From NCBI GenBank assembly GCA_944381495.1, contig CALWLJ010000013.1:1-64000 (forward strand): DNA of 64,000 nucleotides. The letters are read 5' to 3'. This document shows positions 1 through 64,000 of the stretch, one piece after another (position 1 is the first letter of the stretch; every line of letters starts with the position of its first letter). The notes below the pieces were generated by a model. That model was not told where the DNA came from and searched no databases. It saw only the letters and a list, made by a program, of their open reading frames with translations. The position numbers and the translations under genes were made by a program. Source of the stretch: an uncultured Mediterraneibacter sp. (GTDB taxonomy: Bacteria > Bacillota > Clostridia > Lachnospirales > Lachnospiraceae).

Positions 1-80
1 TAGGTCGAGGGCATAACCAAAGCGGAATAGGTGAAGAGATGGATGATTGGTTCTTTGTATGTAGTTTTGAAGGTATATGA
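1..80 (+). other. Possible 3' end of a gene entering from the left
   Basis: One frame is open from base 3 to a TGA at 78-80 and encodes about 25 residues ending in Cys-Ser-Phe-Glu-Gly-Ile. A rho-independent terminator follows about 20 bases later, which suits the end of a transcription unit. No family can be recognised from so few residues, and chance openness is possible. Confidence 0.25.
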
Positions 81-99
81 ATTAAATATAGAAGAGATA

Positions 100-135
100 A
101 CATCTGGAAGCAGTATTCCAGATGTTTTTGTTTTG
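100..135 (+). terminator. Rho-independent terminator
   Basis: A perfect 10-bp stem (ACATCTGGAA, positions 100-109, with TTCCAGATGT, 116-125) closes a 6-base loop and runs straight into TTTTGTTTTG. It would end transcription entering from the left. Confidence 0.8.
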
Positions 136-169
136 AAAGGGCTTTTTGTTTGAAATCTCAACTGTTCAA

Positions 170-430
170 CTATGCTTTCCTTGTCATTTTCCTATAGTAC
201 AGCAACGGAATAAACACTGTGATCGCAATCAGTGGAATGGCACATAGAATAGAGACCTTTTTCTGAAATATGCTCATAGGGAAAGGCTTTGTCATATAAT
301 CATCCGCTTTCAGCTCATAGCCTCGGAGCATATCGCTCTCCATATCTTTTTTGTCATAAAGTTAGATAAAAATCAGGACTTTCCTGACAGTCGAGTTATG
401 ATTTCGCCTTAGATAATTGACATTCTTTAA
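170..430 (-). pseudogene. Decayed response regulator fused to an FtsX-type permease tail
   Basis: Read on the minus strand, the frame ending at the TAG at 172-170 gives a recognisable OmpR-type receiver fragment: Leu-Arg-Gly-Tyr-Glu-Leu-Lys-Ala-Asp-Asp-Tyr-Met-Thr-Lys-Pro-Phe, i.e. the loop around the conserved receiver lysine. An in-frame TAA at about 362-364 interrupts it just where the family normally has a threonine-containing strand, and upstream residues (to about 430) still fit a receiver. Directly after the receiver piece the frame changes to a hydrophobic segment ending Tyr-Tyr-Arg-Lys-Met-Thr-Arg-Lys-Ala, which resembles the last membrane helix and tail of FtsX-like ABC permeases. 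The likely history is a deletion joining the ends of a two-component/ABC (BceRS-BceAB or VncRS type) locus, followed by decay. There is no start codon or ribosome site. Confidence 0.65.
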
Positions 431-505
431 ACGAGTCAATATTCTTGATGTAAGAACATTCGAGTGCTTCTGTTTAGTAAAACCGGATTAAAGGAGATGA
501 CGGAT

Positions 506-1942
506 ATGGAAAATAAAAAGACATTTGGCGCCTATATCCTGCAGCGAAGACGTGAGTTGGGAATGACTCAGAAAGAACTGGCGCAGCGTTTGTATGTGAC
601 GGAGTCTGCGGTGAGCAAATGGGAGCGGGGACTGAGCTACCCTGATATTACACTTCTGCAGAATATATGCAGTGTTCTTGAAATAACAGAACATGAACTG
701 TTGAGCGGAAGTGAGGACACAAACTACAGAGTTTCAGAGAAGTTGGCTGAAAAATACCGCAGGCTGACAAGGAGTTACAGAGTAGGACAGTATATATTTT
801 ATGGTCTGATCCTGGCGGGATGCGCAATCGGAAATGTGCTGGCTCAGCATACACTGGACTGGTTTTTTATTGTATTGGCCGGGGTCATGATGGCTGCTTC
901 GTTTACCCTGGTACCGGCGCTGGCTGCGATGAGTGCCAGATTTGAGAATTATAAAGTGCCTCTTGCTGTTGGAAGCTTTATTTTGTCGTTGGAACTGCTC
1001 CTTTTGATCTGCTGCATTTATAGTAGGGGAGACTGGTTCTTTCCTGCGGGAATGGCGGTACTTTTTGGAATTGCACTGATTGTACTTCCTTTCCTGCTTC
1101 CGACTCTGCCTTTGCCGGAAACACTGTCTGACAAAAAAGCTTCCATTTATCTGATCACGGTTGTAACACTTTTATTGCTTCTGCTTCTTGTATGTTGTAT
1201 TTATATGCGGGGAGACTGGTTCCCAATAGCAGCAGTCAGTATTTTGTTTGGTCTGGGGCTGTTTATTATGCCCGTATTATTGCATCAGCTTCCATTGAAT
1301 GAATGGGTGTCAGAAAGAAAATTGTCTGTTTATCTGCTGACTGAGACAGGACTTCTGCTTTTACTGATGTTCGTGTGTGATGTTAGTTATCGCGGAGGCT
1401 GGTTTCTGATGGCTGCAGCTGGAGTTTTGTTTGGACTGGGGCTGTTTATACTGCCTGTTGTGCTGTATCAGTGCATTAGGGGATTTTTAATGTATAACCA
1501 TAAAGCGCTGATCTATCTGGCAGTAGAATCGTTTTTGCTTTTTTCAATCCTGTTTATGGATGGAGTCAGAAATGATCTGAATGCTTTTTTTACATTCAGT
1601 CTCCCGCTTTTGCTTCTCTTTCTGACGCTGCCGTGGGGAATCATGGGGATCCTGCGTTATCTCCCGATCGGAAGATGGCTGAGAACTTCGGCAGCTCTTG
1701 CCTGGACCGGCCTATGGATCTGGCTTGCTCCATGGCTATGTAACAAGATTATAGAAAATATATACGGTGAAGTTGAGAGCTCGTATACGCTCAGGATCCC
1801 CTTTGATCTTACAAATTGGGATATAAGCCATGCGCCCTGGAATGTAATTTTCATTATTTTAGTGTTTCTGGGGATTGCAGCTGTTATATGCGCGCTCATC
1901 GGATTGCGAAAAAGCTATACTTATAAATCTGAAAATAATTAA
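506..1942 (+). CDS. XRE-type HTH regulator with large polytopic membrane domain
   Basis: 478 residues. The N-terminal 65 residues are a Cro/CI-type helix-turn-helix (MTQKELAQRLYVTESAVSKW core). From about residue 95 to the end the protein is strongly hydrophobic with roughly ten membrane segments. The membrane part contains at least three imperfect repeats of about 60 residues, each with a (Arg)-Gly-(Asp/Gly)-Trp-Phe motif followed by a LFG-(x)6-PV/PF helix. The ATG at 506 is chosen because AAGGAG at 491-496 lies 9 bases upstream; upstream in-frame starts (464, 497) are before or inside that site. The family is common in Clostridia as a membrane-tethered regulator; its signal is unknown. It ends at a terminator shared with the convergent gene at 2049. 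Confidence 0.85.
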   Translation: MENKKTFGAYILQRRRELGMTQKELAQRLYVTESAVSKWERGLSYPDITLLQNICSVLEITEHELLSGSEDTNYRVSEKLAEKYRRLTRSYRVGQYIFYGLILAGCAIGNVLAQHTLDWFFIVLAGVMMAASFTLVPALAAMSARFENYKVPLAVGSFILSLELLLLICCIYSRGDWFFPAGMAVLFGIALIVLPFLLPTLPLPETLSDKKASIYLITVVTLLLLLLLVCCIYMRGDWFPIAAVSILFGLGLFIMPVLLHQLPLNEWVSERKLSVYLLTETGLLLLLMFVCDVSYRGGWFLMAAAGVLFGLGLFILPVVLYQCIRGFLMYNHKALIYLAVESFLLFSILFMDGVRNDLNAFFTFSLPLLLLFLTLPWGIMGILRYLPIGRWLRTSAALAWTGLWIWLAPWLCNKIIENIYGEVESSYTLRIPFDLTNWDISHAPWNVIFIILVFLGIAAVICALIGLRKSYTYKSENN

Positions 1943-1983
1943 GCATGATAGGTGTGGGATCTGCCGAAGGCTTATAAATGCGC

Positions 1984-2034
1984 GGAGGTTTTGCCATATG
2001 ATATCCTGATCAGATATCTTTCGGTAAAACCTCC
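1984..2034. terminator. Bidirectional terminator between convergent genes
   Basis: GGAGGTTTTGCC (1984-1995) pairs with GGTAAAACCTCC (2023-2034) with one G-T wobble. An inner stem is formed by GATATC repeats. AAAAGA follows on the plus strand and a T-rich stretch lies on the minus side of the loop. It sits between the stops of the genes at 1942 and 2049. Confidence 0.7.
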
Positions 2035-2048
2035 AAAAGAATCATCAC

Positions 2049-2642
2049 TCAGTTCGGGACAGGCCCGCCCCCTAATGCTCCAGCCAGAAAGAACAGACCG
2101 AAAAAGATGACCAGCAGCAACAGAAGCCCAAGGGCAAATGCAAAGGTCTGCCCGGCCGGCTTTCCGGCCGCTTTCCGCCAGATGCCGTATCCCAGAAGAG
2201 CTGCGGAGCCGCACAGACAGAATAATGGGAGTACAACGCCGACCCCGGTAAAAATGATCGTGTCTGCCTGCCATTGCAGATTGTCAAGAAATAAGAGAAA
2301 GATCAAAACAATTGATACGATACCCAGAACGGAAAATATTTTTCTGCGTTCATGTTTCTGCTGCAGTCTGGCAAGTTCCAGAGTATCCGAAACAGCTTCT
2401 GCAGCATCTTCATTTGAAAATCTCTGTTCAGTTATCCTTTCTGATCTCATAAGTTCGAGGACGCTTATATCCAGAGCGTCAGCCAATGGCTCGAGTGTAT
2501 TTATGTCAGGGAAACCTACCCCTCTTTCCCAACGGCTGACAGCCTTGTCTGTGACCTGGAGTTCTGCGGCCAGATCAGCCTGAGTCATATTTTTTTCTTT
2601 GCGGCACACAGCTATAAATGCGCCAAATTTCTGTGCGTCCAT
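2049..2642 (-). CDS. XRE-type HTH regulator with C-terminal membrane segments
   Basis: 197 residues. A Cro/CI helix-turn-helix fills residues 1-65 (MTQADLAAELQVTDKAVSRWERG), followed by a charged linker (about 70-105) and three hydrophobic segments to the C-terminus. The start is preceded on its strand by AGGAGGTGAAC (plus 2643-2653), a good ribosome site 7-8 bases away. It converges on the regulator at 506 and is divergent from another XRE gene at 2906. The architecture matches small membrane-linked XRE proteins of Firmicutes; target and signal are unknown. Confidence 0.85.
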   Translation of the reverse strand: MDAQKFGAFIAVCRKEKNMTQADLAAELQVTDKAVSRWERGVGFPDINTLEPLADALDISVLELMRSERITEQRFSNEDAAEAVSDTLELARLQQKHERRKIFSVLGIVSIVLIFLLFLDNLQWQADTIIFTGVGVVLPLFCLCGSAALLGYGIWRKAAGKPAGQTFAFALGLLLLLVIFFGLFFLAGALGGGPVPN

Positions 2643-2905
2643 AGTTCACCTCCTGCTGATAACGTAACATGGTTATAAAAAGTTGGCAACCGATGTTTCG
2701 TTTACCGCTATAGTGTTTTTATGCATAGTTTGATATAATTGTTTTGAATGTTGAGATAAGTGATGGGTAGAAATAATTATATTTCATTAAAAGTAAAAAA
2801 ATGATGCAAAGATCCTTTGACATGCCAGAGCCGCTGGATGTCAGGTTGTTTTGATTGCGCATTGTCGGATCTTCGGGATAGAATGCGCTCAGGAGGAAGA
2901 TGGAG

Positions 2906-3496
2906 ATGGAAATAGGCAGACAGATCAGAAAATACAGGCTCGAGCTACATTTATCCCAGGAAGAACTGGCGGAAAAAGTATATGTTACACGACAGACCGT
3001 GTCTAACTGGGAGAATGACAAAAGTTATCCGGATATAAACAGTCTGGTGCTGCTCAGTACCGTTTTCAATATTTCTCTGGACATTCTGGTGAAAGGAGAT
3101 TTGAAAGAAATGGAAGAAAGGATCAAATCAGAAGATGTAACAAAGATGAAAAGGGAAAGCGGAATATTTGCTGTTTTACTTATAGCATGTATTGTATTGC
3201 TGGCTCCGCTTTATTTCCTTTTTGGAATTCCGGGGATCGTGGCAGAGATTCTGCTGTATGCTGCTGCACTTTATTATTCGATCCGGCTGGAAAAGCAAAA
3301 GAAGAAATATGATGTTCAGACTTACAGGGAGATACAGGCTTTTATGGATGGAAAACGGTTGGATGAGATCGAGAAAGCACGTGAGGCAGGCAAGCGGCCA
3401 TATCAGACGGTTCTTTATATAATCGGGAGCTCGGCTATCGCGTTTTTTGCCGTTTATGGGATATGCATGTTTTTGGAGTTTATTGGGGTGATATAA
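2906..3496 (+). CDS. XRE-type HTH regulator with C-terminal membrane segments
   Basis: 196 residues. The helix-turn-helix occupies residues 1-62 (LSQEELAEKVYVTRQTVSNWEN), followed by a short charged stretch, two helices at about 90-135 that look membrane-spanning, an Arg/Lys-rich cytoplasmic loop, and a final hydrophobic helix at the C-terminus. The ATG at 2906 is preferred over 2900 because AGGAGG at 2891-2896 is then 9 bases away rather than 3. This is the third XRE-plus-membrane protein in 3 kb. A strong terminator follows at 3506. Confidence 0.85.
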   Translation: MEIGRQIRKYRLELHLSQEELAEKVYVTRQTVSNWENDKSYPDINSLVLLSTVFNISLDILVKGDLKEMEERIKSEDVTKMKRESGIFAVLLIACIVLLAPLYFLFGIPGIVAEILLYAAALYYSIRLEKQKKKYDVQTYREIQAFMDGKRLDEIEKAREAGKRPYQTVLYIIGSSAIAFFAVYGICMFLEFIGVI

Positions 3497-3505
3497 ACTG
3501 GAAAG

Positions 3506-3529
3506 GGAGTGGGAACACTCCTTTTTTTG
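3506..3529 (+). terminator. Rho-independent terminator
   Basis: GGAGTG (3506-3511), a GGAA loop, CACTCC (3516-3521), then seven T. It ends the XRE gene at 2906 and insulates the LacI operon. Confidence 0.9.
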
Positions 3530-3610
3530 TACAAATCTATATCCATTTTATTAATAGATATGTAAAAAATATATAAAAGAAGTTATAAAAAAAATAAAAA
3601 ATAATATATA

Positions 3611-3639
3611 TTGACAAATAAGTAAGATGGGATTATAAT
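3611..3639 (+). promoter_or_regulatory. Promoter of the LacI regulator/catabolic operon
   Basis: TTGACA (3611-3616), a 17-base spacer and TATAAT (3634-3639): a consensus housekeeping promoter. The start point would fall in the operator at 3643-3657, so repressor binding would block initiation. Confidence 0.85.
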
Positions 3640-3642
3640 CAA

Positions 3643-3657
3643 GAAAACGTTTACAAA
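3643..3657 (+). promoter_or_regulatory. LacI-family operator, site 1
   Basis: GAAAACGTTTACAAA contains the AAACGTTT core typical of LacI/CcpA-family operators and lies 4 bases past the -10 box. The identical 15-mer recurs at 6809-6823, and a perfect AAAACGTTTT palindrome lies at 3733-3742. Confidence 0.75.
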
Positions 3658-3732
3658 AGGAATAGTAGTAAAAATATATGATAATTCCCGAAAAAGTTGT
3701 ATAATATACATAAAATGGAAATGATTTTGGAT

Positions 3733-3742
3733 AAAACGTTTT
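3733..3742 (+). promoter_or_regulatory. LacI-family operator, site 2
   Basis: Perfect 10-bp palindrome AAAACGTTTT in the 5' leader of the regulator gene, 90 bases downstream of site 1, suggesting autoregulation with two bound dimers. Its AACGTT core could also be read by CcpA. Confidence 0.65.
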
Positions 3743-3779
3743 CAGAAATATTTTTATATTATGAAAGGCTGTGGGGAAT

Positions 3780-4817
3780 ATGACACAGAAGAGAGTAAGT
3801 ATCAAAGATGTTGCGAAGCGGGCAGATGTATCGATCGCAACAGTTTCAAGAGTAGTAAACAAAACAGATAATGTAACACCACAGATCTATGAAAGAGTTA
3901 TGGATGCAATTAAAGAGCTTGGATATTCGCCGAATACAGCTGCGCGGTCACTTGTAAAGCAAAGGACAAATGCAATCGGCATTGTGGTCAATAATCTTCA
4001 TGATCCTTTTTTTCATGACCTAATCAAGGGATTTGAAATGGCGGCTCAGCAGACCAGCTATTCCGTAGTGTTCTGCAGTGCACTTGGAGGTGATGTCAAA
4101 AGTAAGGAAGCATATGTAAAGTATCTTTCAAATGGAGTGGTGGACGCGGTGATCTTATATGGATCATATTTCAGTGATGAGAGTGTGGTCAGATATTTGC
4201 AGGAAAGCAGAAAGATCGAATATGTGATGATCGAAAACGATGTTCCCGGCCTTGCCTGTAACAAGCTTTTGATCAATAACTATGGCGGAGCAAAAAATGC
4301 GGTGAAGTATCTAATCAATAAAGGGCATACTAGGATCGCGCACATATGCGGCAATCCGAACAAAAAAGTGACGATAGAAAGATTTAACGGCTATATTGCA
4401 GCTATGCAGGAATCTCATCTGGAGGTGATGGATGGGTTTATTCAGTATTCATCTACGGATTACAAGAGTGGTTTTGAGAGGATGAATGCACTTCTTGATC
4501 TGAAAGAGCCTCCTACAGCGGTGTTCTGTTCAGATGATGCGATCGCCAGCTATGCTGTAAGAGCTGCTTTTGATAGAGGACTTAGAGTTCCGGAAGATAT
4601 ATCTGTCATGGGTTTCGACAACCAGACAATCCTTCCAGACAGATACAGAGGTCCGGAGATTACATCCGTAGAACAGCCTTTGTATACTATCGGTATGGAC
4701 AGTATTCGTCTGGTAAGCGAGCGACTTAAGTCAGGGCAGGCGGAAGAACCGGTTATAAGGACGTATGAAACAAAAATAGTAGAGAAAGAGACCGTTTGTG
4801 AATACAGAAAGAGATAA
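3780..4817 (+). CDS. LacI-family transcriptional regulator
   Basis: 345 residues, usual length for the family. The N-terminal HTH (VSIKDVAKRADVSIATVSRV) and hinge helix (Tyr-Ser-Pro-Asn-Thr-Ala-Ala-Arg-Ser-Leu) are intact, followed by a two-lobe periplasmic-binding-protein-like effector domain (GIVVNNLHDPFF to the C-terminus, with GFDNQ and the SVEQP segment). ATG 3780 is preferred; an in-frame GTG at 3771 would add three residues. It is the first gene of the catabolic operon, downstream of the promoter at 3611 and two operator-like palindromes, so it probably represses itself and the operon. The effector is presumably the imported sugar or a pathway intermediate. Confidence 0.93.
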   Translation: MTQKRVSIKDVAKRADVSIATVSRVVNKTDNVTPQIYERVMDAIKELGYSPNTAARSLVKQRTNAIGIVVNNLHDPFFHDLIKGFEMAAQQTSYSVVFCSALGGDVKSKEAYVKYLSNGVVDAVILYGSYFSDESVVRYLQESRKIEYVMIENDVPGLACNKLLINNYGGAKNAVKYLINKGHTRIAHICGNPNKKVTIERFNGYIAAMQESHLEVMDGFIQYSSTDYKSGFERMNALLDLKEPPTAVFCSDDAIASYAVRAAFDRGLRVPEDISVMGFDNQTILPDRYRGPEITSVEQPLYTIGMDSIRLVSERLKSGQAEEPVIRTYETKIVEKETVCEYRKR

Positions 4818-4847
4818 TCTGATCAAAAACAGAAAGGATGCAGATAT

Positions 4848-5642
4848 ATGATAAAAGATTATAATCATTTACTAAAAGGGAAAAGAGTATTTGTCACAAC
4901 GGGAGCAAGAGGGATTGGCAGAGCAATCGCCATGCTATTTGCTGAGCAGGGAGCCATAGTTGCTGTCGGAGGAAAGAATATCCCATGCCTGGAACAAACG
5001 ATGAAAGAAATCAGAAGACTTTCGCCTGAAAGCCGGGGATATGTATTGGACCTGGGAAAGCGGGAGGAAGTCTTATGTACTGGAAAACAGATCCTGGAAG
5101 ACTATGGCGGCATAGATATCCTTGTGAATACAGTGGGAATCAACAGACATATGAGAGTAGACGAGTGCGATGAAGATCTGCTGGAAAAGACAATCTCAGT
5201 AAATTATAAGAGTGGGATCCGATTTGCCAGGATGTTCGTACCGGGAATGCGTGAGAGAAAGTATGGAAATATTATCAATATATCGTCGATCCACAGTGTA
5301 CAGACCATGCCTGGATTTGGGATCTATGCAGGTACAAAAGGCGCAGTAAATGCTACCGCAAGGGCCATGGCCCTGGATTATGCAGATGATGGGATTCGGG
5401 TAAATACTATATGTCCGGGATTGATCATGAGTGATAATATGGAGGATGAAATTCGAACATATCCTGAAGGAGAAGAAAGAGACCGGTTTATGGAAATGCT
5501 GTACCGCATGCAGCCGCTGCAGCCGGGAACGATGGAGGACGTGGCAAATGCGGCTTTGTATCTTGCAAGCGACATGTCTTCCTATATGACCGGCCAGATT
5601 CTCATGCTGGATGGAGGCGCCAGTATTAAAGCACATGGATAA
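4848..5642 (+). CDS. Short-chain dehydrogenase/reductase (gluconate 5-DH/3-oxoacyl reductase-like)
   Basis: 264 residues. The classical SDR layout is visible: cofactor motif TTGARGIGRAIA at residues 18-29, an Asn-Thr-Val-Gly in place of NNAG near residue 94, the catalytic Ser-Ser near residue 146, and the Tyr-x-x-x-Lys pair (IYAGTKGA), then NTICPG and the C-terminal YMTGQ-x(4)-DGG signature. It would oxidise or reduce a hydroxyl of a sugar or sugar acid with NAD(P). It is 31 bases downstream of the LacI gene and in the same operon as a lactonase-like protein, so oxidation of a sugar to a lactone or a keto-acid is plausible. The exact substrate cannot be read from the sequence. Confidence 0.9.
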   Translation: MIKDYNHLLKGKRVFVTTGARGIGRAIAMLFAEQGAIVAVGGKNIPCLEQTMKEIRRLSPESRGYVLDLGKREEVLCTGKQILEDYGGIDILVNTVGINRHMRVDECDEDLLEKTISVNYKSGIRFARMFVPGMRERKYGNIINISSIHSVQTMPGFGIYAGTKGAVNATARAMALDYADDGIRVNTICPGLIMSDNMEDEIRTYPEGEERDRFMEMLYRMQPLQPGTMEDVANAALYLASDMSSYMTGQILMLDGGASIKAHG

Positions 5643-5677
5643 AAATTCTTAATATTAAGAAAGGCGGTGGTACAGAG

Positions 5678-6781
5678 ATGAATTTTTATGAGAAGAACGG
5701 GATTATTCCCTATATAAATGCTCATGATACGTATACGGTTTACGGTGGGAGCCGTATGGCAGATAATACGCTGCGGGCAATGAAGGAGGCATCAGAGACT
5801 TTTGTAGACATAGGACAGATGCAGAAAACACTGGGGGAAAAGGCAGCCTGCATGACACATAATGAGGCAGCTTTTTTTACAAACGGTGCGGCAGGAGCGC
5901 TACTTTTATGCGCCTGTGTCTGTATGGCTGAGGACAGCGAGTATTTGTACAGATGTCTTCCGGAGAACAGAGGAAATAAGAAAGACATCATTTTGATGCG
6001 TTCTCAGAGAAATGCCTATGATACTGCTATACGGATGAGCGGAGCACGGATCATTGAGATCGGCGATGCTGACGAGACACTTGTGTCCGAGCTGGAAGGA
6101 AATATCAGTGAACAGACGGCAGCTGTGTTTTATTTCGCTTCATCTCTGTATCAGAGAGGATCGCTGTCACTGGAGCAGACTATAGAAACAGCCGGAAAGT
6201 ATGGAGTGCCGGTTGTCGTAGATGCTGCAGCTCAGCTTCCGCCCAGAGACAATCTGTGGAAATTTACAGAAGCGGGAGCTGATATGGTTATCTTCAGCGG
6301 CGGGAAAACTCTGTGCGGGCCTCAGGACAGCGGGATTATTCTGGGAAAAAAGAGATGGATCGACAGGTGCATCAGATTTGGAGCGCCGGAACACGGAATA
6401 TGCCGGGTATCCAAAACATCCAGAGAAGCAATGGCCGGTCTGTATACTGCTTTGGAAAATTATATGGCCCTTGATGAAGGAAAAGAGAAGCAGAGGATGA
6501 GTAATATAATCGATCTGATGAAGAGGAAGCTCTGTGGATGCACATATACGGCTGCGACAGAGATTGTCGACAGAGGACCGGTAGGACAGACATATTCACG
6601 GCTGTTTTGCTATATTAAAGACGGGAAAAAGGCGGAGGATGTTGTTCGGAGCATGAAGGAGCATCATATCTATATCGGATGCGAGAAAGAGCGCAATGCA
6701 GTCTATCTGAGTCCTCTTAACCTGACGGAGAAAGAGGCGGAAAAAGCTGCGGAGACATTAGCCGCCATATTGGAAAAATAG
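5678..6781 (+). CDS. SelA/DgaE-like PLP-dependent enzyme (amino-sugar-acid ammonia-lyase type)
   Basis: 367 residues, aspartate-aminotransferase fold type I. The sequence resembles the selenocysteine-synthase-like group that includes D-glucosaminate-6-phosphate ammonia-lyase (DgaE) and EF_0838-like proteins. Seen here: an N-terminal Ile-Pro-Tyr-Ile-Asn-Ala motif, the glycine-rich FTNGAAGALLL at about 68-78, VVVDAAAQLPP (PLP-ring aspartate) and the Schiff-base lysine in DMVIFSGGKTLCGPQ at about residue 210. The ribosome site AAAGGCGG lies about 12 bases upstream. The operon also holds an EF_0837-type amidohydrolase, the usual partner of this family, supporting a role in eliminating ammonia from an amino-sugar acid. 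A kinase or PTS is absent, so the substrate may be unphosphorylated; this is inference. Confidence 0.82.
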   Translation: MNFYEKNGIIPYINAHDTYTVYGGSRMADNTLRAMKEASETFVDIGQMQKTLGEKAACMTHNEAAFFTNGAAGALLLCACVCMAEDSEYLYRCLPENRGNKKDIILMRSQRNAYDTAIRMSGARIIEIGDADETLVSELEGNISEQTAAVFYFASSLYQRGSLSLEQTIETAGKYGVPVVVDAAAQLPPRDNLWKFTEAGADMVIFSGGKTLCGPQDSGIILGKKRWIDRCIRFGAPEHGICRVSKTSREAMAGLYTALENYMALDEGKEKQRMSNIIDLMKRKLCGCTYTAATEIVDRGPVGQTYSRLFCYIKDGKKAEDVVRSMKEHHIYIGCEKERNAVYLSPLNLTEKEAEKAAETLAAILEK

Positions 6782-6808
6782 GAGTTTTATATTTTTTTAC
6801 AGTTTCGA

Positions 6809-6823
6809 GAAAACGTTTACAAA
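6809..6823 (+). promoter_or_regulatory. Internal LacI-family operator
   Basis: The 15-mer GAAAACGTTTACAAA is identical to operator site 1 at 3643-3657. It lies in the 52-base gap before the epimerase gene and touches its ribosome site, so bound repressor could block read-through or an internal promoter. Confidence 0.7.
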
Positions 6824-6833
6824 GGTGAAGAGA

Positions 6834-8129
6834 ATGAAACAGTCCTTTTATGAAAAACATAAAACAGAAATTGAAGATATCGGAAATTCTATGCGCAGCC
6901 AGCTTCTTGATGATGTGGTCCCTTTCTGGGAAAAGAGAGTAGGAGACTGGAAAAACGGAGGTTATTTTAATTGCTTCGACAGGATGGGCAAACAATACAG
7001 CGACAGAAAATCGGGGTGGTTTGTTGGAAGAGATATGTATATTTTCTCGGCATTATACAGAAAAATCAGGAGGGATCAGCTTTGGCTTGATCTGGCCGCC
7101 CTCGGAAGAGAATACATGAAGACCGGGTTCTACGCGGGAAACGGCCGCTTCCAGAAGATGCTTTCCGGAAGCGGCGAAGTGACAGAAGGAACTACATCTA
7201 TATTTACGGATCATTTTGCTGTGAAAGGGCTTTATGAATATATAAAAGCGTGTGGGATGGCTGATCAGAGTGATATCGGTTTCGCAGAGTATCTGACAGA
7301 TATATTGTTAAAAAATGTGAAAGATCAAGCAATCTTGAGAGCAGAAGGGATTCCCGGGAGAATGCAGAAGCATGCGGTGAACTTTATGACGCTGATCGTA
7401 CTGTTGGAAGGAAGAGAAATATTTGGAGATTACTATGACAGGGAACTTAAGGAATGCATCCGCAGATCTTTATATGAATTTGCAGATGACAGCAAAAAGG
7501 TTCCGTTGGAATATGTGGGAACAGACGGCAGGCCGACATACTGGAAAGAAGGCAGACTTGTGGATGCCGGACATACAATGGAATCGCTGTGGTTTTCCAT
7601 ATATGCGGGTCACGAGATGGGAATCGAAGAGTATCGGGTACGCGCCGGAGAGATCTTGGACTGGGTGATCGATCTGTGCTATGACGAGACTTACGGCGGT
7701 TTTATCCAGAATGCGGATATGGACGGCGGGAAGCCGGAAGAAGAGTTCTGTGTTACGGATTACTGTGGTATACCGGCGGCCTGGGACAGCAAAATTTGGT
7801 GGGTACAGGCTGAAGGGCTGAACGCGTTGTTTTTGAGTGCGCTTTATAATGAAAATGAAAAGCATTTTCAGTATTTTAAAAAGCTTTATGAATATACAGA
7901 GCGCCAGTTCCGGGACAGGAAATATGGCGAATGGTTTGCAATCCTTGACAGAGAAGGTAATATCCTTTGTGACAGAAAGGGGTTCGAACTGAAGGGGCCC
8001 TATCACATCCCTCGATGTCTCATGGAAATATCGCTTCTCGCAGAAAAATATATCGCAGCCGGCAGAAATCAGATATCAGAGAGGATGGTGGAGCAGAGAA
8101 CAGCAGATAATGAAAGAGAACAGAAATGA
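6834..8129 (+). CDS. N-acylglucosamine 2-epimerase (AGE) family protein
   Basis: 431 residues, somewhat longer than typical AGE (about 400). The alpha/alpha6-barrel signatures are visible: WFVGRDMYIFSAL near residue 70, RMQKHAVNFM near 180, DAGHTMESLW near 245 and IWWVQAEGLNAL near 320, carrying the conserved His and Glu/Gln residues of the AGE/cellobiose-epimerase superfamily. The ATG at 6834 is used because AGGTGA is 7 bases upstream; the in-frame GTG at 6825 lies inside that site. The family isomerises or epimerises unphosphorylated sugars, some members acting on amino sugars. It stands between the PLP lyase and the ABC importer, directly behind the internal operator. Confidence 0.88.
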   Translation: MKQSFYEKHKTEIEDIGNSMRSQLLDDVVPFWEKRVGDWKNGGYFNCFDRMGKQYSDRKSGWFVGRDMYIFSALYRKIRRDQLWLDLAALGREYMKTGFYAGNGRFQKMLSGSGEVTEGTTSIFTDHFAVKGLYEYIKACGMADQSDIGFAEYLTDILLKNVKDQAILRAEGIPGRMQKHAVNFMTLIVLLEGREIFGDYYDRELKECIRRSLYEFADDSKKVPLEYVGTDGRPTYWKEGRLVDAGHTMESLWFSIYAGHEMGIEEYRVRAGEILDWVIDLCYDETYGGFIQNADMDGGKPEEEFCVTDYCGIPAAWDSKIWWVQAEGLNALFLSALYNENEKHFQYFKKLYEYTERQFRDRKYGEWFAILDREGNILCDRKGFELKGPYHIPRCLMEISLLAEKYIAAGRNQISERMVEQRTADNEREQK

Positions 8130-8179
8130 TAAAAAGAGGAGCAGTATATTGATGAAAAAGTAAGATACCAGGAGGAAAA

Positions 8180-9442
8180 ATGATGAAAAAAGGCAAAGTG
8201 AAAAAAGTTTTGGCAGCAGCGTTAAGCGTTTCAATGATCGCAGTCCTGGCGGTAGGATGCAGTCAGGAAGGGAAAAGTGAAGGCGGCAGCGGAGATACAG
8301 TGACGATCGAATGGTGGACGCCGAACTGGGATGAAACAGAAAGCAGGGAAATGGCCGAAGAATTTGAAGAAGCAAATCCGGGAATACATGTGGACATTGT
8401 GATTACGGACTGGGATACCTATAAGAGCAAGATTACAACAGCAATTAGCACCAATAATGCGCCGGAGGTGTGTACGGTCCTGCTGACGGATGTAGCTCCT
8501 TTTGCAAAGAAAGGACTTCTGGAGCCTCTTGATGAGCTGGGGGCTGATGCGGGAATAAATTTTGATGATATTCTTACCCCTGCTTTGGATATTACAACAG
8601 TGGATGACACAATCTATGGCGTGCCTTTCCGTTATGATGGTTCAGGTATTTATTATAATGTAGATATGCTGGCTGACGCAGGGTATGATTCCTTCCCTGA
8701 AACCTGGGATGAGATGGTAGAAATGGCAAAAACAATGTCAGGTGCCGGGACTTACGCGTTTGCGTGGCCGCTGGGCAATCAGGCAAATGCAGTCACACGT
8801 TTTGTACAGCAGATCTATACCCATGGAGGAGATGTGCTGAATGAGGATGAGACAGAGTGTCTGCTTGACAGTGATGCGGCAAAAGCTGCGCTGCAGAATA
8901 TTGTAGACTCTATTTCAGAGGGATATGCTTCCCCCAGCAGCGCGGAATATGACAACACGACTATGCGTGAGGCATTTGGACAGGGCCAGCTTGCGTTTAT
9001 GCTTACGGGGCCGTTTGATGTAGAAACCCTAAAAACGGATTATCCGGATCTTAATTTTGCTACTACAGTCATCCCAGGAGATGGAGGAATGGGTGTGACT
9101 ACGGCAAACGGATGGGGTGTCATTCTGTCGGCAAACAGCGAACACAAGGAAGAGGCGGCAAAATTTATGGCATATATCACAACTCCGGAAAATCAGGCTC
9201 GCCTGACGGATTCTTTCCCAGCGAGTAAGACAGCGATGGAATATGAGCAGTTTGCGACAGAGGAACTGCAGCCCTTTATGGATCAGCTTGAAAATTCAAA
9301 ACCGGAGCCTGCATATGAGAGATGGGCTGAGATGGAGCCTGTCATATACCAGTATATGCAGAATGCGGTAGCTGGAACGGAAACAGTTGATGACGCTTGC
9401 CAGTCTATGACAAAAGATATTAATGCTCTGCTGGCAAACTGA
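8180..9442 (+). CDS. Sugar ABC transporter substrate-binding lipoprotein
   Basis: 420 residues, family 1 (MalE/UgpB-like) extracellular binding protein. The signal peptide ends in a lipobox Leu-Ala-Val-Gly-Cys at about residues 24-28. The mature part has the usual IEWWTPNWDE-type first strand, a GVPFRYDGSGIYYN segment and a VTTANGWGVI segment near residue 310. AGGAGG at 8170-8175 precedes the ATG. It captures the sugar outside the membrane for the permeases encoded next. No ATPase is encoded in this operon, so a shared MsmK-type ATPase elsewhere is likely. Confidence 0.93.
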   Translation: MMKKGKVKKVLAAALSVSMIAVLAVGCSQEGKSEGGSGDTVTIEWWTPNWDETESREMAEEFEEANPGIHVDIVITDWDTYKSKITTAISTNNAPEVCTVLLTDVAPFAKKGLLEPLDELGADAGINFDDILTPALDITTVDDTIYGVPFRYDGSGIYYNVDMLADAGYDSFPETWDEMVEMAKTMSGAGTYAFAWPLGNQANAVTRFVQQIYTHGGDVLNEDETECLLDSDAAKAALQNIVDSISEGYASPSSAEYDNTTMREAFGQGQLAFMLTGPFDVETLKTDYPDLNFATTVIPGDGGMGVTTANGWGVILSANSEHKEEAAKFMAYITTPENQARLTDSFPASKTAMEYEQFATEELQPFMDQLENSKPEPAYERWAEMEPVIYQYMQNAVAGTETVDDACQSMTKDINALLAN

Positions 9443-9499
9443 CAGTAGGAAAACCAGGATAATGCACAATATGGCCGGGATTACGGCGGAGGTATGAGC

Positions 9500-10372
9500 A
9501 TGAACAGATTACGTTTGACAAAAGATGAAAAGAAAGCGATACCGTTTATCCTTCCGGGACTATTGGTAACAGCGCTGCTTATTGTTTATCCCTTGTATTA
9601 TATCGTCTCCATGAGCTTCAGTGAGAATGCGATCAGCCGGAGCGGTTTTGCAGGAATGGACAACTATTTCAGCCTGTTCAGAAACCCGATGTTTGGAGCG
9701 GCCATTGAAAATACAGTCGTCTGGACGATCGGCACCGTGGTACCGGCCTTTCTGATTGGTTTTATCCTGGCCCTTCTAATCGAGAAAAAAGGGCTGAAAA
9801 TGAAAGGCGTGTTCAGGAGCCTGATCTTTGTGGCATGGATCATTCCGGGAGTAGTAAAGGCAACGGCTTGGAAATGGCTGTTTACCACAGATGGTGGAAT
9901 GATCAATCATATTCTGATGAGTCTGGGGATTATCAGGACGGAGATCCCGTGGCTTACAAGTCCTAATTTTGCGATGCTGTCCATTATTATCGTACAGGTG
10001 TGGGCCTGTGCTCCTTATGTAATGCTGATGATGACGGCCGGACTGCAGCAGCTGTCGACCGATCTGTATGAAAGCGCGGAACTGGACGGGGCAGGCTGGT
10101 TCAAGAAACTGCGCTATATAACAGTGCCTCTCCTGAAGGATGTAAGTTTTATCTGTATCCTGATGCTTTTAGTATGGGCGATCAATGAATTCTCGCTGAT
10201 CTTTATTATGACGTCGGGAGGGCAGGATACAACGACGCTGTCTCTTCTTGTTTACAACCAGTTTGAGGTGCTGAATATTAATTCTGCTTCCGCGAGCGCG
10301 GTAATGCAGCTGATCATTACGATGATATTTGCAGTGCTTTATGTGAAGTTTGTGATAAAGGAGGATGAGTGA
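9500..10372 (+). CDS. Sugar ABC transporter permease (MalF type)
   Basis: 290 residues with six predicted membrane helices. The EAA loop that contacts the ATPase is visible near residue 195 (YESAELDGAGWFKKLRYITVP). The ATG at 9500 is chosen since GGAGG at 9488-9492 is 7 bases upstream, against 1 base for the ATG at 9494. The stop overlaps the next start by one base (TGATG at 10370-10374), implying translational coupling with its partner permease. Confidence 0.93.
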   Translation: MNRLRLTKDEKKAIPFILPGLLVTALLIVYPLYYIVSMSFSENAISRSGFAGMDNYFSLFRNPMFGAAIENTVVWTIGTVVPAFLIGFILALLIEKKGLKMKGVFRSLIFVAWIIPGVVKATAWKWLFTTDGGMINHILMSLGIIRTEIPWLTSPNFAMLSIIIVQVWACAPYVMLMMTAGLQQLSTDLYESAELDGAGWFKKLRYITVPLLKDVSFICILMLLVWAINEFSLIFIMTSGGQDTTTLSLLVYNQFEVLNINSASASAVMQLIITMIFAVLYVKFVIKEDE

Positions 10373-11223
10373 TGGGCAGCAGGAAAATGAAAAGAAGACT
10401 GGATAAAGTATGGACGGCAGTGGTTTATCTCATACTGACGCTGGCGGCGGCTGTAACGCTTTTGCCTCTGGCCTGGGTGATCAGTACGTCTTTAAAACCG
10501 GGAAATGAGATCTTTGCAAATCCTCCTTACTGGATACCGAAAGTCCCAACCTTGGAAAACTATTTATCAGTCTTGACAGAGAGCTCCATCCCGGGCGCAT
10601 TTTTGAACAGCCTGATCGTAGGAGGAATATCAACTTTTCTGGCGCTGCTGCTGGGAGGAAGCGCGGGGTATGCCTTTTCAAGATTTCGGTTCAGGGGACG
10701 AAAAGGGCTTTCCCTATTCATGCTGATCAGTCAGATGCTTCCGCTTACTGTATTGATGATACCAATGTATTATATGGAAAATGCAGTAGGGCTGATTGAT
10801 ACGAAGCTGGGCCTTGCGATTGCGCACCTTGCCATCAGCATGCCGCTGGTCACATGGATGTCAAAGGGCTATTTCAACGGGATACCGAAAGAAATCGAAG
10901 AGGCGGCGGTGATGGATGGGTGTACAACTCTTCAGATGCTGAGCAGGATTGTTATCCCGCTGCTGAAACCGGCCCTTGCCGCTACAGGAATTTATGCGTT
11001 TATATCTTCATGGAATGAATTCGCCATCGCAAATGTGCTTACGAGGAGTACGACAAGCAGGACAGTTCCTCTGGCGTTGAATGAATTTTCTTCTTTCTAT
11101 CGCGTGGACTGGGGGGATACGATGGCTGCAGCAACGATCATCACAATCCCTGTCATTATCGTATTTATGCTGGTTCAGAAGCAGTTTGTAGAGGGGCTTG
11201 CAAGCGGAGCAGTAAAAGGTTAG
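10372..11223 (+). CDS. Sugar ABC transporter permease (MalG type)
   Basis: 283 residues, six helices. The EAA motif (PKEIEEAAVMDGCTTLQMLSRI) is in the second half and the family's SSWNEFAIANVL stretch follows. AAAGGAGG is 7 bases before the ATG at 10372. It pairs with the MalF-type permease and the binding protein at 8180 to import the substrate of the operon in unphosphorylated form. Two RidA genes follow without a promoter. Confidence 0.93.
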   Translation: MGSRKMKRRLDKVWTAVVYLILTLAAAVTLLPLAWVISTSLKPGNEIFANPPYWIPKVPTLENYLSVLTESSIPGAFLNSLIVGGISTFLALLLGGSAGYAFSRFRFRGRKGLSLFMLISQMLPLTVLMIPMYYMENAVGLIDTKLGLAIAHLAISMPLVTWMSKGYFNGIPKEIEEAAVMDGCTTLQMLSRIVIPLLKPALAATGIYAFISSWNEFAIANVLTRSTTSRTVPLALNEFSSFYRVDWGDTMAAATIITIPVIIVFMLVQKQFVEGLASGAVKG

Positions 11224-11247
11224 ATAAAAAGAATGGAGGATATTCAA

Positions 11248-11715
11248 ATGAGTGAAACAGGAAAAAGAATCGAGCAGCTGGGGATTACACTTCCGGTCAG
11301 GGACAGGAAGGGGCAGGCAGTAGTTGATGCATGTATAAAAGGGGATCTGATGTTCCTTTCGGCCCATTTCCCGGTAGACAAGGAGGGCAATCCGGTATAT
11401 CAGGGGAAAGTTGGAAAGGATATAGATAAAGACACAGCCTATGAGGCTGCAAGGCTGTGCGGGTTGAATATGATCGCTACGATCAAGGACTATATCGGCG
11501 AACTGGACCGTGTGGACTATTTTGTAAAGGTGCTGGGGCTTGTAAACAGCGCGGAGGATTTTTCGGAACAGCCGTATGTGATTAATGGCTTTTCAGATCT
11601 TATGACAGAAGTGTTTGGACGCAGGGGACAGCATGCAAGATCCGCGATGGGAGCTTATGCTCTATGGAAAAACGTCCCAGTGACAGTGGAAGCCATCGTG
11701 AAGATTCGGAGCTGA
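11248..11715 (+). CDS. RidA/YjgF-family protein, copy 1
   Basis: 155 residues, long-type RidA. The C-terminal signature with the imine-binding arginine is present (QHARSAMGAY then NVPVTVEAIV). RidA proteins hydrolyse enamine/imine intermediates released by PLP enzymes to keto-acid and ammonia. This fits the PLP ammonia-lyase encoded at 5678. The start at 11248 has GGAGG 8 bases upstream; the ATG at 11233 lies in that site. A second, diverged RidA gene follows 14 bases later, hinting at a heteromer or at two different imines. Confidence 0.9.
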   Translation: MSETGKRIEQLGITLPVRDRKGQAVVDACIKGDLMFLSAHFPVDKEGNPVYQGKVGKDIDKDTAYEAARLCGLNMIATIKDYIGELDRVDYFVKVLGLVNSAEDFSEQPYVINGFSDLMTEVFGRRGQHARSAMGAYALWKNVPVTVEAIVKIRS

Positions 11716-11729
11716 CAGGAGGAAATGAT

Positions 11730-12203
11730 ATGGACAGTATAAACAGAGTGATCAAAAACGGTGTGGAGACAGAGCCTGTCTATAAAAAGAAGAGGGGCAT
11801 TGTGCTGCTCAGGCGGACGGATGATTTGATCTTTGTATCAGGACACGGTCCGGAGGATCAGATTACAGGAGTTCCACTTTACCGGGGCAGGATCGGTGAA
11901 GACCTGACCATTGAAGAAGGGTATGCTGCCGCCAGAGAATGTGCCGTTATCATTCTGGGAGCCTTGAAAGATACGCTTGGCAGCCTGGATAAAGTGAAAA
12001 GGATCATCAAGGCTTTTGGACTGGTAAACTGTGGGAAAGATTTTACGGATATTGAAAAGGTATTTGACGGTTTTTCGGATACAGTTGCAGATGTTCTGGA
12101 GGAACGAGGATATCATACCAGAACAGTGATGGGAACTAGAAACCTGCCGAATCAGAATATCCCGGTTGAGATCGAAGTGATTGTGGAGGTAGAAGAAACG
12201 TAG
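11730..12203 (+). CDS. RidA/YjgF-family protein, copy 2
   Basis: 157 residues. It shares the RidA fold signature with the preceding gene (YHTRTVMGTRNLP then IPVEIEVIVEV, with the conserved Arg), and both have an APxRGLNM-like middle replaced by similar segments (GLVNxxxDF), but overall identity is modest, so the duplication is old. AGGAGG is 6 bases before the ATG at 11730, and the longer in-frame start at 11664 would overlap the neighbour. Role as for copy 1: clearance of reactive enamines or imines from amino-sugar-acid breakdown. Confidence 0.88.
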   Translation: MDSINRVIKNGVETEPVYKKKRGIVLLRRTDDLIFVSGHGPEDQITGVPLYRGRIGEDLTIEEGYAAARECAVIILGALKDTLGSLDKVKRIIKAFGLVNCGKDFTDIEKVFDGFSDTVADVLEERGYHTRTVMGTRNLPNQNIPVEIEVIVEVEET

Positions 12204-12207
12204 AGAT

Positions 12208-13233
12208 ATGGGAACTTCAGCTGGAAGTTTTTACATCGCGTGCGGATATGGGGATACACTGGGAAGTTCGGATATTGTTTTGTTTCATGTAAATGAGAAC
12301 GGGACAATGGTGCAGGACCAGGCGGTTTGTATCGGCGGTGGTCCATCTTATCTTGTCTCCTCATCAGCAGGAGGAAAAGACAGGAGCGTTATATATGGAG
12401 CAATGGAATATGCCTCTGATATTGCAGAAATCGTATGGGACCGAAAAGAAAAAAAGATACGTCGGGAAAGAAAGATGCATCTGGACGGAAAAGGACCGTG
12501 CTACCTGGCTGTGGGAGAACATGGCGATATGTTATATTGCAGCTGTTACGGGAGCGGCGACTTTTTCGGCCTGGATATGCAGCGGCAGAAGGTGGTCTGG
12601 AAGCGGATGATATCAGAGGAACTGTCGGGAAAGACGGCGGGGGAAGTTCCTCATGCGCACTGGATCTGTCCGATGGAGGATGAAGCTCTGATCCTTGTTG
12701 ATCTCGGAAAATCTGATGTGAGGGCATTCCGTCTGGATTACGGCATACCGGGCAGGGAGCTGTGCAGGTTTGAAGCGGGAGCCGGACAGGGACCGCGGCA
12801 GTTCCTTCCTTTCCAATCCCATACCAGAGCGGTGATCATAAACGAGCTGGGCAATTCATTTTCAGTATGGGAGCTGAATGCCGGCAGAAAACAATGGATG
12901 CCCGAAAAAATATATATGAGAAAGACAACGGAACAGAAGGTGAAAAATTGGCCCGGTGGTGCCTGTATCTGGAGAGACAGGATCCTGTTTGTAGGAAACA
13001 GGGGGGCTGATACGATCGCGGCATTTGATTTGGAGAAAGACGGTAGGATGATCGGTGAATGGGAGTTGGGCGGCAGTTGGCCGCGCTATATCCTGGCTAA
13101 GGAACAGGGACAGCTATTTGTGGCGCTTCAGAAAAGTGGAGAGATTGTTTCTATGAAATGGGATGGCAGCAGACTGTCGGAATGCGGACGCCTTGCTCTT
13201 CCGGGGGCGGCATGCATGCTGGAGCTGTCATGA
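12208..13233 (+). CDS. Beta-propeller lactonase-like protein (YbhE/Pgl family)
   Basis: 341 residues with the blade signatures of the 6-phosphogluconolactonase (YbhE) family: GPCYLAVGEHGDMLYCSCY near residue 92, FVGNRGADTIAAF near 260 and GGSWPRYILAKEQGQLFVA near 285. The expected activity is opening of an aldonolactone to the acid, the step after an SDR sugar dehydrogenase. Phosphorylation of the substrate is not implied by family membership, and the operon has no kinase. It starts 4 bases after the second RidA stop with only a weak ribosome site, so translation is probably coupled. Confidence 0.75.
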   Translation: MGTSAGSFYIACGYGDTLGSSDIVLFHVNENGTMVQDQAVCIGGGPSYLVSSSAGGKDRSVIYGAMEYASDIAEIVWDRKEKKIRRERKMHLDGKGPCYLAVGEHGDMLYCSCYGSGDFFGLDMQRQKVVWKRMISEELSGKTAGEVPHAHWICPMEDEALILVDLGKSDVRAFRLDYGIPGRELCRFEAGAGQGPRQFLPFQSHTRAVIINELGNSFSVWELNAGRKQWMPEKIYMRKTTEQKVKNWPGGACIWRDRILFVGNRGADTIAAFDLEKDGRMIGEWELGGSWPRYILAKEQGQLFVALQKSGEIVSMKWDGSRLSECGRLALPGAACMLELS

Positions 13234-13254
13234 AGGCAGGAAAGGAAAGGGTAT

Positions 13255-14478
13255 ATGAAAGACTATATTTTGATCAATGGAACTGTGTATGATCCTGAGA
13301 CGCGGCGGCTGGAAAAGCGAGATATTGCCGTGTCAGGCGGAGTGATAGCTGACGCCCGGACAGTAGCGGATAAACCGGGAACAGAAGTCTTTGATTTGAG
13401 AGAGGCTGTCATAACCCCTGGCTTGATCGACATGCACTGTCATATTTACCCGATGTGCGGAGTAATGGACAAAACCAGGACGCTTCCCACTATAGATGGG
13501 GAGGCTCATATGTTCAGCAATGGCGTCACAACGGCAGTGGATGCGGGTACCTGTGGATGCAGAGATTTCTTTGATTTTAAAGAACGCTTTATAGATCATT
13601 CGAAACTGAGGATCCTTGCATTCGTCAATATCGCTTATGGCGGCATGGCGGATCTGGCGACAGAACTGGAACCGGAAAATTTCTTTCCTGATACGGCAGC
13701 AGCAATCGCAAGAGAGATTCCTGAAGTGGTGGGGATAAAGACAGCGCATTATCATGTGGGAAGACCTTTCGATGAGAGACATCCGGCCTGGGCATCGGTG
13801 GAAGCCGCGGTGACTGCGGGAGAACTGGCAGCAAAGCCTGTGATGGCCGATGTACAGCCGTATCTTCCGGGCAGGAGCTACGAGGAACTGATCCTGAAAA
13901 AACTTAGATCGGGGGATATCCATACCCATGTCTATGCTCAGCAGTTCCCGATACTGGATAAGAAGGGAAAGGTACAGGACTTTATGTGGCAAGCTAGAAA
14001 ACGGGGCGTTGTATTTGATCTGGGGCACGGCGCGGGAAGTTTCTGGTTTCGGAATGCAGTGCCGGCCTTTGATCAGGGCTTCTGTCCGGATACATTGTCG
14101 ACGGATCTGTATCTGGATAATATAAACGGACCTGTGTTTGGCCTGCTGAATGTAATGTCAAAATATTTGAATATCGGGATGCCTCTGGAAGAGGTCCTCT
14201 ACAGGACGACCGCCCGACCGGCGGAGATCCTGGGGCGGAAGGAGCTTGCGTCTATAAAGCCGGGAAGTACTGCAGATCTGGCTGTGCTGAATATAAGAGA
14301 AGGCAAGTTCGGATTTTCGGACAGCGGCCACGCCCGCATGGACGGAGATAAAATGCTGGAGTGCAGTCTTACAATAAGAAACGGTGAGATAGTCTATAAT
14401 CCTATGGCTTTGGGCATGCCTGACTGGAAAAACGCGCCCCAAAGCTACTGGAAAGCTCCCGGTGTGATCAAATTATAA
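13255..14478 (+). CDS. Amidohydrolase/deacetylase-family metallohydrolase (EF_0837 type)
   Basis: 407 residues. Amidohydrolase metal motif Asp-Met-His-Cys-His (about residues 60-64), GVTTAVDAGTCG near 85, the potential carboxylated lysine in VVGIKTAHYHVGRP near 163, and the family-specific FDLGHGAGSFWF near 260. This pattern is that of the EF_0837/AHA_3915 group, related to dihydroorotase and D-aminoacylase, typically next to a DgaE-like PLP gene as here. It may remove an acyl group from an N-acylated amino-sugar acid, or open a cyclic amide. The ribosome site AAAGGAAAGGG is about 5 bases from the ATG. Confidence 0.82.
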   Translation: MKDYILINGTVYDPETRRLEKRDIAVSGGVIADARTVADKPGTEVFDLREAVITPGLIDMHCHIYPMCGVMDKTRTLPTIDGEAHMFSNGVTTAVDAGTCGCRDFFDFKERFIDHSKLRILAFVNIAYGGMADLATELEPENFFPDTAAAIAREIPEVVGIKTAHYHVGRPFDERHPAWASVEAAVTAGELAAKPVMADVQPYLPGRSYEELILKKLRSGDIHTHVYAQQFPILDKKGKVQDFMWQARKRGVVFDLGHGAGSFWFRNAVPAFDQGFCPDTLSTDLYLDNINGPVFGLLNVMSKYLNIGMPLEEVLYRTTARPAEILGRKELASIKPGSTADLAVLNIREGKFGFSDSGHARMDGDKMLECSLTIRNGEIVYNPMALGMPDWKNAPQSYWKAPGVIKL

Positions 14479-14510
14479 ATTTTAAGAGCCCAGGGCAGGA
14501 GGAAGAGAAT

Positions 14511-15419
14511 GTGATTATCAATACAAAGGAACAGATTATAGAACTGACAAAAGAATGGAAAGGCGAGCGGTTTGCGGACGGGCGGCCGAAAGTTCCGGAC
14601 AGCTATCTTGAAAAGCTCAGAACAATGACATTGGAAGAAATATGGCTTCCTTTGTATGTAAAGGGATATCATTTTCAGTATGAAGGAAGATTGAAATATC
14701 TTCATAGCGGGAAAAAGCTGGTGGGGAGGGCTGTAACTTGTACTTTCATGCCGACCAGGCCGGATCTTGCAGATGTCGTAAAGAAGAAGGGGCAGGAGAA
14801 AGGATGGCAGGGATTTTTCAACCAGTGGGTCATAGATCATCTGGAGAATGGAGATGTTGTGGTAGCGGATATGTTTGACAAGATCCTGAACGGTACTTTT
14901 GTAGGCGGAAATCTGACAACTGCGATCCATGTAAGGACTGGAAACGGAGGAGCCGTGATATGGGGCGGAGTACGTGATGTGGAGCAGATGAAAAAAATCG
15001 ACACTCAGGTGTTTTACAGAGGTATTAATCCCACGCCGATCCGCGAATGTGTAATCACGGATCTGAACGGTGCCTGCCATATTGGGGAAGCGGTGTGTCT
15101 GCCAGGGGATATTGTCATGGGAACGGAAAGCGGAGTACTCTTTATCCCAAGCCATCTGACAGAGGAACTGATCAACAGCGCCGAGAAAACCCATGCGAAA
15201 GATATATTCGGATTTGCGATGCTGGAGCAGGGAGTCTATACAACAGCGGAGATTGATAATTCTGTGTGGAGCGTTGATATGATGGAGCGTCTTGTGGATT
15301 TTGTAGAGACAGATCCCAGTTGTGAAAAATACCGGGGACTTGACTGGAGTCTTGAAATAGGTGCAGCAAACGGTGATCCCGGATGTCTGGAAGAAGTACT
15401 GAAGACTTGTTTGGTTTAG
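14511..15419 (+). CDS. RraA-like/4-hydroxy-4-methyl-2-oxoglutarate aldolase-family protein
   Basis: 302 residues, longer than RraA itself (about 160-230). The RraA-like metal-binding core is visible: GNGGAVIWGGVRDVEQM near residue 147, NPTPIRECVI near 170, and GDIVMGTESGVLFIP near 200; about 60 extra residues precede and follow. Related class II pyruvate aldolases cleave 2-keto-4-hydroxy acids to pyruvate and an aldehyde. As last gene of the operon it could cleave the 2-keto-3-deoxy acid formed by the PLP lyase, replacing a KDPG aldolase. The start is GTG, supported by AGGAGG 8 bases upstream and no alternative. Confidence 0.78.
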   Translation: MIINTKEQIIELTKEWKGERFADGRPKVPDSYLEKLRTMTLEEIWLPLYVKGYHFQYEGRLKYLHSGKKLVGRAVTCTFMPTRPDLADVVKKKGQEKGWQGFFNQWVIDHLENGDVVVADMFDKILNGTFVGGNLTTAIHVRTGNGGAVIWGGVRDVEQMKKIDTQVFYRGINPTPIRECVITDLNGACHIGEAVCLPGDIVMGTESGVLFIPSHLTEELINSAEKTHAKDIFGFAMLEQGVYTTAEIDNSVWSVDMMERLVDFVETDPSCEKYRGLDWSLEIGAANGDPGCLEEVLKTCLV

Positions 15420-15462
15420 ATTCTGAGGAGATATTTATCAAAAAGGTCTATCAAAAAAATAC

Positions 15463-15494
15463 TTGCAATCCATTGGAAAAACTGGTAGTATAAT
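15463..15494 (+). promoter_or_regulatory. Promoter of the HPr-like gene
   Basis: TTGCAA (15463-15468) and TATAAT (15489-15494), separated by 20 bases, longer than ideal. The transcript would begin with the hairpin leader described at 15533. Confidence 0.5.
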
Positions 15495-15532
15495 TACATA
15501 TTATAACCGTCTGTGAAAACAGACCAAAGCAA

Positions 15533-15590
15533 AGAGACAATAAATAGGGAGTCCAAAGCAGGACGACATATTTATTGTCTCTTTTTCTGT
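15533..15590 (+). terminator. Leader terminator/attenuator ahead of the HPr-like gene
   Basis: AGAGACAATAAATA (15533-15546) pairs perfectly over 14 bp with TATTTATTGTCTCT (15569-15582) and is followed by TTTTCTGTT. An inner GTCC/GGAC stem (15551-15554/15561-15564) fills the loop, and a separate GTCTGT/ACAGAC hairpin lies just upstream. It stands between the promoter and the gene at 15608, so it may attenuate expression. Confidence 0.8.
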
Positions 15591-15607
15591 TGAGGAGGTA
15601 GTGGAAT

Positions 15608-15835
15608 ATGAAAAGATCAATGAACATCCAGTTTAAGAATTACGATATGATAGAAAGATTCTCAAAGGACATCGCGAATCTGAAAGGTGAGTTTGATCTG
15701 ATCTCCGGGAGAAAGGTGATTGACGCCAGATCATTCCTGGGCATATTCAGCCTGGATCTGTCGGCTCCTCTTGTGTTGAATGCGGTGACAGATGACGTGA
15801 GCGCTTTTGAAGTGTTCAGCAGATATCAGGCATGA
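15608..15835 (+). CDS. HPr-like protein lacking the active-site histidine
   Basis: 75 residues. The middle (VIDARSFLGIFSLDLSAPLVL) matches the HPr-family segment around the regulatory serine (Lys-Ser-x-x-Gly-Ile/Val-x-Ser/Leu). The GxHARPA phosphorylation loop expected near residue 15 is missing: residues 10-25 contain no His. Similar short HPr relatives are common in Clostridia and cannot pass phosphate from Enzyme I; a Crh-like regulatory role is possible. GAGGAGG at 15592-15598 supports the ATG at 15608. No PTS genes are nearby; it is flanked by a leader terminator and by the ABC operon promoter at 15965. Confidence 0.75.
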   Translation: MKRSMNIQFKNYDMIERFSKDIANLKGEFDLISGRKVIDARSFLGIFSLDLSAPLVLNAVTDDVSAFEVFSRYQA

Positions 15836-15964
15836 TTGAGTATTAGGAAAATAGTTCCAGAGCGGCAGGACTCCTGTTTCAAAGCAGATTTGCTGTGTCG
15901 GTTGCAGAATAAGACTGAATAGTAGTGCATATTTGATAAAATAGAGCGTAATCTGTTTTTGGGC

Positions 15965-15993
15965 TTGACAAACCCTCCTTTCAAGGTTAACAT
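15965..15993 (+). promoter_or_regulatory. Promoter of the branched-chain-type ABC operon
   Basis: TTGACA (15965-15970), a 17-base spacer, TAACAT (15988-15993). The leader to the ATG at 16028 is only about 28 bases and holds AAAGGAGGAG. Confidence 0.75.
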
Positions 15994-16027
15994 ATCCATT
16001 AGCAGCTAAAAAAGGAGGAGTTTTATT

Positions 16028-17209
16028 ATGAAAATGATGAAAAAAGCTGCGAGCCTTGCGCTTGCATCTGCACTTGTCGTTTCTCTGGCTGCCTGCGGAA
16101 GCAATGGCGGAAACGGCGGCAGCGATAATTCTGGTTCCACAGGATCCGATACATTTATGATCGGCGGAATCGGACCTACGACGGGTGATAATGCACTTTA
16201 TGGAACAGCGGTAATGAATGGAATCCAGCTTGCGGTTGATGAGATCAATGAGGCAGGCGGAATCAACGGATATCAGATTTCCTATAAATTTGAGGATGAT
16301 CAGAGTGATCCGGAGAAGTCTGTTAATGCTTACAATACTCTGAAAGACTGGGGTATGCAGATGCTGGTTGGAACTGTTACTTCAGCTCCGTGTGTAGCTG
16401 TTGTTGAGGAGACACATGCGGACAATATGTTCCAGTTTACACCTTCAGCAACATCTGTTGAGAGTATCCAGTATGACAATGCATTCCGTATGTGTTTCTC
16501 AGACCCGAGCCAGGGATCTGTTTCAGCAGATTATATCGCAGACAACAGTCTTGCGTCAAAAGTTGCTATTATTTATAACAGCTCTGACACATACTCAACA
16601 GGAATCTATCAGTCATTTGCTACAGAGGCACAGGCAAGAGGTCTTGAGATTGTATCTGCAGAGGCATATACAGCAGACAGTAACTCTGATTTCTCCGTGC
16701 AGATTCAGAAAGCAAAAGACGCGGGTGCTGAGCTTGTTTTCCTGCCGATTTACTATTCTGATGCATCTCTGATCCTTGCACAGGCAGACAGAGCTGGATT
16801 TGATCCGATCTGGTTCGGAGTAGACGGAATGGATGGTATCCTTGGAGTAGACGGATTTGATAAGACACTGGCAGAGGGCGTGATGTTCCTTACACCGTTC
16901 ACACCTACTTCAGATGATGAAGCAGTACAGAAGTTTGTGGCAAGCTACGAGGATGAGTTCGGCAGCACACCGATTCAGTTCGCAGCAGATGCTTACGACT
17001 GCATGTATGTGCTGAAGGAGGCTATCGAGCAGGCTGATATCACACCGGATATGAGCATCTCTGATATGTGCGACGCTATGAAGACTGCTATGACACAGGT
17101 TACTTATGATGGTGTGACAGGAAAGCAGATCTCCTGGGGAGAGGACGGAGAGCCTTCTAAGGAACCGACAGTTGTTCAGATTACAAACGGTGAGTACACT
17201 GTTCTGTAA
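16028..17209 (+). CDS. Branched-chain-type ABC substrate-binding lipoprotein (LivK-like)
   Basis: 393 residues. Signal peptide with lipobox Ser-Leu-Ala-Ala-Cys near residue 22, a Gly/Ser/Asn-rich tether, then a type I periplasmic binding fold: IGGIGPTTGDNALYGTAVMNG near residue 48, DDQSDPEKSVNAYNTL, and a C-terminal DGVTGKQISW. Codon choice is unusually uniform (GCA, ACA, CTT), as in highly expressed genes. The family binds amino acids, but relatives also bind aromatic acids and amides. It is separated from the permease genes by a terminator-like hairpin and an aroD gene, an arrangement that would give excess binding protein. Confidence 0.92.
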   Translation: MKMMKKAASLALASALVVSLAACGSNGGNGGSDNSGSTGSDTFMIGGIGPTTGDNALYGTAVMNGIQLAVDEINEAGGINGYQISYKFEDDQSDPEKSVNAYNTLKDWGMQMLVGTVTSAPCVAVVEETHADNMFQFTPSATSVESIQYDNAFRMCFSDPSQGSVSADYIADNSLASKVAIIYNSSDTYSTGIYQSFATEAQARGLEIVSAEAYTADSNSDFSVQIQKAKDAGAELVFLPIYYSDASLILAQADRAGFDPIWFGVDGMDGILGVDGFDKTLAEGVMFLTPFTPTSDDEAVQKFVASYEDEFGSTPIQFAADAYDCMYVLKEAIEQADITPDMSISDMCDAMKTAMTQVTYDGVTGKQISWGEDGEPSKEPTVVQITNGEYTVL

Positions 17210-17255
17210 TCATGACTGCAGCGGAATTACAGATATAAAATAAAATCAGAATACC

Positions 17256-17298
17256 GGGGAAATGTGTTTCATCAGAAAGAACGCATTTCCCCCTTTTT
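17256..17298 (+). terminator. Terminator/attenuator after the binding-protein gene
   Basis: GGGGAAATG (17256-17264) pairs with CATTTCCCC (17284-17292), followed by CTTTTT. It should stop most transcripts after the binding-protein gene, letting a fraction into aroD and the permeases. Confidence 0.8.
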
Positions 17299-17311
17299 GC
17301 AACGACAATAA

Positions 17312-17342
17312 GCCAAAGTCCGGGCTTGCCCGGAACCTTGGC
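17312..17342 (+). other. Stable GC-rich hairpin in the aroD leader
   Basis: TCCGGGC (17319-17325) pairs with GCCCGGA (17328-17334), extended by GCCAA/TTGGC (17312-17316/17338-17342). No T-run follows, so it is not a terminator. It lies about 75 bases before the aroD start and may protect the downstream end of the processed mRNA or regulate translation. Confidence 0.6.
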
Positions 17343-17415
17343 GACCGCTTACAATCCTGGAATGTGCCTTTTTGCATTTCCGGTGATTTACAAGAGGAGC
17401 AGGAGGAGAAGAAAC

Positions 17416-18177
17416 ATGGAGCCAGTAAAGGTCAGAAATGTGATGATCGGCGAGGGAATACCAAAAATCTGTGTACCGATTGTTGGAACAACAGGAGAAG
17501 AGATTCTGGATGCGGCGGAAGATATTGCCGGAACAGCTGCAGATATAGTTGAGTGGCGGGCAGACTGGTATGAAGATATTTTTCGGTTTGACAGAACAAA
17601 GGAGACGCTTGCATACCTAAGGAGTGTTCTCGGAGACATCCCGCTTTTGTTTACTTTTCGGACTGCCGGCGAAGGCGGAGCCAGAGCGGTTGAAAAGGAT
17701 GAGTATGTGGAGTTGAACCGTAAGATATGCGGTACCGGTATGGCGGATCTGGTGGATGTAGAAGCATTTACCGGAGATGAGGCAGTGGCGGATGTGATCC
17801 GTACAGCGCATGAAAACGGCGTCCGGGTGATCGGCTCAAATCATGATTTTCAGAAAACACCTGGAAAAGATGAAATACTGTCCAGGCTCAGAAGAATCCA
17901 GGAGATGGGCGCAGACATTCCGAAAATTGCGGTAATGCCTCGTTCAAAGAAGGATGTATTGATCCTTTTGGAAGCAACAGAAGAAATGTACAGAGAGTAT
18001 GCAGACCGGCCATTCATTACCATGTCAATGGCAGGGGATGGGGTGGTCAGCAGAATCTGCGGCGAAGTCTTCGGCTCTGCAGTGACATTCGGAGCATATG
18101 GAAAGGCATCTGCTCCGGGCCAGCTTGAAGTAGAACAATTATCTCAGATTCTGGGGATTCTCCACGAAGGAATGTGA
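17416..18177 (+). CDS. aroD: 3-dehydroquinate dehydratase, type I
   Basis: 253 residues. With the ATG at 17416 the catalytic residues fall exactly at the classical numbering: Glu46 and Arg48 (VEWRAD), His143 (SNHDF) and Schiff-base Lys170 (IPKIAVMP). AGGAGGAG lies about 10 bases upstream. The enzyme interconverts 3-dehydroquinate and 3-dehydroshikimate. It is not beside other aro genes but lies between the binding protein and the permeases of an ABC importer, so a catabolic role on imported quinate, shikimate or related cyclic acids deserves thought, alongside ordinary chorismate synthesis. Confidence 0.95.
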   Translation: MEPVKVRNVMIGEGIPKICVPIVGTTGEEILDAAEDIAGTAADIVEWRADWYEDIFRFDRTKETLAYLRSVLGDIPLLFTFRTAGEGGARAVEKDEYVELNRKICGTGMADLVDVEAFTGDEAVADVIRTAHENGVRVIGSNHDFQKTPGKDEILSRLRRIQEMGADIPKIAVMPRSKKDVLILLEATEEMYREYADRPFITMSMAGDGVVSRICGEVFGSAVTFGAYGKASAPGQLEVEQLSQILGILHEGM

Positions 18178-18225
18178 GATGATCAATGGCTTACAGTGAG
18201 AGGAAAAATGTGGATAACAAAAAAC

Positions 18226-18243
18226 CGAGTGGACTCGATTTTA
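18226..18243 (+). terminator. Weak terminator-like hairpin after aroD
   Basis: CGAG (18226-18229), TGGA loop, CTCG (18234-18237), then ATTTTAT. The stem is short, so termination would be partial. Confidence 0.4.
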
Positions 18244-18246
18244 TAG

Positions 18247-18276
18247 TTGCCATTCCTTTATGACCTGTGATATAAT
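18247..18276 (+). promoter_or_regulatory. Internal promoter before livH
   Basis: TTGCCA (18247-18252), an 18-base spacer, TATAAT (18271-18276). It would let the permease/ATPase genes be transcribed independently of the binding protein and aroD. Confidence 0.7.
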
Positions 18277-18326
18277 TAGCTGATACTCAAAAACCATAAG
18301 ATAAAAAAAGATGAGAGGGAATGAAA

Positions 18327-19211
18327 ATGAGCTTTATATCGTATCTGGTAAACGGACTCAGTCTGGGAAGTGTATATGCGATCATTGCTCTTGGATATAC
18401 CATGGTATACGGTATCGCAAAGATGCTGAATTTTGCCCATGGTGATGTCATCATGATCGGTGCGTACATGGCTCTGATCAGTCTGACGCAGCTGGGCCTT
18501 CCCGTACTGCCGGCTATCCTTGTGGCAGTGGTTGTATGTACGGTACTTGGTGTAGTGATCGAGCGTGTTGCATATAGACCACTTCGAGATGCATCATCAT
18601 CTCTGGCGGTTCTGATCACAGCGATCGGTGTCAGCTACCTGCTGCAAAACACTGCGCTGCTTATATTTGGAGCCAATACCCAGTCGTTTCCGTCTGTGAT
18701 CAAATGGAGCGGAGTTTCTCTTGCGGGAGGACGTCTGAACATTTCAGGTGTGACTATCGTGACAATTGCTGCATGCCTGGTGATCATGATCTTCCTGACT
18801 CTGTTTGTGCAGAAGTCGAAACCGGGCCAGGCTATGCGTGCAGTATCTGAGGACAGAGGAGCCGCACAGCTGATGGGAATCAATGTGAACGGAACGATTG
18901 CAATGACATTTGCTATCGGGTCTGCTCTGGCGGCAGTGGCAGGCGTGCTGCTCTGTTCCGCATACCCGACTCTGGATCCCTATACAGGAGCCATGCCGGG
19001 TATCAAGGCGTTCGTGGCTGCTGTCTTTGGAGGAATCGGTTCTATCTCTGGTGCATTTATCGGAGGACTGCTGTTGGGGATCATCGAGATCCTTGGAAGG
19101 GCGTATATTTCATCACAGATGGCGGACGCAATCGTGTTTGCGGTACTGATCATTGTGCTTCTTGTGAAGCCCACGGGACTTTTAGGCAAAAAGATTCAGG
19201 AGAAAGTGTAG
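18327..19211 (+). CDS. Branched-chain-type ABC permease (LivH-like)
   Basis: 294 residues, about eight membrane helices. The LivH opening YLVNGLSLGSVYAIIALGYTMVYG and NFAHGDVIMIGAYMAL are clear, as is the EAA-like segment MRAVSEDRGAAQLMGIN. The ATG at 18327 is 7 bases from GAGAGGG; ATG 18321 would add two residues. It is first of a livHMGF run that has its own promoter at 18247. Confidence 0.93.
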   Translation: MSFISYLVNGLSLGSVYAIIALGYTMVYGIAKMLNFAHGDVIMIGAYMALISLTQLGLPVLPAILVAVVVCTVLGVVIERVAYRPLRDASSSLAVLITAIGVSYLLQNTALLIFGANTQSFPSVIKWSGVSLAGGRLNISGVTIVTIAACLVIMIFLTLFVQKSKPGQAMRAVSEDRGAAQLMGINVNGTIAMTFAIGSALAAVAGVLLCSAYPTLDPYTGAMPGIKAFVAAVFGGIGSISGAFIGGLLLGIIEILGRAYISSQMADAIVFAVLIIVLLVKPTGLLGKKIQEKV

Positions 19212-19220
19212 GTGGGTGTG

Positions 19221-20291
19221 ATGTTAAAGAAGTTAAAGACAATGAAAAAAACAACAAGAAGCAGTATGATCACTTACGCGATCGTGATTGTAGCATTCAT
19301 CGTTATGCAGGCGCTGACCTACACAGGCAATCTTTCCAGTCTGCTGCAGGGACTTCTGGTTCCGCTTTGTACCTATGTAATCCTGGCTGTTTCGCTGAAC
19401 CTGGTTGTCGGTATTCTTGGTGAACTGAGCCTGGGGCATGCAGGGTTTATGTGTGTGGGAGCTTTTTCCAGTGCATTTTTCTCAAAGTGTATGAGAGATG
19501 TGATCACAGTAGCCCCGCTGCGGTTTTTCCTGGCTCTTTTGATCGGGATTGCTGTAGCTGCAGTATTCGGAATCATCATAGGTATTCCGGTACTCCGTCT
19601 GAAGGGCGATTATCTTGCCATTGTCACACTTGCGTTTGGAGAGATCATTAAAAATCTGGTCAACGTACTCTTTATCGGAGTTGATTCCAATGGCTTTCAT
19701 TTTTCTACGAAAGACGTTATGGGCTTGAATATGGAAGCGGATGGCACGGTCATCGTAAATGGTCCTCAGGGAATTACAGGAACACCAAAGGATTCCACCT
19801 TCCTGATCGGGACGATTCTGGTGCTGATTACGCTTTTTATTGTTATCAATCTTACTAATTCCCGTGACGGCCGCGCGATTATGGCGATTCGTGACAACCG
19901 GATCGCGGCCGAGTCAATTGGAATCAATGTAACAAAATACAAGCTGATGGCATTTACCATATCAGCGGCGCTGGCAGGAGCGGCAGGCGTACTTTATGCG
20001 CATAATCTGTCTACTCTTTCTGCAAATACGAATAATTTCGGATACAACATGTCAATTTCTATTCTTGTATTCGTAGTACTGGGCGGTATCGGAAGCATCC
20101 GGGGATCTATGATCGCAGCAGTGATCCTGACCCTTCTTCCGGAGCTGTTAAGAGGATTCGCCGATTATCGTATGCTGATTTATGCGATCGTGCTGATTCT
20201 CATGATGCTCTTCAACTGGGCTCCTAAGGCGATCGAGTGGAGAGAAAAGTATCTTTCCTTTGGAAAGAGGAAAAAGGAGGCTGTGAAATAA
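19221..20291 (+). CDS. Branched-chain-type ABC permease (LivM-like)
   Basis: 356 residues, about ten membrane helices. Signature LNLVVGILGELSLGHAGFMCVGAFSSA near residue 62 and the EAA-like IMAIRDNRIAAESIGINVTKYK near residue 220. The ATG at 19221 is preferred to the GTG at 19212. The stop codon overlaps the next start (TAATG at 20289-20293), coupling it to the LivG-like ATPase. Confidence 0.93.
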   Translation: MLKKLKTMKKTTRSSMITYAIVIVAFIVMQALTYTGNLSSLLQGLLVPLCTYVILAVSLNLVVGILGELSLGHAGFMCVGAFSSAFFSKCMRDVITVAPLRFFLALLIGIAVAAVFGIIIGIPVLRLKGDYLAIVTLAFGEIIKNLVNVLFIGVDSNGFHFSTKDVMGLNMEADGTVIVNGPQGITGTPKDSTFLIGTILVLITLFIVINLTNSRDGRAIMAIRDNRIAAESIGINVTKYKLMAFTISAALAGAAGVLYAHNLSTLSANTNNFGYNMSISILVFVVLGGIGSIRGSMIAAVILTLLPELLRGFADYRMLIYAIVLILMMLFNWAPKAIEWREKYLSFGKRKKEAVK

Positions 20292-21052
20292 TGGCTGCAT
20301 TACTGGATGTAAAGAATCTGGGGATCTCATTCGGCGGCCTCCGGGCGGTAAACGGATTTGATATCTCTATTGAAAAAGAGGAGCTGTATGGGCTGATCGG
20401 CCCTAACGGCGCCGGAAAGACTACAGTGTTCAACCTGCTGACGGGAGTATATAAGCCGGACAGCGGCAAGATCCTGCTCGATGGACAGGATATTACTGGA
20501 AAGAAGACCATTGATATCAGTAAGGCGGGAATTGCGCGTACCTTTCAGAATATCCGTCTGTTTAAGCAGCTCAGCGCGCTGGACAATGTAAAGGCAGGGC
20601 TTCATAATAAACATCACTATTCTACTATGGCGGGGATCCTCAGGCTTCCCAGCTACCGGAGAGTGGAGAAGGAAATGGATGAGCAGGCTATGGAGCTCCT
20701 GAAGGTGTTTGATCTGGAACAGGAAGCCCATCTTACGGCTGCCAACCTTCCATATGGAAAGCAGAGAAGGCTTGAGATCGCAAGAGCTCTGGCTACGGAG
20801 CCGAAGCTGCTCCTGCTGGATGAGCCTGCGGCTGGAATGAATCCAAACGAGACTGGCGAACTGATGGATATGATTCAGTTTGTCCGGGAAAATTTCCATA
20901 TGACGATTCTTCTGATCGAGCATGATATGAAACTGGTAAGCGGGATCTGTGAGCGTCTGACAGTGCTGAACTTCGGTGAAGTGCTTGCTCACGGAAAGAC
21001 TTCTGATGTGCTGAATGATCCGCAGGTCATCACTGCGTATCTTGGAGAATAG
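20291..21052 (+). CDS. Branched-chain-type ABC ATPase (LivG-like)
   Basis: 253 residues. Walker A GPNGAGKTT near residue 37, the LivG-type long insertion between Walker A and signature, signature region LPYGKQRRLEIARAL (a LSGGQ variant usual in LivG), Walker B LLLLDEPAAGMNP, and the switch His in LLIEHDM. Start at 20291, 10 bases after AAAAAGGAGG. It pairs with the LivF-like ATPase that follows. Confidence 0.94.
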   Translation: MAALLDVKNLGISFGGLRAVNGFDISIEKEELYGLIGPNGAGKTTVFNLLTGVYKPDSGKILLDGQDITGKKTIDISKAGIARTFQNIRLFKQLSALDNVKAGLHNKHHYSTMAGILRLPSYRRVEKEMDEQAMELLKVFDLEQEAHLTAANLPYGKQRRLEIARALATEPKLLLLDEPAAGMNPNETGELMDMIQFVRENFHMTILLIEHDMKLVSGICERLTVLNFGEVLAHGKTSDVLNDPQVITAYLGE

Positions 21053-21065
21053 GAGGGAAACAGCG

Positions 21066-21776
21066 ATGGCAATGCTTGAAGTGAAAGACCTGGAGGTTTA
21101 TTATGGTGTGATCCAGGCAATCAAAGGCGTGTCTTTCCATGTGGAGCAGGGAGAGGTCATTGCTCTGATCGGAGCGAATGGAGCCGGCAAGACGACCATC
21201 CTTCATACGGTTACCGGACTGCTTTCTCCTAAGAAAGGACACATTATGTTCGAGGGAAAGGATATCACCAAAGTACCTGCCCATAAGATCGTGTCCATGG
21301 GGATGGCCCATGTGCCGGAGGGACGGCGCGTTTTCGCGGAACTGAGCGTTTATGAAAATCTGAAGATGGGCGCTTATACGAGAAAAGACAGATCTGAGAT
21401 CGAGGAAAGCCTGAACAATGTATACAAAAGATTTCCGCGTCTGGAAGAGAGAAAAAATCAGATGGCGGGAACACTGAGCGGCGGAGAGCAGCAGATGCTT
21501 GCAATGGGACGCGCTTTGATGTCCAAGCCGAAGATCATCCTGATGGATGAGCCTTCCATGGGACTGTCGCCGATTCTGGTCAATGAGATATTTGACATTA
21601 TCCAGGCGGTGAGCAAAAGCGGGACAACGGTTCTGCTTGTTGAGCAGAATGCGAAGAAAGCTCTTTCTATCGCGGATCGGGCGTATGTGCTTGAAACGGG
21701 AAATATTGTTCTGGAAGGAAAGGCAAAAGATCTTCTGGAGGATGATTCCATCAAGAAAGCTTACCTTGGTGAATAA
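21066..21776 (+). CDS. Branched-chain-type ABC ATPase (LivF-like)
   Basis: 236 residues. Walker A GANGAGKTT, signature LSGGEQQMLAMGRALM, Walker B IILMDEPSMGLSP and switch LLVEQNA, with the LivF-specific HVPEGRRVFAELSVYENL. GGAGGG is about 8 bases upstream of the ATG at 21066. It completes the importer served by the binding protein at 16028. Confidence 0.94.
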   Translation: MAMLEVKDLEVYYGVIQAIKGVSFHVEQGEVIALIGANGAGKTTILHTVTGLLSPKKGHIMFEGKDITKVPAHKIVSMGMAHVPEGRRVFAELSVYENLKMGAYTRKDRSEIEESLNNVYKRFPRLEERKNQMAGTLSGGEQQMLAMGRALMSKPKIILMDEPSMGLSPILVNEIFDIIQAVSKSGTTVLLVEQNAKKALSIADRAYVLETGNIVLEGKAKDLLEDDSIKKAYLGE

Positions 21777-21848
21777 AGCAGACGTTGAAAAGAAAGCAGC
21801 GGAGGGGATGCATGGCATCCACTTTACGAAAATCAGGAGGTGTGCTTT

Positions 21849-22478
21849 ATGAAAAATATTGTTGTTACGGTTGCAAGACAGTACGGAAGCGGCGGAAAGA
21901 CTATTGCCGCCATGCTGGCAAAGGAAATGGGAATCAACTGCTACAGCAGGGAAATCCTGCGCATGGCGTCAGAGGAGAGCGGCATTAACGAGCGGCTGTT
22001 CGGAATGTCGGATGAGAAGATACGTCATGCAGGATGGTTTCATCTGCTGAGCCGTCCTTACGAGGGCGATCTGATTCCTCCAGAGGATCGGGACTTTGTT
22101 TCAGATGATAACCTTTTCAATTATCAGGCGAAGATCATCAAGGATCTGGCCGCAAATGAGTCCTGTGTTATTATCGGAAGATGTGCGGATTATATCCTTC
22201 GAGATTTTCCAAATGTTGTCAGTGTATTTGTCCATGCGGACAGGCAGTTCTGCCTGGACCGGGCTATGGAGCGTCACAGCATGAGCGAGAAAGAGATGCT
22301 GAAATACATTGAAAAAACAGATAAATACAGAGGAGACTTCTACCGTTATCACACGGGCCATGAATGGTCGGATGCAAGAAACTATGATCTGTGTCTGGAC
22401 AGCGGAAAGCTGGGCTTTGAGAAATGTGTGGAAGAGATAAAATCTTATATACAGATCCGTTTTGGTGCCGACAGTTAA
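21849..22478 (+). CDS. Cytidylate-kinase-like P-loop protein
   Basis: 209 residues. Starts with VVTVARQYGSGGKTIAAMLAKEMG, the Cmk-like P-loop (GSGGKT) of the cytidylate-kinase-like family (Cytidylate_kin2). It also has CVIIGRCADYIL and FVHADRQFCLDRAMERH, which resemble the LID/nucleotide region. It is unlikely to be the housekeeping CMP kinase, which has a different length and signature. AGGAGGTG supports the ATG at 21849. It ends 72 bases after livF with no promoter, so it is probably co-transcribed; its function is unknown. Confidence 0.85.
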   Translation: MKNIVVTVARQYGSGGKTIAAMLAKEMGINCYSREILRMASEESGINERLFGMSDEKIRHAGWFHLLSRPYEGDLIPPEDRDFVSDDNLFNYQAKIIKDLAANESCVIIGRCADYILRDFPNVVSVFVHADRQFCLDRAMERHSMSEKEMLKYIEKTDKYRGDFYRYHTGHEWSDARNYDLCLDSGKLGFEKCVEEIKSYIQIRFGADS

Positions 22479-22487
22479 ACTGTCGGC
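22467..22487. terminator. Bidirectional terminator overlapping both stop codons
   Basis: GCCGACAGT (22467-22475) pairs with ACTGTCGGC (22479-22487) around TAA. The hairpin contains the stops of both convergent genes, which overlap by 4 bases (22475-22478). ATTATTTCT follows on the plus strand. Confidence 0.75.
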
Positions 22488-23395
22488 ATTATTTCTGGAT
22501 TGATATGACGGACCACTCCATATCCGATAGAGGTTGGACCCGCATGGACGCCGATTGTAGCGCCTATACGGCAGATCGGTATCCCTGTTGAAATCCCCCA
22601 TTCATCATGCAGACGCTCATCGGTCAGTTCCCGCAGACGGAAGGCCTCTTCGTAGTTGCTTCCATATCCGACAAGAATGCGGCAGTCCGCCGGCGTGCAG
22701 TTGTTTTCCTTCAGGTAGGCTACCAGAAGGTCCACAAGTCCGTCCACGGATCTGCGCCGTCCCCTCCGGATGCCGGAAGAGTGGATCTCTCCGTCCTGAA
22801 GCGTGATCAGTGGTTTTATGTTCAGCAGGCTTCCGGCCAGGCTGGTCATCTTTCCGATACGCCCGCCGTGTTCGATATAGTCCAGATTTCCCACTGTGAA
22901 AAAGATCCTGGCAGTTGAACGGAGCTCCTTCAGGACGGGAACGGCCTGTTCCAATGTATATCCCTTATCCCGCAGACTGCACGCTTCCAGGACAAAAGCG
23001 CTCTGCATAAGTGTGGCACAAAGGGAGTCCATGACATATATTTTGACATCAGGATATTTGTCATGAAGCATATCCTTTGCAATTTTTGCGGACTGCATGG
23101 CTGAACTCAGTTTTGTCGAGATGCAGATGCACAGAATATCCTGTCCTGCCGCTGCATATTTGGTAAACTCCCGGAGAAAATCTTCCGGAGACGGCGCTGC
23201 AGTTTTCGGAAATGTGTCCGGATCCGTGAGCATACGTTTATAGAAATCATCCAGACTGATCTCTACGCCTTCTTTTTTATATGTGTTATCATCAAAAGAA
23301 ACAAGAAAATGTACGATACTGATATTATATTCCGCTGTGATTTCATCCGGCAGATCACAGGAACCGTCGCTTACGATACCGAATCTGTGTTTCAT
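22475..23395 (-). CDS. DegV-family fatty-acid-binding protein
   Basis: 306 residues, usual for DegV (about 280-300). Features: FGIVSDGSCDLPDEI at the N-terminus, the fatty-acid-contacting FPKTAAPSPEDFL near residue 60, CICISTKLSSAMQSA near 95, a VMDSLCATLMQ segment, and NIKPLITLQDGEI near 190. DegV relatives such as FakB hand exogenous fatty acids to the kinase FakA. No fakA gene lies next to it. It is convergent with the gene at 21849. Confidence 0.92.
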   Translation of the reverse strand: MKHRFGIVSDGSCDLPDEITAEYNISIVHFLVSFDDNTYKKEGVEISLDDFYKRMLTDPDTFPKTAAPSPEDFLREFTKYAAAGQDILCICISTKLSSAMQSAKIAKDMLHDKYPDVKIYVMDSLCATLMQSAFVLEACSLRDKGYTLEQAVPVLKELRSTARIFFTVGNLDYIEHGGRIGKMTSLAGSLLNIKPLITLQDGEIHSSGIRRGRRRSVDGLVDLLVAYLKENNCTPADCRILVGYGSNYEEAFRLRELTDERLHDEWGISTGIPICRIGATIGVHAGPTSIGYGVVRHINPEIMPTV

Positions 23396-23616
23396 AATTT
23401 TTCTCCCTTCTGTACTTACTCTCTATTTCTTTTCTATCCCTTTTTCGTGTGTTATATTTATCTTAACATTATTTCATGAAAGAATTCACTAAATTTGTAA
23501 AAAATTCTATATTTGTTCAAATGCAGCGCTCAGGTGTGAACTGTGATGCCGGCGCATTGAAGTTAGAAAAGGACATATTGAATAAAGTTAAGTATTTATT
23601 AAGAAACTCGGTGATA

Positions 23617-23645
23617 TTGTAATAAAAATGTAACAATGCTATAAT
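23617..23645 (+). promoter_or_regulatory. Promoter of the ABC pair at 23680
   Basis: TTGTAA (23617-23622), a 17-base spacer, TATAAT (23640-23645). Transcription would start about 28 bases before the TTG start codon. Confidence 0.75.
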
Positions 23646-23679
23646 CTGGACAGAGAAGCTAGGGAGGAGGTGAAAGGGC

Positions 23680-24582
23680 TTGATAAAGATCAGAGGACTT
23701 GTGAAAAAATTTGAGACGGCGTGTGCGCTTGACCGGATCTCTCTTGACGTACAGGACGGGATCATGTTCGGACTTCTGGGGACGAACGGGGCAGGAAAGA
23801 GCACGCTGCTGAGGATCCTTGCGGGGATACTGGAACCGGACGAAGGAGAAATCTTCATAGACGGGGAAGGAAATCCGGCGGATCCGTCCTGTAAGGAAAA
23901 TATATTCTATCTTCCGGATGATCCCTACTATTTCCCGAATGCCAGTATGGATGAAATGGTACGGTTCTACAGCAGATTTTACCCGGGGATGGATGGGAAA
24001 GGGGCGGCGGCCATGGCCGAGAGCCTTCATCTGGATATGAATATCCCGCTGAGGACATTTTCAAAAGGAATGAAGCGGCAGGCATTCCTGATCTTCGCCC
24101 TGTGCGCCGGAACAAAATACCTTCTGTGCGACGAGGTGTTTGACGGTCTGGATCCGGTAGTGACGGAGGTGATGAAGAATCTGTTCCGTCAGGAGATGAA
24201 GGAGAGAAACTTTACCGTTGTAGTGGCGTCTCACAAACTGAATGATCTGGAGGATCTCTGCGGGAACATCGCCATCCTGCACAGGGGAGGTGTGGTGACC
24301 GCGGGCGACCTTAAAACCCGGGGAGAAAACATAAGAAAATTCCAGTTTGTTGTCCCGGTGGGCAGAGACCTGGGAGGCCTGGACAGCTGCTCTTCGGTCA
24401 TACGGTGGCAGAGGGAAGGCAACTTTGTCAGATTGACGGCACACGGAAGCGACAAGGAGATCCGTGCTCTGCTGGAAAGGTATGAGCCGAAGTTCCTGGA
24501 GGAAGTCCCCTTGAGCCTGGAAGAGATATTTATAGAGGAAATGGAGGAGGAGGGTTATGACATCAGGAAAGTTCTTCGGTAA
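23680..24582 (+). CDS. ABC transporter ATPase (YtrB/CcmA-like)
   Basis: 300 residues. Walker A GTNGAGKST near residue 32, Walker B LLCDEVFDGLDP near residue 150 with the usual leucine before the Glu, and a signature FSKGMKRQAFLI replacing LSGGQ. Only the first 220 residues are the ATPase; the remainder is a small C-terminal domain typical of exporters of unknown cargo. The start is TTG, 9 bases after GGAGG; no in-frame ATG lies near. It overlaps the permease gene by 26 bases, implying tight coupling. Confidence 0.9.
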   Translation: MIKIRGLVKKFETACALDRISLDVQDGIMFGLLGTNGAGKSTLLRILAGILEPDEGEIFIDGEGNPADPSCKENIFYLPDDPYYFPNASMDEMVRFYSRFYPGMDGKGAAAMAESLHLDMNIPLRTFSKGMKRQAFLIFALCAGTKYLLCDEVFDGLDPVVTEVMKNLFRQEMKERNFTVVVASHKLNDLEDLCGNIAILHRGGVVTAGDLKTRGENIRKFQFVVPVGRDLGGLDSCSSVIRWQREGNFVRLTAHGSDKEIRALLERYEPKFLEEVPLSLEEIFIEEMEEEGYDIRKVLR

Positions 24583-26653
24583 GTGGATCAGAGAAGCGGG
24601 GCGGGGACACATTGCGGCGGCATTGTCCTGGGGATTGCTGATGATCTATCTTGCGGTCACTCTCACCAGGCTGAGCCTGGATCCGCAGTATACTTTTTTC
24701 GGCGTGGGGAGCAGTGAACTGCTGTGGATCAGCGAAGGGCTGGGACTGGCCCTTGCCTTTGTAGAGTTTTTCTATCTGCTGCAGCAGAGGAAGCAGGATT
24801 TCTATTACAGTCTGCCGGTAAGGAAAGGGACGGTATTCTGGAGCAGATATGTACATGGAATACTTCACTATATGATCCCTCTGGTAATCGTGATGACAGT
24901 CTGCGGGGTATATCAGAGTACAGTGGATCAGGTCTTTTTCAGTGAGGCGGCAGGATACACGGGAAAGAGTATCCTGATGTACGGGGCTGTTTTCCTGATC
25001 TTCTATCACGCAGGACTCCTGTCTGTGGCTGTCAGCGGCAGTGTGGTTACTGCGGTGTTGGTCTGCGCAGGGATTCTGCTATATGGAGGGACCCTGTCCG
25101 GAAATGTGCTCACCGTATTTTCTGAGAATTTCTTCCGGACTTACTACAGGATCCCGCTGCTGGAAGAGATGGCGACGGTGCTGGACCCGATGGCTCTTGC
25201 AGGGCGCCTGACGGGATGGGAGCTGTATGATCAGAGAGAGATCCTTGCTTTTGTACCCGATGTATCCTATATCGCTGCAGCTGTCCTGTGGATCCTGCTT
25301 TCTCTGTGTCTTCTGATTTATGCGCAGAAAAAACGGAAGACAGAGCGGACGGGAAGAGCCTTCGCCCTACCTGCGGGAGAGAGGGCTGCGGAAATCCTGC
25401 TTGCTTTTCTGGCAGGAGTCTGGCTGGGAAGTTATCTGACGGATCTGACCGGGCTGACGGATTCTCCCTCCGGCGTTCCGGCGGGGGCGGCTCTGTCAGC
25501 GGCAGCAGGCGTCTGTTCGGCGGCAGTTGTCCATCTTGTGCTTGAGGGGACAGCAGGGGGCTGCAGGAAGCAGGCTATACTGAGGAGAAAATGGCAGATG
25601 TCGGCGGTATGTGCAGCCGTGCTTCTTACAATACTGGCATTTCCGGCAGGAGCGTCTTCTTTCGACCGTTATTTCCCTGAAGATGAGACGGAACAGATCG
25701 GGATCAGCATTGACGGGCTGGGAATGGACTATGAGCAATATAGGGATGCGGTTTATGAAACTGGATCATATACCACGGACCAGCAGATGAAGGAATATAT
25801 TCTTGCGGATGAGGGGAAGCGGGCTGTCCTAGCCTGGCTGTCCTCTGTCGTAAACGACGATTCGGCAAATGTAAATGATGCTGTAACAAATGATGCTGTG
25901 GCAAATGACGCTACAGTAAATGACGATGATACCGGGCAGCAGGAGAACGGCAGCGGAGACGGATCTTATACCATCGCAACAGTATGTTATCGTCTGCAGG
26001 ACGGAAGTGAGAAGTACAGAAGATACCAGGTAAGCCGGGAACAGTTCCAGGCATTCAGCTCTGTATATGACACTGTAGAATACAAGGAGAAGGCTTATCC
26101 CGCTATAACTGTGGGGACCATGGCAGACGCCCGTTATACTTGGGAAGACGGAGTGACAGAGACGGATCTGAAACTGACGGAGGATGAGAAGGAAGCCCTT
26201 GCCCTGGCATACAGGGAGGATGTGGAGGCAATGTCCATGGAGGATCTGACGAAGGCGCTGCCGGAGGGATTCGTTTGTGTTGACTCGGAGACAGGCGCCG
26301 GTTCCGCCCGGATGCCGGTATATCCCTTCCATGAGCAGACCTGCGGACTGCTGAGAGAGTACGGCGTTGATATAGAGAAGACAATCAAGGACTATGAGAT
26401 ACGCTCTGTGGAAATGTATGAGCATTACGGAAGCGTAGGGCCTAACATCTCCGGCGGCGTATCAAGGATAATCTGCGACACCCCGGAAGAGATAGAGAAG
26501 TGGAGTGGCAGACTGTTCCCGGAGAGGCTGGATCTGCAGCCGCTGTTGTACCCGTTGGATCACAGCGGAAATATCAGTGATATCCGTGCTGAGGTGGAAG
26601 ATCCGCGGACAAATTCGGTCACAAGGGTTGACTGTTGCCTTCTCCCCGAGTAA
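24557..26653 (+). CDS. Large ABC-2-type permease with extracytoplasmic domain
   Basis: 698 residues. The N-terminal 330 residues contain about seven hydrophobic segments in the ABC-2 permease pattern (with YLLQQRKQDFYYSLPVRKGTVFW, common to Clostridial exporters). One more helix near residue 350 leads to a soluble domain of some 330 residues with no recognised family. That domain carries a low-complexity Asn/Asp/Ala/Val run (about 432-460) encoded by tandem DNA repeats at 25848-25930. Together with the ATPase at 23680 it should form an exporter or a sensor-like complex. Cargo unknown. Confidence 0.8.
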   Translation: MTSGKFFGKWIREAGRGHIAAALSWGLLMIYLAVTLTRLSLDPQYTFFGVGSSELLWISEGLGLALAFVEFFYLLQQRKQDFYYSLPVRKGTVFWSRYVHGILHYMIPLVIVMTVCGVYQSTVDQVFFSEAAGYTGKSILMYGAVFLIFYHAGLLSVAVSGSVVTAVLVCAGILLYGGTLSGNVLTVFSENFFRTYYRIPLLEEMATVLDPMALAGRLTGWELYDQREILAFVPDVSYIAAAVLWILLSLCLLIYAQKKRKTERTGRAFALPAGERAAEILLAFLAGVWLGSYLTDLTGLTDSPSGVPAGAALSAAAGVCSAAVVHLVLEGTAGGCRKQAILRRKWQMSAVCAAVLLTILAFPAGASSFDRYFPEDETEQIGISIDGLGMDYEQYRDAVYETGSYTTDQQMKEYILADEGKRAVLAWLSSVVNDDSANVNDAVTNDAVANDATVNDDDTGQQENGSGDGSYTIATVCYRLQDGSEKYRRYQVSREQFQAFSSVYDTVEYKEKAYPAITVGTMADARYTWEDGVTETDLKLTEDEKEALALAYREDVEAMSMEDLTKALPEGFVCVDSETGAGSARMPVYPFHEQTCGLLREYGVDIEKTIKDYEIRSVEMYEHYGSVGPNISGGVSRIICDTPEEIEKWSGRLFPERLDLQPLLYPLDHSGNISDIRAEVEDPRTNSVTRVDCCLLPE
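25848..25930 (+). repeat. Degenerate 15-bp tandem repeat inside the permease gene
   Basis: About five imperfect units of the type GTAAATGATGCTGT, each encoding Val/Ala-Asn-Asp-x-Val/Ala, in frame (unit length a multiple of three). It lies in the extracytoplasmic part of the protein and is a likely site of copy-number variation between strains. Confidence 0.8.
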
Positions 26654-26689
26654 GCTGTTAAGTGCGAATGAAATGACGGAGCTGTTTTG

Positions 26690-26861
26690 CGGGTCCTGCT
26701 TTCCAGGCAGGACCCGAAGTCTGTGCGATACGCCCGGAGGGCGGCCGCCGTGCTTGCACGAGCGGACATCCGACGGGCAACGGTCATCGAGCGGCAGTGC
26801 CGCGAGATGACCGAGGTATCGCGGTGATCGGATAGGGGAAGATTCCTTCCCCTATCCGATC
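26690..26861. other. Highly structured intergenic element (RNA-like or repeat-like)
   Basis: Between the permease stop and the MATE start, nearly every base can pair. Hairpin 1: 26690-26699 with 26707-26716. A closing stem GCGATAC/GTATCGC (26725-26731 with 26816-26822) encloses three hairpins: GCCC/GGGC (26732-26742), CGTG/CACG (26749-26760), and a long arm CGGTCATC/GATGACCG (26781-26788 with 26806-26813) continued by a GAG/CGA tandem G-A pair and CGGC/GCCG. A final 16-bp perfect hairpin spans 26826-26861. Either a structured RNA with terminator-like end or a mobile palindromic intergenic repeat. No known class was matched. Confidence 0.6.
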
Positions 26862-26884
26862 GAATATGCAAAGGAGGCTTACAT

Positions 26885-28234
26885 ATGACAACGGATATGA
26901 CGAAAGGACGGATCATACCGCAGCTTACGGAGTTTACGATCCCTCTGGTGCTGGGAAATCTGTTCCAGCTGACATATAATGCTGCCGATTCTGTAATTGT
27001 AGGCAGGTTTGTAGGAGATGACGCCCTGGCGGCAGTAGGGACGGCCGGTCCCATCATGAATATGGTGATTCTGTTCATCAGCGGTATGTGTATGGGCGCG
27101 GGAATCCTGATGAGTATGTATTACGGGCAGAAGAATTACCGGGTGCTGGAGAGGCAGATCAGCACTACGCTGCTGGGAGGACTGGCATTTTCCGTGGCAG
27201 TGGCTGTCCTGCTGCTGCTTCTTGCACACCCGATCCTGCTGCTCCTGCAGGTACCGGGGGATATCATCGGCCCTGCGGGGATATATCTGCGGATCATATT
27301 TGTGGGACTGGTATTTACATTTATCTATAACTTTTTTTCCAACACTTTGAGAGCATTGGGAGACAGCAAGGTGCCCCTCTATTTTCTGATCATAAGCGCA
27401 GTGTTGAATGTGGTTGGGGATCTGTTCTTCGTAGTGGTGCTGAAATGGGGCGTGCCGGGCAGTGCTCTGGCAACTGTCCTCAGCGAGGCGCTGTGCTGCC
27501 TCTGCTGTGTGATCTACATTAAGAAGAAAGTGCCTCTGCTCTGTCTGGGAAAGAAGTGGAGAGTGTTTGACGGATCTCTGCTGGCGCGGACATTTTCTTA
27601 CGGCATTACAAGCGCATTGCAGCAGATGTGCGTCCAGCTGGGCAAGATTTGTGTACAGACGGTGGTGAATGTACAGGGGGTTGCTTTTATCGCTGCGTTT
27701 ACCGCTATCAACCGGGTAGATGATTTTGCCATGACGCCTCAGCAGAATATTGCTCATGCATCTACCACATTTATGGCTCAGAACAGAGGAGCGGGCAATA
27801 TCCGCAGGATGAAGCGGGGATTCCTCTGTTCTGTATTTCTGGAACTTGTATATACAGCTGCGGTTTTTGCTGTTGTATTTGTCTTTGCAAAACCGATCAT
27901 GCAGCTGTTCGTGGATGATGGCTCAGAGGAAGTTATTGGCCTGGGCGTGTCTTATCTGAAGCTGATTGCCTTCATGTATGTGATGCCTGCGGCTACGAAT
28001 ACAATCCAGGGATTTTTCCGGGGAATTGGGGATTTGAAGGTTACACTGATCAGCACGGTGCTGAATATGTCAGCGCGTTTTCTTGCCGCATGGCTTATGA
28101 TCCATATCATGCATGGCGGATTTGACCGGCTTGCCTGGGCAAATTTCTTCGGATGGGTGGCTATGCTGGCTCTTCAGATTCCATTGTTTACCATTCACTG
28201 GAGAAAAGAGAAGGCAGCGAAACCAGATGCTTGA
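26885..28234 (+). CDS. MATE-family efflux transporter
   Basis: 449 residues, twelve membrane helices expected. The opening IIPQLTEFTIPLVLGNLFQLTYNAADSVIVGRFVGDDALAAVG is the classical MATE N-terminus, and the second half repeats the pattern (GITSALQQMCVQLGKICVQTVVN). AAAGGAGG is 7 bases before the ATG. MATE proteins expel drugs or metabolites using Na+ or H+. It directly follows the structured element at 26690-26861, whose last hairpin ends 23 bases before the start codon, so expression may be influenced by that structure. Confidence 0.94.
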   Translation: MTTDMTKGRIIPQLTEFTIPLVLGNLFQLTYNAADSVIVGRFVGDDALAAVGTAGPIMNMVILFISGMCMGAGILMSMYYGQKNYRVLERQISTTLLGGLAFSVAVAVLLLLLAHPILLLLQVPGDIIGPAGIYLRIIFVGLVFTFIYNFFSNTLRALGDSKVPLYFLIISAVLNVVGDLFFVVVLKWGVPGSALATVLSEALCCLCCVIYIKKKVPLLCLGKKWRVFDGSLLARTFSYGITSALQQMCVQLGKICVQTVVNVQGVAFIAAFTAINRVDDFAMTPQQNIAHASTTFMAQNRGAGNIRRMKRGFLCSVFLELVYTAAVFAVVFVFAKPIMQLFVDDGSEEVIGLGVSYLKLIAFMYVMPAATNTIQGFFRGIGDLKVTLISTVLNMSARFLAAWLMIHIMHGGFDRLAWANFFGWVAMLALQIPLFTIHWRKEKAAKPDA

Positions 28235-28415
28235 TGACAGTTTATGCTGTTTTTCGAAAAGCATAGTATTTTTTTCGACTTATGACAGGATTCCTCCTTT
28301 TTTTCATATGGAAAATGATACCCTCTTTTAAGCAGGGCTGTGTAAAACGGGGTTAAACCGACTTGCACGCCTGTAAGGAGAAAGCATTCCATGTTGGAAA
28401 AGGAGGAATAATAAT

Positions 28416-29096
28416 ATGAACATGAAAAAGAAAATTGCTGCATCCCTTATAGTCATTATGGCTCTGGCGGCGGCTGTCTGTGCTGGAGTCTGGTTTTACA
28501 TAAACCGCTTTGATCCTCAGGCGTATGTCCAGGCTGTGCTGGATGTATCATATAAGGATGAGACAGAAGCTTATATGGAAATTGCCCGTGTAACAGAAGA
28601 GGAGGCAGATGCTGTCTTCGAGAATAATCTGGACGCTACAATGGAGGAATTTGAGTCTTCGCCCATGCCGGAAGAACTGAAGCCTCAGTACCGGGAGCTG
28701 TTCGGAGAGATTGCGAAGAGTGTGAACTATACGGTGGGCGAGGCCGTGCGGGAGGAGGACGGAAGCTTCAGCGTTCCGCTGAAGATAAAGCCGATCACTC
28801 TGTTTGCAGATACTTATGACCAGTTTCGGGATAAAGCACAGGAGTATGCGGACCAGGTGACAGACCGCGTGATGCAGGGAGATGAGATGCCTTCGGATGA
28901 GGAGATGCAGGCGGAGGTATACCGGATTTACTATACCGTACTGAAAACTGCCATGGATGAGGGACCATTGTACGGGGAGGCGCAGGACATTACTCTGCGG
29001 GTAGCGAAAAATGATGCCGGCGAATATAAGATAGATACAGAAGACATGCAGGAGCTGGATACACGATTGATCGAGGACGGGGAAGAAAAAGAGTGA
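28416..29096 (+). CDS. Membrane-anchored extracytoplasmic protein of unknown function
   Basis: 226 residues. A short basic N-terminus (Met-Asn-Met-Lys-Lys-Lys) and one hydrophobic helix (about 7-28) are followed by an acidic alpha-rich domain; no lipobox Cys, so it is an uncleaved anchor or a standard signal peptide. The pattern (YVQAVLDVSYKDET, then pairs of acidic helices, MQGDEMPSDEEMQAEVY) resembles small Clostridial secreted proteins with DUF5105-like annotation, but I cannot assign a family with confidence. AAAAGGAGGAA lies about 8 bases before the ATG. The 180-base gap before it shows no clear promoter. Confidence 0.75.
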   Translation: MNMKKKIAASLIVIMALAAAVCAGVWFYINRFDPQAYVQAVLDVSYKDETEAYMEIARVTEEEADAVFENNLDATMEEFESSPMPEELKPQYRELFGEIAKSVNYTVGEAVREEDGSFSVPLKIKPITLFADTYDQFRDKAQEYADQVTDRVMQGDEMPSDEEMQAEVYRIYYTVLKTAMDEGPLYGEAQDITLRVAKNDAGEYKIDTEDMQELDTRLIEDGEEKE

Positions 29097-29279
29097 AAGG
29101 CTAAGATTTGCAATATTTTTAATCATATTATACGGGAAATCGCTTATTTACTATGCTAGAATAAAGGGGTAAATAAGGAGACAGAGCCCGATAGCACATA
29201 TGAAGCAGACATTGTCTGAACAGTGGGACAGGGCTGTTCCGAAAGCAATCATGATTAGAAAACAGGAGGAAACCAGAAG

Positions 29280-29918
29280 ATGAAGATAGCACTGATCAAT
29301 GAGAACAGTCAGGCGGCAAAAAATGAAGTGATCTGCAACGCACTGAAAAAAGTTGTGGAGCCCATGGGACATGAGGTTTTTAATTATGGAATGTATACAG
29401 CAGAGGACGAGTGCCAGCTGACCTATGTACAGGTTGGTATCCTGGCAGCAGTCCTTCTGAATTCCGGAGCTGCGGATTATGTGATCACAGGATGCGGAAC
29501 AGGCGAGGGAGCCATGCTGGCATGCAACTCATTTCCGGGCGTGATCTGCGGACATGTAGAGGATCCGCTGGACGCCTATACATTTGCTCAGATCAATGAC
29601 GGAAATGCCATTGCCATTCCGTTTGCAAAAGGATTCGGCTGGGGCGGAGACCTGAACCTGGAGTATATCTTCGAGAAACTGTACGTGGAAGAGAGCGGAC
29701 AGGGATATCCCAGAGAACGTGCTGTTCCGGAGCAGAGAAATAAAAAGATCCTGGATGAAGTGAAAGGTGTGACATACCGTAAACTGACAGACATCCTCAG
29801 AGAACTGGACAGAGACCTTGTAAAGGGAGCGCTGAGCGGAGAGAAATTCCAGGAATACTTCTATGCAAACTGCAAGGATGAAGAAATTGCAGCTGTAGTA
29901 AAAGAAATCCTGGGCTGA
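29280..29918 (+). CDS. RpiB/LacA/LacB-family sugar-phosphate isomerase
   Basis: 212 residues, longer than RpiB (about 150). The core is visible: MKIALINENSQAAKNEVI, a Rossmann-like first strand, VITGCGTGEGAMLACNSFPGVICGHV near residue 70 (the family's GxGxGxxxxANK loop) and a C-terminal extension of some 60 residues. The family interconverts aldose and ketose phosphates; this subgroup's substrate is unknown. AGGAGGA lies 10 bases before the ATG. It stands alone, ended by the strong terminator at 30001. Confidence 0.85.
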   Translation: MKIALINENSQAAKNEVICNALKKVVEPMGHEVFNYGMYTAEDECQLTYVQVGILAAVLLNSGAADYVITGCGTGEGAMLACNSFPGVICGHVEDPLDAYTFAQINDGNAIAIPFAKGFGWGGDLNLEYIFEKLYVEESGQGYPRERAVPEQRNKKILDEVKGVTYRKLTDILRELDRDLVKGALSGEKFQEYFYANCKDEEIAAVVKEILG

Positions 29919-30000
29919 TCAGATCATCTTACAGACTGAAGAAGCGGCAGTGATCCTTCGTGGAAGCAGTCATGAGAAGAATCGAATAGAGGATAAAGAA

Positions 30001-30049
30001 AGATGGGAAAAGCGTACACGTTAATCGAATGAGTACGCTTTTCCCATCT
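30001..30049. terminator. Bidirectional terminator, 17-bp perfect stem
   Basis: AGATGGGAAAAGCGTAC (30001-30017) pairs perfectly with its complement at 30033-30049 around a 15-base loop. The A- and T-rich arms provide T-runs in both directions. It separates the isomerase gene from convergent lepB. Confidence 0.9.
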
Positions 30050-30066
30050 GTTATTTCAGTTTTCTA

Positions 30067-30627
30067 TCAGTCAATCAGCTTGATCTGTGTCAGCGGCCAG
30101 TAGCGGAAGACTGCTTCGCCCAGTATCTCATCTCTGGTGACAAATGTATTTTCCCAGTATCGGGAATCCAGTGAATTGTTCCGGTTATCACCCATTACAA
30201 AATAAGAATCTTCCGGTACGGTATAAGGCCCGAATGAACCGACCATTGTTTCTTTGGTCTCTACATCATCCAGCGGCTGGGAAGATCCGTTGATATATAT
30301 CTTTCCATCCCGTATCTCCACGGTCTCGCCGGGGAGCCCGATGATCCTTTTGATAAATAGCTGGCTTTCATCGTCCGGATAGCGGAAGATGATCACATCA
30401 AAACGCTCCGGATCTCCTGCAATGTATGCCAGCCGGTTCCCGATGATACGGTCCCCCGGCATGATCGTATTTTCCATGGAGCCGGAAGGAATCTCAGCAT
30501 TCACGATCAGGAACCTTCCCACGATGAATGCCAGCGCAGCGGCAATGAAGAAAGTCAGTACCCACTGCAAAAGCTCTGAAAGAACAGGATTTTTAATATG
30601 TTTCTTTCGACGACGTCTCTGTTTCAT
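30067..30627 (-). CDS. lepB: Signal peptidase I
   Basis: 186 residues, typical of Gram-positive type I signal peptidases. One N-terminal membrane helix (about 18-40) is followed by box B with the nucleophile Ser (IPSGSMENTIMPGD), box D with the general-base Lys (LFIKRIIGLPGE) and box E (YFVMGDNRNNSLDSRYW). A very basic N-terminus (Lys-Gln-Arg5-Lys2) sits in the cytoplasm. It removes signal peptides from exported proteins at the outer membrane face. Single gene with its own promoter at 30740-30768. Confidence 0.96.
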   Translation of the reverse strand: MKQRRRRKKHIKNPVLSELLQWVLTFFIAAALAFIVGRFLIVNAEIPSGSMENTIMPGDRIIGNRLAYIAGDPERFDVIIFRYPDDESQLFIKRIIGLPGETVEIRDGKIYINGSSQPLDDVETKETMVGSFGPYTVPEDSYFVMGDNRNNSLDSRYWENTFVTRDEILGEAVFRYWPLTQIKLID

Positions 30628-30739
30628 GCAAATACCTCGATAAATGAAATTTTTCTCTTTCCTATACTACTTAAAAGTGATGCAACGGGCAAAATATCTA
30701 TGGTTATAAAATAGCATATCCTGCCAGGCCAACATTGAT

Positions 30740-30768
30740 ATTATATCAGATTGTAAAAAATATTACAG
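30740..30768 (-). promoter_or_regulatory. Promoter of lepB
   Basis: On the minus strand CTGTAA (plus 30763-30768), a 17-base spacer and TATAAT (plus 30740-30745). It lies about 110 bases upstream of the lepB start codon. Confidence 0.6.
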
Positions 30769-30805
30769 AGGTTTTTACATTATGTTTCGAGAATATAGTT
30801 AAACT

Positions 30806-31699
30806 TTATTCAGGAAAGAGCACAGTAACAGAAAGTACCCGGTCTGAAAACTCCGCATGAATACTTCCGCCCATCTGTTCGGTCAGAGCGCGGGCGATGG
30901 ACAGGCCCAGTCCGGTTGCGTCAGAGGAAGCCGTCTCTACGGTGTAAAAGCGGTCGAAGAGTCTGCCGGCACTGATTTCGTCTAATTTCTCCGCGTGGTT
31001 GGAAAAAAGAATCTCTCCGGTTTCTTTCAGCTCAATGACAAGATCTCCGTCACTGTATTTCAGTGCGTTGGAGATCAGATTTCCAATGATCCGGGTCAGG
31101 GCACTGCGGTTCAGAGTACGACGGACTTTTGCCTCTGGCAGATGAATCTCGGGGGTGATTCCGTGCTGCCGGAGGGCGGCATAGAAACCGGAGATGCTGT
31201 CCTCGAGAACCCGATTCAGGATCAGAGGCTCCGCCGGCGTACCGTCAGATACGGAGGTGAAAACTGAGTAGCGGAACAGTTCCTCGGTCAGTTGTCTCAA
31301 AGCTTCCGTCCGGTTTCGAATGATCTTCAGGTAGCGGGAAACTTCATCTGATTTCTCCGTTTTGTCGAGAAGATCCAGATATCCGCAGATGGCGGTCAGA
31401 GGAGTGCGCAGATCATGGGAGATGCCGGTGACTGCGTTCTTTAGCTCCCAGTCGCCCTGCTGAAAACGAAGATGTTCACTTCTCAGTTTCTTTAGCTCTT
31501 TATTTATGCTGTCTGCCAGCTGTCTCATGTAGCGGTCCCCGCTGGAGATATCGATCAAGGTATTGGTATCTCCGGAAATCTTTTCGGCAAATGCATCGGA
31601 TATCTCTCTGGCGGAGCGTCGGAGCAGATGGAGCCGAACCGACTGAATCAGAATGATGATGCAGAGTATGATAATGATCAGGCAGAGCCAGAATTCCAT
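30806..31699 (-). CDS. Sensor histidine kinase (short-sensor type)
   Basis: 297 residues. One N-terminal membrane helix and almost no extracellular loop, then a HAMP-like coiled region, HisKA with the phospho-acceptor His in GISHDLRTPLTAICGYLDLL near residue 95, and HATPase_c with N box GNLISNALKYS and G box DATGLGLSIARALTEQMGG. Such kinases often read the state of an adjoining ABC transporter. It is last in the run regulator (34283)-ATPase-permease-kinase on the minus strand, preceded by AGGAGGT. Confidence 0.93.
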   Translation of the reverse strand: MEFWLCLIIIILCIIILIQSVRLHLLRRSAREISDAFAEKISGDTNTLIDISSGDRYMRQLADSINKELKKLRSEHLRFQQGDWELKNAVTGISHDLRTPLTAICGYLDLLDKTEKSDEVSRYLKIIRNRTEALRQLTEELFRYSVFTSVSDGTPAEPLILNRVLEDSISGFYAALRQHGITPEIHLPEAKVRRTLNRSALTRIIGNLISNALKYSDGDLVIELKETGEILFSNHAEKLDEISAGRLFDRFYTVETASSDATGLGLSIARALTEQMGGSIHAEFSDRVLSVTVLFPE

Positions 31700-31781
31700 A
31701 AGAATGATACCTCCTGTTACTGATATCCCTTAACCGGGATTATTATAATATTTTACAACAAATCATTGCGCAGATTTAATT

Positions 31782-32621
31782 TTACCGCAGGTCCTTTTTC
31801 CGGAAGAGAAAGATTCCCACTGCTGTGACGACTACTGTGACGCCGGCAGAATAGGCCATAAGCAGCATAGGATTTGAGGCCTCCATATTGACATACTGGA
31901 CGGACTGGCCGGTGGGCAGCAGGTCATTCAGAACCTCATAAACTTCCCGTTCGGTACCTTCCAGATACATGGGGTTCGCCATTTCTGCAACGTTTTCTCC
32001 GGAACTGTCAGATCCATCTGCAGAGTAACTGAGGACCTGATAAGTGGGCGGCTGCTCCAGCCTGGCCCGGATATAGATCGCTACAAAGAGCAGGATAAAT
32101 ACAAGCAGGATGTTGATGACAGCTGTGACAGACCGGCTCTGACAAAGCATGGCAATGCATGTGCACAGAGCAGAGAAGGCGGCTCCCATGAAAAAGATCC
32201 CCAGGGCAGTAAGGATCACAGCCTTTATATCGTTGTCAAAGAATCCTGAGAGCGGAAGTCCGACGGCAAGCGCGGCTGCAAGGTAAAACAGACACATGAC
32301 CGCGGAGGCAGCTATGCAGGTAATGAGCCCGGACAGATAGATAGCGGCCCGGGAATGTCCGATGATCAGCTTGTTCCTCATAGCTCCGCTGCTGTACTCC
32401 GCTCCGATAAACAGACTGATAAAGGCGGACAGCAGGATCCCCAGGAACAGGGAATAGAAAAAGAATGTAGTATCCGGCGAAGGATCGGATCCGTAGCTTA
32501 CGGCTTCAACCCAGTTCATGAACTGACTGACCACAGCCAGGATGACCATAAAAATATTGCACAGCCAGAAAGATTTATTTTTAAACAGACGCACGAAATA
32601 TGCGGATAACAGTCTACTCAT
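31782..32621 (-). CDS. ABC-2 permease, lantibiotic/bacitracin-immunity type
   Basis: 279 residues with six predicted membrane helices. The N-terminal LLSAYFVRLFKNKSFWLCNIFMVILAVVSQFMNW and the EYSSGAMRNKLIIGHSR segment are typical of ABC-2 immunity permeases. A large extracytoplasmic loop lies at about 190-250. It overlaps the ATPase gene by 8 bases. With that ATPase and the flanking two-component genes it probably protects against a cell-envelope peptide. Confidence 0.88.
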   Translation of the reverse strand: MSRLLSAYFVRLFKNKSFWLCNIFMVILAVVSQFMNWVEAVSYGSDPSPDTTFFFYSLFLGILLSAFISLFIGAEYSSGAMRNKLIIGHSRAAIYLSGLITCIAASAVMCLFYLAAALAVGLPLSGFFDNDIKAVILTALGIFFMGAAFSALCTCIAMLCQSRSVTAVINILLVFILLFVAIYIRARLEQPPTYQVLSYSADGSDSSGENVAEMANPMYLEGTEREVYEVLNDLLPTGQSVQYVNMEASNPMLLMAYSAGVTVVVTAVGIFLFRKKDLR

Positions 32622-33528
32622 GTTTATTCCCTCCGATCAGATTGACATAATAACTCTCCAGGCTCTCTTCATTTTCAGTCAGAGAGATGACGTCGCATCC
32701 CTCTTCCGCCAGTGCGAGAGTCAGCTGCGTGACATTGACTTTTGCGTAGATGTCCGCCATTGTATCAGAGAAAATATTGTAGTCCAGATTCATTTTATCC
32801 ATGACACGTGCAAAAGCGCGGATGTCAGATACTTGTACCCGGATGCATTTCCGGCAGGCGGCGTCCAGCTCCCCGGCGCTGATCTCCCGGATCATGCGGC
32901 CATGATCGATAAACCCGTAGCAGGTGGCAAGGCGGGAGAGTTCATCCAGGATGTGACTGGAGATGAGGAAAGTAATGCCTTTCTCACGGTTCAGCCGCAG
33001 GATCAGCTCCCGCATCTCAATGATACCCTGAGGATCCAGTCCGTTGACTGGTTCATCCAGGACGAGAAAGTCCGGGTCCCCTGCCAGAGCGATGGCAATA
33101 CCCAGCCTCTGACGCATTCCGAGAGAGAACTTGCCGGCCTTCTTCTGCCCGGTGCTTTCCAGACCCACAAGGGAGAGCAGCTCCGGTATTCCGTCAAAGG
33201 AGGGAAGACCGATGATGCGGTACTGTTCCTTCAGGTTTTCCTCTGCGGTCATATCCGGGTAAAAGGATGGCGTCTCAACGACAGCGCCCATCCTGCGCCG
33301 GCATTTTGTGATGCCCGGTTCATCATGTCTGCATCCGTAGAGGGTGTAGTCCCCGGATGAAGGGGCCAGCAGTCCGCAGATCAGCCGGATGAAAGTGGTC
33401 TTCCCTGCACCGTTGCGCCCGACAAAGCCGTAGATTCCTCCTTTTGGCACGTGAATGGAAAAGTTGTCCAGCGCCTGAAAGCGCCGGTAATTTTTGCTCA
33501 GCGTTTCCGCTGTAAGGATATAGTCCAT
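32614..33528 (-). CDS. ABC transporter ATPase (BcrA/lantibiotic-immunity type)
   Basis: 304 residues. Walker A GRNGAGKTTFIRL, signature FSLGMRQRLGIAIAL, Walker B FLVLDEPVNGLDPQGI and switch His in LISSHIL. About 90 residues follow the ATPase core, as in BcrA. GGAGGCTG precedes the start on its strand. It is second in the regulator-ATPase-permease-kinase operon. Confidence 0.93.
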   Translation of the reverse strand: MDYILTAETLSKNYRRFQALDNFSIHVPKGGIYGFVGRNGAGKTTFIRLICGLLAPSSGDYTLYGCRHDEPGITKCRRRMGAVVETPSFYPDMTAEENLKEQYRIIGLPSFDGIPELLSLVGLESTGQKKAGKFSLGMRQRLGIAIALAGDPDFLVLDEPVNGLDPQGIIEMRELILRLNREKGITFLISSHILDELSRLATCYGFIDHGRMIREISAGELDAACRKCIRVQVSDIRAFARVMDKMNLDYNIFSDTMADIYAKVNVTQLTLALAEEGCDVISLTENEESLESYYVNLIGGNKHE

Positions 33529-33602
33529 AATTCAGCCTCCTGTATTTTGATGACAGGATTGATTTTACGTGGAAAGAGTTAAGAAAGCGGTAAAGGAAAC
33601 AG

Positions 33603-34283
33603 TTAAGAAAGGGTTAAGATATCTTCATTCATTTTAAAACCGATACCCCACACTGCCTCGATATAATCCTTTCCATTGATGCTTTTCAGTTTCTTGCGCA
33701 AGTTACTGATGTGTACCTTGAGAGAACTTTCCACACAGTCCGGCGTGTCCTCGCTGATCCGGTCCAGCATGACGGAGCGGGTGATGACCTGGGAAGGATT
33801 GGTCATAAGCAGTTTCAATATGGCGTATTCTGTGCGCGTCAGCTTTACCGGCTGCTCATCTACAGTGACTGTACGGGATGACGTGTCCATACGGATCGCG
33901 TCAAAGGTCAGAACAGCAGAATTGCCGGAAGCAGAGGCTTTCCTCAGCTGGACCGTGATCCGTGCCAGCAGCTCGGCTGTGTCAAATGGTTTAGTGATAT
34001 AATCAGCGGCGCCGCCCAACAGCAGGTCCACTTTATCAGAGACGTCCGCCTTGGCGCTGACGACAATAACGGGAATGTCTTTAATACGAGGAAGCAGCTC
34101 TTCGCCGCTGAGCCCCGGCAGCATCAGATCCAGAAGGATCAGATCCGGCCTGTGACCAGACAGATACAGAAGAGCCTCAGTGCCCGAGTAAGCCCGGGAA
34201 GCAGAATACCCCTCCCTCGTCAAAACCTCCTCCACCATATCCCCGATACATACATCATCATCAATGATCAAAATATTCCTCAA
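33603..34283 (-). CDS. OmpR/PhoB-family response regulator
   Basis: 226 residues with a TTG start. The receiver has the acidic pair near residue 9 (ILIIDDDVCIG), phospho-acceptor Asp in LILLDLMLPG near residue 51 and the Lys in DYITKPFDTAELL; the winged-helix domain spans about 125-224 (RTVTVDEQPVKLTRTEYAILKLL). The TTG (plus 34281-34283) is chosen because GGAGG is 8 bases upstream and the homology begins there; an upstream in-frame start at 34337 would add 18 unrelated residues and run through the ribosome site. It heads the immunity-type operon. Confidence 0.92.
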   Translation of the reverse strand: MRNILIIDDDVCIGDMVEEVLTREGYSASRAYSGTEALLYLSGHRPDLILLDLMLPGLSGEELLPRIKDIPVIVVSAKADVSDKVDLLLGGAADYITKPFDTAELLARITVQLRKASASGNSAVLTFDAIRMDTSSRTVTVDEQPVKLTRTEYAILKLLMTNPSQVITRSVMLDRISEDTPDCVESSLKVHISNLRKKLKSINGKDYIEAVWGIGFKMNEDILTLS

Positions 34284-34472
34284 AACATCCACCTCCAGAA
34301 GAAGATTATATACGCGCTCCCCCCTGATTTCAACCACACCACTTTATAATAAAAGTATAAACAATTCTAAAATTAGTGGTAAATTCACAGACAGGACACA
34401 ATTTATCTGTTAAAATGCAGCTACAGGCAGTCGATAAGGACTGTAACACTGATAGAAAACAGGAGGTTGCTT

Positions 34473-34646
34473 ATGAACAGAATACAGTACAATTTCTATA
34501 TGTTTATCTTATATAACGATTTCGGAAGGAAGATCAAGGAGGTTCTCAACGGACTGATCCCCGGTCTCATCCGCGAGCCCCAGCCGGTGAGAGTGCCGGT
34601 GCAGAGGCCATATCCGGAACGGGAGTATAGAAATCGACAGAGATAA
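34473..34646 (+). CDS. Small basic protein of 57 residues
   Basis: An ATG at 34473 preceded by AGGAGG at 34461-34466 opens a 57-codon frame to TAA at 34644-34646. The first 33 residues are amphipathic to hydrophobic (FYMFILYNDFG, VLNGLIPGLI), the rest Pro/Arg/Glu-rich (REPQPVRVPVQRPYPERE). No family recognised. A terminator with an eight-T run follows 16 bases later, and the gene is divergent from the immunity-type operon, so it looks like a complete transcription unit. Possible small membrane-associated peptide or regulator of the neighbouring system; this is inference. Confidence 0.65.
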   Translation: MNRIQYNFYMFILYNDFGRKIKEVLNGLIPGLIREPQPVRVPVQRPYPEREYRNRQR

Positions 34647-34661
34647 TAAGACATATGAAGG

Positions 34662-34713
34662 CAGATCACATGGACGGGACAGCAGTCGGACCACATGGAT
34701 CTGTCTTTTTTTT
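34662..34713 (+). terminator. Rho-independent terminator after the small gene
   Basis: CAGATC (34662-34667) pairs with GATCTG (34698-34703), with partial inner pairing CATGG/CCACATG, then TC and eight T. Confidence 0.7.
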
Positions 34714-34814
34714 CGTCATGAAATGTGATAAAATTTTGGAGAGAGGAACAGGAGTTCTGCGCGCAGGCTGAGAGGGGAAGGCAGCTGATATATGATTGAT
34801 AAGGGAGGAAGAAT

Positions 34815-35750
34815 ATGCCAGGAACAGGAAAAAAGATCACGGGGCTGTTGCTTGCCGCCATGCTGGCGGTTACAACGGTTTCCTGCGGAAATCTGCCGGA
34901 GATCCGGGAGAATACGGGTGCATCTGCACAGTACGATACCGTGCAGGAGGTGCCGGACTACAGCGGGGAGCCTTATGTGGAGATCAACAATAATCAGCCG
35001 GATTTCACAGAGGAAGAACTGACGACAGTAGCGTATGAGGAGTACAGTGCCCTGGATACTCTGGGCAGATGCGGAGAGGCGGAGGCCTGTATAGGCGAAG
35101 AACTGATGCCAGATGAAGAACGTGAGGATATCAGTGATGTGACGACTACGGGATGGAAGAATGAGAAATATGACAACGTGGATGGAGGGTATCTGTATAA
35201 CCGCTGTCATTTGATCGGGTATCAGCTCTCCGGGGAAAACGCCAATGAGGAAAATCTGATCACCGGCACCCGTTATATGAACACGGAGGGAATGCTCCCC
35301 TTTGAAAATATGGTGGCGGAATATGTACATGAAACAGAAAATCATGTGATGTATCGCGTGACTCCTGTGTTTGAGGGTGCAGATCTGGTTGCCTCCGGAG
35401 TACAGATGGAAGCAGAGTCGGTGGAGGACGGCGGAGAAGGCATCTCCTTTAACGTGTATGTTTATAATGTACAGCCTGACATTACCATTAATTATGCTAC
35501 CGGCGACAACTGGGAATCTGCGGAAGGAGATACCGGATCAATAAGCGAAGCATCCGATGAGACGGTGCAGGGAAGTTATCGTCAGGATGAGGAACAGTCT
35601 TATGTTATAAATGAGAATACGAAAAAGTTTCATAATCCGGACTGCTCCAGCGTAGAAGATATCAAAGAGAAGAATAAGAGAGAGTTTACAGGTACCCGGG
35701 ACGAACTGATCAATGAAGGATATGATCCCTGCGGAATCTGTAAACCATAG
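34815..35750 (+). CDS. Secreted DNA/RNA non-specific endonuclease (EndA-like) lipoprotein
   Basis: 311 residues. Signal peptide with a possible lipobox ending Thr-Val-Ser-Cys near residue 29. The nuclease core (about 95-225) has the beta-beta-alpha metal motif NRCHLIGYQLSGE with the catalytic His, then ENLITGTRYMNTEGMLPFE, the pattern of streptococcal EndA-type nucleases (Arg-Cys-His replaces the usual Arg-Gly-His). A C-terminal module has Cys/His ligand spacing like the Ada metal-binding domain (FHNPDCSSV then YDPCGIC). It should degrade extracellular nucleic acid. The downstream deoB gene, 18 bases away, would use the deoxyribose phosphate. Confidence 0.88.
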   Translation: MPGTGKKITGLLLAAMLAVTTVSCGNLPEIRENTGASAQYDTVQEVPDYSGEPYVEINNNQPDFTEEELTTVAYEEYSALDTLGRCGEAEACIGEELMPDEEREDISDVTTTGWKNEKYDNVDGGYLYNRCHLIGYQLSGENANEENLITGTRYMNTEGMLPFENMVAEYVHETENHVMYRVTPVFEGADLVASGVQMEAESVEDGGEGISFNVYVYNVQPDITINYATGDNWESAEGDTGSISEASDETVQGSYRQDEEQSYVINENTKKFHNPDCSSVEDIKEKNKREFTGTRDELINEGYDPCGICKP

Positions 35751-35768
35751 AGAATGGAGGCTGAGATC

Positions 35769-36959
35769 ATGGAGAGATTCAGAAGGATATTTGTGATCGT
35801 CATGGATTCTCTGGGAGTGGGAGCGATGGATGATTCCCCTGAGTTTGGCGATGTAGGTGTGAATACGCTGGGACACATTTCCCAGGCTGTGGATCAGCTG
35901 ATCATGCCGAACCTTCAGAAGATGGGAATGGCGAATCTCACTCCGCTGAAGCAGGTGCCGCCGGTTGAGAATAATCTGGGGTATTACGGGAAAATGAGGG
36001 AGAAGAGCAGGGGAAAGGATACCATGACCGGCCACTGGGAGATGATGGGGCTGGAGGTGAAGAAGCCCTTTAAGACATTTACGGAACATGGATTTCCACC
36101 GGAGCTGATCGCAGAGCTGGAGCGGAGGACCGGGCATAAAGTGATCGGAAACAAGAGCGCCAGCGGTACGGAGATCCTGGATGAGCTGGGAGAGGAAGAG
36201 ATCGCCACAGGACATATGATTGTGTATACATCCGCGGACTCTGTCCTGCAGATCTGCGGGAACGAGGAGACGTTCGGTCTGGATGAGCTGTACCGGTGCT
36301 GCGAGATTGCCCGGGAGATCACTATGATGGACGAGTGGAAGGTAGGACGCGTTATCGCCCGTCCCTATGTAGGCAGGAAACGAGGAGAATTCAGGCGCAC
36401 AAGCAACCGCCATGATTATGCGCTGAAGCCCTTTGGCAGGACGGCGCTCAATGCTCTGCAGGAGGCAGGCCTGGATGTAATCTCTGTCGGAAAGATCCGC
36501 GATATCTTCGACGGGGAAGGAATTACGGAGGCATATAAGTCGAAGAGCTCTGTCCACGGGATGGAGCAGACTCTGGAACTGGCCGGGAAGGAGTTCCATG
36601 GACTGTGCTTTGTCAATCTGGTAGACTTTGACGCACTGTGGGGCCACAGAAGAGATCCGGCGGGGTATGCTGCCGAGATCGGGCGCTTTGATGAGAAGCT
36701 GGGAATGCTTCTGCCCCTTCTGAAAGAGGATGACCTGCTGATCATCACAGCCGATCACGGGAATGATCCTACTTATACGGGAACAGATCATACGAGAGAA
36801 AAAGTGCCGTTCCTTGCATATTCTCCGTCAATGAGCGGGAGCGGTGAGCTTCCGGAGGCAGATACATTTGCAGTGATCGGCGCTACAGTGACCGATAATT
36901 TCGGCGTAAAGATGCCGGAGGGGACCATCGGGCGGTCGATCCTGGAGAAGCTGAGATAA
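35769..36959 (+). CDS. deoB: Phosphopentomutase
   Basis: 396 residues, normal length. Alkaline-phosphatase-superfamily metal motifs: [12 protein letters not shown] at the N-terminus, [12 protein letters not shown] near residue 85, [18 protein letters not shown] near 285 and [18 protein letters not shown] near 330. It converts ribose 1-phosphate or deoxyribose 1-phosphate to the 5-phosphate in nucleoside salvage. The ATG at 35769 is 8 bases after GGAGG; the ATG at 35754 lies upstream of that site. It probably shares a transcript with the secreted nuclease, a sensible pairing of DNA degradation and sugar recovery. Confidence 0.96.
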
Positions 36960-36997
36960 CGCTATAGCATCGGAAATGCAGGTATGTAAGGCAGATA

Positions 36998-37036
36998 GAG
37001 AGAGAGTACTGTTTTCGGACGGTACTTTCTTTTTTG
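36998..37036 (+). terminator. Rho-independent terminator after deoB
   Basis: GAGAGTACTGT pairs with ACGGTACTTTC (one wobble or mismatch) around TTTCGG, followed by TTTTTT. Confidence 0.8.
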
Positions 37037-37043
37037 ATATTTA

Positions 37044-37072
37044 TTGACAGGCGCATATACTTAGTATATATT
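37044..37072 (+). promoter_or_regulatory. Promoter of the PadR gene
   Basis: TTGACA (37044-37049), a 17-base spacer and TATATT (37067-37072). The palindromic operator overlaps the -10 box and start point. Confidence 0.75.
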
Positions 37073-37092
37073 TATATTTAGTAATACTAAGT
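37059..37092 (+). promoter_or_regulatory. PadR operator palindromes
   Basis: ACTTAGTA (37059-37066) is the inverted partner of TACTAAGTG (37085-37093), and a tighter perfect palindrome TTAGTAATACTAA occupies 37078-37090. Such TTAGTA/TACTAA sites are typical autoregulatory PadR targets. Confidence 0.7.
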
Positions 37093-37115
37093 GTTTAAAA
37101 ACAGGAGGAAGGTGT

Positions 37116-37475
37116 ATGGAGAGCCGTTTTACACAGCAGCTGAAAAAAGGCGTTCTGGAGATGGTCGTTCTCTGTATCATATCAGAAAAAGATACATACG
37201 GTTATGAGCTCCTTCAGGAACTGGGAAAACGGGGAGAAGGTTTCTTTGATCTGAAGGAAGGTACCCTTTATCCCATCCTGTACCGCCTGGAAGATGACGG
37301 CCTGATCCAATCCTCCTGGAAGCAGGATCCGGAAAGAAACGGGGGAAGACGTCCTGCACCGAAGAAATACTACAGGATCACGGATGCGGGCAGCAGGGCG
37401 GCGGAGGATTACCGGGACATATGGAAGAAATTTGAGCAGTGTGTGGATCGCTTATGCGGGGAGGGAGAAGTGTGA
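37116..37475 (+). CDS. PadR-family transcriptional regulator
   Basis: 119 residues, PadR subfamily 2 size. The winged helix is clear (GVLEMVVLCIISEKDTYGYELLQEL then LKEGTLYPILYRLEDDGLI and KYYRITDAGSRAAEDY). ACAGGAGGAAGG is 6-10 bases before the ATG. It is paired with a HAAS-domain membrane protein, the usual partner, and has a strong palindrome in its promoter. Confidence 0.94.
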   Translation: MESRFTQQLKKGVLEMVVLCIISEKDTYGYELLQELGKRGEGFFDLKEGTLYPILYRLEDDGLIQSSWKQDPERNGGRRPAPKKYYRITDAGSRAAEDYRDIWKKFEQCVDRLCGEGEV

Positions 37476-37533
37476 AAGTAAACTTTCACATCTACCATTA
37501 TTGACGCAGCAAGTGCATCAGAAAGAGGAAATC

Positions 37534-38241
37534 ATGACAGAAGAACAGAAAAAGATTAAAAGATATGTAAACGCTCTGGAGCGCCGTCTGAAGCTCCCCT
37601 TAAAGTTAAAGGTCAGGATCAATGAGGATATAGGCACAGAAATCCATCTCAGAATGGAGGCAGGAGAGAGTGTAGATGAAATCCTGGAGGAAATGGGAAG
37701 TCCCGAGGCAGTGGCAGAGCGGTTTCATGAGGAGTATGCAGAGTATGTTGTGAAGAAAAGTCCGATTCGATTCCTGTTCCTTGGACTGGCAGCCTTTATT
37801 ATCATAGCAGCGGTCCTATTTGGAATTGTATTTGCCCAGTCGCACCAGACTGAACCATCGATTTCTATTATCGGAGGTGCTGATGGTCCAACATCTATTT
37901 TCATTGCGGGTAAGACAGAAAATGAAACGAATCGGAACGTCTGGAACACTTACTGGATGTCTGTTGTAGGACTGTTTCTGGGCTGTATTGCAGCGTACTT
38001 GATGGCGTCTTATGGAAAGAGAGGAGACAGAAAGCAATATATGAAGTGCATCCTGCTGTCTGCGGCAGGACTGATTTTATCATTTATTCCTTTCTTTATA
38101 CCGGACGGACATGTGGTCCAGTGGTCTTTCGGCGTGGGCATGACAGGAATAACAGTAGCGCCGGGAGTGATCCTGAATCTGGTGGTGCTGGTAATGGCAT
38201 GGATAAGGATGAGGAAGAAGCGCGGGGATGATATCAGGTAA
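37534..38241 (+). CDS. HAAS-domain membrane protein with OadB-like glycine motif
   Basis: 235 residues. Residues 1-75 are a HAAS/DUF1700 helical domain (KRYVNALERRLKLPLKLKVRIN), the PadR-associated signalling module. One helix (about 80-105) leads to an IIGGADGPTSIFIAG segment, the signature loop of the beta subunit of Na+-translocating decarboxylases, then three more hydrophobic helices. The whole is far too short to be that pump subunit; the motif may be a borrowed Na+-binding or structural loop. The ATG at 37534 has AGAGGAAATC upstream; longer frames overlap padR and lack a ribosome site. Confidence 0.82.
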   Translation: MTEEQKKIKRYVNALERRLKLPLKLKVRINEDIGTEIHLRMEAGESVDEILEEMGSPEAVAERFHEEYAEYVVKKSPIRFLFLGLAAFIIIAAVLFGIVFAQSHQTEPSISIIGGADGPTSIFIAGKTENETNRNVWNTYWMSVVGLFLGCIAAYLMASYGKRGDRKQYMKCILLSAAGLILSFIPFFIPDGHVVQWSFGVGMTGITVAPGVILNLVVLVMAWIRMRKKRGDDIR

Positions 38242-38306
38242 AAGCTGGCCGGGGAATACCCGATAATATAGTATGAAAAAAGTGGTGAAATTAATTCGAA
38301 AAAATC

Positions 38307-38335
38307 TTGACAAATGGTGATCTTCACAGTATACT
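38307..38335 (+). promoter_or_regulatory. Promoter of tRNA-Trp
   Basis: TTGACA (38307-38312), a 17-base spacer, TATACT (38330-38335). The tRNA starts 35 bases downstream. Confidence 0.85.
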
Positions 38336-38369
38336 ATACAAGTGGCTTGCGAAAGACAGGCCACGGAAT

Positions 38370-38440
38370 AGGGGATTGGTCAAATGGTATGATAGGGGTC
38401 TCCAAAACCTTTGGTGGGAGTTCGATTCTCTCATCCCCTG
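38370..38440 (+). tRNA. trnW: tRNA-Trp (CCA anticodon)
   Basis: 71 bases fold as a cloverleaf: acceptor AGGGGAT (38370-38376) with ATCCCCT (38433-38439) and discriminator G, D stem GTCA/TGAT, anticodon stem GGGGT/ACCTT with loop CTCCAAA (anticodon CCA) and T arm GGGAG-TTCGATT-CTCTC. The 3' CCA is not encoded. It has a consensus promoter and its own terminator, so it is a single-gene unit. Confidence 0.95.
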
Positions 38441-38448
38441 CTAGAAAG

Positions 38449-38473
38449 GCACCGTGTTTACGGTGCTTTTTCT
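38449..38473 (+). terminator. Terminator of tRNA-Trp
   Basis: GCACCG (38449-38454), TGTTTA loop, CGGTGC (38461-38466), then TTTTTCT. Confidence 0.92.
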
Positions 38474-38609
38474 ATTTCGTGTCATATGATTCAAAATAGG
38501 GTATGGCTATTTTGTTTGCGATGACTGCCTAGAGGTGATACGATATTCCAATCGAGAAGGTGTACGTCTTCGGATGTGTATTGCCGCCTAATGTGCCAAC
38601 ATCGGGCGG

Positions 38610-38637
38610 TTGACTTTTTCGATACATTTGCTATAAT
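38610..38637 (+). promoter_or_regulatory. Promoter of a possible small RNA
   Basis: TTGACT (38610-38615), a 16-base spacer, TATAAT (38632-38637). The -35 box touches a hairpin (CCGCC at 38584-38588 with GGCGG at about 38605-38609). Confidence 0.7.
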
Positions 38638-38644
38638 GTACTTA

Positions 38645-38753
38645 ACAGGACAGCCGGAAGGTGAGTGCAGGTCACCCGACCCGGCGAAAGTAAATACTAA
38701 GCTAAGAAATAGCCGTTCCTAAACTTTGACGAGAGCAGGACGGCTATTTCTTA
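38645..38753 (+). ncRNA. Candidate small RNA or leader remnant
   Basis: About 110 bases between the promoter at 38610 and a perfect 14-bp hairpin (TAAGAAATAGCCGT at 38703-38716 with ACGGCTATTTCTTA at 38740-38753, extended by CCT/AGG). A Gly/Cys-rich segment near 38648-38690 can also fold. No plus-strand gene follows for kilobases; the next gene is on the minus strand. It could be an independent small RNA, or the surviving leader of a lost operon, as similar promoter-hairpin leaders occur in integrative elements. Confidence 0.45.
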
Positions 38754-38814
38754 TGCGTAAAATTCAGAATGGCTACTATCAGTAAGGCGGTACTTACAAT
38801 TAGGCTCAACTCTT

Positions 38815-39270
38815 CTAAGCTGCTTTCTTACGAATTATTTTCCTGATAAATAATATGACCAAAAAATAAATTGCACATGCTATGATCCCCGCACCACAAG
38901 ACCATGATACAAATACATACCAAAGATGCTTCACTCTTGCAATTTGGTATGTAGCGATCTCTCCACGCTCAAGAACAGCAAGCCCTAATACAGCAATTGG
39001 AACACATGCGCCCAGGATAAAAGCTATAGCTGCACCAAGAGCGGTCAGCGCCTTTTGATAAAACCGTACTTTTTTTAACGGATCTGTTTTTAACTCAGTA
39101 TTTGCAGGCTGAACATCTATTTTCATTTTCATGGCATCCATCTTTTTTTGGCAGTCTTCGCATTCGCTTAAGTGCTTATCAATGTCCTGCCTTGTTTGTT
39201 CGGATAATATATCGTCCTGATATAGCGGTAATAAATCTGAAACAATATAACATGGAAGTCCTTTATTCAT
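38815..39270 (-). CDS. Anti-sigma factor with zinc-finger domain
   Basis: 151 residues. The N-terminal anti-sigma zinc finger is visible (LPLYQDDILSEQTRQDIDKHLSECEDCQKKM, His-x3-Cys-x2-Cys), followed by a linker and two membrane helices (about 73-98 and 115-140) with a basic C-terminus. It would hold the ECF sigma factor encoded just upstream until a membrane signal releases it. The two genes overlap by 8 bases. Confidence 0.9.
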   Translation of the reverse strand: MNKGLPCYIVSDLLPLYQDDILSEQTRQDIDKHLSECEDCQKKMDAMKMKIDVQPANTELKTDPLKKVRFYQKALTALGAAIAFILGACVPIAVLGLAVLERGEIATYQIARVKHLWYVFVSWSCGAGIIACAIYFLVILFIRKIIRKKAA

Positions 39271-39739
39271 TTTTCAAAATCTCCTCTACAATTTTTTGCT
39301 TTCCCCTAAAAAATGTGACTCTTGTCCAGTTTTCTGTTTTGCCGATGATTTCTCCGATTTCAGCGAAAGATAAGTTGCTGATCAATCTTAAATACATTAC
39401 TTCACGTACAGGCTCATTCAAAGCATGTATCAACTGTAATATCTCTTTTTGTTCCCACTGAACGTTTATTTCTTTTTTACCATTTGTTTCCGGAATATTG
39501 TCCTCCAGGGGTAAAGTGTCCGGATGTTTCCTTAAATATTTCAACCAGACATTTTTAGCAATTCCGCACAACCAGGTCAAAATAGAGCTGTTTCCTTTAA
39601 AGCGGTCAATACATTGAACAGCTTGAAAAAAAGTCTCCTGGGTGAGTTCTTCGGCAAGATGTTCGTTAGTTGTTTTGCTCAATAAAAACAAATATACTTT
39701 TTTTGAATAAATCTCATATATTTCTTCAAACGATTGCAC
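39263..39739 (-). CDS. ECF-family RNA polymerase sigma factor
   Basis: 158 residues. Region 2 (HLAEELTQETFFQAVQCIDRFKGNSSILTWLCGIAKNVW) and region 4 (VREVMYLRLISNLSFAEIGEIIGKTENWTRVTFFRGKQKI) are complete. The start is GTG with AAGGGGGG upstream. It is co-transcribed with the zinc-finger anti-sigma gene. An inverted repeat GGAATATTCC lies about 90 bases upstream (39828-39837) and could be part of an autoregulated promoter. Confidence 0.93.
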   Translation of the reverse strand: MQSFEEIYEIYSKKVYLFLLSKTTNEHLAEELTQETFFQAVQCIDRFKGNSSILTWLCGIAKNVWLKYLRKHPDTLPLEDNIPETNGKKEINVQWEQKEILQLIHALNEPVREVMYLRLISNLSFAEIGEIIGKTENWTRVTFFRGKQKIVEEILKNE

Positions 39740-40001
39740 TTTTAGCCCCCCTTCTGTTTGTTAGTACCGAATTCTGCTGTTTTGTTACAATCATATTTAT
39801 AAAAGTAAAAAATCATTTTACAAGTCGGGAATATTCCTGAAAAAACATAATAAGTTCAAATGTTTAAAAATTTTTCTTCATTATCAATACAGTATAACAA
39901 AATAGAACATAAATGGAGGATAAAAGAATGAAAAAAGTGTCTAAAAAAACAAATTGAATCATTATAGGGAGTGAAGATGTGAGGAGATATTAAAGGGAGA
40001 G
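39740..40001. other. Gap with a short peptide frame and no clear gene
   Basis: AT-rich gap of about 310 bases between the ECF gene and the permease. An ATG at 39912 (with a nested ATG at 39927 behind GGAGGATAAAAG) opens only 15 codons (Met-Glu-Asp-Lys-Arg-Met-Lys-Lys-Val-Ser-Lys-Lys-Thr-Asn, TGA), which looks like the beginning of a truncated gene. Palindrome GGAATATTCC at 39828-39837. Confidence 0.4.
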
Positions 40002-40027
40002 AAGGGGAGCGGCCCGCCGCTCCCTTT
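40002..40027 (-). terminator. GC-rich terminator of the sigma-ABC operon
   Basis: GGGAGCGG (40005-40012) pairs with CCGCTCCC (40017-40024), flanked by AA/TT. On the minus strand it follows the permease stop at 40052. Confidence 0.65.
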
Positions 40028-40051
40028 CCTAATCAGAAATTTGAACATGCA

Positions 40052-41299
40052 TCATCTCACCGTATGTCGGACATAAGAATATACCGTCAGTCCTGCAAAA
40101 AGCGGAATCTCAATAATATACGCAATGACTGCAGCGTATGGAGTCCATACAGCCATATTCCCTATATTAAAAAATTTGAAATCCTGAACCGCATAGAGGA
40201 TACTTGTCTGCAGCCCCACCCCTCCGGCCGGCAGTATGCTGCACAGCCAGTTCGATATACTTTCCGGCATGATAACGGAAATGATAAGAGGCATGAGGCA
40301 GAATAACAGAGCGGTCGCCAGTGCCGCCACTGTGCTCCTGAAATTGGCGGACAGGAAGAGGGTAAAGCTTACCACGGCAAGAACACATAACAGACCGGTC
40401 CAGGCCAGGAACCACTGCAGCTGCCCCAGATCCATATCAGCCAAAGTGAGGATGGAATAGATCATCTGGATCGACGTCTTCGTACACTCCCAGCCGAACA
40501 GTGTGTTGGAGATCAGGATATACAGTACCGTGCAGATCATAAATGCAATCCCACTGATGCACAGGGCAGAGAGTATTTTTACTGCTGCGAGATAACATTT
40601 ACCCCGTCTGGTACAGCGCAGGATATCGTCTGCGCCGGACTGGTATTCTGCGGAGAAAATCGGCGCGGCGATCACAGCACAGAACAATACAATCAGAAAT
40701 GCAAGCATGGTCTGATAATCCAGGGCATTGGAGTTGAAACCAGGATACACCTCAAAGGGTTTTTCCACATCCGCGTACATATTCATTGCCGTATTCCGGG
40801 CTGACAGGTTGTTACCCTGTTCTCTTACCATCTGTGCGGATAGCTGATCCTCACATGCCTGGTAATAATTGTCTATCTTTTCTGGATCGATCTCCATGAG
40901 GGTTGGTTCGATGCCGGTGACGGGATCAGCAAACAAAGTTTTTACACCGTGGATCACAGGGACATAAGGCAGGATCTCTGTTTCATAGACGCCCGCCGGC
41001 AGATCGTAAGACTGTTCTATGCCGTAATGGTTCAGGCAGGCCTGATAGATCTCAACTGCTTCCCGTACTTTCTCAGGAGTGACAGCTCCGGCTGCCTCAG
41101 ACTGCAGTTCTTTTTCGTATGCGATAGAGTCAAGGCCGGTCAGCTCTACCAGGTTTCCTGAATCATCTGTATAGCTGCTGTAGAAGAAAGTAGTTGGTAT
41201 CCAGGCTAACAGGAATGTAAGCAGCAGAGCCAGTATCAGTAAGATCCATGTGGATCTTGTTTTCAGCACACGTTTTATTTCCAGTATGAAAATACGCAT
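40052..41299 (-). CDS. ABC-2-type permease
   Basis: 415 residues. An N-terminal helix (LKTRSTWILLILALLLTFLLAWIPTTFFYSS), a long extracytoplasmic loop of about 180 residues, then five or six helices (PIFSAEYQSGADDILRCTRRGK, an ABC-2 coupling segment). The ATG (plus 41297-41299) has AGGAGG 7 bases upstream and lies 1 base from the ATPase stop; the longer frame to 41443 runs inside the ATPase gene. It is last in the operon sigma-membrane protein-ATPase-permease. Confidence 0.88.
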   Translation of the reverse strand: MRIFILEIKRVLKTRSTWILLILALLLTFLLAWIPTTFFYSSYTDDSGNLVELTGLDSIAYEKELQSEAAGAVTPEKVREAVEIYQACLNHYGIEQSYDLPAGVYETEILPYVPVIHGVKTLFADPVTGIEPTLMEIDPEKIDNYYQACEDQLSAQMVREQGNNLSARNTAMNMYADVEKPFEVYPGFNSNALDYQTMLAFLIVLFCAVIAAPIFSAEYQSGADDILRCTRRGKCYLAAVKILSALCISGIAFMICTVLYILISNTLFGWECTKTSIQMIYSILTLADMDLGQLQWFLAWTGLLCVLAVVSFTLFLSANFRSTVAALATALLFCLMPLIISVIMPESISNWLCSILPAGGVGLQTSILYAVQDFKFFNIGNMAVWTPYAAVIAYIIEIPLFAGLTVYSYVRHTVR

Positions 41300-41300
41300 T

Positions 41301-42191
41301 TTAACACCTCCTGTCTTCGATTGAGCTGTCCTGCGGGAAAAGCCACAGATACAGATCCTCCAGGCGCGGATCGGCAGGAGCGGAGCCGGATACCAGCGGC
41401 CGTTCTGCCAGATAGCGGACCGCAACAATGCCGTTGCTTCCATTTCTCAGATTCACGATCTGAAGCCGATGCTCATACTTCTGCAAGGCTTCAGCCGGGA
41501 TGACACAGCTCCATACTTTTCCCTTTACAGACTGTACCAGCTCTTCTGTAGTTCCGGTCTCCAGCAGCTTTCCGTCCTTCATGACAGCGTTGCAGGTGGC
41601 GATATACTCCACATCCGGGACAATATGTGTAGAGATCAGAACGATCCGGTCGTGGGCAAATTCTGAGATCAGGTTCCGGAAGCGGACTCGTTCTCCCGGA
41701 TCCAGCCCGCTGGTCGGTTCATCCAGGATCAGTACTTCCGGATCGTTTAGCAGAGCCTGGGCAATGCCGACTCTTCGTTTCATTCCGCCGGAGAGTTTTG
41801 AAATTTTTTTGTTTCTTACGTCCGATAAAGATAGCATTTCCAGCAATTCAGAGATCTTCCGCCGGGTTTTACGGGGCGGGATCGCCTTCAGCGCGGCCAT
41901 ATATTCCAGATAGCTTTTTACAGTAAATTCGGGATAAAATCCAAATTCCTGGGGCAGATATCCGAATATATCACGGTAACGCTCCCCAAGGGTTCTGATG
42001 GGGACTCCGTCATATACGATACGGCCGGAGCAGGGCTTCATGATCCCGGCGATGATCCGCATCAGCGTGGTTTTCCCGGCGCCGTTGGCCCCCAGCAGTC
42101 CCCATACGCCCGGGGTGATATGCAGGGTAACATCAGATACCGCTTTTTTGTCTTTGAATTGTTTGGAAACATGGTCGATCAGTAATTCCAT
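41301..42191 (-). CDS. ABC transporter ATPase
   Basis: 296 residues. Walker A GANGAGKTTLMRI, Q loop YLPQEFGFYPEFT, signature LSGGMKRRVGIAQAL, Walker B VLILDEPTSGLDPGER and switch LISTHIV. A C-terminal extension of about 80 residues follows. It should energise the permease encoded at 40052. Together with the ECF sigma factor at the head of the operon this is a stress-induced exporter of the type many Lachnospiraceae carry. Confidence 0.93.
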   Translation of the reverse strand: MELLIDHVSKQFKDKKAVSDVTLHITPGVWGLLGANGAGKTTLMRIIAGIMKPCSGRIVYDGVPIRTLGERYRDIFGYLPQEFGFYPEFTVKSYLEYMAALKAIPPRKTRRKISELLEMLSLSDVRNKKISKLSGGMKRRVGIAQALLNDPEVLILDEPTSGLDPGERVRFRNLISEFAHDRIVLISTHIVPDVEYIATCNAVMKDGKLLETGTTEELVQSVKGKVWSCVIPAEALQKYEHRLQIVNLRNGSNGIVAVRYLAERPLVSGSAPADPRLEDLYLWLFPQDSSIEDRRC

Positions 42192-42209
42192 TTGATCACA
42201 TCCTTTCTA

Positions 42210-42989
42210 TTATGTCAGCTGCATTTCTGCGAAAGCTGAGCGTTTGATGATCCGGCTGATCTGAAAAATGTTGCAGACGACTAATCCCAGGCAGACAATT
42301 CCCCAGGCCAGGGAGAACGTCTGATGATAAAATGCGGGATAGATCCGGTCTGTCATAAATAACATCAGAAGTAAAGCAACGCACATTCCTGTGCTGCCCG
42401 GCAGGAAAAACCGTGCCGGGATATGTTCCAAGAGGAACAGAAGCCCTCCGCAGGCCAGCAGAAACGGAAATATGATATACAGGATCACACCGCTGGCATT
42501 TATCGAAGTCTTTAGTATGGTAGTATATAAAATGCCGCCCAGTATGAGTAAGTCGCCAACACCAATGATAAGAAGCTTTGCCAGGAGCAGTCTGGCGGAG
42601 GAAAACCAGGTGGCTGCCTCTACTTCATTCATTTTGAAACGGAGGGGGCGGTGGATAAACGGGAGTGCGGTCATCAGTACCAGGATAGATGAGAAGCAGA
42701 GCAGTTCTGCAACATAGCGCTGGGTTCCCCAGTAATATTTTCCGAAGGAAACGATGAGTACACTGTTGATCAGAGCAAGAAGGATTCCCTGTATCGCCCA
42801 GATCTTCCATCCCATGTGTCGGATCTGCAGTATAAGGAAGCTTCGGAAAGGGATCCTGTTTATCGAAGACTTCCTGTTCAGCTCGATGTTTACTGAGAAT
42901 ACAGTTTCCTGTAAATGTTCCTCCGAAATAGGAATGTCAGTATGAGAAAATGTGGTTTTAAGCTGTCTGTTCAGATTACTATCCATCAT
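42210..42989 (-). CDS. Membrane protein, probable anti-sigma/regulatory partner
   Basis: 259 residues. The first 60 residues are soluble and basic (NRQLKTTFSHTDIPISEEHLQETVF), followed by six membrane helices in pairs. No zinc finger is present. Its start overlaps the ECF sigma stop by four bases (ATGA, 42986-42989), the position an anti-sigma factor usually takes, so control of that sigma factor is a reasonable inference. Family not recognised. Confidence 0.75.
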   Translation of the reverse strand: MMDSNLNRQLKTTFSHTDIPISEEHLQETVFSVNIELNRKSSINRIPFRSFLILQIRHMGWKIWAIQGILLALINSVLIVSFGKYYWGTQRYVAELLCFSSILVLMTALPFIHRPLRFKMNEVEAATWFSSARLLLAKLLIIGVGDLLILGGILYTTILKTSINASGVILYIIFPFLLACGGLLFLLEHIPARFFLPGSTGMCVALLLMLFMTDRIYPAFYHQTFSLAWGIVCLGLVVCNIFQISRIIKRSAFAEMQLT

Positions 42990-43519
42990 ACAGTACCATC
43001 CTCCTTTAGTTTACTTTTCAGCTGCTTCAATGCAGAACGAAGCCGGGATTGAGCTGTGCGGAGAGGAATATCCAGGATTTCTGCTGTTTCCCGGATCGTA
43101 AGATCCTGACTGAAGCGCAGGATCACCACTTCCCGCAGCTCTTCCGGCAGAAGTTCAATATACTGCCGCAATGCAAGATCAGACTCTGTTTTGTCAAAAC
43201 CTGTTTCGTGATAGATGCTCTCATGGGTGAGATCTTCGATGGATATGTCAGAAAACGATTTTTTCCGTCTCATGTCTATACAGGTATTTGCAGCAATCTG
43301 ATATAAAAATGCTTTGAATTTCCCTTTATGGATATACCGGTCAAAATATCTGACCGCTTTCAGGAAGGTTTCCTGTACGGCATCTTCTGCCATGGATCTG
43401 TTCGGAGCGTGCCAGAGACAGTACCGCAGGATTTCGGGATACAGCAATCGGATTAGTTCCTCTGCGGCAGAACGGTCTCCGGACTCCATTCTTTTAATTA
43501 ATTTATCTTCACGCGTCAA
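42986..43519 (-). CDS. ECF-family RNA polymerase sigma factor
   Basis: 177 residues. Region 2 (NRSMAEDAVQETFLKAVRYFDRYIHKGKFKAFLYQIAANTCIDMRRK) and region 4 (LPEELREVVILRFSQDLTIRETAEILDIPLRTAQSRLRSALKQL) are intact. The start codon is TTG (plus 43517-43519) with AGGAGG about 8 bases upstream; no ATG suits. It heads a four-gene operon that ends in an ABC exporter. Confidence 0.93.
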   Translation of the reverse strand: MTREDKLIKRMESGDRSAAEELIRLLYPEILRYCLWHAPNRSMAEDAVQETFLKAVRYFDRYIHKGKFKAFLYQIAANTCIDMRRKKSFSDISIEDLTHESIYHETGFDKTESDLALRQYIELLPEELREVVILRFSQDLTIRETAEILDIPLRTAQSRLRSALKQLKSKLKEDGTV

Positions 43520-43683
43520 GATTTTTTCCTCCTAAGGGCGTCCCCTTATATATTACAACGAATGAGCCAGGGGAAATGATTTGTGTGATGGAAAAATATT
43601 TGGGGATTCCTTTTTCTTTTCGTTATAATTAATAAAATGATACTCTACATAGTCAATCAAAATCTATTTCAGAAAGGCGGAAA

Positions 43684-45929
43684 ATGATGAAAAAGAGACT
43701 GCTTGCCATTACAATGGCGTTGTGTCTGATGTTCCCCGGGACTGTTTTTGCTCAGCCGGAAGGGGCGGGGACAGAGGACACGACTGATGAAGTGGTGATC
43801 TACCACACCAATGACACCCATGGCTATCTCAGCGGAGACGGAGAGAGCATTGTCGGAATCGATACAGTAGCAGGGCTGAAGGAGAGTACTCCCGGTTCTA
43901 TTCTGGTGGATGCGGGAGATGCAACGCAGGGACTGCCGCTGGCATCTCTTACCAAGGGAGCAGATGTGATTGAGCTGATGAATCTGGCAGGATATGATCT
44001 TATGACAGCGGGAAATCATGAGTTTGATTTTGGAACAGAACAGTTCCTTTCCAATGTGGCTCTGGCAGATTTCCCGATCCTGGCGGCAAATATTTACAGG
44101 GAAGGACAGCCCCTTCTCCAGGATGTGCAGGAAGGAAATAACGGATGCCATACGGTCATCCAGCGGGATGGCGTTAAGATCGGATTTTTCGGGCTGACGA
44201 CTGTGGAAACAGCTACATCTACAAATCCGGCTGGAATTGCGGATCTTGAATTTGAAGATGAAGTGGAAACAGCGAAGAAAGAGATTAATGAACTGGAGGC
44301 GGAGGACGTTGATGTGATCATAGCGGTCTGCCACCTTGGAAATACAGACGCTTCCTGTACAAGTGTGGACCTGGCGGAAGCTATGACAGGGGAATACCAG
44401 GACAAGATCGACGTGATCATAGACGGACACAGCCATACGGTTGAAAATGATGAAACCAATGGTATCCTGATCGTACAGACCGGATCAGGAATGACAGGGT
44501 CGGGAAGCTGACACTGGATGTCAGCGGAGAGGACTTGACAGCGACAGAAGAACTGCTGACAGCGGAAGACCTGGCTGATGTTACACCGGATGCAGCAGTG
44601 ACAGAGAAGCTGTCAGAGATCGAGGCTTCCCAGGCAGAACTTCTGGAGCAAACGGTCGGCAGCACAGACACAACTCTGTGGGCAGGTCAGATTGGTGTTG
44701 TTGCGATCACACGTCTGGTTGAGACAAACTACGGAGACTTTACTGCGGATGCATTCCGTGATGCGGCAGAGATATTCATGCAGAATGCAGGCGGAGAGGA
44801 TGCAGAGCTTCCGGTTGTTGCTGTGGAAAACGGAGGCGGTATCCGCGCGGGAGTGACAAACGGAGATATTACCATGGGAGACCTGATCTCGGCATTCCCG
44901 TTCTCCAACACTTTATATATGAAGAAAGTCACACCTCAGATCCTCTATGAGGCAATGGAAGTATCAGGAACAGCTCTTGACGGACAGGATAAGGAGACGG
45001 GAATGCTGCTTCAGCAGACTAACTCCGGAGGATTCCTTCAGATATCCGGATTCACCGTAGTATTTGATCCGGACGGAGAGACAGGACAGAAGGTGACATC
45101 GATTACACTGGACGGACAGACAGAGCCTCTTGACCGCAATGATAATACGACAGAGATCATAATGGTGAGCAATAATTACATTATGAGTGGCGGCAGCGAT
45201 TATACCATGCTTGGTGAACTGCCGAAGTACGGAGAGGCAGGCGGAGAGCTGGAGACAGTACAGGCATATCTGGAAAGCTGTCTGGAAGACGGAACGCTGC
45301 AGGGATATGCCGGAACGAAGAACCGGATCCAGATACGCAGTGAGGGATATGAACCGAAGGATTATACAACCTCGATCCTGATCACAGATGAGGCAGGAGA
45401 GCCGCTTGCAGGACAGGCTCTGTCATACCGTGTAGACGGTGGGGAACGTCAGAATGGTACGACAGATGAGAACGGCATGCTGCAGATCACTCTTTCCGAC
45501 GGCGCACATGGAGTAAGGCTGGCGGATACTCAGGCAGAGATCTACATCGACAATTATTCCGGATTCGGTATTACAATTGATCAGTACCGTGAGCAGCCGG
45601 CACTGACATTCCTGGCTGATGGAAGCTGTGATCCGGTAGAGGATGAGCAGCCTGGAGAAGAACCGGGACAGGATCCCTCCGGAGAAAATCCGGATGATTC
45701 TCAGGGAGGTACAACCGGAGACGGACAGCAGAACGGTGATGATGCACAGAATCCACAGGATGGACAGTCCGGCAACGGAATGCAGTCTTCTCAAAGTGAC
45801 AAGAAGAATGATACTGCACCGAAGACAGGAGATGATTTCTCAGCAGCTCCGGCAGTGATGATGATCTTCTGTGCGGCAGCCCTGGCTGTGTTACTGAGAA
45901 AGAGGCATTTACAGGATAAAATAAAATAA
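43684..45929 (+). pseudogene. Cell-wall 5'-nucleotidase, broken by a frameshift
   Basis: Two adjacent frames encode one protein of about 748 residues. Part 1 (43684-44514, stop TGA at 44509-44511) has a signal peptide (MALCLMFPGTVFAQ) and the metallophosphatase domain (IYHTNDTHGY, AGNHEFDFG, DVIIDGHSHT). Part 2 (44500-45929) has the 5'-nucleotidase C-terminal domain (AVENGGGIRAGV, NNYIMSGGSDYTMLG), a Cna-B/carboxypeptidase-like repeat near 45360-45560, a Gly/Asp/Gln-rich wall linker and a sortase-type tail (Ala-Pro-Lys-Thr-Gly-Asp, hydrophobic helix, Arg-Lys-Arg). The frames join near 44494-44504: one base is missing (or two extra) beside GGG runs. Translation restarting at the ATG at 44535 would give only the C-terminal half. 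True mutation, phase variation and sequencing error are all possible. Confidence 0.88.
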
Positions 45930-45940
45930 TGAATCATACG

Positions 45941-45990
45941 ACAGAAAAAGAGGCGGAGAGCAGCCAGTGCCCTCATGCCTCTTTTTCTGT
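45941..45990. terminator. Bidirectional terminator, 14-bp perfect stem
   Basis: ACAGAAAAAGAGGC (45941-45954) pairs with GCCTCTTTTTCTGT (45977-45990); CCATTTTTTG follows. It ends the 5'-nucleotidase gene and the convergent TetR gene, whose stop lies within it. Confidence 0.9.
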
Positions 45991-46587
45991 CCATTTTTTG
46001 AATGTGCGGAACATCCCGTAATGCATATTTTCTGTCATGATCTTTTCTACGTCCTTCATGCGGACCGTGTCATAGTATTTGAACCACCATCGTACAAGCG
46101 ACATCATGTCAGAAGCAAAAAGGTGTGCATACAGATCCGCGTATTTTTCGTTCTCGTCTGTTCTGCGGGCAAACGGCTTCAGTGTGGTGAGGATATTGTC
46201 GTGAACGATCCGGTTCATTTCGTTAAAAATCTGACGGTCTATAGAAGCGTTCCAGAGGATCTGATATTCTTCTCTTTTGCCTGATATATATGTCAGAGCG
46301 GCCTCAAAGTTTTTTATATAGCAGATATTATGGATATTGGACGGTTCGGCATTGATGAATTCTACATTTATATTCTTACGAAAATCATCCAGTGTCCGGT
46401 CGATATATTTATCCAGAAGATCATATTTGTCCAGATAATATTTATAGAAGGTGGAGCGGTTGATCAGCGCGTTTTTGCAGAGCATGTCCACCGTGATCTT
46501 CTGAAAAGGGCAGGACCGAAGGCTGTCGAGCAGAGACCGGTCGATCTGACTGAGTGTCTTGACCACTCTTAAATCTGTTTTTCCCAT
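45973..46587 (-). CDS. TetR-family transcriptional regulator
   Basis: 204 residues. The HTH is visible at about 20-65 (LLDSLRSCPFQKITVDMLCKNALINRSTFYKYYLDKYDLLDKYI); the remaining helical part is the ligand/dimer domain (TetR_C-like, with an FNEMNRIVHDNILTTL helix). The ATG (plus 46585-46587) is about 9 bases from AAAGGAG; an upstream frame to 46647 lacks a ribosome site. It is divergent from the redox operon starting at 46837, and two TTGG...CCAA palindromes lie in the 250-base gap. It is therefore the likely repressor of that operon, with the operon's substrate as inducer. Confidence 0.88.
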   Translation of the reverse strand: MGKTDLRVVKTLSQIDRSLLDSLRSCPFQKITVDMLCKNALINRSTFYKYYLDKYDLLDKYIDRTLDDFRKNINVEFINAEPSNIHNICYIKNFEAALTYISGKREEYQILWNASIDRQIFNEMNRIVHDNILTTLKPFARRTDENEKYADLYAHLFASDMMSLVRWWFKYYDTVRMKDVEKIMTENMHYGMFRTFKKWTEKEA

Positions 46588-46677
46588 GTAGGAGCTCCTT
46601 TCAAAGCGAGTCTTGAATGACGTCTGATTCCGGCGGTATTCATGCATCTGGCATAAAACAACAGAAATCAGAGATCT

Positions 46678-46691
46678 GTTGGATATCCAAC
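46678..46691. promoter_or_regulatory. Palindromic operator candidate A
   Basis: Perfect 14-bp palindrome GTTGGATATCCAAC in the gap between the TetR gene and the redox operon. Its TTGG/CCAA half-sites match those of candidate B. Confidence 0.6.
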
Positions 46692-46750
46692 GAAAAAAAA
46701 TAACTTGATGATAGGCAGCAGATTACATGCTTGTTAAAATAATATCAAAG

Positions 46751-46768
46751 AGAATTGGCACCAATTCT
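46751..46768. promoter_or_regulatory. Palindromic operator candidate B
   Basis: AGAATTGG-CA-CCAATTCT, an 18-bp perfect inverted repeat about 70 bases before the first redox gene, sharing TTGG/CCAA half-sites with candidate A but with a different spacer. Confidence 0.65.
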
Positions 46769-46836
46769 TATCTGTCATCTGAGAATAGTTTATCACATTT
46801 GACAGGAATTAGTAAACAGAAGGAGAAAACAGAAAA

Positions 46837-47781
46837 ATGAGTTACAAAGTTATGGGCATTACAGCCGGAAGAAAAAATGGAAACAGTGAGATCCTGCTGA
46901 AGGAAGCTCTCATGGAATGCGAGAAGCAGGGCGCAGATGTTACAATGATCAACCTGCGGGATTATCATATTATTGACTGTACCGGATGCACCAGCTGTAC
47001 AAAAGCCATGTCCGAGGGAAAGAACGCAGGATGTGTGCTGGATGAAAAGGATGACAAAAAGAAGATTATGGATGTTATGCTGAACCAGGACGCAGTGATC
47101 TTTTCTGTTCCTACATATGATCTTATGCCGGCTTCCGTTTATCTGACCTTTGCTCACAGAAGCCTGAGCTATGAGACCTCTTTCCTGGAGTCTATCGGAG
47201 CAATTGAGCACAGAGACCGTGTGGCAGGGCTGATTTCCGTGGGCGGATCCACAAGGGCATGGCAGTCCATGGCTCTGGAAGGACTTCAGGCTACCATGTT
47301 TACAACAGATATGAAAGTAGTTGACATGATTCTTGCTACAAGAGTTCCGGGAAATGCCCAGTGCCTTCTGAATGACGAACTGATGGAGCGGGCAAGACAG
47401 ATGGGCGAGCATATCATGGAAGCAGTGCGGACTCCCGCGGAAGAGAGAAAATGGCTTGGGGAAGAAGATATGGGCTGGTGTCCGAACTGTCATTCAAATG
47501 CGCTGGTACTGGGAGAAAAGCAGTGGGATGGCGTGTACTATCCGGTTGAGTGTCAGGTATGCGGCGCAGGCGGCAATCTTGTTCAGACAGAAGACGGAAA
47601 ATGGAAATTTGTGATCCAGGAAGACGGACTTCTGAAGGATCGTACGACTGTAGCAGGCCGCGCCAAACATCTGGAGGAGATCGCTCATACGCAGGGGGGA
47701 TTCTTCGGAGATCCGGAGAAGCTGGCTCTTGTCAGGGAGAGAAAGATGAAATACGTGAACAAGCAGTTTAAGACAGTTTAA
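46837..47781 (+). CDS. Flavodoxin-fold FMN reductase with C-terminal zinc ribbon
   Basis: 314 residues. The N-terminal 190 residues are an NADPH-dependent FMN-reductase/flavodoxin domain: phosphate loop GITAGRKNGNSEIL, and a Cys-Thr-Gly-Cys-x2-Cys (CTGCTSC) segment near residue 50 typical of iron-sulfur flavoproteins. A C-terminal extension has a four-Cys ribbon (CPNCHS then CQVCGAG) near 218-247, followed by a basic tail. It can supply or take electrons from low-potential partners. It is first in the operon controlled by the divergent TetR gene; the ribosome site AGAAGGAGAAAA lies about 10 bases upstream. Confidence 0.87.
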   Translation: MSYKVMGITAGRKNGNSEILLKEALMECEKQGADVTMINLRDYHIIDCTGCTSCTKAMSEGKNAGCVLDEKDDKKKIMDVMLNQDAVIFSVPTYDLMPASVYLTFAHRSLSYETSFLESIGAIEHRDRVAGLISVGGSTRAWQSMALEGLQATMFTTDMKVVDMILATRVPGNAQCLLNDELMERARQMGEHIMEAVRTPAEERKWLGEEDMGWCPNCHSNALVLGEKQWDGVYYPVECQVCGAGGNLVQTEDGKWKFVIQEDGLLKDRTTVAGRAKHLEEIAHTQGGFFGDPEKLALVRERKMKYVNKQFKTV

Positions 47782-47866
47782 AGGCAAAATATTCGGACAC
47801 AGTTCCGGTCTGTGTCTATATAGGACAAACGGTATACAAAAGTATCATACAGAAAGGAAGAGGAGA

Positions 47867-49987
47867 ATGGAAGTTACGATTCAGATTGACGGGAGAGAGA
47901 TCCGGACAGAGCAGGGAGCTAATGTTCTTGAGGCTGCTCTGACAAACGGAATCTATATCCCTCATTTATGCCACCACCCGGACCTGCCGGATATCGGGTC
48001 ATGCCGTCTGTGCATCGTAGAGGTGGAAGGACGGGAAGGGGTCTGTCCGTCCTGTAAGCTGGAGGCGGAAGACGGGATGAAGATCCGTACAGACAGTGAG
48101 CAGATCAGTCATCTGCGCAGACTGTCCATGGAGCTGATCCTTGCAGCGCATCCGGAAGATTGTTCCACCTGTCCGAAATACGGACAGTGCGAGATGCAGA
48201 CTCTGATCCAGTATATGGGTGTATCCGCTACAAGAATGAATACCAGGGTGAAAGGGTTCCCGATGAATGAAAGCAATCCGCTTCTCATTCATGATATGAA
48301 CCGCTGTGTACTCTGCGGGCGCTGTGTGCGTGCCTGCAATGATCTGCGCGGCGTGGGAGTTCTTCAGTACAACAAAAAGGATATGGAGACCTACGTGGGG
48401 ACACTCCATGACAGGCTGCTCAAGGATTCGGACTGCCGGTTCTGCGGAGCCTGCGCTGAGGTATGTCCTACCGGGACGATCAGAGACATGGTGAACTATA
48501 CGCCTGTGGAAAAGAAGGATACCCTGATTCCCTGTCAGGCTGCCTGTCCGGCGCATGCAGATGTGCCGCGGTACGTGCGTTATGTCAAAGAAGGAAAAAT
48601 GGAAGAGGCGACGGCTGTTATCCATGAGAAGATCCCATTTCCGGAATGCCTGGGCCATGTGTGCGCCCATGCCTGTGAAGGAAAATGCCGTCGGGGCGAT
48701 GTGAATGAGGCTGTTTCCATCCGGAACATCAAACGCTATGCTGCCGAACACGCCAACAATTCCCTGTGGAAAGAAAACAGTAAACATCTTCCGTCTACCG
48801 GGAAGAAAGTCTGTGTCGTCGGCGGAGGGCCTGCAGGTATGACTGCGGCCTATTATCTGGCAAAACAGGGGCATGAGACCGTGCTGAAGGAGGCTTTGCC
48901 AAAACTGGGCGGACAGCTTCAGTACGGGATTCCGTCCTATCGGCTTCCGAGAGAAGTTGTGGATAAAGAGGCGGGCTACCTGCAGGATGCCGGCGTGAAA
49001 GTCGAGACCGGATGCAGGGTAGACGATCCGAAAGCGCTTCTGGATGAGTGTGATGCGGTCCTGATGGCCATCGGAACCCACAGAGGCGTCCGTCTTCCCA
49101 TGGAAGGAAATGAGCTTCCCGGAGTACTTTTGAATGCAGATTTCCTGAGAAACGCGTCCATGGGCATGGAGACAGGAATGGGAAAACGGGTGATCATCCT
49201 TGGCGGTGGAAATGTTGCTTTTGACTGTGCCAGATCAGCAGTACGCCTTGGCGCGCAGGAGGTTCACCTGGCATGTCTGGAAGCCCGCGAAAATATGCTG
49301 GCTGATGATGAAGAAATCCAGCAGGCTCAGGAGGAAGGAATCCAGATCCATCCGGCACATACCTTTGAGAAGATCTGCGGAACAGACCATGTGACCGGCG
49401 TGGAATTTTGTAATGTCAAGAGCTTTACATTTGATGAGAACAGAAGAGCTATTATTGAGAAAGAAGAGGACTCCGCGCATGTGATCGAAGGCGATACTGT
49501 GATCTTTGCAGTAGGACAGAGAGCAGATATTACAGAAGAAGCCGGCCTGGAACTGGGAAGAGGAAATTCCATCGCAGTCAGAGAAGGCTCTCTTGCTACA
49601 AGCGTGGACGGAATCTTTGCCTGCGGAGACGCAGTATATGGGACAAAAACCGTGATCCAGGGCGTGGCCTCCGGAAGAGAGGCAGCCTCCGAAATGGACC
49701 GCTATCTTGGCGGAGACGGGGATATTTCGGAGATCCTTGTACCGGCGGCAAAGAAGGAACCGTGGATTGGACGGATCGAAGGGTTCGGATATCTGGAGAG
49801 AGCAGAAGAACAGTTTGTGCCGGCAGATGAGAGAAAGGATAATTTTGATCCTATCAGCAGTGGCATCTGTGATGAGAAGATCTGCGGCGAGGCAGGAAGG
49901 TGCCTGCAGTGTGACCTGAGATTTGAGATCACCGGGCACAGGCTGTGGAGTGATTATACCGATCAGGAAAAGGAGGCGGCAAGATGA
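47867..49987 (+). CDS. NuoG-like iron-sulfur/GltD-like NAD(P)H oxidoreductase fusion
   Basis: 706 residues. Domains in order: plant-type 2Fe-2S (Cys35, 46, 49, 63); His-Cys3 4Fe-4S site (His95, Cys99, 102, 108) as in NuoG and HydA; two 4Fe-4S clusters (CVLCGRCVRAC near 145 and CRFCGACAEVC near 195); a GltD-type N-terminal iron-sulfur helical domain (CQAACPAHADVPRYV, CLGHVCAHACEGKC); then two Rossmann folds of the glutamate-synthase small-subunit family (VVGGGPAGMTAAYYL for FAD near 315; VIILGGGNVAFDCARSA for NAD(P)H near 445). The last segment repeats FxxCGD (IFACGDAVYG). It should pass electrons between NAD(P)H and its iron-sulfur chain, for the flavoprotein encoded next; the genes overlap by four bases. 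Confidence 0.92.
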   Translation: MEVTIQIDGREIRTEQGANVLEAALTNGIYIPHLCHHPDLPDIGSCRLCIVEVEGREGVCPSCKLEAEDGMKIRTDSEQISHLRRLSMELILAAHPEDCSTCPKYGQCEMQTLIQYMGVSATRMNTRVKGFPMNESNPLLIHDMNRCVLCGRCVRACNDLRGVGVLQYNKKDMETYVGTLHDRLLKDSDCRFCGACAEVCPTGTIRDMVNYTPVEKKDTLIPCQAACPAHADVPRYVRYVKEGKMEEATAVIHEKIPFPECLGHVCAHACEGKCRRGDVNEAVSIRNIKRYAAEHANNSLWKENSKHLPSTGKKVCVVGGGPAGMTAAYYLAKQGHETVLKEALPKLGGQLQYGIPSYRLPREVVDKEAGYLQDAGVKVETGCRVDDPKALLDECDAVLMAIGTHRGVRLPMEGNELPGVLLNADFLRNASMGMETGMGKRVIILGGGNVAFDCARSAVRLGAQEVHLACLEARENMLADDEEIQQAQEEGIQIHPAHTFEKICGTDHVTGVEFCNVKSFTFDENRRAIIEKEEDSAHVIEGDTVIFAVGQRADITEEAGLELGRGNSIAVREGSLATSVDGIFACGDAVYGTKTVIQGVASGREAASEMDRYLGGDGDISEILVPAAKKEPWIGRIEGFGYLERAEEQFVPADERKDNFDPISSGICDEKICGEAGRCLQCDLRFEITGHRLWSDYTDQEKEAAR

Positions 49988-52728
49988 GTCTTTTGAGCAA
50001 CAATATCGAAGCGCTGACATTGGCGGGAAAGATGGGGCGCACGGCACTGGAAGAAAAACTGGGCGCCGTTCCGAAGACGGAAGGCAGGATCCTGGGAGCT
50101 CTCTATAATGCGGATACAGAAGGCAGGATGAATATGCTTCTTCATACCAATCCTGCGGGGATCATTGCCGGTATGGCAGCGGCAGTGAAGCTAAGTGGAG
50201 CGCAGGGCGGCGTTCTGGTCACAGACTGTGAGATCAATGAGCAGGAATTTATGGCGGCAGCAGGTACAGCCGGTATCGATCTGATAATCGAGCGGGCCGG
50301 TATGGTAAACAAAACTGCTCACAAGAAAGACCGGATGATGACATTTGAGGAACTGGCGGCTCTGGCAGACCGGATGACGGGTGCTCAGCCGGGAATCTTT
50401 CTTGCCCTGGACGACGAGGTGCCCGTAGAGGCGGATCCTGATACGCTGGTGACAGATTTTCTGACGGGAATGGAGTACAAAGGAATCCTGACAGGACATT
50501 GTTTTTACAGTGCGGATGAGATCCGGGGAATGAAAGTTGGAGAGCTGAAGACCTGGGGCGGTTCTGTGCGCACAGTGAAGAATACAGACTGTGCGGTAGA
50601 CCTGGCGGCAAAGGATATCCTGGCTCTGAGAAAGAAGAGCTGCGGCAAGTGTACCTTCTGCCGGGAAGGCCTCTATCAGATCGCTCAGATCCTCGATGGG
50701 GTCACATCCGGCAGAGCCTCCGTGGATGATCTGCAGCTGGCGGATGAGATCGGCAGAGCCATGGAAGTATCCTGCAACTGTACACTGGGTGACCGCGCAG
50801 GCATCCCTGCGGTTTCCCTTCTTACCGCTTTTGGTCCGGAGACAGAAGCACATATCCGGAGAAAAGAATGTCCGGCGGAAGTGTGTCTTGCACTGACCCG
50901 ATTCTATATCGATCCGTCCCTTTGCACCGGAAACGGAGCGTGTGTGGACATCTGTCCGGAACACTGCATCGAAGGAAAAGACGGGTATGTGTCACAGATC
51001 GATGAGTTCGACTGTACCAGATGCGGGAAGTGCCTGGATGTTTGTCCTAACAATGCAGTAAAGAAAGTATCCGGAAGAGTTCCCAAGCTTCCGAATAAGA
51101 GAGCGCGGCTCAAGGGCGCGGCAGGAAACCCGGCAGAAGAAAGGCCGGTACGGGAGCGCAGCACAAAGAGAAAACGTGTATTCGCTTCCATCGGGGCTCA
51201 GGCTGCAGTTCCGGAGAAAAAAGAAGAAAAAGCGGTTCGTGAAGAGAAGAAAGCGGAGGTTAAGATCATGAAAACATTAGAGACAGATGTGGTCATTGTT
51301 GCCGGAGGACCGGCAGGACTGGCGGCTGCCATCACGGCGGGCGAGAACGGACTGAAGTCCATTATCCTGGAAAAATCAAGCACTACCGGCGGAGCTGCCA
51401 ACATGGGGATGGGACCTCTCGGGATCGATACAAAGATCCAGAAGGCCAACTTTAATAACATTAGTGTTCAGGAAGCACTGGATATGCATATGCAGTATAC
51501 CCATTACCGTGTAGATGAGGATCTGGTCCAGACCTATTTCAACAAGAGTGCGGATACCATCGAATGGCTTCAGGAGATGGGCGTGGAATTTGCAGGAGCG
51601 TTCCGCTATTTCAAAGAATCAGAAGCCACCTGGCATATCGTGAAGCCGGAAAACGGTGTCATCGGACCCCGTGCCGCAGGTCCCATGATCCGGAAGATGA
51701 CGGAGCGTGCGAAAGAATTGGGCACAGAAATCCTTCTTGAGACACCGGCTGTTTCTCTGATCGTGGAGAACGGAAAAGTGTGCGGGGCAAAAGCCGTAGA
51801 CAAAGAAGGGAACGGCATTGAAGTAAAAGGAAAGGCTGTTATTGTGGCCACCGGAGGATTCGGTAATAATAAGGAAATGCTGAAAGAAGAATTTGGACTG
51901 AACCTGGGCGAAGACTTCTTCCCGTTCCAGATCCCCGGGATCACCGGAGACGGCTTACGTATGATGTGGGAAGTCGGAGCCGAGAAGTTCGGAGCCAACA
52001 TCGAAGCAATCTATCAGATCCCGGACAACCTGAACTGGTTCCTGCTGGATGCGGTGCTGCGTCAGCCCAACCTGCTGATCAATCAGCTTGGAGACCGTTT
52101 TATGAATGAAGGCGATATGGGAAATACAACCTATGCCGGAAATGCGCTTCATCTGCAGCCGGGCAACTACGGATACTGCATTATGGATGAAGGTATCCTG
52201 AAGGAATACAAGAAGAACGGTCCGGATATCGTAGACATTGTTCATCCGGCGGAGGCATTCATTGCCTTTGAAGGACAGGCAGCCCAGGCGGTTGAGCAGG
52301 GATACCCGGGATATGTCGAGGCGGAGACCGTGGAAGAACTGGCTGAGAAGCTGGGGATCGATGCGGAGAAACTGCAGGATACCATTGATGAATACAATGA
52401 GATGTGCGCAAACGGTGTAGATACGAAATTCCATAAACCTCAGAAGTATCTGCATCCTATTACAGGAAAAGGAAAATACCTTGTCGGAAAGTATTATCTG
52501 GCGGCATATGGAACCGTGGGAGGTGTCCGTATTAACAAATACTGCGAGGTGCTGGATAAAAACCAGATGCCGATCGAAGGTCTTTACAGCGCTGGATCAG
52601 ATGCCAATACAATCTACGGAGACAGCTACAACTTCACACTTCCGGGAAATACCATGGGATTCGCGATCAACTCGGGACGTATGGCCGGCGAGAGTGTGGC
52701 AGAATACATCAGAGACTGTGAAGTATAA
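49984..52728 (+). CDS. NuoF-remnant/ferredoxin/FAD_binding_2 reductase fusion
   Basis: 914 residues. Residues 1-200 resemble NuoF but lack the FMN/NADH motif (GRGGAGFPTG); the iron-sulfur part of NuoF is kept (SCGKCTFCREG near 220, NCTLGD near 262). A two-cluster ferredoxin follows (CTGNGACVDIC, CTRCGKCLDVC, about 315-355), then a Lys/Glu-rich linker (about 390-425). From residue 429 a fumarate-reductase-like flavoprotein begins: VVIVAGGPAGLAAAITAGENG, EKSSTTGGAANMG, IVATGGFGNNKEM and a C-terminal GLYSAGSDANTIYG/LPGNTMGFAINSG. An internal ATG at 51268 with GGAGG 8 bases before could produce the reductase alone. The likely function is reduction of an unsaturated or keto substrate with electrons from the NuoG/GltD-like partner. 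Confidence 0.88.
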   Translation: MSLLSNNIEALTLAGKMGRTALEEKLGAVPKTEGRILGALYNADTEGRMNMLLHTNPAGIIAGMAAAVKLSGAQGGVLVTDCEINEQEFMAAAGTAGIDLIIERAGMVNKTAHKKDRMMTFEELAALADRMTGAQPGIFLALDDEVPVEADPDTLVTDFLTGMEYKGILTGHCFYSADEIRGMKVGELKTWGGSVRTVKNTDCAVDLAAKDILALRKKSCGKCTFCREGLYQIAQILDGVTSGRASVDDLQLADEIGRAMEVSCNCTLGDRAGIPAVSLLTAFGPETEAHIRRKECPAEVCLALTRFYIDPSLCTGNGACVDICPEHCIEGKDGYVSQIDEFDCTRCGKCLDVCPNNAVKKVSGRVPKLPNKRARLKGAAGNPAEERPVRERSTKRKRVFASIGAQAAVPEKKEEKAVREEKKAEVKIMKTLETDVVIVAGGPAGLAAAITAGENGLKSIILEKSSTTGGAANMGMGPLGIDTKIQKANFNNISVQEALDMHMQYTHYRVDEDLVQTYFNKSADTIEWLQEMGVEFAGAFRYFKESEATWHIVKPENGVIGPRAAGPMIRKMTERAKELGTEILLETPAVSLIVENGKVCGAKAVDKEGNGIEVKGKAVIVATGGFGNNKEMLKEEFGLNLGEDFFPFQIPGITGDGLRMMWEVGAEKFGANIEAIYQIPDNLNWFLLDAVLRQPNLLINQLGDRFMNEGDMGNTTYAGNALHLQPGNYGYCIMDEGILKEYKKNGPDIVDIVHPAEAFIAFEGQAAQAVEQGYPGYVEAETVEELAEKLGIDAEKLQDTIDEYNEMCANGVDTKFHKPQKYLHPITGKGKYLVGKYYLAAYGTVGGVRINKYCEVLDKNQMPIEGLYSAGSDANTIYGDSYNFTLPGNTMGFAINSGRMAGESVAEYIRDCEV
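51255..51270 (+). promoter_or_regulatory. Internal ribosome site and start codon for the flavoprotein half
   Basis: GGAGG (51255-51259), 8 bases, then ATG (51268-51270) in frame with the 914-residue protein. It precisely precedes the FAD-binding strand, so it looks like the former start of a separate reductase gene and may still work. Confidence 0.65.
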
Positions 52729-52745
52729 CAGGCAGGTGTGATAAG

Positions 52746-53258
52746 ATGTCAAAAAAATGGGATAATCTGACACTGGCATTCTGTATTGCCCTGCTCCCGC
52801 CTATCTGGGCGGTGCTGGCGCCCCATATCCATGTATCCACTGGCGCGGTTGCGCTTATCTGCACCGGTGTGTACGTGGCCAACGGAAACAGATTTTCCGA
52901 CGGAGTGAAGATTTCTGTTGGATTTCTCCTGGGAGACTTCTGGGCGTGGGCTGCGCTGCATATTATGGATCTCCTGCAGTGGAATCCGGATCTGGAACTG
53001 TTTGTTACGCTTTTTGTCATGGGTGGTCTCGTAGTACTGATTTCCGGTCTGGTGCCGTCGCTGGTCTACTGCCCGGCATGGCTCTGCGGCTGGGCCATCG
53101 GTCTTACGATTATGTCGCCTCTTGGAATGGAAGGGATGAAAGGATACCCATGGCAGATCGCTGTTGCCATGCTGATGGGAGTATGGTATGTGGGAGCACT
53201 TCTGGACAAAGTACAGAGAATGCTGTTAAACTGGATGGAGAAAAAGGATGGTAGATGA
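52746..53258 (+). CDS. DUF1097-family membrane protein
   Basis: 170 residues with four or five membrane helices (LAFCIALLPPIWAVLAP, GAVALICTGVYVANG, ISVGFLLGDFWAWAAL, LFVTLFVMGGLVVLISG, and PAWLCGWAIGLTIM). The pattern fits the DUF1097/YccA-like group sometimes proposed as small transporters. Its position between the reductase fusion and the hydrolase, sharing ATGA (53255-53258) with the latter, suggests a role in moving the pathway's substrate or product across the membrane. Function otherwise unknown. Confidence 0.78.
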   Translation: MSKKWDNLTLAFCIALLPPIWAVLAPHIHVSTGAVALICTGVYVANGNRFSDGVKISVGFLLGDFWAWAALHIMDLLQWNPDLELFVTLFVMGGLVVLISGLVPSLVYCPAWLCGWAIGLTIMSPLGMEGMKGYPWQIAVAMLMGVWYVGALLDKVQRMLLNWMEKKDGR

Positions 53259-54052
53259 AAATGAAAAAAGTAGGAGTATGCAGGGAAGAAAAACAGCTTC
53301 CATATTATAAATATTTTGAACAGGATCTGGCTCCGGTTCCGGAGGAAAAGCTTGCGGTTCTTGCACAGGGGGCGCAAAAGGAGAAAAAGGCTGTTCCCTT
53401 TGAGCAGAAGGATCTGTTCCTTGCGGGAAAAGATGAGGATTACTGTCAGATTGGATACGGAGTCATGGATGATGGAACAGGATTTGTCTGCAATACCACA
53501 TATATGCCGGGGGTTACCGGTGAGATGCTGGACTGGTGGTTCCCCTGGCACAGCGTAGGGTCCGATCTGCGATACAAGATCTGGGATCCGGAGGATCACT
53601 ATTTTGCCCGTGCCGACCGTGTGGATTATGTGTGCGATCCGGCTGTGCCCATGAATCAGAAGACATGGGGCGTGAACCACTATATTATGGAAGATGTGGG
53701 TCCTGGTCCGGAATTTCTGAAGCTCTGCTTTAAGAACCCGGCGGATTTCGGATATGATCCTTCGGTGATCGGAAGCGAAAAATGTCAGTCCATGGTATGT
53801 GCCATCGGTGAAAGTTCCTGTGCGGCTGCCATGACACACAAGTGGTATCCGTACAAGGATGGAGTGATGTTCTGCTCAAGATTCTGGATCGGGTTCGGAG
53901 TTGTGGACGGCCGGATCGTCAAGACACTTCCGGAGGGAGTGAAGATTCCTGAGATGGTTCCCCAGGGACTCTTTGCGCACAATATAAAAGAGTTTACTAA
54001 TCTGGCGGCAATCCTGCCGGAAGTATACGAAGAAAACAAAGGGGATCTGTAA
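53255..54052 (+). CDS. PhlG/phloretin-hydrolase-family C-C hydrolase
   Basis: 265 residues. The Bet v1-like family of 2,4-diacetylphloroglucinol hydrolase (PhlG) and phloretin hydrolase. The zinc ligands of PhlG, as I recall them His129, Glu160, His270 and Glu274, have counterparts His115, Glu146, His242 and Glu246 here: the first pair keeps the 31-residue spacing and the second the His-x3-Glu (HNIKE) motif. A WWFPWH segment at 94-99 and NHYIMED at 141-147 are also family-like. These enzymes cleave the bond between a phenolic ring and an acyl group. It is the last gene of the redox operon, so it should act on the reduced product of the flavoenzymes. The natural substrate is not defined by the sequence. 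Confidence 0.85.
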   Translation: MKMKKVGVCREEKQLPYYKYFEQDLAPVPEEKLAVLAQGAQKEKKAVPFEQKDLFLAGKDEDYCQIGYGVMDDGTGFVCNTTYMPGVTGEMLDWWFPWHSVGSDLRYKIWDPEDHYFARADRVDYVCDPAVPMNQKTWGVNHYIMEDVGPGPEFLKLCFKNPADFGYDPSVIGSEKCQSMVCAIGESSCAAAMTHKWYPYKDGVMFCSRFWIGFGVVDGRIVKTLPEGVKIPEMVPQGLFAHNIKEFTNLAAILPEVYEENKGDL

Positions 54053-54092
54053 AAGGCTGGATGTGAAACAGATTTCTGTATGGAGCGGCTGG

Positions 54093-54120
54093 ACGATGCC
54101 GTTTTGATGCTGATATGAGG
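54093..54120 (+). promoter_or_regulatory. Candidate response-regulator site, upstream of the two-component operon
   Basis: ACGATGCCGTTTTGA (54093-54107) recurs exactly at 57276-57290. A related GCTGATATGAGG begins 11 bases after the GCCGTTTTGATG half-site, one helical turn away. Confidence 0.5.
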
Positions 54121-54181
54121 TAAAGTATTCATATTCCCGCCATGCGGGAGACAGACGAGTGGATGGAAAGAGGAAAGTGAC

Positions 54182-54841
54182 ATGATTAACATATTGATCG
54201 TTGAGGATGAGATTTCCATAGCGAAACTGATGAAGATGAGCCTGAAAAGGGCGGGATATGAGTGCGACTGTGTGTATGACGGCGAAGAGGCGGCGGACAG
54301 GATCGGGACCGGGAAATATGATCTGATCCTGTTGGATGTGATGCTGCCGAAGATCAGCGGGTTTGAACTTATGGAATACATTCGTCCTATGGGAATTCCA
54401 GTCATATTCATAACGGCGAAAAACGCAGTTGCTGACCGGGTGAAAGGACTGCGGATGGGCGCGGAAGATTATATTGTGAAGCCTTTTGAGATCATTGAGC
54501 TGCTGGCGCGGGTGGACGTGGTGCTGAGACGGTACAGGCTCTCCGATGATATCATTGATATATGCGGATTGCACATTGATCCCCAGGCGATGCGTGTACA
54601 GCGGGATGGGAAGGAAATCCCTCTGACAAAGAAGGAATATGATCTGCTCCTTCTTTTCGCGAGAAATCCGGATACAGCTCTGTACCGGGAGACGATCTAT
54701 GAGCGGGTCTGGGGCGGAGAGCTTGAGTACGGAAGCAAAGCCGTGGATCTGCTTGTCCAGAGGCTGCGGAAAAAGGTTGGGTGGAACCAGGTGTTAAAGG
54801 CAGTAAACAAGGTAGGATACAGGCTGGAGGTGAGGCAATGA
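54182..54841 (+). CDS. OmpR/PhoB-family response regulator
   Basis: 219 residues. Receiver: ILIVEDEISIAKLMKM, phospho-acceptor Asp in LILLDVMLPK near residue 52, Thr in FITAKN and Lys in DYIVKPFEIIELL. Winged helix from about 125 (RVQRDGKEIPLTKKEYDLLLLFARNP, YERVWGG, GYRLEVRQ). Its stop overlaps the kinase start (ATGA, 54838-54841). Downstream genes encode an anchored protein and a carboxypeptidase, resembling VanRS-VanY-like cell-wall sensing. The conserved 15-mer at 54093 and 57276 may be its binding site. Confidence 0.93.
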   Translation: MINILIVEDEISIAKLMKMSLKRAGYECDCVYDGEEAADRIGTGKYDLILLDVMLPKISGFELMEYIRPMGIPVIFITAKNAVADRVKGLRMGAEDYIVKPFEIIELLARVDVVLRRYRLSDDIIDICGLHIDPQAMRVQRDGKEIPLTKKEYDLLLLFARNPDTALYRETIYERVWGGELEYGSKAVDLLVQRLRKKVGWNQVLKAVNKVGYRLEVRQ

Positions 54842-56319
54842 GATTCCGGCTGAAGATCACGATCTGCATGCTCTGCCTGGTCAGTATCCTGTTCGGTGCG
54901 GGAAGCAGCGCCCTGATCCTTCTCACTTTTCAGAATAGTCTGGAGCGGGAAAAAAATGCGGCGGAAGATTCTTACAGGATGCTTATGTATATGATGCAGA
55001 TGGCCGGAGGCATGGAGAACCTGTCGGGGACAGAGGAGATTCGCTCGGTTCTCCGCCAGATTGCCGGACAGAGGGATGCATACTGGGACGGAGTTACACT
55101 CTCTTCCGGAGAAGAAGTACTGTACAGCCAGGGCGATACAGCGGAATATCTGGCCGGGCAGGAGGAAAGGGGCAGCGGTGAAGAATGGGTGATTACTTTC
55201 TTTCAGGCAGAAAATGGGAGAAATTACCTGAGAATCTCAGGCGGCCTTCCTGCAGAAGGAGAGACGATGTATCTGGAGGCTGCTCATGATATCACTGCTA
55301 TTTATGAGAACCGGGACCGGCAGCAGAACGCTTATCGGGCTGTCTTTCTTCTGACAATGCTGCTTTGCGCGGTTCTTGCCTACAGCATGTCTTTTGTGCT
55401 GACCCGCCCTCTGGACAGATTGTCACGGGGAACCCGTGAGATTGCCAGGGGGAATCTGGCCTTTCGGTCGGGAATCCGGTCCGGTGATGAGATCGGTCGC
55501 CTTTCTATGGATTTTGACCGCATGGCAAAAAGGCTTGAAAGGAATGTAAGGGAACTGGAGCAGGCAGTTGAGCGCCAGGAAAGGTTTGTAGGCAGTTTTA
55601 CCCATGAACTGAAGACGCCTATGACTTCTGTCATCGGATATGCGGATCTGCTCCGCAGCCGGGAACTGTCGGAGGAAGAGCGGCAGGATGCGGCCAATTA
55701 TATCTTTTCGGAAGGAAAACGGCTGGAGCGGCTGTCGTTGAAGCTCCTTGATATCTATGTGGCCGAGCAGACCAGGCTTCAGCTGTCTCTGCACAGTCCG
55801 GGTCAGATTGTAGAAGACGTGGCGGGGCATCTGCAGGCTGGATATGAGGAGCGGGGGATCCTTTTGAAGGTATCCTGTGAACAGGGGCAGTGTATGCTGG
55901 AACCGGATCTGTTCCGCTCTCTTCTGGTCAATCTGATCGATAATGCAGGCAAGGCTCTTGCAGTGGAAGGGGACCAGGAGAAACAGACTGAAAGAAAGAA
56001 AAAACATATATCGATAACTGTGAAGTTGACAGAGAAAGGATGCGTTCTCATTGTAGAGGACGATGGCCCGGGAATACCGGATGAAGCAAGAGAGCATCTG
56101 ACAGAAGCGTTTTTCCGGGTGGATAAGTCCCGATCCAGGCAACAGGGAGGAGCCGGACTGGGGCTGACTCTGTGCGCAAAGATTGCAGAACTCCACAGAG
56201 GGTCGATCAGTTTTGAAAACCAGGAGAACGGCGGTGCGAAAGTGACAGTGAAGCTGAATGGAGGTCGGCGTGCCGGGCATGACGATATGAAAAAGAGAAA
56301 GTCGGAGGAAGAAAATTGA
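54838..56319 (+). CDS. Sensor histidine kinase
   Basis: 493 residues. Two membrane helices (about 7-30 and 165-185) flank an extracytoplasmic domain of some 130 residues; then HAMP (FVLTRPLDRLSRGTREIARGNLAFRS), HisKA with the phospho-acceptor His in FVGSFTHELKTPMTSVIGYADLL near residue 258, and HATPase_c with NLIDNAGKAL, DDGPGIPDEA and GGAGLGLTLCAKI. The ATG at 54838 is inside the regulator's end (GGAGGTGAGGCA upstream). Pairs with the regulator at 54182. Confidence 0.94.
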   Translation: MRFRLKITICMLCLVSILFGAGSSALILLTFQNSLEREKNAAEDSYRMLMYMMQMAGGMENLSGTEEIRSVLRQIAGQRDAYWDGVTLSSGEEVLYSQGDTAEYLAGQEERGSGEEWVITFFQAENGRNYLRISGGLPAEGETMYLEAAHDITAIYENRDRQQNAYRAVFLLTMLLCAVLAYSMSFVLTRPLDRLSRGTREIARGNLAFRSGIRSGDEIGRLSMDFDRMAKRLERNVRELEQAVERQERFVGSFTHELKTPMTSVIGYADLLRSRELSEEERQDAANYIFSEGKRLERLSLKLLDIYVAEQTRLQLSLHSPGQIVEDVAGHLQAGYEERGILLKVSCEQGQCMLEPDLFRSLLVNLIDNAGKALAVEGDQEKQTERKKKHISITVKLTEKGCVLIVEDDGPGIPDEAREHLTEAFFRVDKSRSRQQGGAGLGLTLCAKIAELHRGSISFENQENGGAKVTVKLNGGRRAGHDDMKKRKSEEEN

Positions 56320-57200
56320 GAAAGAGAAAAAGGCCCTCTTCAGATAACAGAAGCAGAAGGATTGCCGTTGGTGCAGTTGTCACTGTTCTTACCGCCGGAA
56401 TATTATCGGCCGGATTCTTTCTGCCGCAGTTTGTGGCAAGGCTGGCGGACCGGAGGATCGAGTCGCAGACAGATACCTTTGCCGGGGACAGAATAGCTGT
56501 GACCTCGGATGCCAGGCTGATGGACATGCTGGCACTGGCGGATGAACATTCGGATGAGATGAATCTTGCAGGCGGTCTTGTGAGAAGCCATAGCGACATC
56601 ATCGGGATAGCACGGAGTCTTACAGAACAGCTGGGAAAATACGGCATCCTGGAACCGGGAAAGTTCGGAGAGTTCAGCGCGGATGCCTTCCTGGCAGCAA
56701 ACGGAAATCTTGCATATGTTTCCGATGCGCTGGGAATAGATGACAACAGTGCGACAACAGTGGAGTCAGAAGGCACATCCGGAACAGATGAAAAAAGGCA
56801 AGATATCATGATGGGGGTTATGTGGAGCTGCAGCAGCACGGACGAGAATAACGGGCAGAGTCTTGGTCTGACGATAGATGACAGGAGCGGGAAGCTGCTG
56901 TCCTTCGGGCTCAGTCTTGCCAGGGATAAGAAAGAGGTCGGAGAGATTTATGACAGAATGAGTGAGGACCCGGAAGGAATGAAAAAAGAAATCCGGGAAG
57001 ATCTGGAACAGAAGGCGGAAGGTATGCGGCAATTTTGTGAGGAATCTTACGGATTCCGGCTGGAACGGACCGAATATCATATGGAAGATGAGGGCATCAT
57101 GTTTTTCTCGGTGGAAATGATCTTTGAAGATGAGGAGGGGAATGAAGTGCCCCTGGTACTTGAGCGGGATCTGGAAGGAACGCTGTACAACTGGAATTGA
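56316..57200 (+). CDS. Membrane-anchored extracytoplasmic protein of the two-component operon
   Basis: 294 residues. TTG start (TTGA overlap with the kinase stop at 56317-56319) with GGAGG 7 bases before. A basic N-terminus and a single helix (about 17-40) are followed by a soluble domain with an acidic C-terminal half (VGEIYDRMSEDPEGMKKEIREDLEQKAEGM). No family recognised. The position suggests a sensor accessory or regulatory subunit for the kinase, comparable with YycH/YycI-type partners, although no sequence similarity to those is visible. Confidence 0.72.
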   Translation: MRKRKRPSSDNRSRRIAVGAVVTVLTAGILSAGFFLPQFVARLADRRIESQTDTFAGDRIAVTSDARLMDMLALADEHSDEMNLAGGLVRSHSDIIGIARSLTEQLGKYGILEPGKFGEFSADAFLAANGNLAYVSDALGIDDNSATTVESEGTSGTDEKRQDIMMGVMWSCSSTDENNGQSLGLTIDDRSGKLLSFGLSLARDKKEVGEIYDRMSEDPEGMKKEIREDLEQKAEGMRQFCEESYGFRLERTEYHMEDEGIMFFSVEMIFEDEEGNEVPLVLERDLEGTLYNWN

Positions 57201-57275
57201 AGTGGAACGCTCCCGTTTCAGAGGGAAGAGCAGGCGAAAGACGTAAACCCGGGATTTTATAGAGTATTTAGAATA

Positions 57276-57314
57276 ACGATGCCGTTTTGAGGCGGAAAGA
57301 CAGCTGTTTTGAGG
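57276..57314 (+). promoter_or_regulatory. Candidate response-regulator sites, upstream of vanY-like gene
   Basis: ACGATGCCGTTTTGA (57276-57290) repeats the motif at 54093. Two half-sites GCCGTTTTGAGG (57281-57292) and GCTGTTTTGAGG (57303-57314) start 22 bases apart, two helical turns, as OmpR-family dimers often need. Confidence 0.55.
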
Positions 57315-57361
57315 AAGGAAAGGACTAAGATACCGGCATAAAGATCATGAGGTGAGTATTT

Positions 57362-58183
57362 ATGTCAGTATATAACAGAAGCAGCAGATATGAGCGGATC
57401 CTCCGGAAGAAAAAGAAGATCCTGCGCCGAAGGAGGCGGCTGAGTGCGGCAGTCATGGCTTCAGCTGCAATGCTGGCTGGGATGTTCTTTTTTATTCAGA
57501 GCAGTATCTCAGGCGAAAAAGGAAACATCGGGGGAGAAAAGAATGCAGATGCGGCTTTGAGTGGCGCCGGAGCGGCAGTGGATTCCAATGACGCCGGCAC
57601 AGCAGATTCCGGTGAGTGGAACCTGATCCTGGTTAATCCATGGCATGAGATACCGGAGGATTATGAGGTGGAGCTGACCGAGCTGAAAAATGGACAGGCC
57701 GTTGACTCCAGATGCTATCCTGAGCTGCAGCAGATGATGGACGACTGCCGGGCGGACGGTCTGAACCCGGTGATCTGCGCATCTTACCGCACCATGGAGA
57801 AACAGCAGGCCCTCTTTAATGACAAAAAGAGGCGGGTGATCCGGGAAGGATGCCCTGCGTCCAGTGCAGATGAGGAAGCGGCGAAAACAGTGGCACGGCC
57901 CGGAACGAGCGAGCATCAGCTGGGGCTTGCCCTTGATATTGTAGATCTGGATTATCAGCAGCTGGATACCCGGCAGGAAGAGACACCGGTGCAGAAGTGG
58001 CTGATGGAAAACAGCTGGAAATACGGATTCATCCTGAGGTACCCAACAGATAAAAGCAACATTACCGGAATCATCTATGAGCCGTGGCACTACCGTTATG
58101 TGGGAAAAGAAGCGGCAAAAGTGATTCACGAAAAAGGCATCTGTCTGGAGGAGTATCTGGAAAACGATCCGGAGGAATCTTAA
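57362..58183 (+). CDS. D-Ala-D-Ala carboxypeptidase (VanY-like)
   Basis: 273 residues. An Arg/Lys-rich N-terminus and one membrane helix (about 28-46) tether the protein; the VanY/peptidase M15 domain follows at about 95-270. Zinc and catalytic motifs are complete: TSEHQLGLALDIVD near residue 183 (Ser-x-His-x2-Gly-x2-x-Asp) and YEPWHYRYVG near 238 (Glu-x-Trp-His). It trims the terminal D-Ala from peptidoglycan stem peptides outside the membrane. Likely target of the two-component system at 54182 through the repeated upstream motif. The GAGGTGAG ribosome site precedes the ATG. Confidence 0.92.
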   Translation: MSVYNRSSRYERILRKKKKILRRRRRLSAAVMASAAMLAGMFFFIQSSISGEKGNIGGEKNADAALSGAGAAVDSNDAGTADSGEWNLILVNPWHEIPEDYEVELTELKNGQAVDSRCYPELQQMMDDCRADGLNPVICASYRTMEKQQALFNDKKRRVIREGCPASSADEEAAKTVARPGTSEHQLGLALDIVDLDYQQLDTRQEETPVQKWLMENSWKYGFILRYPTDKSNITGIIYEPWHYRYVGKEAAKVIHEKGICLEEYLENDPEES

Positions 58184-58370
58184 TTATTTGTTTTACAGAA
58201 TCTCATTTTTGGTATATACTTGACAGGCAGCCCTGTATCGTTCCGGAGTTCCGGCTGCAGGACGGCAGACAGCGAAGGCCGATGGGAGAGGACGTAGCTG
58301 TCCGCGTTCACGGGGAATGTTTCCCTGTGTTCGCCTGAATTATTATTTAAGAAATGAGAGGATAAGAATT
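58184..58370 (+). promoter_or_regulatory. Structured leader of the symporter gene
   Basis: A 187-base gap. GCCGG-type short stems near 58230-58260 and an imperfect hairpin at about 58306-58337 (GTTCACGGGGAA with TTTCCCTGTGTTC) lie before the start codon. No T-run and no known riboswitch core was recognised. TTGACA at about 58220 could be a -35 box but no convincing -10 follows at 17 bases. Confidence 0.35.
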
Positions 58371-59765
58371 ATGGCGATTTTCAGAGCTGTCTATAACATA
58401 CTCTGGGGCGATATCATCAATATCCCCCTTCCCGGCGGCAGCACCCTGGGGCTTTCCCTCCTGGTGCTGATTCTTGTGCCTGCCGGGATCTATTTTACAA
58501 TACGGACGAGATTTCTTCCGTTCCGTTTGTTCCCCGAGATGATCAAAGTTACACTTGAAAACAATAAGAAAACAGAGAGAGAAGGCATATCCGGCGTCCA
58601 GGCGCTGATCGTCTCTACTGCCTGCCGTGTGGGAATGGGAAACCTGGTAGGTGTGGTCGCCGCCATCTCCGCCGGAGGCGCGGGAGCGGTGTTCTGGATG
58701 TGGGTGATCGCCCTGGTAGGCTCATCTACTGCATTTATGGAGGCCACGCTGGCACAGATCTACAAGGAGAAGGATCCTCTGTACGGCGGCTACCGGGGAG
58801 GTCCGGCCTATTATATCCATCACCTTTTTATAAAAAAGGACAGCCTGCGGAAGCACTCGGTAATAGCAGTGCTGTTCGCTCTTTCCGGACTGATCTGCTG
58901 GTGCGGTATCAGCCAGGTGATCGGAAACTCAATTTCATCCTCCTTTGAAAATGCGTTCCACGTACCGCCGCTCTACTCTACGATCGTGCTGGTGGTTATT
59001 GCGGCGGTTATTGTATTGAGGAAGAATGCGACGGTAAAAGTACTGGATATCATGGTGCCCATCATGGCGGCGTGCTATTTCTTTATCACTATATTTATTA
59101 TTGTAAAAAATGCAGGGCAGCTTCCTGCTGTGTTTGAACGGATATTCTCGGAAGCATTCGGTTTCCGCCAGGTTGTGGGCGGAGGCATCGGAGCGGTGAT
59201 CATGAATGGAGCCAAGAGAGGCCTCTTCTCCAATGAGGCGGGATCCGGATCGGCTCCCTGCGCGGCGGCCGCAGCAGATATCAGCCATCCGGCAAAGGAA
59301 GGACTGCTCCAGGCTCTCGGAGTATTTATCGATACGCTGGTGATCTGCAGCTGCTCCGCCATGATCATGCTGCTGACACCAGAATCCATGACCAAGGGCC
59401 TGGAAGGTATGGACCTGCTCCAGACAGCCATGCAGTACCATCTGGGAGAGTTCGGGGTGATCTTTATCGCTGTGATCCTCTGGCTGTTCAGTTTCTCTAC
59501 CTTCCTGGGAATTCTGTTTTACGCAAGGTCCAATGTGGCCTATCTCTTCGGAGATAACTGGACATCCCAGACGCTTTACAAGATTTTGGCCCTCGTCATG
59601 CTTTTTGTCGGCGGACTTGCGGCTTATCAATTTGTATGGGATCTGGGAGATCTTGGCGTAGGACTGATGACCGTGTTTAATATGATCGCTCTGATCCCTC
59701 TGGCGCCTAAGGCACTGGAGTCGCTGCGGGATTATGAGAAGAACGTGATGAAGAAAAAATCCTGA
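58371..59765 (+). CDS. Sodium:alanine symporter, AGCS family
   Basis: 464 residues, about eleven membrane helices. The AGCS signatures are present: GIYFTIRTRFLPFRLFPEM near residue 36, ISGVQALIVSTACRVGMGNLVGVVAAISAGGAGAVFWMW near 72, EKDPLYGGYRGGPAYY near 132, and GAKRGLFSNEAGSGSAPCAAAAA near 285. Start at the ATG at 58371 with GAGAGG 8 bases upstream; the longer frame from 58317 would add a leader without homology. It imports alanine or glycine with sodium. Confidence 0.93.
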   Translation: MAIFRAVYNILWGDIINIPLPGGSTLGLSLLVLILVPAGIYFTIRTRFLPFRLFPEMIKVTLENNKKTEREGISGVQALIVSTACRVGMGNLVGVVAAISAGGAGAVFWMWVIALVGSSTAFMEATLAQIYKEKDPLYGGYRGGPAYYIHHLFIKKDSLRKHSVIAVLFALSGLICWCGISQVIGNSISSSFENAFHVPPLYSTIVLVVIAAVIVLRKNATVKVLDIMVPIMAACYFFITIFIIVKNAGQLPAVFERIFSEAFGFRQVVGGGIGAVIMNGAKRGLFSNEAGSGSAPCAAAAADISHPAKEGLLQALGVFIDTLVICSCSAMIMLLTPESMTKGLEGMDLLQTAMQYHLGEFGVIFIAVILWLFSFSTFLGILFYARSNVAYLFGDNWTSQTLYKILALVMLFVGGLAAYQFVWDLGDLGVGLMTVFNMIALIPLAPKALESLRDYEKNVMKKKS

Positions 59766-59925
59766 TCTGAGCAGGATCGTGAAAGAGCTGCTGGGAGAAT
59801 CAGAAGGTGCGTTTATCAACCCGCCTTTTTACTGTGATTATGGTTCTCATATTAAAGTAGGAAAGAACTTTTTTGCAAACTACAACTGTACGATCATCGA
59901 CGTGGCTGAAGTAAAATTATTATAA
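59764..59925 (+). pseudogene. Fragment of a sugar O-acetyltransferase (Maa/LacA type)
   Basis: One frame, ending with TAA at 59923-59925, encodes about 50 residues that match the middle of maltose O-acetyltransferase: RIVKELLGESEG, INPPFYCDYGSHIKVGKNFFANYNCTIIDVAEVKLL. The real gene would begin about 40 residues earlier and continue for 100 more with the hexapeptide repeats. A second scrap at about 59930-59975 (Arg-Glu-Phe-Asp-Pro-Glu-Ala-Trp-Glu-Glu-Ile-Ser-Lys-Leu, stop) looks like the tail of another lost gene. Both lie directly after the symporter stop. Confidence 0.82.
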
Positions 59926-60043
59926 AAACAGAGAATTCGACCCGGAAGCCTGGGAAGAGATATCAAAACTGTAAGGCAGATGCAGAACGGTATCACAGAG
60001 ATCACAGAGAAACTTGAGCCGCCGGTCCGGCGGAGGAATGGAG

Positions 60044-60757
60044 ATGAGCATGAGTATCAGACATATTTTATTTGACCTGGACGGAACCCTTCTTCCAATG
60101 GTCCAGGATGAATTTGTAAAGTTTTATATGCCGCTGCTGGCAAAGCATTATATCAAGTCCGGCGTCCAGGTGGACCCGAAAGCCTTCATCGGCGCTGTGT
60201 GGAAAGGCTATGAGGCTATGGTAAAAAATGATGGAAGCCGGACTAACCGGGAGGCTTTCTGGAGTTTTATGGAAGATATCCTGCCCACGAGCACAGAAAA
60301 ATCGGAACAGCTGGCAGTGGAATTTTACGGAGGAGACTTTAATCAGGCCATACAGGCCACATCGCCTACGCCCCTGGCGGACCAGATCGTAAAAGCGGCA
60401 AAAGCGAGGGGAATGCATACCTATCTTGCCACGAACCCGGTGTTCCCGCGGTGCGCTACGATGAACCGGATCCGCTGGGCCGGGCTTGATGCGGAGGATT
60501 TCGAGCTGATCACCACTTATGAGGACTGTTCTTACTGCAAGCCGAATATAGAGTATTTCCGGACTATCCTGCAGACTCTCGACCTGAATCCTGCAGAGTG
60601 CCTGATGGTGGGCAATGACGTGGAGGAGGACCTGGTGATCCGTGATCTGGGAGTGAAGACCTATCTTGTGACAGAAACTATGGAAAATAAGAAAAACCTT
60701 CCGATCCATACGGATTACCGTGGAACGCTGGCGGATTTGCTGGAGTTTGTGCGTTGA
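60044..60757 (+). CDS. HAD-superfamily phosphatase
   Basis: 237 residues. HAD motif I DLDGTLLPM near residue 12, motif II as the Thr in YLATNPVFP near 118, the Lys of motif III (EDCSYCKPNIEYF near 165) and motif IV MVGNDVEEDL near 190. A cap domain of about 75 residues is inserted after motif I (subfamily IA type). GGAGG is 7 bases before the ATG at 60044. Substrate unknown; such proteins remove phosphate from sugar or nucleotide phosphates. Confidence 0.9.
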   Translation: MSMSIRHILFDLDGTLLPMVQDEFVKFYMPLLAKHYIKSGVQVDPKAFIGAVWKGYEAMVKNDGSRTNREAFWSFMEDILPTSTEKSEQLAVEFYGGDFNQAIQATSPTPLADQIVKAAKARGMHTYLATNPVFPRCATMNRIRWAGLDAEDFELITTYEDCSYCKPNIEYFRTILQTLDLNPAECLMVGNDVEEDLVIRDLGVKTYLVTETMENKKNLPIHTDYRGTLADLLEFVR

Positions 60758-60827
60758 GCCGGCGGACGGAGGCTCTGTCCGCAGTGTAAAACGTAAACGG
60801 GAAACAGAAGGCGGAGGGAGGAGTACG

Positions 60828-61724
60828 ATGGAAATACGAGTTCTGAGATATTTCCTGGCGGTAGCCAGGGAGGAAAATATATCCCGGGCAGCAGAAGTCT
60901 TGCACATTACCCAGCCGACTCTGAGCCGTCAGATATCCCAGCTGGAGGAAGAACTGGGAGTACAGCTCTTTACCCGCGGAAAGCATCTGTCGCTGACAGA
61001 CGCCGGAGTGATGCTGCGGCGCAGAGCGGAGGAAGTGACTGATTTGATGGACCGGATCGAGAGTGAGTTTGCAGAGCCGGACGAGGTAGGCGGCAGGATT
61101 ACGATCGGAGAAGGCGCTCTGAGTTCTTCTGTTTATCTGATGAAGGCAATGTCGGAATTCCGGGAAAAATATCCTAAGGTGCAGTATGAGATTTACATGA
61201 ATACATCGGATTATATCCGGGAGCAGCTGGATAAAGGACTCTGTGACTTCGGGCTGCTGTTGGAGCCTGTAGATATTGAAAAGTATGAATTTTTCCGGAT
61301 GCCGGGAAAAGAGGTGTGGGGGCTTTTCATGGAAAAAGAACACCCTTTGGCGGGAAAAGATCTGATCCGCAGGGAGGATCTGGCAGGCGTTCCGCTTATA
61401 ACACCAAGCCGTCTGTCAGTTCAGAAGGAGATTTCCGGCTGGCTGGGGGAGGATGTGGACAGACTGAATATTTTCGGAACCTGCAACATCATAACAAATG
61501 CACAGATTATGGATGATCTGGGACCGGTTTGTTTTATGTCTGTGAAGGGGGCTATGGACAGTATGAAGAATGAGCGTCTGGTGTTCCGCCCTCTTTATCC
61601 GGAGCTGACACTGACGTCGGTGCTCGTGTGGAAGAAGTTTCAGCCTTTTTCAAGGGCAGCAGGCAGATTCCTGGAGAAAATAAAACAGATATGTATGACA
61701 TCCGGCTATGCCCGGGAAGTATAA
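60828..61724 (+). CDS. LysR-family transcriptional regulator
   Basis: 298 residues. N-terminal HTH (LRYFLAVAREENISRAAEVLHITQPTLSRQISQLEEELGVQLFTR) and a LysR substrate-binding domain (GGRITIGEGALSSSVYLMKAMSEFREKYP onward). The ATG at 60828 has GGAGG at 60813-60817 with about 10 bases; a longer frame from 60720 would run inside the HAD gene. It ends in a strong terminator at 61777. Confidence 0.94.
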   Translation: MEIRVLRYFLAVAREENISRAAEVLHITQPTLSRQISQLEEELGVQLFTRGKHLSLTDAGVMLRRRAEEVTDLMDRIESEFAEPDEVGGRITIGEGALSSSVYLMKAMSEFREKYPKVQYEIYMNTSDYIREQLDKGLCDFGLLLEPVDIEKYEFFRMPGKEVWGLFMEKEHPLAGKDLIRREDLAGVPLITPSRLSVQKEISGWLGEDVDRLNIFGTCNIITNAQIMDDLGPVCFMSVKGAMDSMKNERLVFRPLYPELTLTSVLVWKKFQPFSRAAGRFLEKIKQICMTSGYAREV

Positions 61725-61776
61725 AACAGTATATGATACAGGTATTGGACATAAAAAGGATATAAGACTAGAATAA

Positions 61777-61822
61777 AAGTGCAGACGGAGAATTGCTGAT
61801 GCATCCGCCTGCACTTATTTTG
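61777..61822 (+). terminator. Terminator of the LysR gene
   Basis: AAGTGCAGACGGA (61777-61789) pairs with TCCGCCTGCACTT (61804-61816) with one mismatch, followed by ATTTTG. Confidence 0.75.
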
Positions 61823-61982
61823 TGCAATAAACCCGGTAAGCGGCTGACGTGTCTGGACAGGCATATATTTGCCATATAACGACAGTGACGCCGGTGTGCA
61901 GGAAGCACATGTTTGTCATGGGACGCGGCGGGACCGGCAGGGCTGATGGCGGTATTGCAACAGACGGGAGAAGGGGGATGCT

Positions 61983-62228
61983 ATGACGGATCAGGAGCTG
62001 GAAAATCTGGGCATGGTGTGTACACTGACATCTCTGGGATTTACAGGTGAGGAGGTACGCACATATCTGGAAGCCGGTGAAGACGCTGAAGGAAGAGAGC
62101 GGCAGATTCGGATGCTGAAATGCAGGAGAGGAAAACTGCTGAAGAACATTCATGGCGAGCAGAAGCTGCTGGACCAGATCGATTTTATCATTAGAGAGAA
62201 GAAAAAAGAAGCTGACGGGATTTTTTGA
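61983..62228 (+). CDS. Small helical protein, MerR-C-terminus-like
   Basis: 81 residues, all predicted helix (DQELENLGMVCTLTSLGFTGEEVRTYLEAG, then a Lys/Arg-rich coiled coil). The first part resembles the segment after the wing in MerR-family regulators (LxxLGFSLEEIRxYL), but no DNA-binding helix is present, so it is probably a diverged or truncated relative. GGAGAAGGGGG is near the start. It occupies the gap between the LysR gene and the ABC importer promoter. Confidence 0.6.
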   Translation: MTDQELENLGMVCTLTSLGFTGEEVRTYLEAGEDAEGRERQIRMLKCRRGKLLKNIHGEQKLLDQIDFIIREKKKEADGIF

Positions 62229-62253
62229 CATGGGACTTCCTCTCTGCTAAAAT
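62225..62253 (+). promoter_or_regulatory. Promoter of the ABC importer operon
   Basis: TTGACA (62225-62230), a 17-base spacer, TAAAAT (62248-62253). It overlaps the end of the 61983 gene. Confidence 0.8.
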
Positions 62254-62286
62254 ACCTGTGTACGGAAAGGCCGTACATGTACAGGT
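62254..62286 (+). other. Leader hairpin of the ABC importer
   Basis: GTACGG (62260-62265) pairs with CCGTAC (62271-62276), and outer ACCTGT (62254-62259) with ACAGGT (62281-62286), with an ATGT bulge. It is at or near the transcription start, so it may stabilise the 5' end of the message. Confidence 0.6.
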
Positions 62287-62351
62287 GCTGACTGTTCACA
62301 GTTTATAATAGCAGAATGCCCGGAAGGGCATGAAAGATGGGAGGAGACACT

Positions 62352-63395
62352 ATGAAAAAAATCATATCACTGATGATGGCGCTGATGCTGTCAGCGTCGC
62401 TCCTTGCGGGATGCGGGAGCAGCGGAGCCGGAGATGCCGCACAGACAGAAAAACAGGAAAACGGAACGCAGGAAGAGCAGACCGCAGATCCGGTGGATGT
62501 CAGAGTGGCAGCTCTGAAAGGACCTACGGCTATGGGCATGGTACAGATGATGGACGATGTGGACGCGGGGAATGTTGACACAGAGAACTATACATTTGAG
62601 ATTGATGCGTCCGCCGATCTGGTGACGCCGAAGCTGATCCAGGGCGAGGTTGATATTGCCGCGGTCCCGGCTAATCTTGCTTCTGTTCTCTATAATAAAA
62701 CCAAGGGCGGAATCCAGGTGCTGGCGATCAATACCCTGGGTGTGCTGTATATCGTGGAAAACGGAGACTCTGTAAACTCTGTTGCAGATCTTGCAGGAAA
62801 GACAATCTATGCCAGTGGAAAAGGATCAACGCCGGAATATGCGCTGAATTTTATCCTTGAGAAAAACGGCCTTGATCCGGCGTCAGATGTGACCATCGAG
62901 TGGAAGAGCGAGCATTCTGAGTGTGTAAGCGCTCTTGCTCAGGATCCTGACGGAATCGCTATGCTGCCCCAGCCTTTTGTGACTACGGCTCAGGCGAAGA
63001 ATCCGGATCTGAAAGTTGCACTTGACCTGACAGAAGAGTGGGATAAGGTAATGGAGAATGAAACAGAGAAAAGCCGGCTTCTCACCGGAGTTGTTGTGGT
63101 GAGAAAGGAATTTGCCGAGGAAAATCCTGAGGCGGTGGCGGACTTTATGGATCGCTATGCGGCTTCCGTAGAGTATGTCAATAATAATGTTGAGGACGCC
63201 GCAAAACTGGTAGCCGGTTATGATATCGTGACAGAGGATGTGGCTGTAAAGGCAATTCCGGAGTGTAATATCGTTTGCATTCAGGGAGAGGATATGAAAG
63301 AGCAATTGTCCGGTTATCTCGCTGTTCTCAACGAGCAGAATCCGGAATCTGTAGGAGGAGCTTTGCCGGGAGATGATTTCTACTATATCCAGTAA
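62352..63395 (+). CDS. ABC substrate-binding lipoprotein, NrtA/SsuA/ThiY type
   Basis: 347 residues. Signal peptide with lipobox Leu-Leu-Ala-Gly-Cys at about residues 17-21, a Glu/Gln-rich linker, then a bilobal NMT1-like fold: VRVAALKGPTAMGMVQMMDD, LIQGEVDIAAVPANLASVLYN, and VADLAGKTIYASGKGSTPEYALNFIL, characteristic of the sulfonate/nitrate/thiamine-precursor binding family. GGGAGGAG is about 7 bases before the ATG. Its permease overlaps it. Confidence 0.92.
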   Translation: MKKIISLMMALMLSASLLAGCGSSGAGDAAQTEKQENGTQEEQTADPVDVRVAALKGPTAMGMVQMMDDVDAGNVDTENYTFEIDASADLVTPKLIQGEVDIAAVPANLASVLYNKTKGGIQVLAINTLGVLYIVENGDSVNSVADLAGKTIYASGKGSTPEYALNFILEKNGLDPASDVTIEWKSEHSECVSALAQDPDGIAMLPQPFVTTAQAKNPDLKVALDLTEEWDKVMENETEKSRLLTGVVVVRKEFAEENPEAVADFMDRYAASVEYVNNNVEDAAKLVAGYDIVTEDVAVKAIPECNIVCIQGEDMKEQLSGYLAVLNEQNPESVGGALPGDDFYYIQ

Positions 63396-64000
63396 AAAGA
63401 AACATTCAAAAATAAAACTGTGGGCAGCTGCGGCATGGCTGCTGATCTGGCAGGCTGCCAGTATGTGCATCGGACAGGAGATACTGCTTGTATCTCCTGT
63501 CTCCGTTATCCTGCGTCTTTTTGAGCTGATCAGAACGATAGAGTTCTGGCAGTCGCTGGCCGTGTCCTTTGTAAAAATTCTCACAGGATTTTTGCTCGGG
63601 ACTCTGTCTGGTGTGACGGCGGCCGGGCTTGCCGCCCGTTTCCGCAGAGTAGACGAATTCCTCGAACCCTTTGTGCAGACCATAAAGGCGGTTCCGGTCG
63701 CTTCCTTTATCATTCTGGTACTGATCTGGATATCCCCTGAGGATCTGTCGGTGATCATTTCCTTTCTGATGGTATTCCCGGTTATTTATACAAATGTAAA
63801 GGACGGAATTCACAGCCTGGACCGGAATCTGACGGAGATGGCCCGGGTATTCCGGATTCCGGCAATTCTCAGGATCCGTTATATCTATTTATCTCAGATC
63901 CTGCCGTTTTTCCGTGCCGGATGCTCTCTGGCCCTGGGCTTGTGCTGGAAATCAGGCATCGCGGCTGAGGTGATCGGTCTGCCGGAACATACAATAGGAG
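63373..64000 (+). CDS. ABC transporter permease, SsuC/NrtB type (truncated by window end)
   Basis: 209 codons are present, with no stop before the window ends. The ATG at 63373 lies in the last 23 bases of the binding-protein gene, with GGAGG about 11 bases upstream. Membrane helices are LWAAAAWLLIWQAAS, SVILRLFEL, FWQSLAVSFVKILTGFLLGTLSG, VPVASFIILVLIW and others; the EAA motif is MARVFRIPAILRIRYIYLSQI near residue 160. It belongs with the binding protein at 62352; the ATPase would lie beyond the window. Confidence 0.88.
   Translation, partial: MISTISSKKKHSKIKLWAAAAWLLIWQAASMCIGQEILLVSPVSVILRLFELIRTIEFWQSLAVSFVKILTGFLLGTLSGVTAAGLAARFRRVDEFLEPFVQTIKAVPVASFIILVLIWISPEDLSVIISFLMVFPVIYTNVKDGIHSLDRNLTEMARVFRIPAILRIRYIYLSQILPFFRAGCSLALGLCWKSGIAAEVIGLPEHTIG

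Follow-up and report, generated by a model that had tools for sequence, protein, structure and literature searches.

Flavones and flavonols rank among the major polyphenols of the diet, and their breakdown starts with flavone reductase (FLR). Among the closest known systems, the Eubacterium ramulus pathway comprises FLR, chalcone isomerase, Fcr/EnoR and Phy. The FLR of Flavonifractor plautii (PDB 7d38) is described, in the accessible parts of its report, as an FMN enzyme unable to use NAD(P)H, with its electron chain left open (PMC7862272). In the C. butyricum flr-fcr-phy cluster, as far as the available part of PMC11868195 describes it, the FLR-type and Phy-type genes flank one for a predicted Fcr, an enzyme with an alpha/beta barrel domain. 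A protein search for a C. butyricum cluster in plasmids returned 9 records, none of them from Clostridium and none reaching 60% identity. In another phylum, Eggerthella lenta has Cber, a catechin benzyl ether reductase; this flavin enzyme cleaves the catechin C ring, opening it at the benzylic C-O bond (PMC11887054), and is compared with the present system by function.

The window analysed here, a 64,000-nucleotide stretch of DNA from an uncultured Mediterraneibacter sp., holds five close-set genes on the forward strand (46837..54052), next to a divergent regulator gene and all at the coordinates given in an earlier note. Intergenic distances of 85, -4, 17 and -4 bases make a single transcription unit likely. 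Like the C. butyricum cluster, and compared with it by description, the operon places a reductase between FLR-type and Phy-type genes, although the middle enzymes are a NuoG-GltD protein and a NuoF'-FAD2 fusion rather than a predicted Fcr. Our findings strongly support a role for this operon in flavonoid metabolism. With a probability of about 0.6, we read it as an anaerobic flavonoid degradation module in which the FLR-like enzyme, FAD2 and the hydrolase PHY act in series, supplied by a chain fed with NAD(P)H. The FAD2 chain and a window-type FLR (65%) are present in E. ramulus too, but the window joins FLR, chain, FAD2 and PHY in one operon, has NuoF' fused to FAD2 and belongs to a genome without a detected chalcone isomerase or close Fcr.

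The first gene (46837-47781, +; 314 aa; FMN_red 1.5e-10) encodes an FLR-like FMN ene-reductase, by its sequence probably a catalyst of the pathway rather than an iron-sulfur electron carrier. Flavone reductase 7d38 (E 3.8e-30, 30% identity) is its sole relative of solved structure, and given this match we replaced the iron-sulfur flavin reductase named in the earlier note; the structure section of PMC7862272, in its accessible part, makes no mention of an iron-sulfur cluster in 7d38. Over the compared sequence, which runs to residue 281, the 7d38 residues G146, S147, H271 and I275 are kept, the last two being A-ring contacts, while W149 is matched in one of two alignments only, through a gap placed by MAFFT. 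Because eight FMN- or substrate-site residues of 7d38 (M10, S14, N15, I89, E91, K92, D103 and G106) are replaced in the window protein by R, N, S, T, D, L, H and a gap, we call the protein FLR-like rather than a proven FLR.

The second gene (47867-49987, +; 706 aa) fuses NuoG iron-sulfur domains to a GltD-type NAD(P)H-FAD oxidoreductase, as the earlier note had it (Fer2_4, NADH-G_4Fe-4S_3, Fer4_Nqo3, Fer4_20 and Pyr_redox_2), and each of its 20 cluster-type cysteines (C35 to C274) is covered by 24 or 25 alignment rows, of which at least 24 retain it. The third gene (49984-52728, +) encodes a single 914-aa protein combining a NuoF iron-sulfur region, ferredoxin and FAD_binding_2. Its NuoF' part (aa 1-370; 49984-51093, +) consists of a degenerate N terminus, a NuoF 4Fe-4S site and two ferredoxin-type sites (NADH_4Fe-4S 3.9e-19, also Fer4), and the cysteines of the 4Fe-4S site (C220, C223, C226 and C266) are invariant in the 19 rows of the alignment. 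The iron-sulfur and ferredoxin region is common to NuoF/HydB of bifurcating enzymes (E 5.9e-56). Unlike these, NuoF' is fused to a flavoprotein reductase and has no FMN/NADH-binding domain recognisable by profile search against HydB/NuoF: the significant match begins at about residue 175 in the best matches (159 in some), the best match shows merely a 7.3-bit stretch before position 159, and the GxGGxGF motif is absent from the NuoF' part. NuoF', though its iron-sulfur region is kept, was therefore rejected as an NADH entry point, and GltD is the most likely site of NAD(P)H entry. No description of a NuoG-GltD/NuoF'-FAD2 chain was found in the titles, abstracts and passages searched. The chain is not strain-specific. 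E. ramulus and E. oxidoreducens hold it unfused, as a separate gene set apart from the hydrolase gene, with FAD2 homologues of 76% and 72% identity, respectively.

FAD2 is a fumarate-reductase-type domain (51259-52728, +; FAD_binding_2 2.3e-51). Its top NCBIfam model is vinyl phenol reductase, at 322 bits against a cut-off of 600; the likeness to VprA (NF053717) extends over the whole domain though far under the cut-off, and FAD2 differs from VprA in being fused to NuoF' and paired with NuoG-GltD. In alignments with FAD2, the fumarate reductase motifs HHTMGG and NRLGGN lie opposite YGTVGG and NFTLPGN, and TTRDKA lies opposite a stretch containing NTTYAG; we take the Arg and His residues of these motifs to serve substrate binding and catalysis in fumarate reductase and flavocytochrome c. 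Fumarate or urocanate reduction was rejected as the main role of FAD2, which does not retain the residues that bind carboxylate in fumarate reductases of solved structure. A place within phloroglucinol degradation was also rejected, as dihydrophloroglucinol cyclohydrolase (E 1e-50) occurs in just 7 of 20 chosen genomes, a set selected for having PHY, and a FAD2 homologue (at least 45%) in 19.

The fourth gene encodes the predicted small membrane protein, a DUF1097 member (52746-53258, +; 170 aa; PF06496 2.8e-23). Of 80 loci, here and below the best 80 of 99 found, 21 have a homologue of it close to PHY. PHY itself (53255-54052, +; 265 aa) belongs to the PHY/PhlG family, matching the whole DAPG_hydrolase domain (PF18089, 4.5e-72; 242.7 bits, cut-off 22.7) and scoring 78.4 bits, under the cut-off of 600, against a narrower NCBIfam DAPG hydrolase model. 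Equivalents of the PhlG zinc ligands, which we take to be His, Glu, His and Glu, are H115, E146, H242 and E246, identical in all 71 aligned sequences (the window and 70 of the 80 loci) and borne out as proposed from the DNA alone. The window protein is 75% identical to an E. ramulus protein (L045) that identity comparisons mark as probably Phy (PMC8398226), and on this identity PHY is a phloretin hydrolase homologue predicted to cleave phloretin.

Gene content, conservation, family membership and co-occurrence are observed; from them we infer the following reactions and electron route, and the regulation described further below. The FLR-like enzyme would first reduce C2=C3 in a flavone or flavonol, and FAD2 would carry out the next two-electron step to a dihydrochalcone, either by reductive opening of the flavanone C ring or by reduction of the chalcone form of the flavanone, a step performed elsewhere by Fcr or by chalcone isomerase with an enoate reductase. 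PHY would then hydrolyse the dihydrochalcone, giving a phenylpropionic acid together with phloroglucinol or one of its derivatives, products that probably leave the cell given that no dihydrophloroglucinol cyclohydrolase was found in the window genome. NAD(P)H, more likely NADH, would donate its electrons at the GltD FAD, from which they may pass through the GltD and NuoG clusters to the NuoF' cluster, the two ferredoxin-type sites and the FAD of FAD2. FLR, too, may receive its electrons from this chain; the characterised relative of FLR cannot itself take electrons from NAD(P)H. The earlier note's core idea, reduction followed by C-C hydrolysis with a dedicated multi-cluster chain, thus fits the sequence findings, except that its gene 1 appears not to be an electron carrier. 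Its substrate class, a polyphenol or acylated phenol, narrows to flavonoids with a phloroglucinol A ring; acylated phenols in general are less likely because the module is also part of clusters for phloroglucinol degradation and for C-glycoside deglycosylation.

A search of the window genome, which is 91% complete, detected neither a chalcone isomerase (E 1e-5) nor a close Fcr-type enzyme (best 31-35%), which leaves the link from FLR to PHY missing unless FAD2 or a divergent enzyme fills it. E. ramulus and G017 instead pair window-type FLR with a protein of the OYE family, to which Fcr belongs. Fcr combines an OYE barrel with a pyridine-nucleotide domain, and no OYE domain (PF00724, E 0.001) was detected in the 8 proteins of the operon and its flanks. 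A divergent Fcr elsewhere is possible, since the predicted C. butyricum Fcr is only 32% identical to that of E. ramulus, and such absences are weak evidence where several genomes are drafts or MAGs. In E. ramulus, FAD2 is no simple replacement, as an Fcr-type enzyme and chalcone isomerase are also present. The operon offers an alternative candidate to Fcr at the ring-opening step and also candidate electron partners for FLR, probably transcribed together with the genes for an FLR relative and a PHY homologue, and may explain how gut bacteria power steps of flavonoid breakdown. Tentatively, NuoG-GltD and NuoF' could form a shared NAD(P)H-oxidising hub powering two successive flavonoid reductions, by FLR, whose missing donor the hub would be, and by FAD2, with FAD2 as a second, unrelated solution to C-ring opening in many gut Bacillota, where it would stand by itself or within clusters for C-glycosides, phloroglucinol or phloretin hydrolase. 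A bolder and highly speculative form would add flavin-based electron bifurcation at the GltD FAD. If the reading of the operon as a flavonoid module is right, gut-genome screens for FLR, chalcone isomerase, Fcr and Phy alone miss a flavonoid reductase whose FAD2 part occurs in 25 of the 298 family genomes sampled.

Across these 298 genomes, a PHY homologue occurs in 16 and together with FAD2 in 13 (p 1.4e-13); FAD2 lacks a PHY match in 12 genomes and PHY lacks FAD2 in 3 of its 16. At 66% identity or more, FAD2 is found in 11 genomes, 10 of which have PHY, on different contigs in 7 of the 10 (p 3.8e-10 with the 3 linked genomes excluded). Window-type FLR occurs in 16 genomes, 14 of them with FAD2 (p 1.4e-15), and FAD2 is often unlinked to the PHY homologues and window-type FLR with which it co-occurs. 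Among the 80 PHY loci, FAD2 lies within the fetched stretch in 23 and the GltD part in 22, in several gene orders across the Bacillota, so that the grouping is not chance. PHY is nonetheless often without FAD2 nearby (57 of 80 loci, 13 of the 57 being short on both sides and more on one), and Dialister (G005) has PHY with neither FAD2 nor FLR. Four loci (L029, L039, L040 and L047) retain the regulator and PHY with much of the middle missing. This frequent separation would suit detoxification genes that merely lie near one another and share no substrate, but overlapping genes, recurring gene orders and co-occurrence even when unlinked make that explanation highly improbable.

The module also adjoins phloroglucinol degradation genes (including at L152) and, in genomes without a PHY match, C-glycoside deglycosidase genes (L158-L162 and L167); it is found in C. 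aerotolerans (L139) too, and in M. glycyrrhizinilyticus a C-glycoside cluster that includes an FLR-like gene lies on the same contig. These neighbours, with FLR-like and PHY genes, suit flavones well, as do the kept A-ring contacts, and make it unlikely that the chain and FAD2 serve mainly other polyphenols (isoflavones such as genistein, flavan-3-ols, acylphloroglucinols or hydroxycinnamates), with window-type FLR dedicated to such a subclass and not to flavones. What speaks for another subclass is the divergence of several active-site residues from 7d38, the catechin-cleaving flavin enzyme of E. lenta in the available part of PMC11887054, and the organisation of E. ramulus, which has three separate loci, as if for different substrates: one holds classical FLR and chalcone isomerase, another window-type FLR and an OYE-family gene, and the third the FAD2 chain. 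Known FAD_binding_2 reductases act on substrates. It is accordingly doubtful, and rather improbable, that FAD2 and NuoF' chiefly supply electrons to FLR while a divergent Fcr elsewhere opens the ring. In the close relatives L002, L003, L005 and L063 the operon has no FLR but still holds chain, FAD2 and PHY (the FLR gene is missing from the operon of L032 too), and in L134 FLR adjoins PHY with the chain on a separate contig (L135). The supplier role would, however, account for the adjacency of FLR and FAD2 where PHY is absent (L150 and L151) and would answer the electron-chain question left open in the accessible part of PMC7862272.

The regulator (45973-46647, -), divergent from the operon, is of TetR/AcrR type by sub-threshold matches (TetR_C_8 9.8e-5, under the Pfam cut-off; DhaS-type TetR 3.6e-8, under the NCBIfam cut-off). 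A homologue (at least 40%) occurs in 14 of the 80 PHY loci. TetR control, as first proposed, would be local, other clades having other regulators. An operator-like site, TGTTGGATATCCAACG (46677-46692, no strand assigned), scores 11-14 of 14 in 12 of 13 TetR-linked gaps, the window among them, and 10 of 14 in L047, against a consensus, TGTTGnATAAnCAACA, derived from the same sequences; the scores of L002, L005 and L047 were reached by 13, 20 and 39 of 500 shuffles. A perfect palindrome at 46751-46768 was rejected as operator, having no counterpart among 12 relatives in which perfect arms of at least 7 were listed. The putative conserved site and the TetR-type regulator may together control the operon. 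Promoter-like sites were no commoner than chance (12 found against 9.4 +/- 3.2 in shuffles); that of the window (46712-46740, +) has a TG before the second hexamer, and its TGnTAAAAT looks conserved in the alignment of TetR-linked gaps.

An earlier note had described a regulator and five genes here, and this observed set is borne out in coordinates and Pfam domains. A TetR-type regulator (45973-46647, minus strand) diverges from five plus-strand genes at 46837-54052, which are separated by gaps of 85, -4, 17 and -4 bases. Gene 1, the FLR-like gene (FLR, flavone reductase), carries FMN_red; gene 2, NuoG-GltD, carries 2Fe-2S, NuoG 4Fe-4S, dicluster, Fer4_20 and Pyr_redox_2; gene 3, the fusion NuoF'-FAD2, carries the NuoF 4Fe-4S region, ferredoxin and FAD_binding_2; gene 4 (52746-53258) is a DUF1097 membrane protein; and gene 5, PHY, carries DAPG_hydrolase. 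We place the probability that the operon has a flavonoid role at roughly 0.85. The most likely route runs from flavone through FLR, FAD2 and PHY. A flavone would be reduced to the flavanone by FLR, the flavanone or its chalcone would be converted to the dihydrochalcone by FAD2, with electrons reaching it from NAD(P)H via GltD, NuoG, NuoF' and ferredoxin sites, and PHY would split the dihydrochalcone into phloroglucinol and an arylpropionic acid. That FAD2 takes the C-ring-opening or chalcone-reducing step is somewhat favoured. FLR, phloretin hydrolase (Phy), the ring-opening reductase Fcr and the phloroglucinol pathway are already known. No description of the NuoG-GltD/NuoF' chain or of FAD2 in flavonoid breakdown was found in the literature searched, which lay mostly outside subscription journals, and the predicted novelty is a flavonoid pathway using a different, multi-cluster reductase.

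The solved relatives of PHY at a cut-off of E 0.001 are only phloretin hydrolase (5xe5, 5xey) and PhlG (3hwp). H115, E146, H242 and E246, the equivalents of the zinc ligands of PhlG, are invariant in 71 of 71 aligned sequences (the window's and those of 70 of 80 homologous loci, the other ten not being called as open frames). The E. ramulus genome holds two strong family members and one weak; the product of locus L045 (274 aa counted from the first Met) shares 75% identity with the window PHY, the other strong member 42%. Goris et al. (PMC8398226) put Dialister succinatiphilus homologues at ~60% identity to the characterised Phy. The D. succinatiphilus sequence L068 fits this value with L045 (63%, versus 43% with the other strong member), which makes it almost certain that L045 is the characterised Phy or the equivalent of it in this strain. 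Both E. ramulus and E. oxidoreducens have a second homologue (L091/L082, L092/L083), 41–42% identical to the window's. DUF1097 adjoins PHY even where the fetched stretch, in some cases short, contains no chain (L029, L036, L042, L069), and may act as a carrier of substrate or acid product.

A PDB search with gene 1 gave a sole match, 7d38 (E 3.8e-30, 30% identity), the FMN-bound FLR of F. plautii, whose assay mix contained NADH, FMN and a flavin reductase according to Yang et al. (PMC7862272) and which is reported there not to accept electrons from NAD(P)H itself. G146, S147, H271 and I275 of 7d38 are kept in the window protein, W149 is kept per the MAFFT alignment and not per the HMMER alignment, and M10, S14, N15, I89, E91, K92, D103 and G106 differ. 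Flavone reduction by the window protein is plausible, since 11 further FLR-like proteins from a family set at 30% identity or above are reported in that paper to act on apigenin.

Each of the 20 cluster-type cysteines of NuoG-GltD is covered by 24 or 25 rows and conserved in no fewer than 24. Its second nucleotide-binding motif continues to an acidic-ended stretch (of 24 readable rows, 22 show ACLE and 2 AALE), and this closing acidic residue suggests a preference for NADH over NADPH. A 19-row profile of NuoF' matches HydB/NuoF (E 5.9e-56), the best matches starting at about residue 175 and some others at 159; an N-terminal stretch scores 7.3 bits, below significance. Because the GxGGxGF motif, which was looked for, is absent from NuoF', we take it as a NuoF without its former flavin entry site, now a wire. 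The first ferredoxin-type motif lies at residues 314-324 of the 914-residue protein. Its second cysteine is replaced by N, S, T or E in the window protein and a number of relatives, other relatives having C; a 3Fe-4S site or another ligand is possible there. The closest NCBIfam model to FAD2 is vinyl phenol reductase, with a score far under its cut-off. Fumarate reduction was rejected as its main role, as the residues that bind carboxylate in fumarate reductases are not conserved. Between the window and its close relatives L002, L003, L005 and L063, identity is 73–76% for NuoF' (49984-51093) versus 95–98% for FAD2 (51259-52728); the wire evolves fast while the catalyst hardly changes. Fused proteins form one clade of 15 rows (support 96/90) in a tree of 32, with the unfused E. 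ramulus type branching beside it. Since long open frames also occur in some genomes outside the tree (G241, 930; G212, 984; G079, 981 residues), there may have been more than one fusion event.

Among the best 80 of 99 homologous stretches, the fetched sequence around PHY contains FAD2 (at least 45%) in 23, the GltD part in 22, DUF1097 in 21, the FLR-like gene (at least 45%) in 18 and TetR in 14; the 57 where FAD2 is absent include 13 stretches short on both sides and more short on one (for example L004, L020). The window-type order is TetR, FLR, NuoG-GltD, NuoF'-FAD2, DUF1097, PHY, and it recurs minus FLR in L002, L003, L005 and L063. PHY comes first with the chain behind in L006, L074 and L079. 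The order in L007, L008, L010, L011, L023 and L046 is phloroglucinol genes, PHY, FLR-like, FAD2, NuoG-GltD and a separate NuoF'. Here PGR (SDR), DPGC (cyclase family), TfD, TAL, thiolase and CoA-transferase were assigned by gene order and family reading, guided by the degradation pathway as set out in PMC10470551. L029, L039, L040 and L047 keep TetR and PHY with much of the middle missing, through real deletion or an assembly effect; L029, L039 and L047 lack FAD2, and L040 has FAD2 and NuoF' without FLR and NuoG.

The chain may also reduce FLR. The adjacency of FLR and FAD2 even without PHY (L150, L151) keeps that idea alive; however, close relatives retain the chain and PHY with no FLR in the operon, and we regard it as the weaker, rather doubtful reading. 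An even sample of the window's family comprised 298 genomes; its p values (Fisher) are guides only because the genomes are related and a few (G154, G105, G034 and G127) share coordinates with ones chosen earlier. PHY (E ≤1e-40) occurs in 16, FAD2 (E ≤1e-90) in 25 and both in 13 (p 1.4e-13). FAD2 at at least 66% is found in 11 genomes, ten with PHY and G263 without; leaving out the three with linked PHY gives 7 of 8 (p 3.8e-10). The remaining 14 FAD2 genomes, of lower identity, have PHY in 3 (p 0.03). Window-type FLR (E ≤1e-60) occurs in 16, with FAD2 in 14 of them (p 1.4e-15).

Twenty genomes, the window's and 19 picked non-randomly from the 80 loci, several being drafts or MAGs, were also compared. 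FAD2 is present in 19 and window-type FLR (at least 50%) in 16; in E. ramulus, E. oxidoreducens, G007, G016 and G017 the chain genes form a set of their own, apart from PHY. An OYE-family protein (the family of Fcr) follows window-type FLR in E. ramulus (672 residues) and G017 (637, ending at the contig end). In E. ramulus, classical FLR (64% to 7d38) has a homologue of chalcone isomerase next to it. Chalcone isomerase (E 1e-5) occurs in 5 of the 20 and the OYE type at at least 78% in 4; eleven, including the window's, combine FAD2, PHY and window-type FLR without either. Four of those eleven (G003, G007, G011, G014) have a 35–38% OYE match at E 1e-100, and the window genome's best matches are 31–35%. 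As the predicted C. butyricum Fcr is just 32% identical to that of E. ramulus (PMC11868195), the window genome may hold a divergent Fcr. Dihydrophloroglucinol cyclohydrolase (E 1e-50) is found in 7 of the 20 and at that threshold not in the window genome. A variant phloroglucinol set beside the chain in G017 (L132:7000-16000; SDR 33%, TAL 57%, thiolase 40%, TfD 34%) perhaps acts on a related ring.

Of the 25 FAD2 genomes in the family sample, 17 supplied twenty stretches for comparison (G000, G034, G094, G105, G127, G154, G203 and G288 being left out), and FAD2 lies in 19 of the twenty. Of these 19, 15 have a GltD-type gene, 8 an FLR-like gene of either type and 7 a C-glycoside deglycosidase beta-type gene (L153, L158-L162, L167; tblastn, 34–41% to that of L141). 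All seven include the alpha-type gene, most have GFO/IDH/MocA genes, and all come from genomes with no PHY match. Phloroglucinol genes adjoin the chain in L152. C. aerotolerans L139 holds the same kind of C-glycoside locus, with Pfam CGDB confirmed. M. glycyrrhizinilyticus and M. catenae, whose operons are closely related to the window's, have a C-glycoside cluster on the FAD2 contig with an FLR-like gene (34–39%) ~15 kb upstream of FAD2 (Pfam was run on M. glycyrrhizinilyticus genes only). CGDB occurs in 7 of the 20 chosen genomes and was not found in the window's in that search.

A response regulator and histidine kinase lie at 54182-56319, 129 bases after PHY; a link to the operon is unlikely because no match to these two above 150 bits is among those listed near PHY in the 80 loci. 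The pseudo-palindrome TGTTGGATATCCAACG lies between TetR and the operon, at 46677-46692. Its consensus, drawn from the 13 scored gaps themselves (the window and 12 of 14 TetR-bearing loci), scores 11–14 of 14 in 12 and 10 in L047; of 500 shuffles, 13 reach the real score in L002, 20 in L005, 39 in L047 and 0 to 3 in the others. Promoter-like sites show no excess over expectation. The neighbours in other clades are LysR-like or PucR-type, so TetR control is, on gene context, a local feature.
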